Assembly: GCA_020720045.1 (NCBI GenBank)
Contig: DYPH01000062.1
Coordinates: 1-34,367, forward strand
Origin: Sorangium cellulosum
Lineage (GTDB): Bacteria > Myxococcota_A > Polyangia > Polyangiales > Polyangiaceae
Direction: 5' to 3'
Length of the DNA: 34,367 nucleotides
In this document: one piece after another, positions 1 through 34,367 of the stretch
How the letters are laid out: every line of letters starts with the position of its first letter
How positions within the stretch are numbered: position 1 is the stretch's first letter
Program-made: the position numbers and the translations under genes
Notes under the pieces: generated by a model
Told to the model about the DNA's origin: nothing
Database searches by the model: none
The model's input: the letters and a program-made list of their open reading frames with translations, nothing else

Positions 1-211
1 TTTCGCGAGGACGTGTCGCACTCCGAAAAGGAGATTCCGAGCAGCTACCTAGGCCACCTACCGAGTTTCGGTGACGGCGGCGAGCACGTTTGCGTTCAGG
101 ATGGCGCCGTTGGGCGGCCCAGCAGGCACTTCGCGGGCGACGGCTCGTTTGTACTTCGCCTCCGACAAACGGTTGCGTCGGCGACGCGGTTCCACGATAG
201 TGCCGGCCACC

Positions 212-1603
212 ATGGCAATGGATCCGCAGCGCGCTGCCGCCTTGAAGGCCGCCAAATGGCTCGTGACGAAGGGGCGCGGCGACGAGGCGGTCGCGCTTCT
301 CGCTTCGTGGGCCGCGTCTGGAGCAAACGACGAGGACGGCCAAGAGCTGATGGCGGAGGCGCTCCGGGTGAATCCTGGCGCCCCGATCGCACGCCAAGCG
401 TTTGAGCGGATGGAGTCGGTTCCCGGCGACCATCGCATCCTCGACGGCGCGATTGCATTTTGGACCGTGGAAAAAATTGACGAGGTCGTCAAGCAGATCC
501 CTCGGCCGAATTTTATCCGCGCTCAGGTCGGCTTCAACAACAACGTAAAATACAAGTCTCACGTTTATCACATTCAAACGGAAGACTCGGGGCTCGACCG
601 ACCGCACCTCATTACGCACTTGTTCGCCGACGGTGGCCGGATCATCAAGAGCCACAAACGAAGCTACGCCGAGCATGTCACGCGCGATGACATCGTCCCC
701 TTTGTGCGCCAATTGATGAAGGCGCAGCACATGGAAATGGCGTTGATGCTTCGCGAGGGAATCTTCGACGAAGTGATCGCCGGGCGGGCCATCGGCGGTC
801 TTCAGAATCTCGAGCATCCGCCCCGAACGGACGTCAAGAAGCTCGGCCAGCGGACCGAGGATGGCACCGGGGGCCCTCCGGCAGTCGCTCCAGTTCCGCC
901 GGCTCCGCCGAGCGCCGCCGTCTCCGGTTCGGCTCCAACTCCCCGTTACTATGCGCCTTTCCGCCTTCACGTCGAGCGTACCGCGGGGGGGGATCCGGCG
1001 GCCTACGAACCGACGAGCGACACGACGCTCATTGGAACGGCGGGCGAGGTTAAGCTCCCGCAGGACATCTTCTGCCACCCGCGGGAGGCCCGACTTAGCT
1101 TTCGCGATGGTCGACTCTGGCTCACCGACCTCCCGGACGGAAACGGCGTCTTCCTCCGGATTAGCCATCTGACGGAACTTGAACCGGGCGACGAGTTTAT
1201 CGTCGGTGACCACCTTCTTCGCGTCGAACACAACCCGGAGAAGTACGATGACGGGCCGGGGCCCGGGCCGACCTATTTCTATTCGTCGCCGAAGTGGAGT
1301 TCCGCGTTTCGGGTCTCCCAGATTTTCGAAGGCGGACGCCTCGGAAGCTGCTGTTTGGCGCGAGGAAACTATCTCCAAATTGGCGCCGAGCAGGGGGATC
1401 TGATCCTCGCCCGCGACCCGCTCGTTTCCGCGATTCATTGCAACCTTGAAGAGCAAGCGGGAACGATCATCCTGACCGACATGCAGAGCCGAACAGGGGT
1501 CTTTGTGCGCGTCAAAGGGGAGCAGGAAGTCCTCGATGGCGACGAGATTCTCGTCGGCAGGACCCGCCTCCGTGTGCAGTTTCTCGAGAAGCACGCAGCG
1601 TGA
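212..1603 (+). CDS. Tandem FHA-domain protein
   Basis: About 463 residues. The N-terminal third is helical and holds a conserved-looking block (RAQVGFNNNVKYKSHVYHI, then a THLFADGG/IKSHKRSY stretch). A Pro/Ala linker follows, then two FHA folds, near residues 250-345 (with an NGVF turn near 310) and 370-460 (with an SAIHC core and a SRTGVFV strand). FHA domains bind phosphothreonine, so this is probably a cytoplasmic reader of Ser/Thr kinase signalling. The start is uncertain. The frame is open back to a GTG at 71, whose GTGA overlaps a TGA (72-74) that could end a gene entering from the left; but the first 47 codons are low-complexity and basic, so ATG 212 (or 218) is preferred. The stop overlaps the next start as GTGA, implying translational coupling with the lipoprotein gene. 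Bases 1-211 hold nothing else I can support. Confidence 0.8.
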   Translation: MAMDPQRAAALKAAKWLVTKGRGDEAVALLASWAASGANDEDGQELMAEALRVNPGAPIARQAFERMESVPGDHRILDGAIAFWTVEKIDEVVKQIPRPNFIRAQVGFNNNVKYKSHVYHIQTEDSGLDRPHLITHLFADGGRIIKSHKRSYAEHVTRDDIVPFVRQLMKAQHMEMALMLREGIFDEVIAGRAIGGLQNLEHPPRTDVKKLGQRTEDGTGGPPAVAPVPPAPPSAAVSGSAPTPRYYAPFRLHVERTAGGDPAAYEPTSDTTLIGTAGEVKLPQDIFCHPREARLSFRDGRLWLTDLPDGNGVFLRISHLTELEPGDEFIVGDHLLRVEHNPEKYDDGPGPGPTYFYSSPKWSSAFRVSQIFEGGRLGSCCLARGNYLQIGAEQGDLILARDPLVSAIHCNLEEQAGTIILTDMQSRTGVFVRVKGEQEVLDGDEILVGRTRLRVQFLEKHAA

Positions 1604-2106
1604 AGGGGCGAGGCGTTCTCGTCGTTTCCGCCGTCGGAGCCGCAATGGTTCTCGGAGCATGCACGCGTGCTGTTCACTTTGTCGAGGCGCCTGAGGCGAC
1701 CGCGATCGACCTCCGTACCGAGGTTGATGCCGGTTCCATGGACGCCGGAAAGTCGAAGCGCGGGTCGGTCGTTGGAACGTGGCATGGGGTTGGAAAGCAG
1801 AGCGACGGCGAACGCTGGAACATGGTCGTGACGCTCACCAGCACCCAAGGCGTCCGTTGCGCGGTCGTCCGCTACCCGAGCCTCGGCTGCGTGGTACAGT
1901 GGAATTGCCCAAAAGATGGGCGAAATGACGGGATTCTCGATGCGAAAGAGAAGCGCCTGAGCGGTCGTTGTGCCGATGGCTCCGACGTGCACCTGGAGCG
2001 CGACGGCGAGGCGCTCACGGTGAAGCTCAAAACCGACGCGCTCACTTCCGAGGCGAAATTGTCGCCCGGGGATCGCGTGGACGAAGTCGACGACAACGAG
2101 GATTGA
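1600..2106 (+). CDS. Small lipoprotein of unknown function
   Basis: 168 residues. A signal peptide ends in the lipobox LGAC, with Cys21 as the predicted lipidated residue, so the protein is probably anchored in the cell envelope. A charged linker (DAGSMDAGK) follows, then a domain of roughly 90 residues with four cysteines (VRCAVVRYPSLGCVVQWNC and a later SGRCADG). The cysteines could form disulfides outside the cytoplasm. I do not recognise the family. It starts inside the stop codon of the FHA gene and ends 4 nt before the TPR gene, so it is the second gene of the same operon. Confidence 0.75.
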   Translation: MKGRGVLVVSAVGAAMVLGACTRAVHFVEAPEATAIDLRTEVDAGSMDAGKSKRGSVVGTWHGVGKQSDGERWNMVVTLTSTQGVRCAVVRYPSLGCVVQWNCPKDGRNDGILDAKEKRLSGRCADGSDVHLERDGEALTVKLKTDALTSEAKLSPGDRVDEVDDNED

Positions 2107-2110
2107 TTCA

Positions 2111-2533
2111 ATGACGGAAAACTACGGCGGCTCCTTTGCACGGGACGCGATTTCGCGTGGCGACTACGAAGAGGCGATCGAAGCAGCAACGCAAGCGATG
2201 GCCGGCGGCGATCATGGGCCTGAGCCGCTCTTTGATCGGGCGCAAGCTTATGAACTGCAGGAGGAGTGGGATCTTTGCTTGGCCGATTTTGAATCGGCGA
2301 TTCGAGCAAATGCTCAAAAGAAGGTCTTCGACCGCTTCCTACTCGACGACGCCTACTTCAGCGCGCTCGTTTCCGCCGGTCGGGAGCGGGGCGGAATGGA
2401 CGGCGTCGGCCTGCTCGGGCGGTACGCCGTGAATCTCCCCGATGGAACCCACCTCGAAGACGCGAAGACCTGGCAAGCCCGGCTCCGCGGCGCCCTTCCG
2501 AGCCTCCTCGACAAGACCGACGGGCTCGGCTGA
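2111..2533 (+). CDS. TPR-type repeat protein
   Basis: 140 residues, soluble, with no signal peptide. Two helical repeats of TPR character are visible: one around ARDAISRGDYEEAIEAATQA and one around LFDRAQAYELQEEWDLCLAD, which has the usual small/aromatic spacing. TPRs are protein-protein scaffolds, so this is probably an adaptor within the FHA operon. It lies 4 nt after the lipoprotein gene and 11 nt before the exonuclease gene on the same strand. No catalytic motif is seen. Confidence 0.7.
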   Translation: MTENYGGSFARDAISRGDYEEAIEAATQAMAGGDHGPEPLFDRAQAYELQEEWDLCLADFESAIRANAQKKVFDRFLLDDAYFSALVSAGRERGGMDGVGLLGRYAVNLPDGTHLEDAKTWQARLRGALPSLLDKTDGLG

Positions 2534-2544
2534 CCGGCGGCGCG

Positions 2545-3444
2545 ATGGCCCGGCTCCACCTTATCGACGGGACGCTCGAACTCTTTCGGGCGCACTTTTC
2601 TCCGCGACCGGGCCACACGGCGCGTGATGGGGCCGACGCCAAGGCATCGGTCGCCTTCGCGGCGCAGCTTTTGGCGCTCCGTGGCGACGTGGAAGAGCGT
2701 CCCACCCACGCAGCAATCGCCTTCGACAACCCGATCCGGTCGTTTCGCAACGATCTCTTCGCCGGCTACAAGTCCGATGACGGGGTCCCTCTTGAGTTGC
2801 GAACTCAATTTGATCGTGTGGAAGAGATCGCTCGCGCGCTTGGTTTTATCGTTTGGTCTTTCCCAGACTTCGAGGCCGATGACGCGCTAGCGAGCGGCGC
2901 AAAACGCTACGCTCCGTCGTTTGGAGAGGTTCGAATCCTCTCCTCGGATAAGGACCTTGGGCCGTGCCTCGACGTCGGCGTTGACGGGAATGTGATCCTT
3001 GTCGACCGCATCGGTAAACGGCTAATTGACGCCGCCGCGGTCTTCGAGGCGCGCGGCGTAAAGCCGTCACAAATTCCTGATTTTCTTGCGTTCGTTGGCG
3101 ATGCCGCCGACGGAATTCCCGGCCTGAAGGGCTTCGGAGCCAAGGGGGCGGCGGCGCTACTTGGCCGGTATCCGACCCTGGAGGATGTTCCGTTTGCCGC
3201 GGGGGAAACCTGGGACGTCAAAGTCCGCGGGGCCGAAAAGCTCTTTGCAACGTTTGCCACCAACCGTGACAACGCGCTTCTCTACAAGAAGCTTGCGACG
3301 CTTCGCTGGGATGTCCCGCTGACGGAGGGGGCCGACGAGCTCGCGTTACGCCCCATCGACGTCCCCGCCTTGGAGGCGATCGCCGCCGAGCTCGCCGCCC
3401 CCAAGCTCGTCGAGCGGGCGCTCAAAGTCGTTCCCGCGCGCTAG
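2545..3444 (+). CDS. 5'-3' exonuclease (PIN-like/FEN family, solo)
   Basis: 299 residues, about the size of the free-standing 5'-3' exonuclease domain of DNA polymerase I or of Xni-type flap nucleases. The first acidic residue lies in LHLIDGT near position 8. The central acidic motifs are FEADDALA and SSDKDLGPCL. The helix-3-turn-helix DNA-binding motif is GDAADGIPGLKGFGAKGAA, followed by LLGRY. The family cleaves flaps or RNA primers 5' to 3' using divalent metals. No polymerase domain follows. It is the last gene of the FHA-lipoprotein-TPR run and converges with the HTTM gene, whose stop lies 1 nt beyond. Whether the operon link is functional is unknown. Confidence 0.88.
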   Translation: MARLHLIDGTLELFRAHFSPRPGHTARDGADAKASVAFAAQLLALRGDVEERPTHAAIAFDNPIRSFRNDLFAGYKSDDGVPLELRTQFDRVEEIARALGFIVWSFPDFEADDALASGAKRYAPSFGEVRILSSDKDLGPCLDVGVDGNVILVDRIGKRLIDAAAVFEARGVKPSQIPDFLAFVGDAADGIPGLKGFGAKGAAALLGRYPTLEDVPFAAGETWDVKVRGAEKLFATFATNRDNALLYKKLATLRWDVPLTEGADELALRPIDVPALEAIAAELAAPKLVERALKVVPAR

Positions 3445-3445
3445 T

Positions 3446-4834
3446 TCACCACTCGGGGGGAGTGGTCGGCGCCGGCAAGATCCAGCGCTTGGGGGTGAGG
3501 GCGTCGGTCTCGCGCCCGAGGTCGACGCTGCTGTCGATCAGCGGAGCGCTTGCGCGGCCATTCCAGGCGACACGCACGTCGAAGTAGACGGCGACGTCGC
3601 GCCCTTTTTCCGCCGCATCGTCGCGAACCCAGTGGGCGTATTCGAGGAGCATGTCGGGCTGTGTAGACATCTGTTTCCACTGGACGGGCGTTAGCCAGCG
3701 GTGTGTATCAATCATGCTTCTCTCCCCGGTCTTTTGGTCGACTGTCCACGCATCCACCGACGCATTTTTCTCGATGAGCATGACGTTCCAGCCGAATCGA
3801 AAGCCTTCCTCGCTCCAGAGACGGTTCCCCGGATAGAGAAATTCTCGAAGGGGTAGAAGGAGTTGTAACGCTACCCACGCGATCGCAAGTAGGCGGATCG
3901 GTAGGGGCCAACGCGGGCTAACGCTCGACGGCGCCGCCCGTTCCGCCGTCCGTCGGAGCGCAGAAAGTGCCGCCAACGGCCACTCGGGCGCGAAGAAAAT
4001 GGGCGACATCACGATCATGACCCAGGGGAAGATCCCGATCTGAAAGAGCTTGGCGGTGACGATGTGGAAGAAGAGCACGGCAGCGTAGGCGAAGGGGCGC
4101 GTCCGTCGATAGAGGAGCGCCGGCACGATCCCCAAGTCGTAGAGCGCGCCGCACCAGGAGAAGGCGAACGCAACGCTCTTGAGCGCGAAGAAGCGGCCGA
4201 CGAGCGGGAAATCGGTGTTCGCACCTAACCAAATGGTGAGCGGCTGCGCGTGGAAGAGCCAATCGCTATTCAGCTTTGCGATTCCGCCAAAGACGTAGAC
4301 AACTCCGACCTGGAGGCGTGCAAGTGCAAGCATTTCCGGAGGAATATGTGTCAGTCGCTCTTCGGGCTTCCGCCACGTACGCAGTGAAAAAGCGCGGTCA
4401 GCAGGCAGGAGCGCCAGGACAAGCGCCATTGATGTGACGAACCAATAGTGATTGAGGTAGTTCGTCTTGTCGGCGAAGTGTGCCCAGCCAAAAAGCAACG
4501 CGAACGCGATACAGGCGGGGCGGTAGAAGACCCCGAGCGCGATCGCGAGGGCGGTCGCTCCGAGCAGTGCGTAGTGCACGTACATCCCGCCGAGTCCCCA
4601 TGGATGGACGAACCGAAGGCCCCAAAAGGTAAAGAATCTCGACGGTTCCCCCCAGTACTTGGCGATCCAGCCGTGGGCGGCGAAGCGTAAAGTGGCGAGG
4701 AAGAGGGCCGACCCGAACAGCACGCGGAGGGCGGCGAGGGAGGCGATGGGGACTGGCCTCGCAGCGCTGCCTTTGGCTTCGGCCCTTGTGGGAAGTTCGC
4801 CGGTCGACGCCGACGGCCGTGCGTTCTCAGTCAC
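3446..4834 (-). CDS. HTTM / vitamin K-dependent gamma-carboxylase-like membrane protein
   Basis: 462 residues with several hydrophobic segments. Family hallmarks are visible: a FWGLRFVHPW stretch in the first third, the KTNYLNHYW motif near residue 130, VVYVFGGIAKLNSDW, and a following LFFHIVTAKLFQIGIFPW block. These match the HTTM domain of bacterial homologues of vitamin K-dependent gamma-carboxylase. The C-terminal 120 residues form a soluble domain. The enzymatic activity of bacterial members is mostly unproven. The gene overlaps the upstream imelysin gene by 8 nt and ends the four-gene operon. An imelysin-like protein (IrpA) followed by an HTTM protein (IrpB) recalls the iron-regulated cyanobacterial irpAB pair, so an iron-related role is inferred. 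Confidence 0.87.
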   Translation of the reverse strand: MTENARPSASTGELPTRAEAKGSAARPVPIASLAALRVLFGSALFLATLRFAAHGWIAKYWGEPSRFFTFWGLRFVHPWGLGGMYVHYALLGATALAIALGVFYRPACIAFALLFGWAHFADKTNYLNHYWFVTSMALVLALLPADRAFSLRTWRKPEERLTHIPPEMLALARLQVGVVYVFGGIAKLNSDWLFHAQPLTIWLGANTDFPLVGRFFALKSVAFAFSWCGALYDLGIVPALLYRRTRPFAYAAVLFFHIVTAKLFQIGIFPWVMIVMSPIFFAPEWPLAALSALRRTAERAAPSSVSPRWPLPIRLLAIAWVALQLLLPLREFLYPGNRLWSEEGFRFGWNVMLIEKNASVDAWTVDQKTGERSMIDTHRWLTPVQWKQMSTQPDMLLEYAHWVRDDAAEKGRDVAVYFDVRVAWNGRASAPLIDSSVDLGRETDALTPKRWILPAPTTPPEW

Positions 4835-5996
4835 CGTCGTTGGGATTGAGGGCGATGGTGATGCCGAGCACCGATGCGACGTCGGTCGCGAGGACGCGTT
4901 TCTCAGCGTTTACCGCTTCATAGGCGGCGCGAATCTTTGCGTTGTCTCGCTCTAGGCTCTCGGCAAATGGCGAAGCGAGCGGGTCGCAGGCGGCCGTGGC
5001 GGCGGCGGCGGCAGCGGCGACGCGCCCATCGACGGTCTTGTTGCGCGCTTGCACGAGTTGGGCGAAACCGACGGTTCCTCGATTCGCGGTAGCGGGCGAG
5101 GACGAAGTTGTTGCGCCGAAATAGATGCTTGAGGAGCCTGCGAGGGACGCCCGAATTTCTGCGACGGCGTTGTCACTCCGAACGGTACGAACTGAGGCCG
5201 GTTGCACTTTCCCCGCGGTGTATTGACCAACCGGGGTTCCGAGGTCTTGCTTGACGACTGTTTCGAGGCCGTTCACCAGATTTCCAAGGATACGATCCAT
5301 GCCGTTTTTTGCCGAAGGAAATAGGGTATTTCCCGGCTTGCGAAGGGCATCGGCGTAGCCATTCTTCCAGCTTTCGTTCACGCTCTTTGCCAGCTCGGCG
5401 ACGTTTTTCGCGAGGACGGCCACGAAGGTGCGGCGGCGCAAGCCAGCGTCTCCGGTAAACTTTGCGAGTACTTCTGCGTCGCTTTTCGGCGGATTCGGTG
5501 CGGTACCTGCCGTCGCAGGGGCGTTCGTCGGGACAAAAACTAGATACTCAATTGCGAAGAAGCCGACTTTGTTCGACCCAAGTTTCGAGAAAAGCGTCGC
5601 GTCCACGGCGTCTTGGCCTAGGAGGAATGCTTCGATCGCTTCAACGTTTGTGGCGTGGTCATCGATCGCCGTCGAAAGAGCGATGTCTTCCGCGGGGCCG
5701 AAGCGCACTGCGTCCAGCGTTCGGTAGGCGAGGCGTGCCTTTCTCCACGATGCTCGCAATGCATTGAGCGTCGTCGCGTCGGGCCCTTTGGCGAATGCGT
5801 CGGCGCTTTGGGCGAGCTCGGCCGCCCCGGTGTCGAAGGCGGCATACTCGGGAAGAATCACGTTTGTCGTTAGCGCTTCGAGAACCGGTACCGGGTCGAC
5901 GGCGGTCTCCGAATCGTTGCAACCAACCCCAGCACCGATGCCGCCGCCGAGGAGGGCGGGGACGGCGAAAGCGAGAGTGAAGCGACGGACGTTCAT
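4827..5996 (-). CDS. Imelysin-family (M75-like) lipoprotein with altered active-site motif
   Basis: 389 residues. A signal peptide ends in a GVGC lipobox (Cys26), so it is probably an envelope lipoprotein. The body is the helical imelysin fold: an N-terminal block with ILPEYAAFD and LRASWRKARLAY, and the AIEYLVF core near residue 150. The family motif GxHxxE reads GFFAIEYL here, with Phe in place of His. The paralogue upstream in this operon keeps the His. This copy is therefore probably a structural or binding subunit, not a metal-site protein, though that is inference. It starts 23 nt after the DUF1111 gene and overlaps the HTTM start by 8 nt. Confidence 0.86.
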   Translation of the reverse strand: MNVRRFTLAFAVPALLGGGIGAGVGCNDSETAVDPVPVLEALTTNVILPEYAAFDTGAAELAQSADAFAKGPDATTLNALRASWRKARLAYRTLDAVRFGPAEDIALSTAIDDHATNVEAIEAFLLGQDAVDATLFSKLGSNKVGFFAIEYLVFVPTNAPATAGTAPNPPKSDAEVLAKFTGDAGLRRRTFVAVLAKNVAELAKSVNESWKNGYADALRKPGNTLFPSAKNGMDRILGNLVNGLETVVKQDLGTPVGQYTAGKVQPASVRTVRSDNAVAEIRASLAGSSSIYFGATTSSSPATANRGTVGFAQLVQARNKTVDGRVAAAAAAATAACDPLASPFAESLERDNAKIRAAYEAVNAEKRVLATDVASVLGITIALNPNDGD

Positions 5997-6019
5997 GCAA
6001 GAGCCTCGGGCAACGTTTA

Positions 6020-7465
6020 TTAGAGGGACTGGAGAAAGCGGACGAGGGCGTCGCGCTCTTTAGCCGACATGGCGCGAAATGTTTCGCGAGCCCCTGCAGC
6101 TTCTCCGTCGTGCCAGAGGATCGCTTCCGCAAAGCCTCGAGCGCGCCCGTCATGGAGCAAGAAGTTGTGTTTATTTACGGTGTTTAAAAGGCCAATACCC
6201 CAAAGCGGCGGCGTGCGCCACTCGGACCCCGTCGCCTCGAAATCGGGCCGACCGTCGGCCAGGCCTTCCCCCATGTCGTGAAGCAAAAGGTCCGAATACG
6301 GGTGGATTCGCTGCTTCGAAAGGGCGGGGAATTCGGGGTCGTTGCCGGTGAGCGCATCGTCCGCATGACATTGCACACAGCCGGCGCTTTTGAAGAGAGC
6401 TTGCCCGGCACGAACCTGAGGGTCGTCGACGTCGCGACGGGCAGGCACGCCCAGGGTTTTCCCCCAGCGATTCAATGCGTCGAGATCCGCTTCACTCAAT
6501 TCGCCCGTTCCCGCGGGCGATCCGGCCGTCACACCTGTCGGCGCCGCGAGGCAGGCGACCTGTGCACTCGTGCAATTCTCTTCGGGAAACAGCAACGAAG
6601 TGATCCCCATATCCCCCAGGAACGCGCCGGCGGTCTGCTGCTCGACATTCGGCTGGTTGGCTTTCCATCCGACCCGCCCGAGCACCATCGCCTGCTTCCT
6701 CACGCTCCAGACGCGGTTCGGGCGGCCGGAGATGCCGTTGTGGTCGGCGTCGTCCGGGTCGGCTTTGGCGAGGATCGCTTCGTCGGGGATCGTCTCGAGG
6801 AGGCCGAGCCCGAACACGGGGCGGGCGAGACGCGGCGAAACCATGGTCGCCGGGTCCATGGGGCCGAAGGCGAGATCTTCGAAGGAATAGAAAGGTTTGC
6901 GGAGGGTGTAGGGCGTTCCGTCCCCGTAGGTTCCCGAAACGTCGACGTAGCGCACCCTCTCGCGCCCCTCGCCGGGGACGCCGGAAATTCCTCGGCTGTT
7001 AAATTGGTCGCCGTAGGCCGGCTCCGGGTTCGGAGCGCCGTGCGGGCCGGTACCCGGTATGGAAAGGCGGAGAAGGAGCGACAAGAATGCCTCCCCCTCG
7101 GCGTCCGGGGGGCCGCCATTTCCCGATTTGGAATGGCAGGAAGAGCAGTTGTTGGCATTGAACGTCGGCCCGAGCCCATCGCCGCCGGGAATGCTCGCTG
7201 GCGCGGTGACCCAACCGCGATTGAAGAGGTGGTCGCCCAGCGAGAATGCCCGCAATGCCTCGTCGTCAAGGTTAGCGGCGGGCCGCTTGTAACTCCCCCA
7301 AGTATCGTCGAATACGGTCGTCTCGCCGCCGGAAAGGCGCTCGTCGATGGTCGATACATCGGCGTCGCTCCCGCCACACGCGTAGAGCGCCGTCGCGAGG
7401 CAGACAACGATGGGAGTGCCGCTCCGAAGCAGCGGCGTGAGGAACGGGCGGGCGTGGGGAATCAT
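6020..7465 (-). CDS. Di-haem oxidoreductase / putative peroxidase (DUF1111)
   Basis: 481 residues. The N-terminus is a signal peptide with a lipobox-like LYAC (Cys30), so the protein is probably exported. Two c-type haem sites are visible: CSSCH at 107-111 and CVQCH at 363-367. Other family features are GDGLGPTFNANNC before the first haem, FGLGLLETIPDEAI, and the C-terminal TPPLWGIGLLNTVN and NFLLHDGRA stretches. The family resembles MauG/CcpA-type di-haem peroxidases; its substrate is unknown. It sits 6 nt after the first imelysin gene and 23 nt before the second, an arrangement found in other imelysin clusters. The context suggests redox work coupled to iron acquisition at the cell surface. 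Confidence 0.92.
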   Translation of the reverse strand: MIPHARPFLTPLLRSGTPIVVCLATALYACGGSDADVSTIDERLSGGETTVFDDTWGSYKRPAANLDDEALRAFSLGDHLFNRGWVTAPASIPGGDGLGPTFNANNCSSCHSKSGNGGPPDAEGEAFLSLLLRLSIPGTGPHGAPNPEPAYGDQFNSRGISGVPGEGRERVRYVDVSGTYGDGTPYTLRKPFYSFEDLAFGPMDPATMVSPRLARPVFGLGLLETIPDEAILAKADPDDADHNGISGRPNRVWSVRKQAMVLGRVGWKANQPNVEQQTAGAFLGDMGITSLLFPEENCTSAQVACLAAPTGVTAGSPAGTGELSEADLDALNRWGKTLGVPARRDVDDPQVRAGQALFKSAGCVQCHADDALTGNDPEFPALSKQRIHPYSDLLLHDMGEGLADGRPDFEATGSEWRTPPLWGIGLLNTVNKHNFLLHDGRARGFAEAILWHDGEAAGARETFRAMSAKERDALVRFLQSL

Positions 7466-7471
7466 GGAAGT

Positions 7472-8650
7472 TCAGTTGTCGTCGAAGTTGATCGTCAGTT
7501 CGAGTTTTGCGGCGACCATTTCGAGATCAGCCTTGGCGATGCCGCACGCATCAATAGCCGCTTTGATCTTCGGACGTCCGCTCGCGTCGTCAAAGATTGC
7601 CTGGTCGAAGGGGGCGGGGATCGCCTTCGCCGCCGCGACAATGGCAGCTACATCTTTCGTGGTCTTCTCCGCAAGCGCCGGATCGACAACGCGTACAAGG
7701 TCGTCGAGGCCGGTCTTGTCATCGCCTCCGAACCGGCCAAGCCAGATGTTTTCCACGCTCGCCGCGTTCGCAACGAGGTCGCTCATCGTTGTATCGCTAA
7801 AGCAGGAATGTTCCTCCTCTTGTTCCTTGCGGCTGTACGCATTGTTCATGCGCTCGTTCGGCAGCTCTACCGCGGCGAGTGCGCCGATCCCTTTCAGCAT
7901 CTTTGATAGCGTCGTCGTCGGGGCGTCTGCGACGAACTTTGCGCCGTAGGTGTCGGCCTTCGTGGGGTCCCACTGGACGGAAACGCTCTTCAGATCGGTC
8001 ACAAGAAGTTCCGTTACGACTTCCAGATACTTTCGACGTCGGGCGCCGTTTTTCATCGTCGCGTCGGGGCCGTCATCCAGGAAGTCGGTGTAGGGCCGAT
8101 TGCCGGGGCCGGTGACGCTAAAGTCCTGTCCCCAAAGGAGAAACTCGATGGCGTGCCAGCCGCAGGAGATGTTTTTTTCGCCGCCATCCTCGTTCTTGGC
8201 AGCGATCGAGGCCGCCGTGATTTCAAAGGAGGTATCGTTGATGAGTCCGGATGTCGGGTTGTCCTTTACACCGTCGATAAAGTTCTCATCGATGGGCCAG
8301 GCATTGATTAGACCTTCCGGGCCATCGTCGTCATCGATGGGGCCCGCATAAAAGCGATACCCTTCCGATTCGCCGTAGAGCGGGCGCACGTCGACCCAGG
8401 CTTTCTTTGCCGCATCCAGGCCAGCGGCCGAGGGGGCCGCGAGAAACGCAGTGATTGCCTGCTGAAGCTTCGCGGCCCCCGCGTCGACGGCGTCGTAGTT
8501 CGCCTTGACGTGGGTCGCGTACGTTGAAATCGCGGCCTTCTGCGTCTCGACGGGAACCGCTGCGAGCCCGGTCGGGGACGAGTCGGTGCTGCAGGCGGCG
8601 AGGACGGTCGCGAGGGCGAGGGGGGCGGCGAAGGCGAGACGTAGGTTCAC
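7472..8650 (-). CDS. Imelysin-family (IrpA/M75-like) lipoprotein
   Basis: 392 residues from a GTG at 8650. The frame continues upstream, but those residues are arginine-rich and lack a signal peptide, while the GTG start gives a clean lipoprotein signal with the lipobox LAAC (Cys20). The canonical GxHxxE motif is present as CGWHAIEFLLWGQD, followed by a NRPYTDF stretch and the helical second half. Imelysin proteins were first linked to iron-regulated surface proteins (IrpA, ICMP). This is the first gene of the imelysin / DUF1111 / imelysin / HTTM operon, with only 6 nt to the next gene. A Fur-box-like site lies about 115 nt upstream. No strong Shine-Dalgarno is visible. Confidence 0.9.
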   Translation of the reverse strand: MNLRLAFAAPLALATVLAACSTDSSPTGLAAVPVETQKAAISTYATHVKANYDAVDAGAAKLQQAITAFLAAPSAAGLDAAKKAWVDVRPLYGESEGYRFYAGPIDDDDGPEGLINAWPIDENFIDGVKDNPTSGLINDTSFEITAASIAAKNEDGGEKNISCGWHAIEFLLWGQDFSVTGPGNRPYTDFLDDGPDATMKNGARRRKYLEVVTELLVTDLKSVSVQWDPTKADTYGAKFVADAPTTTLSKMLKGIGALAAVELPNERMNNAYSRKEQEEEHSCFSDTTMSDLVANAASVENIWLGRFGGDDKTGLDDLVRVVDPALAEKTTKDVAAIVAAAKAIPAPFDQAIFDDASGRPKIKAAIDACGIAKADLEMVAAKLELTINFDDN

Positions 8651-8692
8651 AGGCTTATTTCCAGGCGGGCAGGGCGTTCGAGGAAGGAGGAG

Positions 8693-8724
8693 ACGGTCCA
8701 CCCCCCACCACGAGGGTGGACCGT
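8693..8724 (-). promoter_or_regulatory. Perfect 11-bp inverted repeat in the imelysin operon leader
   Basis: ACGGTCCACCC (8693-8703) pairs perfectly with GGGTGGACCGT (8714-8724) across a 10-nt loop. A weaker second hairpin (CGAGCC/GGCTCG, 8727-8753) sits next to it. Both lie between the inferred promoter near 8765-8791 and the GTG start at 8650, so they would form in the 5' leader of the operon mRNA. No T-run follows on the minus strand, so this is not a simple terminator. It could be an RNA control element or the binding site of a dimeric regulator. Confidence 0.45.
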
Positions 8725-8762
8725 CGCGAGCCCCGCTGTCCCTTCGCGGCTCGACCTCCCTT

Positions 8763-8791
8763 TCGATAATGATGTTGAAAGTCTTTTTCAA
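8763..8791 (-). promoter_or_regulatory. Candidate Fur box over a sigma-70-like promoter
   Basis: GATAATGATGTTGAAAGTC at 8765-8783 matches the 19-bp Fur consensus GATAATGATAATCATTATC at 13 positions, including the first nine in a row. On the minus strand the same stretch carries TTGAAA (8786-8791) and, 17 nt on, TATCGA (8763-8768), with a better-scoring CATTAT slightly closer. The operator would overlap the promoter, as in iron-repressed genes. Its placement upstream of an imelysin operon fits. The promoter call is weak; the Fur call is moderate. Confidence 0.45.
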
Positions 8792-8858
8792 GAGCAAAGT
8801 GCGCGTCGCAGTTGGCGATCGTCGATGGTGGGGAAGGAAGTCGCTGTGCCAAGCGATC

Positions 8859-10132
8859 GTGGGTGGCTCGGATTGCCTCAGCGAACAAGATTTTCTTGAA
8901 AAGTTCACTGGGTGGCGGCCGTCCGCTATCGGCCTCCCACCTTGCGCGCTGCGCGGCTTGCCGGGAAGTCGCGGCCCTTCTGCCCTCAGGAACGTTTTCC
9001 CCCCGGCGACGCGACCGCTTGCCTTTGACCTCCTCCCGGGTGACTTCTGTAACCGGATCGAAATTCTTTCGTTTCTCGGCCAAGGCGGCATGGGCACCGT
9101 CTACCGCGCCCATGACCCGACGCTGAATCGTGACGTTGCTCTAACGTTCACTCCGTTCTCCGAGGCGTTCGTTCATCACGAGGCGCGCGCCATGGCGCGT
9201 ATTCGCGACCCGCGCGTCGTCACCGTTCACGAGGTTGTGGCGCGCCCATACATTCGACGGCGTGGTGCCCTGGAACAATCGCTCGGGACCGGCTATTTGG
9301 TGATGGAATGGATTGACGGAGTTGCCTTGCGCCACCACTCAACGTCCGCGGAGGATGTGCTGCGGGTTCTCTTCGATATTGCGCAAGCAATTCACGCAGT
9401 ACACACGGCTGGTGTCGTGCAGTTTGCGCCAAACTCGGTGATTTCGGGCTCGCTCAGTGCAGCGAGCTCGAAGGCGCCTCGACGCGTGGTGGCACGCCCG
9501 GCTACGCGGCCCCCGAAATCTTGCGTGGCGGCTCACCGACGGTAGCTAGCGATATTTTTGCCTATTCTACGCTCGCTCGGGAACTCCTCGCTCAGCGAAG
9601 GGCCGGGGGAGCTGTTTCGGCGAGCCGATTTCTTGCTCTGGTGGCGGCAGGTTGCGCGCCCGACCCGGCCGATCGTCCTCCGTCGATGGTCCCGTTCGTG
9701 GACGCGTTTGCGGAGAGCTCCGCGCCGTCTCCCGCTTCGCAGACGGACACGTTGCGACCGCGGGCATCCCCGTATCGATGGATTGTTGGAGGTGCTCTCG
9801 GAGCGGTCCTCTTAGGACTTGCTGCCCTAATGATGCTGCAGATGCCGCGGGAAAAATGGGTAGGTCTTCGTCCACTACGTGAATTGCCGGTCGCGTCTCC
9901 TGCCGGTAGCCACTTGATTGATATTACCATCGAAAATCACAGAGATTCTCCGATCTCGATCGCCTGGATCGACTTTGATGGTCCACGAGTGCCCTACCAG
10001 ACCGTTCGCCCCGGGGGCATCGCGCACCAGGAGACTTATTCGGGGCACGTCTGGGTCGTGGAGGCGCCGACCGGCTCCGAGCCTCGAGGATTCGTGGCGC
10101 CGGCCCACGGAACCGTCGTCAGCGTGGAGTGA
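8859..10132 (+). pseudogene. Zinc-finger - pseudokinase - TM - VHL beta-domain protein (frameshifted)
   Basis: Joined across three single-base losses (8910-8912 GGG, 8999-9004 C6, 9429-9430 CC), the product reads as one multidomain protein. An N-terminal CLSEQDFLEKF stretch leads to a HLARCAACREVAALL zinc finger. A kinase fold follows: glycine loop LGQGGMGTVYRA, ATP-lysine motif reading VALTF (Lys replaced by Thr at 9144-9146), HTAGVVQFAP joined directly to KLGDFGLAQ with the HRD catalytic loop missing, then GTPGYAAPE and a C-lobe ending DPADRP. One membrane helix lies at about 9778-9841. The C-terminal 70 residues match the VHL beta domain (WIDFDGPRVPY, then TYSGHVW). The kinase is thus probably a membrane pseudokinase with an extracytoplasmic VHL-like sensor. 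The start (GTG 8859) is uncertain. The 3' end overlaps the convergent sigma-factor gene by 14 nt. Confidence 0.75.
9701..9751 (+). repeat. Interspersed repeat module H2, copy 1 (inside coding DNA)
   Basis: A 51-bp stretch matching 11441-11491 at 43 of 51 positions and, over its second half, 24839-24875. The core CGCGCCGTCTCCCGCTT can fold with the following GCAGACGG arm. Here it encodes the linker (AESSAPSPASQTDT) between the pseudokinase C-lobe and the membrane helix, keeping the frame open. Confidence 0.6.
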
Positions 10133-10987
10133 GGTGCTCGCCGACCTCGACGTGGCCGAGGATTTCGCTCCAGACGAGCGCGCCGCCGACGGCCGGGCCC
10201 AAGGATCGCGCGAGACTCCCTGCTTCTTCTGCGGAGAGCCCGTCCGTAGGCGCTCATAGGTTCCGCGACGTAGCGCGTCGCGCGCATCGGCGAGCCAACG
10301 CGAGGCGGTTACCCGATGAACGGACCAAACACGCGCGATTCGATCGACCTCGATCTGATGACGGTAATGCCAAATCAAGATCGTCTGTGCTCGCAGTTCG
10401 AGGGCTTGAAAGGCCGCTTTAAGGGAGCGCTGGAACGGGCCGGAAAGTTCCTTGACGGACGGTGGTTCGCCTGTTCGTGCGTCCCCCTCCTCGAATTCAC
10501 GGAAGCGCGCACGTTCGCGAAATAGGTCGGTTGCGATGTTCGTTGCGACTACGCGAATCCAGGAAAAAAAAGGATTTACGCCATTGTAGCGACGGAGCCG
10601 CTCGGCCTCCTCGGTGCCAATCCCCAGGCGAATGACGAGGCGTTGCACGACCTCGTCGTGTTCGACGGGGAGCCCGCGAAGCCAGCGCGGGAGCGCTTCT
10701 TGGACCGTCCCGTAGAAATGTGCAATCGCGCTTCGGTCGCCCAACAGGAGCCCGTGAACGAGGATTACGTCCTCATGTTGGAGGTCGCCGCTCGCCTTTC
10801 CATCGGCGAGTATGGTCGCCAGTTGTATGCCGAGCGCTGCGCCATCGATCTTGATTCCAAGCCTGCTCGCCGCCGCCCGCAAGCGTTCTGGATGACCGCC
10901 GTTCGCGAGCGCCTCCGGAAGGAACCGGCGAAGGGCGTCGAGGGGCTCGAGGGGCGATGAGCAAGGCGGCGAGTCGAGACCTTTCAT
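10119..10987 (-). CDS. ECF-like sigma-70 family RNA polymerase sigma factor (frameshifted near 3' end)
   Basis: The start is ATG 10987; the arginine-rich open frame upstream is repeat DNA. A roughly 110-residue N-terminal region precedes sigma region 2 (FFSWIRVVATNIATDLFRERAR) and a region-4 helix-turn-helix (AQTILIWHYRHQIEVDRIA, then VWSVHRVTASRWLADAR). The C-terminal frame is broken at the CCC run 10239-10241. Adding one base restores RTGLSAEEAGSLARSLGPAV and a stop at 10119, giving about 289 residues; the uncorrected frame runs on to 9875, antisense to the VHL coding region. The gene converges with the pseudokinase-VHL gene and overlaps it by 14 nt. Sigma factors of this type are often controlled by partner kinases or zinc-finger proteins, so the neighbour is a plausible regulator (inference). 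Confidence 0.82.
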
Positions 10988-11068
10988 TCCGGATATTGGC
11001 GCCCTACCGCCCGTTTCCGTCTCGGAAAAGAAAGTACCGCGTTTTTTCTTCCGCGCCGCCGGGGACGA

Positions 11069-11140
11069 GTTCTCCGATCCGGCTCGCCGGGCGGAGACAT
11101 GGGCGTTCTCCGATCCGGCTCGCCGGGCGGAGACATGGGC
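11069..11140. repeat. Perfect 36-bp tandem duplication of repeat module H1
   Basis: Bases 11069-11104 and 11105-11140 are identical 36-bp units containing CTCCG ... CGGAG arms around a CCGGC/GCCGG inner stem. Single copies of the same module occur at 11411-11446, 14815-14850, 24873-24912 and 29529-29567. The tandem lies in the leader or promoter region of the sigma-factor gene. The remainder of 10988-11217 shows no gene. Confidence 0.8.
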
Positions 11141-11217
11141 GTCGTAGCTGTCGGCGAGAGTTTCGCGGTCATCGATCGCCGTACGGCCCTTACGTGGCGC
11201 GTAGCGGCGATTTCCGA

Positions 11218-12593
11218 CTAACGGGCGATGATCTTCCCCGACCCGTCGATCGTCAGCGCGACGCGTCGGTACTTCGGGAGCGTGTTCGTGAGGTGCTCGG
11301 TCCCGTCGACGACGCCGAAAATAGCAGGCTCTTTGCCGTTGCCGACGCACTCGACGCCTCCGCCCGCGGGCTTGCACAGGAGGGCGCGGGTCTCGAGCCG
11401 GCTCGACGCGATTGTCTCTGCCCTCGACGCCGGATCGGAGAACGCGTTTGCGTCGAATTCCGCGCCGTCTCCCGCTTGGCGGACGGACGCGTCGGTCGCG
11501 TCGGTCCCCGCGCCGTCGAAGCCTGGGTAGGCGTTTGTTTGCGTGCCGATGATCCAGGACACCAGCACGCCGCCGGCAACCGCTTCTGCTTGCACGTCTT
11601 TCGTCTCGACGTAGCCGCCACAGCCGGGGTCGCCGTGATCGGTCGAAGCGATCACGTAGGGGGTGACGACGTGGTCGCCGGTCGTGAATGCGAGCACCGA
11701 CTCCGCGGCGGTAACGTTCGTTCGTGAAAGTAGAAAAATCGAGGAAATGCCGTCAGGTAAATGGTCGACGGCGAGGGGGGCCGCCTTCGGATCGCAGTAA
11801 GGCTCTGGGATCGGACCGGGGTAGTTCGCTTCTACGTCGTAGCGCTGATGGAGGAGCGGTTTCACCTTCGCCGACCAGGCGGCGCAGTACGAGGTTACCG
11901 TCTTCTCGGAGATGGTACCGATCTGTTGGGGCGCAGCTTCCGGCTTTGATGCGACGGAAACATCCGGAGTGCGCGGCGCCGCCAACCGGGCCGAACCGGG
12001 AGCTCCGAAGACGCGAAATTCGGAGACAACGATCTCACGCCAGGCCTTTTGTGTGCCTGGCACCGCATCGACGACTTCGATCCGAATTTTTTCGCAGGCG
12101 CAATCATAATTCGCTGCATTTCGCGTTTGTTGATCGACAAGTCGACTTCCTGCGCGGTGCCGTTATCGGGGATAATTCTGAGTTTCTTGATCCGGTAATT
12201 TTCGAGAAATAGGTCTTCGATAGTCCCCGACTTCCCCGTCTTTTTGCGGTCGAAACCGACGACGATCCCGATGGAATGTGCGAGCGCACCGGCCGGCAAT
12301 GCGACGTCGATGGATGCGTGAAGATCGCCCGTCTTCCCGTTCCACGCCGTCTCCGGTTTTCCGTCGCAGAGGTGCTCAGGGAAGTCGTGAGGGTTGTCGA
12401 CTTTGGAGGACACGACGACCTTCGCATCGGTCCAAGTCAGCAGATCAACATCCGGAATTGCCGCCTTTTGTGGGGACGGGAGCGCGCTGGCGGCCGCCAA
12501 ACTCGAAGCGGACGGAGCTGGCGTTCGCTTCGTTTCTGTCTTGCACGCACTTGCGGCCAAGAATCCTAAGAGGAGGCAGCTTCGAAGCTTCAT
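11218..12593 (-). pseudogene. Lipoprotein with NADase-type glycan-binding (discoidin-like) domain, frameshifted
   Basis: Two open frames join into one protein of about 458 residues if one base is added in the T6 run at 12087-12092 (A run on the coding strand), restoring APAKKIRIEVVDAVPGTQKAW. The signal peptide ends in a lipobox ASAC (Cys17), followed by a Ser/Ala/Pro linker. The next ~140 residues resemble the discoidin-like NADase-type glycan-binding domain: DGKPETAWNGKTGDLHASID, FLENYRIKKLRII, then WREIVVSEFRVFG. The C-terminal half is unrecognised and has several cysteines (YCAAW, PGCGGY, LLCKPAGGGVECVG). It contains an in-frame insertion encoded by repeat DNA (AGDGAEFDANAFSDPAS). The protein is probably surface-anchored and carbohydrate-binding. 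Confidence 0.7.
11411..11491 (+). repeat. Composite interspersed repeat H1+H2 inside coding DNA
   Basis: Module H1 (11411-11446, with GCCGGATCGGAGAACGCG) is followed directly by H2 (11441-11491). H2 matches 9701-9751 at 43 of 51 positions. The composite is read in-frame by the minus-strand glycan-binding-type lipoprotein gene as an extra, low-complexity loop. Confidence 0.6.
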
Positions 12594-12625
12594 GGGGGCG
12601 ATCTACTCCTGAGTCCGTTGAGCGG

Positions 12626-13534
12626 TTAACGGTCGAGGATGCCCGCCACCCATGCGTTTAGCTGGGGATCTTGCTGCCACGGGAGTTGCGGGTCGCAACG
12701 CAGGGCCATTGCCGTAAGGAGTGCGCGTTCGGGTGGAAAAAAAGGGCTCGCTTGCTCGCCAATAATCAATTGCAATAGAGACTCTCTTGCGCCGTCTCGG
12801 TAGGCGAGCATCGCCCCGGCCAGCGCTGCACCAACGCGCGGCGGTCGCTTCTGTTCAACTTTCATGATCGTCTCATTCATGGAGACATCGCCGAGCCCCC
12901 AGCCGGAATCATCAAAGAAGGCATCGGCTAGACCGTTCGGGCCGACCATTCGCGCAAGTTCCCCATGGCACGACCCGAGGTCGGCGAGGGCGTCTGGGCG
13001 ACGACCGACGACGGCGTGGCAAAAAGCGGTATGGGCGAGCGTCCACGCGTGGACGTACGCTTTCGCTTTCGGGGCGGCCATCGCTGGAACGGCCGCTTCT
13101 GCCAGCCGAAAGAGGGCGATCGCCCCCTCGAAGTTCCCCGCTCGTTCGGTCCCAAGGGCGAGCATGTAGAGTGCACGGAAGCGGACGTCGCCTCGAAAAG
13201 CCCACGTGAGGCACCATCGGGCGTTTGCGTCAGCCCTTTCGAGGTCCCCCCGGTCGACGGCGAGCTTCGCCTCATCGAGGAGCCGTGAGGACCGGAAGAT
13301 CGTGAACCAGGCGAAGACGGTGACGCCGGTAAACGACAGAATTCCAACAAGTATCCCAAGGCCGACGAAGACCGGAACGTCGACGGCCCCGCCGATCGCG
13401 GCGAGGAGGCCGCCAAACAGCGGCCCGCCGAGGAGGCCGCCAAACAGTATCGAACTTGCGAGCCACCGGGAGGGGAGGGGGCGGCTCAGCGCCGCGTGGG
13501 ACGAACCTGCAGGGGCGATAGCGAACGCGTTCAC
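12626..13534 (-). CDS. Membrane protein with TPR-like cytoplasmic domain
   Basis: 302 residues. Two hydrophobic segments near residues 25-50 and 52-80 form a helical hairpin in the membrane. The rest is a helical, repeat-like domain: LLDEAKLAVDRGDLERADAN, then FRALYMLALGTERAGNFEGA and similar pairs, consistent with degenerate TPRs. No catalytic motif is seen. It lies 32 nt downstream of the glycan-binding lipoprotein start on the same strand, so the two may be co-transcribed. Function unknown. Confidence 0.7.
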   Translation of the reverse strand: MNAFAIAPAGSSHAALSRPLPSRWLASSILFGGLLGGPLFGGLLAAIGGAVDVPVFVGLGILVGILSFTGVTVFAWFTIFRSSRLLDEAKLAVDRGDLERADANARWCLTWAFRGDVRFRALYMLALGTERAGNFEGAIALFRLAEAAVPAMAAPKAKAYVHAWTLAHTAFCHAVVGRRPDALADLGSCHGELARMVGPNGLADAFFDDSGWGLGDVSMNETIMKVEQKRPPRVGAALAGAMLAYRDGARESLLQLIIGEQASPFFPPERALLTAMALRCDPQLPWQQDPQLNAWVAGILDR

Positions 13535-13733
13535 AAGAGGGACGCTACCAGAACGAACGCCGTCTGCTTGATGGGAAATTGTTGTTTGAATTTAGTGATT
13601 TGTAAGAAAGTGCTTTGCCGAGCGAGAAAGTTCGCAACAAATCTTTACCGCGGACGACCAGGGGGAACCTCGCTCGCGAAGGGGCGCACACGGCGCCGTC
13701 CCGCGAGTGACTCGGACCACATTCAATTCAGTC

Positions 13734-13756
13734 TCCTGAGCCGCGATCGCTCAGGA
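13734..13756 (+). promoter_or_regulatory. 8-bp inverted repeat upstream of the trypsin-like gene
   Basis: TCCTGAGC and GCTCAGGA are separated by 7 nt. The site lies about 10 nt before an ACGGAG Shine-Dalgarno and 24 nt before ATG 13780. It could be an operator or a leader hairpin. The rest of 13535-13733 is partly AT-rich with no gene seen. Confidence 0.35.
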
Positions 13757-13779
13757 TCATTTCTACGGAGTCTACGTCG

Positions 13780-14633
13780 ATGCGCGCTCTTCATTCATCT
13801 ATTGTCGCCGGTCTTGCAGCCATTTCACTCGTCGCCGCTACCGGTTGCGCCACCGATTCCGAGGAGGCGACCAGCGGCGATCAGGGGGAACTTAAGAACG
13901 GTTCCTATTCCGATACGACGAAGTACACAGCCCTTGTCACGATCGGAGCGACCTCGTGTTCGCAGTCCGCATCTCCGACCGCCTGATTGCGACGGCAGCC
14001 CATTGCGTCCTGGACGGCACCGGTTCGCTGGTTTCCGGGGCGTGGAACGGAGGCGTCGTTACGATCGCGGTTGGCGCTCAATTTGCCCGCTCGGCGACCG
14101 TCGGCACGACCTGGGTTGACGGCGGGTTTAGCGGCGCTCAAGAAGCAAAAAATCGAGCACCGACCGACTACGACGCCAGCATGAGCCTCGACCTTGCCGT
14201 CATTGAGCTTCAGTCGAATCCGTTTCACGCCATGGAATGGCCGATTGCTCAGCTCGGGTCGCTGCCGACCACCTCACCGTTGCAGGTAACGGGCTGTGGG
14301 CAGGGGTCGACGATCGCAGGAGTGCGGACGTGCACAACGATGCCGACCACGGCAATGACCCCCGTCGAGACCACCCAGCGATTTGGCCTTGATGCCAAGC
14401 GTGACATCAATCGGATCTATTGGAAGCAGACGGCGCAAGTGGGCGTCACCCACGGCGATTCGGGCGGCGGCGTCTTTCAAGAGGGGAAACTCGTCGGCCT
14501 CGTGTCCGGAGGAATCGCCTTGCCGGCCCTCTACGGCAATGAAAACGACGAATATGGCTTCGCGACGCGCCTCGCGGCGCAGCCGAACCTGGCCGCGGCG
14601 GTGCGTGCGGATACCGTGCGGGCGCTGAAGTAA
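13780..14633 (+). pseudogene. Trypsin-like serine protease lipoprotein, frameshifted
   Basis: The first frame (13780-13986) has an ACGGAG ribosome-binding site, a signal peptide with lipobox ATGC (Cys23), and runs into TALVTIGATSCS. The second frame carries the rest of the protease. Adding one base near 13962 fuses them as CSAVRISDRLIATAAHCV. All three catalytic residues are visible: His in TAAHC, Asp in SLDLAVIEL, Ser in THGDSGGG. The chymotrypsin (S1) family cleaves peptide bonds, here probably on the outside of the cell. Corrected length is about 284 residues, normal for the family. With intact catalytic residues, the break is probably recent or an assembly error. Confidence 0.85.
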
Positions 14634-14662
14634 CGGCGGGCCGCTCGACGACGTCGGACACG

Positions 14663-14697
14663 AAAAAGCCCGAAGTTCGAAAGAACTCCGGGCTTTT
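14663..14697. terminator. Bidirectional intrinsic terminator
   Basis: A GC-rich stem (AAAAGCCCGAAGTTC paired with GAACTCCGGGCTTTT, one internal mismatch) has T-rich tails on both strands. It would end the trypsin-like gene on plus and the proximal tRNA-Glu transcript on minus. Confidence 0.8.
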
Positions 14698-14700
14698 CGG

Positions 14701-14772
14701 TGACCCCTACGGGACTCGAACCCGTGTTACCGCCGTGAGAGGGCGATGTCCTAACCGCTAGACGAAGGGGCC
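14701..14772 (-). tRNA. tRNA-Glu (anticodon CTC), copy 1
   Basis: 72 nt without CCA. The acceptor stem GGCCCCT pairs with AGGGGTC, with A as discriminator. The anticodon loop CTCTCAC gives anticodon CTC, reading GAG. The T arm GGTTCGAGTCC is intact. The 3' CCA is not encoded (CCG follows). The sequence is identical to the copy at 14944-15015. Confidence 0.93.
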
Positions 14773-14814
14773 TTGAAGACCGAAGGTCTCCAAGGTCGCA
14801 CGGTCTACGTATTC

Positions 14815-14850
14815 GTTTCCTCCCGGCGAGACGCCGGATCGGAGAACGCA
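14815..14850 (+). repeat. Interspersed repeat module H1 between tRNA genes
   Basis: It contains CCCGGCGAGACGCCGGAT followed by CGGAGAACGC, the same core as the copy at 24873-24912 read in the other direction. The inner stem CCGGCG/CGCCGG has an AGA loop. It is inserted between the two tRNA-Glu genes. The outer CTCCG arm is degraded (TTTCCTCC). Confidence 0.65.
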
Positions 14851-14902
14851 TTTGCTTACGCAGACCCTGCAACAGGGTGTTTCGCAGCGTGATTTACCAA
14901 AC

Positions 14903-14934
14903 GATGAAGCCCGGCGTTTCCACCGGGCTTCATC
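14903..14934 (-). terminator. Intrinsic terminator after tRNA-Glu copy 2
   Basis: A perfect 12-bp stem (GATGAAGCCCGG with CCGGGCTTCATC) closes an 8-nt loop 9 nt beyond the tRNA 3' end. The minus-strand tail is only weakly T-rich (GTTTGG). It could also be a processing hairpin. Confidence 0.6.
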
Positions 14935-14943
14935 GCTTCGTCG

Positions 14944-15015
14944 TGACCCCTACGGGACTCGAACCCGTGTTACCGCCGTGAGAGGGCGATGTCCTAACCG
15001 CTAGACGAAGGGGCC
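14944..15015 (-). tRNA. tRNA-Glu (anticodon CTC), copy 2
   Basis: It is identical over 72 nt to the copy at 14701-14772, and the sharing extends little beyond the gene. The copies are 243 nt apart on the same strand. The anticodon loop is CTCTCAC. Together with tRNA-Gln upstream it forms a small minus-strand tRNA cluster. Confidence 0.93.
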
Positions 15016-15091
15016 ATTCACGCTCCACGGAATCGGATTGCTCCTCTTCCGTGGTCTCACTCGAAACTCGATCACCCGGCAAGGTGATCGG

Positions 15092-15162
15092 CTGGGGAAC
15101 TAGGATTCGAACCTAGATAGGCGGAATCAGAATCCGCAGTCCTGCCTTTAGACGATTCCCCA
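15092..15162 (-). tRNA. tRNA-Gln (anticodon CTG)
   Basis: 71 nt without CCA. The acceptor stem TGGGGAA pairs with TTCCCCA, with G as discriminator. The anticodon stem GCGGA/TCCGC closes the loop TTCTGAT, giving anticodon CTG (codon CAG). The T arm GGTTCGAATCC is intact. It is the promoter-proximal tRNA of the cluster. Confidence 0.92.
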
Positions 15163-15204
15163 AGAGGTACTTCGGACGGGCGGTTCTCCGTTCGAAGTGG
15201 GCGC

Positions 15205-15232
15205 AGATTACCTTTTCCGCTGGAGGAGTCAA
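15205..15232 (-). promoter_or_regulatory. Promoter for the tRNA cluster
   Basis: On the minus strand TTGACT (15227-15232) is followed after 16 nt by TAATCT (15205-15210), about 43 nt before the tRNA-Gln 5' end. The spacing and -35 match suggest a strong sigma-70-type promoter. Confidence 0.55.
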
Positions 15233-15326
15233 CGACGAAGTTTCGACGTGCTGTTTTTTTTTGAGGCCCCTCGCGAACGGTCGCGACGAATCGGCCGCCG
15301 GGGGCAACAATTGCGCGCATCCGGGG

Positions 15327-15354
15327 TTGACGGACGGTGGCGGCGCTCTAGTTT
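15327..15354 (+). promoter_or_regulatory. Promoter of groESL
   Basis: TTGACG (15327-15332), a 16-nt spacer, then TAGTTT (15349-15354). The CIRCE operator begins 8 nt downstream, as expected for a vegetative heat-shock promoter repressed by HrcA. Confidence 0.6.
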
Positions 15355-15362
15355 GCGCGCGC

Positions 15363-15389
15363 CTGGCACTCCCCTCGGTCGAGTGCCAA
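15363..15389 (+). promoter_or_regulatory. CIRCE operator (HrcA binding site)
   Basis: TGGCACTC and GAGTGCCA form a perfect inverted repeat around a 9-nt spacer, matching the CIRCE consensus (TTAGCACTC-N9-GAGTGCTAA) with G-C in place of the terminal A-T pair. It lies between the groES promoter and the coding region, so groESL is probably repressed by HrcA and induced by heat. Confidence 0.92.
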
Positions 15390-15449
15390 CAGTCCCGCAG
15401 GGTCGCGCTTCGTTCGCGGCCGAAATCCAGGAAATAGAGAGAAATTCCC

Positions 15450-15737
15450 ATGAAGATTCGCCCCCTCGCCGACCGCATCGTCGTCCTCCGCACCACCGAA
15501 GCCGAGACCTCCAAGGGCGGGATCATCATCCCCGACAACGCCAAGGAGAAGCCCCTCGAAGGGACGATCATCGCCGTCGGCAACGGCAAGACCCTCAAGA
15601 ATGGCAAGGTTCAGCCCCTCGACGTCAAGGAAGGGGACCGCGTCCTCTTCGGCAAGTACGTCGGCACGGAAGTGAAGCTCGACGGCGTCGAGCACGTTCT
15701 GCTCCGCGAAGACGACATCCTCGCCGTCGTCTCCTGA
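15450..15737 (+). CDS. groES: Co-chaperonin GroES (Hsp10)
   Basis: 95 residues, the usual GroES length. It begins [12 protein letters not shown], has the mobile-loop region ([20 protein letters not shown]) that docks GroEL, and ends with the EDDILAVV strand. Seven GroES subunits cap the GroEL ring during ATP-driven folding in the cytoplasm. The start is ATG 15450 with a purine-rich GAGAGA leader. It is the first gene of the CIRCE-controlled operon; groEL starts 57 nt after its stop. The leader sequence just before this ATG is nearly repeated before groEL. Confidence 0.98.
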
Positions 15738-15767
15738 GCAGCGAGCTGCCCTGAATCCGAGCTGTAA

Positions 15768-17468
<1,701 letters not shown>

Positions 17469-17491
17469 TTCCGTCGGAGTCCCACAAGAAA

Positions 17492-17529
17492 GGCCGGTCA
17501 TCTTCGAGGATGACCGGCCCTTTTTCTTT
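17492..17529 (+). terminator. Intrinsic terminator of groESL
   Basis: GGCCGGTCATC pairs perfectly with GATGACCGGCC (11 bp, 6-nt loop), followed by TTTTTCTTT. It is 24 nt after the groEL stop. Confidence 0.93.
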
Positions 17530-17550
17530 GTCCCAGCGGCACGCCGCGAA

Positions 17551-18498
17551 TCAGGGGGCCGCTTTGCCGATGCCCTTGAACGCGTCGGTGGCGTTGCGGA
17601 GATTGTGGACGGTGCCGTCGACGCAGCCGCGCGCCTCGTAAACCCACATGTCGCCCCAGGGATCGCCGCTCTCGATGAGGAAGATATGCCCGGCGCCGGA
17701 GGCTCGGTAGACCATCGCGTCGCCAGTGACCGTGCGGTCGCGGAGGACGTCGTGCCACGCGAACTTATTGTTGTGATTGTAAAAATCGTCAGTGCTGTAC
17801 GGGTGGGAGTCGACCGACACGTCGCTGTTCGAACTGGGCACTTGCCAGATCTTGGCGAGATAGCCGGAGCAGTCGGAGCCGTAGTTCCCCGCGTAGGTGC
17901 AGTTCGGGCAATCGCCGGTACAAACGCCTTTGTTGGCGGCTGTCGGCCCGGTCATCAAATAGCGACCGTGCCCCCACCAATAGCCAAAACCGGCCCCCGG
18001 CTTCGCGCGCGCGACGTAGCCGAGGCGCTCCGGGGTGTTCGCGTTTGACGCGACGTAGAGCTTCAAATACTTCGTCGATGCCCACCCCTCGAGGCCATGG
18101 TGAGAGACCCTCAAGAAGGTGTTCTGGGGGACGCCGTTGGCGACGACAACGACCACCGAGCCGAGCGGCATCACGCGGAGCACGTTGTTCGTTGTGCTGT
18201 CGGGGGCCGAACGGAGGTTGAGGTCGGAGGTCGTCTCCAGCTTTGTCCCTGGCGCGTAGAGCTGGTTGGCGGGGGGACCAGCGTCGACGGGGCCGGAATC
18301 GCTAGCAGATCCGGCATCGACCGGGGCTCCGGCGTCGGTTTCCGGGGGCGGCGTGTCGTCGGCGGGGTTGTTCGTCGGCGGATTCTCGTCGGCGCCAGAG
18401 AGGAGCGTCGGATCGTCGTGGGGGGCGTCGGTACAGGCGAGCGCGAGGACGGTTGCGAGCAACGGGGCGACAAAAGCTAGCAAACGCGCTCGATGCAT
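17551..18498 (-). CDS. SH3b - NlpC/P60-like lipoprotein (copy A)
   Basis: 315 residues from ATG 18498. A slightly longer frame exists upstream, but this start gives a clean signal peptide with lipobox LALAC. A long Asp/Pro/Ala linker (ETDAGAPVDAGSASDSG) follows. An SH3b domain comes next (LNLRSAPDSTTNNVLRVMPLG, then GLEGWASTKYL). The C-terminal domain has an NlpC/P60-type Cys in YGSDCSGYLAKIW and a His in GAGHIFLIESG. Such enzymes usually cut peptidoglycan stem peptides, so a cell-wall hydrolase at the envelope is inferred. A CTGDCPNCTYAG cysteine cluster precedes the active site and is unusual. A close paralogue lies directly upstream on the same strand. Confidence 0.8.
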   Translation of the reverse strand: MHRARLLAFVAPLLATVLALACTDAPHDDPTLLSGADENPPTNNPADDTPPPETDAGAPVDAGSASDSGPVDAGPPANQLYAPGTKLETTSDLNLRSAPDSTTNNVLRVMPLGSVVVVVANGVPQNTFLRVSHHGLEGWASTKYLKLYVASNANTPERLGYVARAKPGAGFGYWWGHGRYLMTGPTAANKGVCTGDCPNCTYAGNYGSDCSGYLAKIWQVPSSNSDVSVDSHPYSTDDFYNHNNKFAWHDVLRDRTVTGDAMVYRASGAGHIFLIESGDPWGDMWVYEARGCVDGTVHNLRNATDAFKGIGKAAP

Positions 18499-18567
18499 GT
18501 TGCACGCGACACTACCCGGAATCGGGACCGGCGCCAACCGGATCGACCGACCGCTGGCGCCCCAAAA

Positions 18568-19533
18568 TCACTGCATGCGGATCGCTTTGTAGGCGCTCGC
18601 GGCGGTGCGGAGATCGTGCATCACGCCGAAGGAGCAGCCGCGCGCCTCGTAGACCCACATGTTCCCCCAGGGATCGCCACTTTCGACGAGGAAAATGTGC
18701 CCCGCGGAGGCCGTCCGGTAGACGAGTGCATCTCCAATGACGGCACGATCGCGCGCGACGTCTCGCCACGCGTACTTGTTCTGGTGATTGTAAAAATTAT
18801 CGGTGCTGTACGGATGCGAGTCGACGGTCACATTCGTGTTTGAAGCAGGGACTTGCCAGATCTTTGCGACGTAGCCCGAGCAGTCGGCGCCGTAGGATCC
18901 GCTGTAGGAACAGCTTGGGCAATTGCCCGAGCAACTCCCCTTGTTTGACGACGTCGGCCCGGTCGTGAGCCAGCGGCCGTGCCCCCACCAGTACCCAAAA
19001 CCGACGGCAGGCTTTGCGCGTGCCACGTAGTCGAGCTGATTGGTCGTACCTGTTGGTGCCGGTGTGTAGGCCTCGAGGTACTTCGAGGACGCCCAGCCGA
19101 CGAGGCCCGCCTGATCGACCTTCACGAAGGCGTTCTGGGGGCGCCCATCGACGACCGCGACCACGGTCCCCGTCGGCATCACGCGGAGGACGTTCGACGC
19201 GACGGCATCCGGGGCGCTGCGCAGGTTCAGGTTTGCGGACGTCTGGAGTTTTGTTCCGACGGCCCACAGCGCGGCGATTCCGCCTGCGTCGGCAGCAGGG
19301 CCGGCGTCTTTCACGGAACCGGCGTCGGGGCGCGCGGCGTCGGTCGCCGTAGCGGCATCCACTACTGGGTCGACGGTATCGTCTACGGCGTCGTAGGTCG
19401 GCGGGTGGTCGTCAACACCCGAAACGAGCGAAGGATCCTCGGTTTCGTAGGTATTTCCGCACCCTGCGAGGGGAAATGCCAGAAGCAGGGAGGACGCGGC
19501 GACGGAGAAGAGGGCCGAGGTCGATGCGCGCAT
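18568..19533 (-). CDS. SH3b - NlpC/P60-like lipoprotein (copy B)
   Basis: 321 residues. Lipobox LAGC (Cys25), Asp/Ala linker, SH3b (LNLRSAPDAVASNVLRVMPTG, then GLVGWASSKYLE), and an NlpC/P60-like domain with YGADCSGYVAKIW and ASAGHIFLVESGDPW. It is colinear with copy A, including the extra cysteine cluster (SCSGNCPSCSYSG) and the GYWWGHGR motif. The signal peptide and linker have diverged while the enzyme domain is conserved, so this is a tandem duplication kept under selection. The gap to copy A is 69 nt, and an operon is likely. A terminator at 19559-19588 separates it from the gene upstream. Confidence 0.8.
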   Translation of the reverse strand: MRASTSALFSVAASSLLLAFPLAGCGNTYETEDPSLVSGVDDHPPTYDAVDDTVDPVVDAATATDAARPDAGSVKDAGPAADAGGIAALWAVGTKLQTSANLNLRSAPDAVASNVLRVMPTGTVVAVVDGRPQNAFVKVDQAGLVGWASSKYLEAYTPAPTGTTNQLDYVARAKPAVGFGYWWGHGRWLTTGPTSSNKGSCSGNCPSCSYSGSYGADCSGYVAKIWQVPASNTNVTVDSHPYSTDNFYNHQNKYAWRDVARDRAVIGDALVYRTASAGHIFLVESGDPWGNMWVYEARGCSFGVMHDLRTAASAYKAIRMQ

Positions 19534-19558
19534 GAAGGATTGAAGATACCTGAAACGG

Positions 19559-19588
19559 AAAACGCCGCGAAGGGGATTCGCGGCGTTT
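19559..19588 (-). terminator. Intrinsic terminator
   Basis: AACGCCGCGAA pairs with TTCGCGGCGTT across GGGGA. On the minus strand it is followed by a T-rich tail (TTTTCCGTTT). It ends the DUF2325-like gene transcript. Confidence 0.75.
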
Positions 19589-19616
19589 CAGCGTTTGTTT
19601 TCTCGACGAAGGGGCG

Positions 19617-20837
19617 TTACTCGGCGGCCGGCTCCCGGCACTGACGGTCGAGCGCCTCGAAGGCCTCTTGGAGACTTCCGCTCCCGGCGCGGTCGGCGAG
19701 GGCGAACGGGACGTCCGACGCTTTGCAGGCGGCGACGACTTCGTCGGCATTACTGTGGCCGGTCAGCCCTTCCAGCAGGACGACGGCGCCGATCTTCCCG
19801 CGACGAATTCGCTTGGCAATGGCGGCCGTTGCCCGCGGCGCTCCGTGGTAGATTTCGTGCCATTCGGGCTCAAGGCCGAAGCGGTCGCGCACGAGCGTGA
19901 GCTTCTCTTCGACGCGGAGACCGCCGACCAGGAAGAGCGGGGCTTCGGCGAGGCGCGCCCGGAGAGCATCCAACACTGGCCATTCCCTTGAGTTTTCAGG
20001 CTTCCGTTCGCCGGGCGCCGAGTCGTCCGCGCGTGGGATCGGCTTCGCCTCTAGCTTCGGCTCGCTCGCGGCGACGACTTCCTTCTTCTCACGCATCGGA
20101 ACGACGGCGGTCGTCGCTTCCACATCTTCGTCGAAGGCCTGGACGCGGCGGCGCGCCTCACGGGCTACGCGCTCCCAATCGGCGCGATGATCACGCGAGA
20201 GACCCTTTACGAAGCCGGTGACGCCGAGGTCGCGGCGCAAACCGCCGAGGCGGCTGATGGCGCCGTCGAGGCGGCGGTGAAGGGCGTGGGTCGGCGGGAC
20301 GCGCTCCATGGCTAGGCGCGCGTCGGCGACGAGCGCTTGGAGGAGCGGTTCGAGGCGAAGAACGTGCTGGGACTCGAAGTCGGTCTCGGCCATTTCTTCC
20401 AAGAATGTGCGAGCATGCTCGAGTTCCGCCGGCGTCGGATCCGGATAGATCGGCGCGCGCGGGGAGGGGCGGGAGTCGAGGAGGATCGTCTCCATGCGCG
20501 TCACCGACGACTCACCAAGAGCGGGCGCTACGAACACGGGCGGTTCGCTCAGTTCGGTCGCCGCGGCGACAACGGGGAGCTGGAACTGGGCCTGAAGGAG
20601 CTCAAGGGCCGCCTTCAAGTGTTCGACGGCGCCAGGGAGCGGATCGGCGGGGGGCGTAACGGAAAGCGCTGCAAAAACGGGGGCCAGGAGGGCGCCTTCC
20701 GTATGGGTACGCAACGCCGCTTCGTAGTGGTCCAGCGCCTCCCGGACACGGGCGACCGTCACAACAGGGGGGACGAGCGCGGCGTGGGCCCGGGCATCGA
20801 GGTTCGCGTGGAGCTGTTCGAAGAGGGAGTCGCTCAT
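19617..20837 (-). CDS. Helical protein with C-terminal DUF2325-like domain
   Basis: 406 residues from ATG 20837; the in-frame upstream extension is basic and Cys/Arg-rich and is not preferred. The N-terminal ~250 residues are helical and soluble. A charged linker follows (KKEVVAASEPKLEAK). The last ~110 residues begin FLVGGLRVEEKLTLVRDRFG and contain VVLLEGLTGHSNADEV and VPFALADRAGSGSL, which fit the Rossmann-like DUF2325 pattern (VGG start, SHxxxxxVKxxC, S-rich loop). No enzyme activity can be assigned. Confidence 0.6.
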   Translation of the reverse strand: MSDSLFEQLHANLDARAHAALVPPVVTVARVREALDHYEAALRTHTEGALLAPVFAALSVTPPADPLPGAVEHLKAALELLQAQFQLPVVAAATELSEPPVFVAPALGESSVTRMETILLDSRPSPRAPIYPDPTPAELEHARTFLEEMAETDFESQHVLRLEPLLQALVADARLAMERVPPTHALHRRLDGAISRLGGLRRDLGVTGFVKGLSRDHRADWERVAREARRRVQAFDEDVEATTAVVPMREKKEVVAASEPKLEAKPIPRADDSAPGERKPENSREWPVLDALRARLAEAPLFLVGGLRVEEKLTLVRDRFGLEPEWHEIYHGAPRATAAIAKRIRRGKIGAVVLLEGLTGHSNADEVVAACKASDVPFALADRAGSGSLQEAFEALDRQCREPAAE

Positions 20838-21310
20838 GGAGATTTCGTGGGGAGGTTCGGCGAAACGGAGGAAGAGGGGGCAGGAGCGGTGCCGACGGCA
20901 CGATCGATCCGCCGAGGCAACGCACACGCGGTGGTTGCGGGAAAAGGGCCGCTTGCGTCGAAACGACGGGAAACCGGAATCCGACGGTGCGGACTCGGAA
21001 GCAGGGTTGTCCCTACACGATTTCTTCGAGATCGGAAGGGAAAAGCCATTCCGGCCAACGCGCGCCGCCCCGTGAATCGCGTTACATTCGCCATTCCGTG
21101 GGGAACGGCGGCTTTGACAGGGCCCCCTTCAATCGCCATAAAGCAGTTGACTGACGCTCGGGAATTCACGACCGTTCGGCTGGTTCTGTGCGTCCCGGCC
21201 TCGATTTCGGAACTCTTTTTGCCATCGCCGCCGCCTCCAGGCTCGGTGGGTGGAGGCGGCGGCACGCCAAAGCTGCGCAGCTCCGCTTCGGTTGAAGTAG
21301 GTTCCCGCCG
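20838..21310. other. 473-bp divergent intergenic region with long hairpin
   Basis: No convincing gene is seen on either strand; open frames here are basic and compositionally odd. It separates two divergent genes and should hold both promoters, though no strong -35/-10 pair is obvious. The main structure is a perfect 13-bp inverted repeat, GCCGCCGCCTCCA (21227-21239) with TGGAGGCGGCGGC (21251-21263) around 11 nt, followed by the palindrome AGCTGCGCAGCT. The hairpin lacks a T-tail in either direction. Confidence 0.5.
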
Positions 21311-22414
21311 ATGGCGAACACGGGCGATGCGTCGAAGGCTCGGCGGCGAAACCGCGCAATTGTGGGGGGCGCACTTGCTGGCTTGGGCGCCGCGGGGATT
21401 GTCCTTGCGCTCCTCCGTGGGGATCGACCGGCGCCGAAAAAACCGGGGACGCGGTCGTCGGAACGGCCGGCATCGTTGTCGGCGGTCGATATTTCGCGGG
21501 CGCCGTCGCCGCCGGTCGTTCACCCGTCCCCCGCGGAACAGCGCGCCGAATTCGTAAAATTTACCTGGGGATCTAGCAATGGTGCTCTCGGGAGGACCCG
21601 TCCCGACGAGGCGAACCCGGAGGGGCCGATGAGCGTCGCGCCGCTCCCGGGGGGCGGACTTCTCATCCTCGATCAGGTGAACGGTCGCCTGGTGCGTGTC
21701 GACGGGAAGGGGGCCGTCGTCGGCACGAGCACGACAAAGGTGCGCTCGCCGCAAGATGTGGCGGTCGCGAGGGATGGCACCGTCGCCGTCCTCGATCGCC
21801 TCGGCGACAAGGGGGTCGAGATCCTCGGCCCCGACGGTCGTTCCCGGGGCGTCCTCCCGCTTGAAGGGAAGGGGATCCCGGAAGGGGGCGGAACGACGGG
21901 GCTTTTCGTCGATGATGCCACCGGAAACGTGTTGGTCGAGCGCGAGCACGGCGTCCTCACCGTCCTCGGGAAGACGGACGGCACCACCAGCGACGACCGC
22001 ACGACGATCCCCGGTCGCCCGAGCCGTGACGGAACCGCTTGGCTTTCTGCAGGAATTACCGATCGCGAGTCCGGTCGCGTCTGGGTTTCGGCCATGGAGC
22101 GCGCGACGACGACCCAGCGCTGGACTCGGGAACTCCGCGCGAACCGGACCGTGCGCACGCTCCTCGCCCTCGACAGCGATCGAAGCGGCGTCGTCTATTT
22201 GGCCGAAGAAATTCCCGAGGGGGAACAGACGTTTGTTCGCGTCGTTTGTTTGGCGGGGGACGATGGGCACCTCGTCGGCTCCGTCGATATGCCGAGTTCC
22301 CATCTCCCGGAAGAAACGTTCCGTGATTTCGCGATCTTGGACGACGGGACCATCGTTCACGGCGAGCGCACCGAAGCGGGCGTTCGCTACGTGAACTATC
22401 GCTGCCAGTCGTAG
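21311..22414 (+). CDS. Membrane-anchored beta-propeller (NHL-like) protein
   Basis: 367 residues. A basic N-terminus (SKARRRNR) leads to one hydrophobic segment (IVGGALAGLGAAGIVLALL), a Pro/Ser linker, then a domain of repeating strands such as MSVAPLPGGGLLILDQVNGR, DVAVARDGTVAVLDRLGDKG and GLFVDDATGNVLVEREHG. These are typical of NHL/SMP-30-type propellers. It probably faces the periplasm as a binding module. It converges with the SGNH-type gene, with 28 nt between stops. Confidence 0.7.
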   Translation: MANTGDASKARRRNRAIVGGALAGLGAAGIVLALLRGDRPAPKKPGTRSSERPASLSAVDISRAPSPPVVHPSPAEQRAEFVKFTWGSSNGALGRTRPDEANPEGPMSVAPLPGGGLLILDQVNGRLVRVDGKGAVVGTSTTKVRSPQDVAVARDGTVAVLDRLGDKGVEILGPDGRSRGVLPLEGKGIPEGGGTTGLFVDDATGNVLVEREHGVLTVLGKTDGTTSDDRTTIPGRPSRDGTAWLSAGITDRESGRVWVSAMERATTTQRWTRELRANRTVRTLLALDSDRSGVVYLAEEIPEGEQTFVRVVCLAGDDGHLVGSVDMPSSHLPEETFRDFAILDDGTIVHGERTEAGVRYVNYRCQS

Positions 22415-22442
22415 TTACCGTCGTGCGCGCCGTTTCCTCACC

Positions 22443-24805
22443 TTAGGGATTGTCGTTGTTTTTTGCCGGGTCGTAGGTGCCCCACTGGGTGACGACGGTT
22501 CGGTAGTCGGGGACGGGGACGTCGAGCGCCTTGCGGAGGCAGACCTTCGCGCCATCTTTTTCCAGGCAGCTACGGCCGTCGGTGCAGGATTTTTCCTTGG
22601 AACCTTCGCAGCTTGGGAAGCAGCGCCCCGTAGGCGCGACGTTCACGAAGCCGGGCTCGCAGCGGGGCGGGGCGAAGGTCGCTCCGCGCGCACAGGCGAG
22701 CATGAGGGGGCACTGTTTTTCGTAGGTGCGGACGCAGTCGGCGTTCGACGGGCGACCGGTTCGCTTGGCAATTCGCGGGCGCACGCCTCAAAACGCGGAT
22801 CCGACGGGGGGAATACGACCGGCGGGCGGGGCACGTCCCCCTCGGAGCCGACGCGCACATCGAAGATGACGCCGTACTCGGTCGGCGCGGCGGTGAACGC
22901 GCGCTTGCCGCGGTTTTCCGGGCCGCTGCGGATCACCGTGTAGAGGGGGCGCGTGACGCTGAGCGGCGCGGCGAGGATGAAGTACTTGTCGAATTTTCCT
23001 GCGAAAAACTCGTTCTCATCCAGGTTGAGGAAATCGGCGGCGCCGATGACGCCGTTGATGCCGACCCCCTGGCTCACCCAAGTGACCTCTTTTTCCGTGA
23101 GCGGGCAAAGGAGCGTCCAGAAGCCCGATGTCGCCCCCCCGTTGTCGACGCAAGCGTTGTGGGTGAGGTTGTAGTCCCCCTTGAAGGCCTTCACCGACCA
23201 GGAAAACCAGCGGTCGACCGCTTGCGCGAGCGGGACCGGCGCTCCAGCGGTTGCGGGGGCTGGCGCCGCTTTTTCCGTGGGCGCGGCGGCGGGGAGGGCG
23301 ACGGGGAGGAGCGCATCGGCGACGACCGTGTGCCCGGCAACGGTCATGTGGATGTCGCGGTCGAGGAAGGCGCCCGGGGAGGCGCCACGGAGCGGCTCAA
23401 GCAGGTCTACCGCGGCGACGCCTTCGCGGCGGGCACGTGCCACGAGCGCTTGGCCAAAGCCTTCGACGGCGCTCAAATCGGGGCCGTTCGCGATGTCGTA
23501 TTTCGCCCATTCGCTCTTGGCGACGACGACGTCGATCGGCAGCACCGCGACGACGATGTGAATCCCTTCTTTTCGTCCAAAGGCGGCGAGCTTGGCGAGG
23601 ACCGGCGAGAGCGGCGTTGGCGGTGGCGTGTAAACCGGTCGATTTCCGAGGACTTCCTTGTACTTGGCTTCCGCGGCACGGCGCGCGTCGGCGAGCGGTT
23701 TGAGCGTCGGGACGCTCGCTTCGAGCTCGGCGATCCCCTTTGCGTTCCCCTCGTTGTAGGCCCGGCTGAGCGCGGCGCGGTGGAGGTGCTCGGCGGTGAC
23801 GCGCGTCGGGCGGGAGTACTCGGAAGGGCGATTGAACCGCTCCCGGTAGTCGCCGGGACGCATCTCCGGGACGAGGGAGCCGCAGGAAAATTCTTCTTTG
23901 TCGCTATCTTTGCAGACGAGCGCCTTCTGAACCGCCTCGTCGAGGGCGCGGTCGGCGGCGACGAAGGCGTCGTAGGCGGTCTTTGCGCTGCTCGCCGTCG
24001 CGGTAATCGCCGTTTCGTAGCGATTTCGGGCATCGGCTTCGGCCCGCGAGGCGTCTCCGGCGAGGCCCAGGAGATCGGCGTAGCCCCCTTCCGACGGCAC
24101 ACTTTCCTGATCTTTCGCCGCATGCCGCCAGCGGCGCCAGGCGTAGACCAGGTGGGAGCGTTGGGAGACCTTCGTCGGCAGCCAACTCCGTGCGTCTTGG
24201 GCCTGCTCGGCGCGGATCGCCCAGCCGTCGACGACCGCGTGACGGCCTTTGTTCGGGCGCGTCGCCTCGAAGAGGTCGTTCACAAGATTTACTGTAAAAA
24301 TAATCGTTTTCGGCTTCTTTGGGCCCTGCGGAAGTGCGCCCTTGGCGACCTCCGCTTCGGCGACGGCGAGGTATTCGTCGGGGCCGTAGGTCGGCACGCC
24401 GAGGTTGCGGACGCGGACGTTCTTCCCGGCGGCGACGAGCTTCTCTTCGAGGCGCGCGGAGAAGGTCTCCCCCGCCTCGACGCCGAGGCCAAAGACCTGC
24501 GAATCGCCAACGACCAGGATTTCATCGGCATTTTCTTTGGCGACGTGGGGCGCTTCCCGGAAGCCGTCGGCGCCGATCACCGCCGTCGTGACCGGGTTCT
24601 TCGTCGTTCCGAAGCGGATTTTCTCCGTGCAGCCGGGCGTGAGGCGGGCGCCGAGCGCGTCGTCGTCGGCGTAGCAATTCACCTGCGGGAAGGAGCCAGC
24701 GTCCCGTTTTGCGAAGGAATATTCGGCGATTCCGACGCCGAGCGCGAGGCCCACGCCGGACAAGACGACGGGAACCACGACACGGAGCGGCTTGACGGCA
24801 GGCAT
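22443..24805 (-). CDS. SGNH/GDSL-type hydrolase with Cys-rich tail (frameshifted near 3' end)
   Basis: About 787 residues after correction. The N-terminus is a membrane/signal segment (VVVPVVLSGVGLALGVGIAEY). An SGNH block I is visible as ILVVGDSQVFGLGV, and the late block V Asp-x-x-His as LDRDIHMTVAGH. A ~250-residue helical insertion lies between them. The C-terminal domain has GDYNLTHNACVDNGGATSG and then a Cys-rich tail with about nine cysteines. The frame breaks at GGG 22750-22752; one added base restores SEPVAPSNADCVRTY and joins the tail (22443-22749). SGNH proteins are esterases or acyltransferases, often on cell-surface sugars. The open frame extends upstream through repeat DNA, so ATG 24805 is chosen over 24922. 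Confidence 0.72.
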
Positions 24806-24838
24806 GGGCGGCATCATCGCCGGAAACGCCCTCGCCGT

Positions 24839-24912
24839 GAACTCCGCGCCGTCTCCCGCTTCGCGGACGGGTGCGTTCTCCGATCCGGCGTCTCGCCGGG
24901 CGGAGACAAGCG
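24839..24912 (-). repeat. Composite interspersed repeat H2+H1 upstream of the SGNH-type gene
   Basis: H2 (24839-24875) matches 11455-11491 at 33 of 37 positions. H1 (24873-24912) holds the inner stem CCGGCG/CGCCGG and outer CTCCG/CGGAG. The module order and relative orientation differ from the composite at 11411-11491. The copy is open in the frame of the SGNH-type gene, giving a possible N-terminal extension (ARRDAGSENAPVREAGDGA). Confidence 0.65.
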
Positions 24913-24942
24913 CGTGACACATCCCTTCGTGGTCGCCGAAAA

Positions 24943-25449
24943 ATGGTAGAGCCTTCGGCCGTGAAAAACCTCGAAGTCGTCGCCGCCTGGAAGGCGTGGG
25001 CCGAAGAAGCGCAGAACTTTGCCGGCGATGTGAGCGCCGCCGACCCGGAAGTGAGCTTCTGGTTTTCGAGCAATTCGAAGACGGCGAACCGATTTTTCCA
25101 CGTCTTTGCGAGTGGCGGCGACGGGAGCCTCCTCGCGATTTGGTCGGAAGAAGGGGACGCCTTCGACGACGCGCCGGTTGTGCTCCTCGGCCACGAAGGG
25201 GACGTGTATCTCCTGGCCGACGATGTGCCCCACGCGCTTGCGCTCGTCGCTGCGTCTGGCGAAAATTTCGAAGCGGCCGTCCTCGAAGAAGAGGAGACGG
25301 TCCCCGATGCCGCGCTGACGGCCTGGCTCCACGCCGCCTACAATCTGCCGCTTCCCGAGGGACTTGTTCGTGATTTGGTCGTCGAAGCGGGGGCGCGCCT
25401 CGGTCTCGACGCGCTTCAGGCCCAGGTCGACGCCCTCAACCACCCGTGA
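24943..25449 (+). CDS. SMI1/KNR4 (SUKH)-like protein
   Basis: 168 residues from ATG 24943; upstream codons come from repeat DNA. Soluble and acidic. The central pattern GDGSLLAIWSEEGD, then PVVLLGHEGDVYLLADD, followed by a helical C-terminus, resembles the SMI1/KNR4 superfamily, whose bacterial members are often immunity proteins to secreted toxins. No toxin gene is recognised next to it, so that role is only a possibility. Confidence 0.5.
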   Translation: MVEPSAVKNLEVVAAWKAWAEEAQNFAGDVSAADPEVSFWFSSNSKTANRFFHVFASGGDGSLLAIWSEEGDAFDDAPVVLLGHEGDVYLLADDVPHALALVAASGENFEAAVLEEEETVPDAALTAWLHAAYNLPLPEGLVRDLVVEAGARLGLDALQAQVDALNHP

Positions 25450-25520
25450 CAACGCGAACGCGATTGCATGGCGCGCCCGCGACGCCGTAGACTCCCGATC
25501 CCCCTCACGTAGGCCGTCGT

Positions 25521-26369
25521 TTGCCGCGCCCGCGAGCCCCCTGCTCACGGCTCCTGCTGGCGGCCCCCCAACCGGAAGGCTTTCCGTTGCTCGTTGACGT
25601 TCTCGGCTGTCACGGCGGTGAAACGCCGCGGCACAAGACCTCTGCGTTCCTCCTCGATGGGCGCCTCGCCCTCGACGCGGGGGCGCTGGCGTCGATGTTG
25701 ACGATCGAGGAGCAGTGCGCCCTGGAGGCGGTGGTCGTCAGCCACGCCCACCTCGACCATGTGCGCGATCTGGCGGGCATTCTCGACAACCGCGTGCAGA
25801 GCGGTGCCGGCCTCCTTCGCGTGTACGCCCCCGCGGAGACGATCGCCGTTCTGAAGGCCCATTTCTTCAACGGGCTCCTCTGGCCCGATTTTACACGGAT
25901 TCCGAGCGTCGATGCCCCGTCGCTGGCGCTGCTTCCGCTCGCCTGGGAGCAGCCGAAGTCGCTCTTGGATGGGGCGTTTACAGTCACGGCGGTTCCGGTG
26001 ACCCACACCATCGACTGCGCCGGATTTGTCGTTGCGGCGGGACGGGCGGGGGCGGCAGCGCTCGGCTATACCGGCGACACCGGGCCGACCGACCGCTTTT
26101 GGGAGGTCCTCGACGCCACACCGAACGTGCGTCTCCTCCTCGCGGAAGTGAGCCTCCCGGAGAGCCAGGGGCACCTCGCGCGCCTCTCCGGCCACCACAC
26201 GCCGACGACGCTGGCGAACGATCTCGAGAAGCTCCGCGTGCATTCCCGAATCGATACGCTGATTTACCACATTAAGCCGGTCTTCGAGGCGGAGACCCAC
26301 CGGGAGATCGCCCGCGTCCTCCCGTCGAACGTGCACATCCCGAAGCTCGGCGACCGCTTCCGTCTATGA
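25521..26369 (+). CDS. MBL-fold hydrolase, class II cyclic-nucleotide phosphodiesterase-like
   Basis: 282 residues from TTG 25521; a later TTG at 25587, nearer the conserved VLGCHGG, is equally possible. The motif GCHGGETPRHKTSAFLLDG fits class II cAMP phosphodiesterases (CpdP/PDE1). Metal ligands are visible in SHAHLDHVRD, VTHTID, YTGDTGPTD and SGHHTP, with a late His in IYHIKP. It probably hydrolyses a cyclic nucleotide or a related phosphodiester in the cytoplasm. The stop overlaps the next start as ATGA, coupling it to the first GIDE-like gene. Confidence 0.82.
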   Translation: MPRPRAPCSRLLLAAPQPEGFPLLVDVLGCHGGETPRHKTSAFLLDGRLALDAGALASMLTIEEQCALEAVVVSHAHLDHVRDLAGILDNRVQSGAGLLRVYAPAETIAVLKAHFFNGLLWPDFTRIPSVDAPSLALLPLAWEQPKSLLDGAFTVTAVPVTHTIDCAGFVVAAGRAGAAALGYTGDTGPTDRFWEVLDATPNVRLLLAEVSLPESQGHLARLSGHHTPTTLANDLEKLRVHSRIDTLIYHIKPVFEAETHREIARVLPSNVHIPKLGDRFRL

Positions 26370-27508
26370 GTATGCGACGGCGAATCCTGTTTCTCACGGC
26401 GGGGCTTGGCTGTTGGGGCCTGAGCGTCGTCGGCGCGTGTCTTGCCGAGGCCTACGATGCGGGCCGCCGGCGGGTTCGCGCCCACGAGACGTCTCGAGGG
26501 TTCTCCCCGACGCCGATCGTTGGCGGCGGTGCGCTTGCCGAAGGGCCGGTGGTGCTCGAGGGGCGCGTCGCCTACGCAACCGAAGCGAACCACGCGATGT
26601 TTGTGGAGTTTATCCAGGAAGGGGCCGAGAGCGAGAGCTCGGGAAGCTGGAGCTACCGCTGGACGGAGCGCGCGCGTCGCCTCACGATCGCGCCGTTTTA
26701 CCTCGAGACGGCGGCTGGCCGCGTGCGCGTCGAGCCGGAGCCGGGGCACGCCCAACTCGCCGATTCCCTGGAAGGGAAAATCCTCGTGCCGACCGAGGAA
26801 GAAGCGAAGCGCTTCAAGCCTTTGAACGACGGCGCGCCGATGCGTAAACGGGTAGCGACCCTCGTTTCCGGCGAGCACGTGTGGGTCGTTGGGCGGCTTA
26901 CCGGCGGCGACGACCCCGAAGGGGAGCGCGTGGCGAACGTGGCCAGTTACCGCGCGAACGCGAAGGCCGAATCGCTCGTTCTGCGTGGCGCGCCGTCGCT
27001 CCTCGTTTCGTCGCTCTCGCTCGAGAGTCATTTTGACGAGCGCGGGCACATGCATGGTCGGGATCGCAACGTTTACGGCCTCTTCGCGCTCGTTCCGCTC
27101 GTCGTGGCGGGTCGCTTCGCCGACCGTGCCTTCGGCGTGGCGGTGCGGGGGCGGATCGCCCAGGTGACCGATTTGAAGGACGATGACGGCGATCTGACCG
27201 GCCACCGGCTGCTGGTCGATACGCCGCTTCGACGGATCGAGACCGACGTTTCGGTCCGCGTCATCGCCCACCCGACCGACACGATCGCCCTTCGCCTCGG
27301 CAGGATGAGCGAAAACCTCGGGAACGAGCCGGCGTACACGCCCGGTGAGGGGGGCGTACTCCTTGCGGCCTGGTTCGTCGTTGCGGTCGTCGCGACCATT
27401 CTCCGGGCACGCGGACGGGTACTCCCTTGGTATCGCTCGGAAAAGGCGCTCCTCGTCGACACAGGCACCGGCCGCCTCGCCGACTCGATTCAGGAGAACC
27501 GGGTCTAG
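26366..27508 (+). CDS. GIDE/MULAN-like membrane protein (copy A)
   Basis: 380 residues. An N-terminal hydrophobic segment is followed by a beta-rich domain: VVLEGRVAYATEAN, an APFYLETAAGRVRVEPE strand pair, KRVATLVSGEHVWVVGRLTG, and SLVLRGAPSLLVSS, then membrane segments near residues 230-245 and 330-347. The order EGxV / PF-L-x-x-x-GRV / G-x-x-V-x-V-x-G / S-x-x matches the GIDE (BAM) domain of MUL1-type proteins; no RING finger is present. Bacterial functions are unknown. It is coupled to the phosphodiesterase gene by a 4-nt overlap. A paralogue of the same architecture follows the broken oxygenase. Confidence 0.65.
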   Translation: MSMRRRILFLTAGLGCWGLSVVGACLAEAYDAGRRRVRAHETSRGFSPTPIVGGGALAEGPVVLEGRVAYATEANHAMFVEFIQEGAESESSGSWSYRWTERARRLTIAPFYLETAAGRVRVEPEPGHAQLADSLEGKILVPTEEEAKRFKPLNDGAPMRKRVATLVSGEHVWVVGRLTGGDDPEGERVANVASYRANAKAESLVLRGAPSLLVSSLSLESHFDERGHMHGRDRNVYGLFALVPLVVAGRFADRAFGVAVRGRIAQVTDLKDDDGDLTGHRLLVDTPLRRIETDVSVRVIAHPTDTIALRLGRMSENLGNEPAYTPGEGGVLLAAWFVVAVVATILRARGRVLPWYRSEKALLVDTGTGRLADSIQENRV

Positions 27509-27816
27509 CGCCGCTTGCGCGCCGCACGTAACCGTGGGTAATTTCACGGATGGCCGCCGCCCCCTTCGATCCGCTTGCCGAAGTTGCAGAACAACTCCGC
27601 GGCCGTTTCGCGGTGCCCTTTGTGCGCGTCGTTGATCGGTTCCTCGACGAGGCCGCCCGCGACGAGCTCAAGGCGCGGATTACGGCGCTTTCTCCGGCGC
27701 TTGCGCCGATTTCGGCCGCGGAAGGGATGGTCGTTCGGACCGACATCCGCAACAACGAGCGGGCTGTCTTTGACGACGTCCCTCTGGGCGACGCGCTCTT
27801 CGCGGCAGCGCGCCCC

Positions 27817-27890
27817 AGTTGAAGTGGGCCCGCCGTCTCTCGCGACGCCTCCGTCAGGGAATTTGCTGGCGGTCGCGAACGGACGGGCCC
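27817..27890 (+). mobile_element. Palindromic hairpin element E1
   Basis: It starts AGTT, then GGGCCCGCCGTCTC, and ends ACGGACGGGCCC. It folds into nested stems: outer GGGCCCG/CGGGCCC, middle TCGCGAC/GTCGCGA, inner CCGTCAG/CTGGCGG with a loop of about 8 nt. It interrupts the oxygenase gene between ARP and FLPET. It has no coding capacity and is MITE/REP-like in size. Element E2 at 28188-28255 is an inverted relative. Confidence 0.72.
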
Positions 27891-28187
27891 CTTTCTGCCG
27901 GAGACGCTCCGCGGGATGCCGCGGACGACCGACACCGACGGACCGACTTGGGGCGCCAGCGGTCTCAATGAGCGTTTCCGTGGCTACCGGTACCGGCCTG
28001 GGCAGCGTTTCGCGCCCCATTACGACGGCTGTTTTGCCCGCAACGCCGAGGAGCGGAGCGCGATTACCTTCTTGATTTACCTCGATGAAGGCTTCGTCGG
28101 CGGCGAGACGCGCATCCTCGATTGGTCGGTCACCGTCGCCCCGAAGAAGGGGTCGCTCTTTGTGTTTGATCACTACGTGCTGCACGT

Positions 28188-28255
28188 GGCCCGTCCGTCG
28201 GCGTCGACCAGCCAAGGTGCTGGCCGCGGCGACGCCGGAGACGGCGGGCCCAACT
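28188..28255 (-). mobile_element. Palindromic hairpin element E2
   Basis: Read on the minus strand it begins AGTTGGGCCCGCCGTCTC and ends ACGGACGGGCC, like E1. The middle stem is CGGCGTCG/CGACGCCG and the inner stem CCAGC/GCTGG around CAAGGT. Stem sequences differ from E1 but pairing is preserved. It sits just after the distal catalytic-His codon of the oxygenase; its 68-nt length shifts the frame. Confidence 0.7.
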
Positions 28256-28364
28256 ACCCGCGGCGGTCGTGGAGGCCGGTGAGAAGCACGTGCTCCGTTC
28301 GGACGTGATGTACCGCCGTCGCAAACTCGGATTCCGCCTGTGCTAGGCCTTCCGACGGGGAGGG

Positions 28365-29570
28365 GTGCGCGTGAAACACTGGGTTGTGCGTGGTGGGGTC
28401 CTTGCGGCGGGCTGCGTGGCGTCGGGCTTTTCGCTCGTTTCGCCGCCGGTGGCGCTGGGGATGGTCGGCCTGCTTGTGGCGACTCAGGTCGTCGAGGCGG
28501 TCGGCGCCGTCTTCCGCTGGCAGCGCTCGCGGGCGCGGGCGGCTGGGTTTCGGGCGTCGCCGTCGGTCGATCTCCGCGCCCAGGCGTCCAAAAGCCGGGT
28601 CGTCCTCCATGGGACGGTCTCCTACGCGCGCGCCGCGAAGCAGGCGATGTCTCTCAAATTTATTCAGGAGGGGACCGAGGAGGAGAACTCGGGGAACTGG
28701 AGCCATCGGTGGACGGAGCGGTCCCGCAAGCTCACGGTCGCCCCGTTCTACCTGGAGACCGACGTGGGGCGTGTGCGTGTGGAGCCGGAGGCGGGGCATG
28801 CGCGCTTGGCCGACTCCTTCGAAGGGAAGATTCTCGTTCCGACGAAAGAGGAGCGGCGTGAGCTCGGGGGGCGTGCGAAAGGGCCGCTACGGAAGCGGGT
28901 GGCGACGCTCGTCCCTGGGGAGGCGGTCTGGGTCGTCGGCGTGCTCAGCGCCGGCGTCGACCCGGAAGCGAGCGCGGCGGAGTCGCTTCATGCCGTCGAT
29001 TATCGGCAAAATTCGGCCCCTTCGGCGCTTGTCGTGCGCGGCGATCCGACGCTGCTCGTGTCGTCGATTTCTCTCGAGGAGCACTTCGAGGGGCGCGCAC
29101 GGCGCCATGGGCGGGATGCGCTGACCTACGCGCTCTTCACGCTTTTGGCGCTGGTGCTCTGGGCGTCGTTCGGCGACCGCGTCGTCGGCGTCACGGAACG
29201 GGGGCGGGTGACGAAGGTCACCGCGGTCACCGACGACGGCACTGTGACCGGCCACCGCCTCGAGGTCGCGACGTCGCGCGGCCCCGTTGCCGGGCAAATC
29301 GACGCCGACGTCCGCATTGGGCGCTTTTCGCACAACCTCGGCGCAAACGCCGTGTTCGGCACCATCGAGTTCGCCTTTCTCATGAACGCGTGGATCCTCC
29401 TCGGCGGGTTTTCGATGCTGCTCGCGGTTCGCGGACGCCGATTGCCTTGGTTTCATTCGGAGAAATCGCTCTTGGTCGAAAGCGGGAGCGGGAAGCTCCC
29501 GCGAGGCGCACGCGACAGCGGGGACGACGCGTTTGTCTCCGCCCGGCGAGCCGGATCGGAGAACGCGTAG
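28365..29570 (+). CDS. GIDE/MULAN-like membrane protein (copy B)
   Basis: 401 residues from GTG 28365 (or 28371), preceded by GGGGAGGGG. The layout is as copy A: N-terminal membrane segments, SRVVLHGTVSYA, APFYLETDVGRVRVEPE, KRVATLVPGEAVWVVGVLSAG, SALVVRGDPTLLVSS, then two membrane regions and the shared RGRRLPWFHSEKSLLVESGSG tail motif split by a few changes. The last ~15 residues (VSARRAGSENA) come from repeat module H1, which replaces the natural C-terminal tail seen in copy A. Roughly half of residues appear shared with copy A, judged by eye. It follows the broken oxygenase by 18 nt. Confidence 0.65.
   Translation: MRVKHWVVRGGVLAAGCVASGFSLVSPPVALGMVGLLVATQVVEAVGAVFRWQRSRARAAGFRASPSVDLRAQASKSRVVLHGTVSYARAAKQAMSLKFIQEGTEEENSGNWSHRWTERSRKLTVAPFYLETDVGRVRVEPEAGHARLADSFEGKILVPTKEERRELGGRAKGPLRKRVATLVPGEAVWVVGVLSAGVDPEASAAESLHAVDYRQNSAPSALVVRGDPTLLVSSISLEEHFEGRARRHGRDALTYALFTLLALVLWASFGDRVVGVTERGRVTKVTAVTDDGTVTGHRLEVATSRGPVAGQIDADVRIGRFSHNLGANAVFGTIEFAFLMNAWILLGGFSMLLAVRGRRLPWFHSEKSLLVESGSGKLPRGARDSGDDAFVSARRAGSENA
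29529..29567 (+). repeat. Interspersed repeat module H1 at a gene 3' end
   Basis: GTCTCCGCCCGGCGAG followed by CCGGATCGGAGAACGCG; inner stem CCGGC/GCCGG. It supplies the final codons of GIDE-like copy B; the TAG stop at 29568 lies just outside it. Confidence 0.65.
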
Positions 29571-29610
29571 ATCCCGCGCTTCGTGGAGCGCTGTGCTAGG
29601 TCGACGCGCC

Positions 29611-30279
29611 ATGCGGTTTCTCTGCGTCTCCGATATCCATGGGAATCTCTCGGCGCTCCAGGCGGTGCTTGCTGCCTGTGAGAAGGTGAATTTCCAGAAG
29701 ATCCTCTGCGCGGGGGAGCACCTCTATCCCGGCGCCGAGGCGATGGAAACCTGGCGGCGCCTCCAGGCGGCGCAGGCGGTCCTTGTCCAGGGGCTTGGCG
29801 ACAAGGCGCTCGCCGTCCTCGACCCGGACAACCTCGCCGTCCAGTCGGAGGCGGAAAAAGAGAAGCTCGCCCGCTTCCGCGGCCTGCGGGCCGAGCTTGG
29901 CGGCGTGCTTCTGGAGCGGCTTCGGCGGCTGCCGGCGGAGCACCGCATCACCCTTGAAGACGGGACCGAGCTTTTGCTCATCCATGGCTCGCCGATGGAC
30001 CCTTCCGAGCCCTTCTGCATCGACATGGATGACGAAGAAATCAATGCGCTTCTCGGCGACGAGGCGGCCGACGTGATCGTCTGCGGCGGCAGCCACGTCC
30101 CCTTCGATCGCACGGTCGCCGGGGTGCGGATCATCAACGTCGGGAGCGTCGGCGATGCGCCCGACGAGCGCGCCCCCGGCGAGCCGCCGAAGTTCGCCCA
30201 CGCGACCTGGATCGATTCGACGCCCCAGGGGCTCCACGTGGAGCAGTTCGTGGTGCCGCTCGTCGCGACCGACGAGTGA
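29611..30279 (+). CDS. Metallophosphoesterase-fold protein with degenerate metal site
   Basis: 222 residues from ATG 29611, which places the first motif at the N-terminus; a longer frame upstream is repeat DNA. It begins MRFLCVSDIHGNLSALQAV, a classic DxH motif of the calcineurin-like YfcE/MJ0936 group. The second motif, normally GDxxxxG, reads AGEHLYPG; the third, normally GNHD, reads GLGDKAL. HGSP is kept, but the final GHTH-type motif reads GGSHVPF. With several metal ligands changed, catalysis is doubtful, though substitute ligands are possible. It converges with tmk. Confidence 0.75.
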   Translation: MRFLCVSDIHGNLSALQAVLAACEKVNFQKILCAGEHLYPGAEAMETWRRLQAAQAVLVQGLGDKALAVLDPDNLAVQSEAEKEKLARFRGLRAELGGVLLERLRRLPAEHRITLEDGTELLLIHGSPMDPSEPFCIDMDDEEINALLGDEAADVIVCGGSHVPFDRTVAGVRIINVGSVGDAPDERAPGEPPKFAHATWIDSTPQGLHVEQFVVPLVATDE

Positions 30280-30309
30280 GCGCGTTTACCTAGTGACGGC
30301 CGCGGTCGC

Positions 30310-30939
30310 CTAGTGAGCGCCGCGGAGGGCCGCGGCGACTTCCGGAAGGGCGTGGATCGCTTCCTGAATTTTCGCCGCGATGGCGTCGGGCGGGGCGGCG
30401 CCGTCGACGCGCAGGATGTAGGGGCCCGAGAAGCTTGCGAAGATCGCGGCGCAGCGGGCGAGATCTTCCCGTTTTTCGAACAAGTCGCCCGCGCCGTTTC
30501 GGGAGCCAATGCGGCGGAGCGCTTCGTCGATGGGGACCTCGAAGATCACGAGCAGATCGGGGACCGGCGCGAATTCTTCGTTTTTCCGAAGGATCTCCGC
30601 CGGGTCGAGGCCGCGGAGCCCCTGGTAGGCGGCCGTCGAGAAGTAGTAGCGATCGACGAGCATGACGGCGCCGGCGGCGAGGGCAGGGGCGAGGACCTCG
30701 TCGACGTGCTGGCGACGATCGGCCAGAAACGCGGCGAGCTCCTCCTCGGGCGGGAGCCGGCCGGTGAGCGCCGAGCTGCGGAGGAGCTGGCCCCAGGGGC
30801 CGTTCGTCGGCTCGCGGCTGCGGACGACCGGCAGACCGAGCGCGGTGAGCGAGCCCTCCAAACGTTCGATTTGCGTCGACTTTCCGGCTCCGTCGATCCC
30901 TTCAAAGGCAACGAGAACCCCGCGGGGCGATAGGCGCAT
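30310..30939 (-). CDS. tmk: Thymidylate kinase
   Basis: 209 residues, the usual length. The P-loop is FEGIDGAGKSTQIERL near residue 12, with a following REPTNGPWGQLLR. The DR motif reads LVDRYYFSTAAYQG. The LID region carries RRIGSRNGAGDLFEKRE. It phosphorylates dTMP to dTDP with ATP in the cytoplasm for DNA synthesis. It stands alone here, convergent with the metallophosphoesterase gene. About 70 bp separate its start from the HEPN gene. Confidence 0.95.
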   Translation of the reverse strand: MRLSPRGVLVAFEGIDGAGKSTQIERLEGSLTALGLPVVRSREPTNGPWGQLLRSSALTGRLPPEEELAAFLADRRQHVDEVLAPALAAGAVMLVDRYYFSTAAYQGLRGLDPAEILRKNEEFAPVPDLLVIFEVPIDEALRRIGSRNGAGDLFEKREDLARCAAIFASFSGPYILRVDGAAPPDAIAAKIQEAIHALPEVAAALRGAH

Positions 30940-31007
30940 GGGGGCCCCTTAGCGGCCCTCGCGGCGGTGGGGCAATTGTGTGGCGCTTCCCGCGCAGGCG
31001 CGGACGG

Positions 31008-31499
31008 TCAGGGGAAGATGGCGTCAAAGTGGGAGTCGAGCTTCGTCGCGAACCGGAGAAGGTCAACCGCGAGCCGGCTATTGGGCCTACGCAGCCGCTG
31101 CGCGATAGGAAGGTCTCGCTCCGGCCAGGCGATCCCGGTCGTAGTCTCCCACGGGTATTCGAGCTGGGGCCCGCCCGCCGCAATCGAAGGATGCGCCCGC
31201 TCGAGCGCTTCCACGGCGTTGAGCGCCCCCTCCCAAAGGTAGGTGTTTCCGATCGGTGCGATCAGGCCTCGTTGCCGCTTCAGGACGGCGACCATCGTCG
31301 ACGCGGCCCTGTGGCTGCTTATTGCCGGCCGAAGCGCCATCGCTCCTGTCCGAAGAAGCGCAGCTTTCGCGAACTTTTCGAAGGCCATTTGAAGGAGCAT
31401 CGCGAAGACGGAGGTCGGCATCGCGAGCGCCTTCGCAGCCGCGAGGTCGGCGCGCGCTTGTGCCAGATAGCCCGCCGCCCACTCCCGATTCGTAGCCAT
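31008..31499 (-). CDS. HEPN-domain protein
   Basis: 163 residues, all-helical. The opening AAGYLAQARADLAAAKAL and then LLQMAFEKFAKAALL fit the HEPN fold. A candidate RNase motif R-x5-H is seen as RPAISSH near residue 79. HEPN proteins are commonly RNA-cutting toxins or nucleotide-binding partners. The ATG is one nt after the stop of the small upstream gene, so the pair is transcribed together, as in toxin-antitoxin modules; the partner is not a recognisable MNT nucleotidyltransferase. Confidence 0.7.
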   Translation of the reverse strand: MATNREWAAGYLAQARADLAAAKALAMPTSVFAMLLQMAFEKFAKAALLRTGAMALRPAISSHRAASTMVAVLKRQRGLIAPIGNTYLWEGALNAVEALERAHPSIAAGGPQLEYPWETTTGIAWPERDLPIAQRLRRPNSRLAVDLLRFATKLDSHFDAIFP

Positions 31500-31500
31500 T

Positions 31501-31803
31501 TCAGGCGATCTTCTTGAGAGCCTTCGGTTCGCCCCAGCCGTCGGGCAGCGAGAGTCTCCCGTCAGAGAGGCGCGTCCAGTCGTCCACGCTCAGGAGCACG
31601 ATCACCGATTCGTAGGGGACGCCGAGGTCATCGCGGGCAGCGAAGCGAAATGGGAGAACGTCGCCCGGCCCTTCCACCGCGCTCGAAACCTCGACGAGCC
31701 GCACCTCACGGTCGGAGTCGGCGAGGTAAACCGCTTGTGTGCACGGATCCTCTTTCTTGTGCGCGTTGGCGAGTTCGGTGGCGACGTCCAGAACCGTCTT
31801 CAT
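31501..31803 (-). CDS. Small protein paired with the HEPN gene
   Basis: 100 residues from ATG 31803 (an upstream ATG at 31833 is less likely). A soluble alpha/beta protein: MKTVLDVATELANAHKKED, then AVYLADSDREVRLVEVSSAVE and ESVIVLLSVDDWTRL. Family not recognised. Its stop is 1 nt before the HEPN start, so it is the first gene of a two-gene unit and might be the HEPN partner or antitoxin. Both genes are on the minus strand, between tmk and the truncated NMT1-like gene. Confidence 0.65.
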   Translation of the reverse strand: MKTVLDVATELANAHKKEDPCTQAVYLADSDREVRLVEVSSAVEGPGDVLPFRFAARDDLGVPYESVIVLLSVDDWTRLSDGRLSLPDGWGEPKALKKIA

Positions 31804-31833
31804 TCCTTGAATGCTATGGCGTAACGCCCGCAA

Positions 31834-32301
31834 TTACCAGGCGAGGTCGTTCGTCCAGGCGCCCGCGGTCGGCGTCACGGTGGCGGTCTGGCCGCTTGTG
31901 TGGAGCCAGGTGGCGAGGCGGGCGTAGTAGTCGGAACTCATCGAGAAATCGTAGGTGAGGCCGGGGGCGCCCGGGTACTGGACGCGGAGCCCGGCCATGT
32001 CGGCGGGGCGCTTCACTGCGTCGCCTTGCAGGTACATCACGCCGCCGTTGGTGTGTAAAAACCGGGCGAAACCGACGAGTTCGTCCCCTTTGGCGAGGTC
32101 TTGGACGAGGTGGATCGGCTCGGTGATCGCGACGTCCATGCGGCCGGCGCGGATCTCGTCGACGGCGTCCATGTGCTGGGCCGGCTCGATCCAGGAGACG
32201 TCGAGGTCGTGGGCGGCGAAGATCCCGGCCCGTTTGGCGACGAGGAGCGGCACGTGGTCCGGGTTGAGGAACCATTCAAGTCCGATGCGGAGGCTGTCCA
32301 T
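31834..32301 (-). CDS. NMT1/THI5-like solute-binding protein, truncated
   Basis: 155 residues from ATG 32301, about half the usual length. The first ~110 residues match NMT1/THI5-like periplasmic or pyrimidine-precursor binding proteins: LRIGLEWFLNPDHVPLLVAK, RAGIFAAHDLDVSWIEPA, and DVAITEPIHLVQDLAKG. No signal peptide is seen, which is unusual for an ABC binding protein. After RVQYPGAPG the sequence changes to an unrelated tail (DFSMSSDYYARLATWLH ... WTNDLAW). It looks like a 5' remnant fused to other DNA, with the small gene + HEPN pair directly downstream. Confidence 0.6.
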   Translation of the reverse strand: MDSLRIGLEWFLNPDHVPLLVAKRAGIFAAHDLDVSWIEPAQHMDAVDEIRAGRMDVAITEPIHLVQDLAKGDELVGFARFLHTNGGVMYLQGDAVKRPADMAGLRVQYPGAPGLTYDFSMSSDYYARLATWLHTSGQTATVTPTAGAWTNDLAW

Positions 32302-32378
32302 AGCGCGGCCTTTTTGTCGAAACACGGGCGTTTGTCACGGGGATGTCTGCGGGAGGCCCTCGTGGTAGTGCGGGAGCC

Positions 32379-33647
32379 ATGCACCTGCGCGAGGTCCACG
32401 TTCAGAACATCAAGCTGCTGCGAGACGTTGCGCTCTCGTTCGTCCGCAAGGACGGGACGCCGCGGCCGTTTACGATGTTCGTCGGCGAGAACGGCCTCTG
32501 CAAGACGACGCTTTTGCAGGCGATCGCGGTCGCGACCGTCGGCCCCGACTACGGCTCCAATCTCGCCGCCTCCGTCCAGCAATCGTGGATCGACCTTCGC
32601 CAGGAAACGGCGCGCAGGACTGCAGCCCCGCCAACGATTCACGCGTCGCTGCGCAGCAGCGACATGCCCACCTCAGAAATGAAGGTCTCGATCGAAGCGC
32701 GCCGCGCGAGCTTTTCCGGGAAGGCGGTCGTTGCCCAGTCCGAAAGCGAACGTTCGCCCCTCGACGCTGACCAGCTCGGTGAACTCTTGCGCGACCAAAA
32801 AGCGCGTTGGTTTTCGGCCGCCTACGGAACGTCGCGGGGCGACGGAAAGCGGGAGGCAGGGGAAGCGGGGCCCCTTCGGAGCTTGCGGAGCCTGTTTGAG
32901 GGGCCCCTCGACGGGGTTTCCCTCATTGACCTGCTCGAGCCGAAGCTGGCGCGGAAGCTCGTAAAAACGTTGCAACAGATCTTCGTCACGGGAGGCCTCC
33001 TGCCCGGCATCACCGATTTGGAGTTGCGTGGCCGCGGCGGCGTGCGGACGGCAGAAGACTTCCAAAATCGCTTCACCCACAATGGCCTTCAAACGCCGGT
33101 CGCTTGGCTTTCTCAGGGCTACCGCTCGACGATCGCGTGGGTCGCCGACTTCGTCGGGCAGCTCTTTTTGGCGGGTGGCGATGCCGTGGAGCCGGCCGAT
33201 ATGGAGGGGATCGTCCTCATTGACGAGATCGATCTCCATCTTCACCCGCGCTGGCAGGTCGCGCTTGTTCCGGCGCTCAAGCGGGTGTTTCCGAAGATGC
33301 AGTTCGTCGCAACGACGCACTCGCCGATGATGCTGACCGGCCTTGATGCCGACGAGATCTTCCTTCTCGAACGGGACAAGGACGGAAATGTAAATGCCCA
33401 TTGTCCCGACGAGAATCCGGCGTTGCGGACCGGTACCGAGCTGTACTCGGAGTTCTTCGGCATCGAGGAACTCTATCCGAATGAACTCGGGAAGAAGGTC
33501 GATCGCTACGGGGAACTCGCAAATGACGCCTACCGTTCCGACGCCGAAGAAAAAGAGCGTGCAGCCCTCAAAAAAGAACTGGTGCGTGCGCAGATTACCT
33601 TTGATTGGGATCCGGTTCCGCGGAAGAAGCTGCCGAGCGCCCGATGA
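32379..33647 (+). CDS. AAA ATPase, Septu PtuA-like
   Basis: 422 residues from ATG 32379; an ATG at 32343 adds 12 residues. It starts MHLREVHVQNIKLLRD, typical of SMC/OLD-like AAA_15/21 ATPases. The Walker A region reads FVGENGLCKTTLLQ, with Cys where Gly normally precedes the Lys. The signature-like LSQGYRSTIAW, Walker B GIVLIDEIDLHLHP and H-loop FVATTHSPMML are intact. The last residues overlap the HNH gene start by 4 nt (ATGA). An ABC-type ATPase coupled to an HNH nuclease is the Septu (PtuA-PtuB) layout, an anti-phage system. It is divergent from the truncated NMT1-like gene (77 bp between starts). Confidence 0.82.
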   Translation: MHLREVHVQNIKLLRDVALSFVRKDGTPRPFTMFVGENGLCKTTLLQAIAVATVGPDYGSNLAASVQQSWIDLRQETARRTAAPPTIHASLRSSDMPTSEMKVSIEARRASFSGKAVVAQSESERSPLDADQLGELLRDQKARWFSAAYGTSRGDGKREAGEAGPLRSLRSLFEGPLDGVSLIDLLEPKLARKLVKTLQQIFVTGGLLPGITDLELRGRGGVRTAEDFQNRFTHNGLQTPVAWLSQGYRSTIAWVADFVGQLFLAGGDAVEPADMEGIVLIDEIDLHLHPRWQVALVPALKRVFPKMQFVATTHSPMMLTGLDADEIFLLERDKDGNVNAHCPDENPALRTGTELYSEFFGIEELYPNELGKKVDRYGELANDAYRSDAEEKERAALKKELVRAQITFDWDPVPRKKLPSAR

Positions 33648-34367
33648 TCCGGATCGTTCGCCCTGCGAAAGAGCCTCACGCGCTTGCGAACGCCCGCAAG
33701 ACGCGCCTTTCCAAAGTGACGCCCCAGACCCTCGGGGAGGACATCAAGGGGTACGGCGTCGCGAAGAAGGATCTCGCGGAGATGCAACGGCTGCTGTGCG
33801 CCTATTGCGAAGTACGCCACATGACCGAGAAGTGGCGAGACGTGGAGCACTATCGCCCCAAATCGGCGTATCCGTGGCTCGCGTGGACCTGGGAGAACCT
33901 TCTCTTTGCCTGCAAGGAATGCAACAGCGACGCGAAGGGGGATCAATTCCCGATTCGGGGAACCAAGCTCGCATTCGGCAGCCCACCTCCTGGGAAGGAA
34001 CGCCCCTATTTCTTGGATCCTTCGGCGGTGGGTTTCGATTTTCGAAAGCACATTGTCTTTCGACCTGACGTTGTTCATCGAAAAACGAAGTGGAGGCCTA
34101 ACGGGCTCAGTCCCGAGGGGCGCCGGACGGTGAAGGAGCTCAGGCTACGACGGCCGGAGCTGGTCGATTGCTATCGCCTGCACTTCGAGACATCCGTCCA
34201 AATGACGGCAGACGCACTCGTTGCCCACCAGGCCAGCGCGAGTGATGTCGCGGATATTTTGACGCGTGCGTTTCAACCGGGGGCGCAGTTTCGAGCGCTC
34301 ACGCACGATGCCCTAGACCGCTCTCAGTTAAAGTTGAGCCTGTACCCGGCGAAGCGAACCCAGCCGC
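33644..34367 (+). CDS. HNH endonuclease, Septu PtuB-like (runs off the window end)
   Basis: At least 241 residues, open at the right edge. It starts at ATG 33644 inside the stop of the ATPase gene. The HNH motif is complete: CAYCE zinc pair near residue 53, the catalytic EHYRPKS near 69, and CKECNSDAKG near 92. This CxxC-EH-CxxCN layout resembles PtuB and TIGR02646-type nucleases. In Septu the PtuA ATPase complexes with PtuB, which degrades nucleic acid on infection; the same role is inferred here. The C-terminal half (VHRKTKWRPNGLSPEGRRT onward) is helical. Confidence 0.82.
   Translation, partial: MIRIVRPAKEPHALANARKTRLSKVTPQTLGEDIKGYGVAKKDLAEMQRLLCAYCEVRHMTEKWRDVEHYRPKSAYPWLAWTWENLLFACKECNSDAKGDQFPIRGTKLAFGSPPPGKERPYFLDPSAVGFDFRKHIVFRPDVVHRKTKWRPNGLSPEGRRTVKELRLRRPELVDCYRLHFETSVQMTADALVAHQASASDVADILTRAFQPGAQFRALTHDALDRSQLKLSLYPAKRTQP

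Follow-up and report, generated by a model that had tools for sequence, protein, structure and literature searches.

A genus-specific 75-nt palindromic element that lies twice in a disrupted oxygenase gene of Sorangium cellulosum

A gene for a 2OG-Fe(II) oxygenase in Sorangium cellulosum contains two long hairpins of opposite orientation, termed E1 and E2, and the locus raises the question of what such hairpins are and by what means they entered a gene. The DNA analysed, referred to as the window, is a stretch of 34,367 nucleotides (contig DYPH01000062.1), and its features are collected in Table 1. A first-pass annotation, made from the letters alone, had described two inverted hairpins with covarying stems within a single gene, and both are indeed found there: a repeat search of the window returns an inverted pair at 27825-27898 and 28179-28252 (74 nt, 73% complementarity), and the single strands of E1 and E2 have folding energies of -45.2 and -48.3 kcal/mol (z -4.0 and -2.9). 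The stems that it named are correct, both the type-1 and type-2 versions listed in the table and CCGTCAG/CTGGCGG against CCAGC/GCTGG. Its shared AGTT end does not hold, as in E1 this motif lies inside a variable 10-nt tag whilst in E2 it stands directly at GGGCCC (GCGGGTAGTT). Parts of the E1/E2 interval match dozens of places in the same genome (G000), with E values down to 8e-30, and the hairpins are therefore not a chance occurrence. A search of the window with Rfam 15 returned only three tRNAs, with no match for E1 or E2 at the gathering score; three tRNA genes stand in a row at 14701-15162 on the minus strand.

Table 1. Features of the window, with strand and the basis of each assignment
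Feature	Position	Strand	Basis or detail
E1, complete 75-nt element	27817..27891	+	10-nt tag region CAGTTGAAGT and 65-nt hairpin
E1 hairpin body	27826..27890	+	type-1 stem TCGCGA/TCGCGA
E2, 75-nt model match	about 28187..28261	-	family covariance model
E2 hairpin body	28187..28251	-	type-2 stem CGGCGTCG/CGACGCCG
Disrupted 2OG-Fe(II) oxygenase gene (pseudogene)	27550..28345	+	PF13640, E 2.5e-9; homologues without inserts
Oxygenase host sequence	27550-27816, 27892-28190, 28265-28345	+	remainder after both blocks are removed
Family-2 copy (37-nt core)	9715..9751	+	model R2, 55.8 bits
Family-2 copy, in frame in a coding stretch on the minus strand (DASVRQAGDGAEFDANAF)	11455..11491	+	62.0 bits
Family-2 copy	24839..24875	+	60.4 bits

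Both hairpins damage the gene in which they lie. E1, whose exact end is ambiguous by one C, enters the host sequence at GCGCGCCCC^TTTCTGCCG in a phase in which its tag reads AGT TGA, which places an in-frame TGA at 27820-27822. At E2 a block of about 74 nt, from about 28191 to 28264, has to be removed to restore the oxygenase frame, so that this insertion causes a frameshift. With both blocks omitted the flanks read ...LFAAARP|FLPETLRG... and ...HYVLHVA|VVEAGEKHVLRSDVMYRR..., and oxygenase homologues from three other genera are continuous through both insertion points and contain neither segment, with which the predicted empty site of E1 is consistent. The oxygenase gene looks like a recent pseudogene that has been hit twice. 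If, as we infer, one insertion preceded the other, the second would have cost nothing in a gene that was already broken, and the presence of two elements in one gene, which the first-pass annotation had found striking, becomes less so. It had also asked whether orthologous oxygenases carry these segments as normal sequence and whether other copies exist; the orthologues lack them and other copies are numerous. The location of E1 and E2 inside a gene of high G+C content would suit ordinary coding sequence that forms hairpins by chance, a reading that is refuted by the orthologues, by the stop codon and frameshift and by the many copies elsewhere in the genome, and whose probability is negligible. 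The broken gene is flanked by two paralogous genes (26366-27508 and 28365-29570) that encode similar proteins (RVEPEPGHAQLADSLEGKILVPTEEE and RVEPEAGHARLADSFEGKILVPTKEE). The search of the assembly of the sister species (G001) gave no detectable copy of the oxygenase gene, for which reason empty sites were taken from other loci and from other genera.

E1 and E2 are members of one 75-nt palindromic family, family 1, the unit of which consists of a 10-nt tag (CTGTNGAAGT) followed by a 65-nt bulged hairpin with GGGCCC feet at both its ends. After the tag the consensus is GGGCCCG-CCGT-(CTC)-TCGCGA-(CGCCK)-CCGCCAG-loop-CTGGCGG-TCGCGA-ACGG-(A)-CGGGCCC, with a CTC bulge in the 5' arm and a one-base bulge, A, in the 3' arm. 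When 41 copies were used to build a covariance model, at least 150 matches to it were obtained in G000 (6.34 Mb in 357 contigs), the weakest of which are pieces at contig ends. In the surrounding DNA 139 copies could be read in 105 places, 29 of which hold two or three tandem copies arranged head-to-tail and usually with a 75-nt period. Since at least a dozen contigs end within an element or array, this copy number is probably an underestimate. At least 82 copies occur in the sister species, and none were found in 57 further genomes from the same family and order with filters whose greater strictness may lose weak matches. Family 1 is genus-specific, and the search of the genome and its relatives that the first-pass annotation had proposed thus yields many further copies in the source genome and the sister species. 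Two contigs of G000, C302 (L014) and C274 (L015), carry a family-1 element with identical flanks together with a matching family-2 pair, representing either a duplicated segment or a redundant assembly. Moreover, at L043 (the end of C187) and L045 (the start of C60) a type-2 element is bordered by one and the same short sequence, on the one side in the first and on the other side in the second, as though a larger palindrome had broken the assembly.

The pairing of the hairpin is conserved across the family. Over the 41 copies 96% of the cells are paired and 19 are changed on both sides, compared with 3.3 in shuffles, and slid controls were all much lower. In helix 2 there are three pairs of which both partners have changed in several copies (U-A to C-G, C-G to G-C and A-U to U-A), so that the covariance model once suggested for this element does contain compensatory pairs. 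The stem type of E2 occurs in five of the 41 aligned copies and both versions are genome-wide subfamilies, and hence the difference between E1 and E2 is an older subfamily divergence that did not arise within the oxygenase gene; the covariation first read from the two copies is real on the scale of the genome and is not local to this gene. The view of a folded, REP-like mobile repeat with a hairpin under selection is in this way borne out by the copies, the covariance, the empty sites and the orthologues.

Evidence of mobility comes from the sister species, which is about 93% identical to G000 over shared loci and in which the flanks of 22 family-1 loci were searched and the sites aligned. It is empty at L023, L020, L026, L011 and L009, and likewise at L024, where the site is a terminator-like hairpin. 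The clearest empty site reads GAATCGGGCCCGGCCC^GCGT, with the unit of G000 inserted at the caret. Judged against these sites the insertions are exact, 75-76 nt in length and located 3' of a GGCCC-like target. Elsewhere both species carry the element, in unequal numbers at L010 (one against three) and L013 (two against one) and with two copies in each at L029. At L028 the sister species has GGGCCC-TTGTTGAAGT-GGGCCC without the hairpin body, a form that is as expected from slippage between GGGCCC repeats and may have arisen so, or may be the ancestral site. Similar hairpin-less remnants, GGGCCC-N10-GGGCCC or a solo CTGTTGAAGTGGG, are seen at L051:1557-1585, at L178 in the sister species and in the left flanks of L116 and L166, and are probably deletion scars.

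The target is sharply defined. The five bases before the unit, read at 80 places, match GGCCC perfectly in 34 (background 0.30%) and with at most one mismatch in 50 (background 3.3%). No target duplication extends beyond GGCCC, and a duplication of GGCCC itself would be hidden by the GGGCCC end of the element. That E1 and E2 are insertions of a mobile, non-autonomous palindromic element is virtually certain. Spread through an RNA copy, in the manner of retrotransposition, was an alternative that the first-pass annotation had left standing, and the hairpin folds well as RNA with stems that covary and G-U pairs among its variants; the insertions are target-specific and exact at both ends, however, and the copies have no obvious tail or truncation bias, which makes this route very improbable.

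Many copies reside within genes. On the basis of a codon-usage score over 150 bp on each side, with thresholds of our own that make the classes approximate, 89 clusters were divided into 36 that are noncoding, 29 with coding signal on one side only, five between two genes and 19 inside a gene. At 15 of the 19 gene-internal sites the element is in frame and read through without a stop. The insert peptides use four frames, the commonest being ARPFATASxFxGGGVARDGGPTSTG, and Pfam matches extend across the insert or lie on both sides of it for DUF924, the P-type ATPase HAD domain, MbnB/TglH, 3-hydroxyacyl-CoA dehydrogenase, MatE, glyoxalase, HATPase_c, thiamine phosphate synthase and aldehyde dehydrogenase. 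Three proteins of the sister species lack exactly the 25 residues, namely the DUF924 protein, the P-type ATPase and a 769-residue frame that has no Pfam match. It is probable from such reading frames that the inserts are translated. The unit amounts to 25 codons and is open in all six frames with the tag CTGTGGAAGT, one frame being closed with CTGTTGAAGT; this anatomy accounts for the keeping of frame and selection is not required. Since the unit is almost always 75 nt, frame keeping by itself was dropped as evidence of selection and was used only alongside the Pfam and sister-protein evidence. The copies now seen in genes would be those that selection has tolerated, as a unit of 25 codons that in most versions has no stop in six frames could be. 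The location of 70 of the 89 clusters outside genes or at their edges would also fit parts that are maintained by the host, such as terminators, RNA stabilisers or DNA-binding sites, and spread by gene conversion. Such parts would not be expected to show precise presence and absence at orthologous sites in close relatives, to interrupt conserved domains or to destroy a gene as in the oxygenase, and this explanation is considered highly unlikely.

A second family, family 2, shares the core of the hairpin. In G000 it is 45 nt in length, (TTTGNNN)GAACTCCGCG-CCGT-(CTC)-CCGC-TTC-GCGG-ACGG-(A)-CGCG, and has the same CCGT/ACGG stem and the same two bulges as family 1, with the tag GAA(C/G)T. A model trained solely on family 2 also matches family-1 copies, with low scores and with the feet aligned in register. 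There are at least 128 copies in G000 and at least 105 in the sister species, and none in 57 other relatives, and arrays contain up to seven copies. The target in this case is GCG, which precedes 32 of 42 first copies against a background of 4.7%, and none of them follows GGCCC. Seven clusters lie inside a gene and are always in frame, giving for example repeated NASVGEARDGAEFDA. The orthologous copies that the two species have near L049 are distinguished by a paired change, CCGC..GCGG in one and CGGC..GCCG in the other, and over 16 distinct copies covariation is confined to a single pair. The idea that all three copies in the window are coding was discarded, as only the one at 11455-11491 has coding signal on both sides. 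Family-2 loci also include L036, L120, L231, L233 and L257, which are often arranged in tandem and in some cases predicted to be translated (NASVREAGDGAEF repeats).

A third dispersed repeat, TTCTCCGATCCGGCGTC..GCCGGGCGGAGAA, is itself a hairpin and often abuts family 2. It occurs in the window at 24876-24892 on the plus strand and at 11426-11442 and 14830-14846 on the minus strand, with a variant, TTCTCCGATCCGGCTCG, at 11070, 11106 and 29547. The window has seven matches compared with 0.4 expected, and many near-identical copies are present in the sister species.

Each of the two families inserts after a copy of its own 3' end, which fits the proposal that the foot of the hairpin acts like a guide and so gives the target its likeness to that end. 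The best overall explanation, to which a probability of roughly 0.55 is given, is that of a genus-specific, non-autonomous palindromic element that is moved as folded single-stranded DNA by a Y1/HUH transposase. The moving form would be a single strand folded as a hairpin, which a REP-associated Y1/HUH transposase (RAYT or IS200-IS605 type) would cut and join, whilst the extra tandem copies and the hairpin-less scars would be products of slippage between GGGCCC repeats. It is known that TnpA-REP proteins recognise a tag and a bulged hairpin and that guide bases 5' of the hairpin select the cut site (PMC8266576). Among family-1 copies, deviating hairpin feet are not accompanied by matching deviating targets (p 0.32 and 0.56).

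The genome contains a candidate for such an enzyme. G000 has 12 matches (L048-L059), one of them at C219:24614-25588, to a Y1 (HUH) transposase-like protein of about 320 residues, with further loci in the sister species (L192, L215 and L220-L228). The only named relative in NCBIfam is REP_Tyr_transpos (NF047646), at 40.9 bits compared with a cut-off of 80. The genes are part of a unit of 1.4 kb that is bounded by hairpins and whose left end and leader contain GGCAAATTCGC and CCAGGGAATTTGCGTTGG, close to the loop versions CAGCAAATTCGCTGG and CCAGGGAATTTGCTGG of the element. For the transposase with matching ends that the first-pass annotation had suggested looking for, a TnpA-REP-like Y1 candidate is present, and the ends of its unit differ from those of the family-1 element. 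The left-end hairpin of the Y1 unit was accordingly rejected as the parent of the element, as only the loop motif is common to both. Cognate Y1 transposases of REPs typically have REPs on their flanks; here the Y1 transposase was rejected as a flanking partner, the density of elements near Y1 genes showing no enrichment over that elsewhere. Homologues with 30-37% identity were found in 22 further genomes from the family and order, among them relatives that lack the elements. A HUH mechanism is slightly favoured for the movement of the element; that the Y1 family of G000, the likeliest candidate, is the mover is a more tentative proposal, suggested by the shared loop motifs and not helped by adjacency.

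The same element could be served by another enzyme, such as a tyrosine recombinase of the integron or another type, a recombinase of the IS110 type or a Y1 protein that the fragmented assembly lacks. The lack of enrichment near Y1 genes is in keeping with this, as is the bulged hairpin, since recognition of such a hairpin as a folded single strand characterises integron attC sites as well. Insertion beside a short fixed target with no further duplication is, on the other hand, typical of the IS200/IS605 type, and the participation of a different enzyme is judged rather unlikely. The two families may even belong to a superfamily of coding hairpins in which the foot sets the target (GGGCCC for GGCCC and CGCG for GCG) and the shared bulged core is bound by one enzyme, although this is a speculative extension that is more doubtful still. 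Were the guide role of the foot correct, a change of foot would retarget the element, which would then be a single-strand mobile element of very small size whose target can be altered. If the superfamily exists, a length of 75 or 45 nt (25 or 15 codons with open frames) would suit life in genes.

The closest parallels are found among several groups of repeats. The Rickettsia palindromic elements, or RPEs (Ogata et al. 2000, 2002), are described in PMC10969869, PMC3767692 and PMC3733652 as palindromes that lie in frame inside protein genes. Like them, the present elements are palindromic, dispersed and non-autonomous, are absent from orthologues, as in the sister proteins that lack the insert, and lie in frame in unrelated protein genes, where they are predicted to be translated. 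The differences are that RPEs are about 100-150 bp, compared with 75 and 45 nt here, that their hosts are obligate intracellular alphaproteobacteria rather than Myxococcota, and that they end in CGTC (PMC3733652), whereas here CGTC is internal (GGGCCCGCCGTCTC) and the termini are the tag and GGGCCC. Moreover, the elements described here have GGGCCC or CGCG feet, an exact GGCCC or GCG target and head-to-tail arrays. This separation from RPEs is based on published descriptions, on the tag and on Rfam.

With REPs and REPtrons (TnpA-REP, RAYT; PMC3733652, PMC8266576) the element has in common a hairpin present in many copies, whose bulge and 5' tag are conserved, subfamilies whose stems differ by compensatory changes, restriction to a genus and a REP-type Y1 transposase in the genome. 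Unlike REPs, which are tagged GTAG, are 20-40 bp in length and extragenic and rarely form head-to-tail dimers, it has a foot of GAAGT-GGGCCC or GAACTCC-GCG and a 65-nt hairpin in a 75-nt unit, lies inside genes in the gene-internal clusters counted above and usually forms head-to-tail arrays; many copies are predicted to be translated and no transposase stands alongside. The element works like RPEs and REPs but has the tag of neither, and it is accordingly not counted as a member of either group. The IS200/IS605 elements IS608 and ISDra2 likewise insert 3' of a short fixed target with a subterminal hairpin and no further target duplication, a pattern found here with duplication of GGCCC itself being possible. 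Guide bases set the target in that family (PMC8266576), whilst the guide here is a proposal, and the present element differs in that it carries no gene, has one hairpin instead of two and has a target that is a copy of its own 3' end. MITEs, including translated ones (PMC10969869), are also small, non-autonomous and sometimes translated, but their ends are inverted repeats shared with a parent IS and their insertion as a rule duplicates the target; here no duplication was found outside GGCCC and the ends are unlike those of the Y1 unit, the one IS-type unit compared. A search of the open literature, which excludes subscription papers, returned no report of such elements in Myxococcota.

To our knowledge, the manner in which RPEs enter genes has been an open question for over 20 years, and the hosts of RPEs are hard to work with. 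The RPE-like behaviour described here belongs to an unrelated lineage for which a sister species provides clean empty sites and in which there are a sharp target and a candidate REP-type transposase, so that the mechanism becomes testable in vitro. The elements also offer a natural series of proteins in which a form carrying some 25 extra residues can be set against one that lacks them, which is useful for asking what proteins tolerate, and they serve as a warning that gene calls in the genus include mobile peptide inserts. The sequence FATASEFPGGGVAR is a predicted peptide of this kind inside the DUF924 protein.
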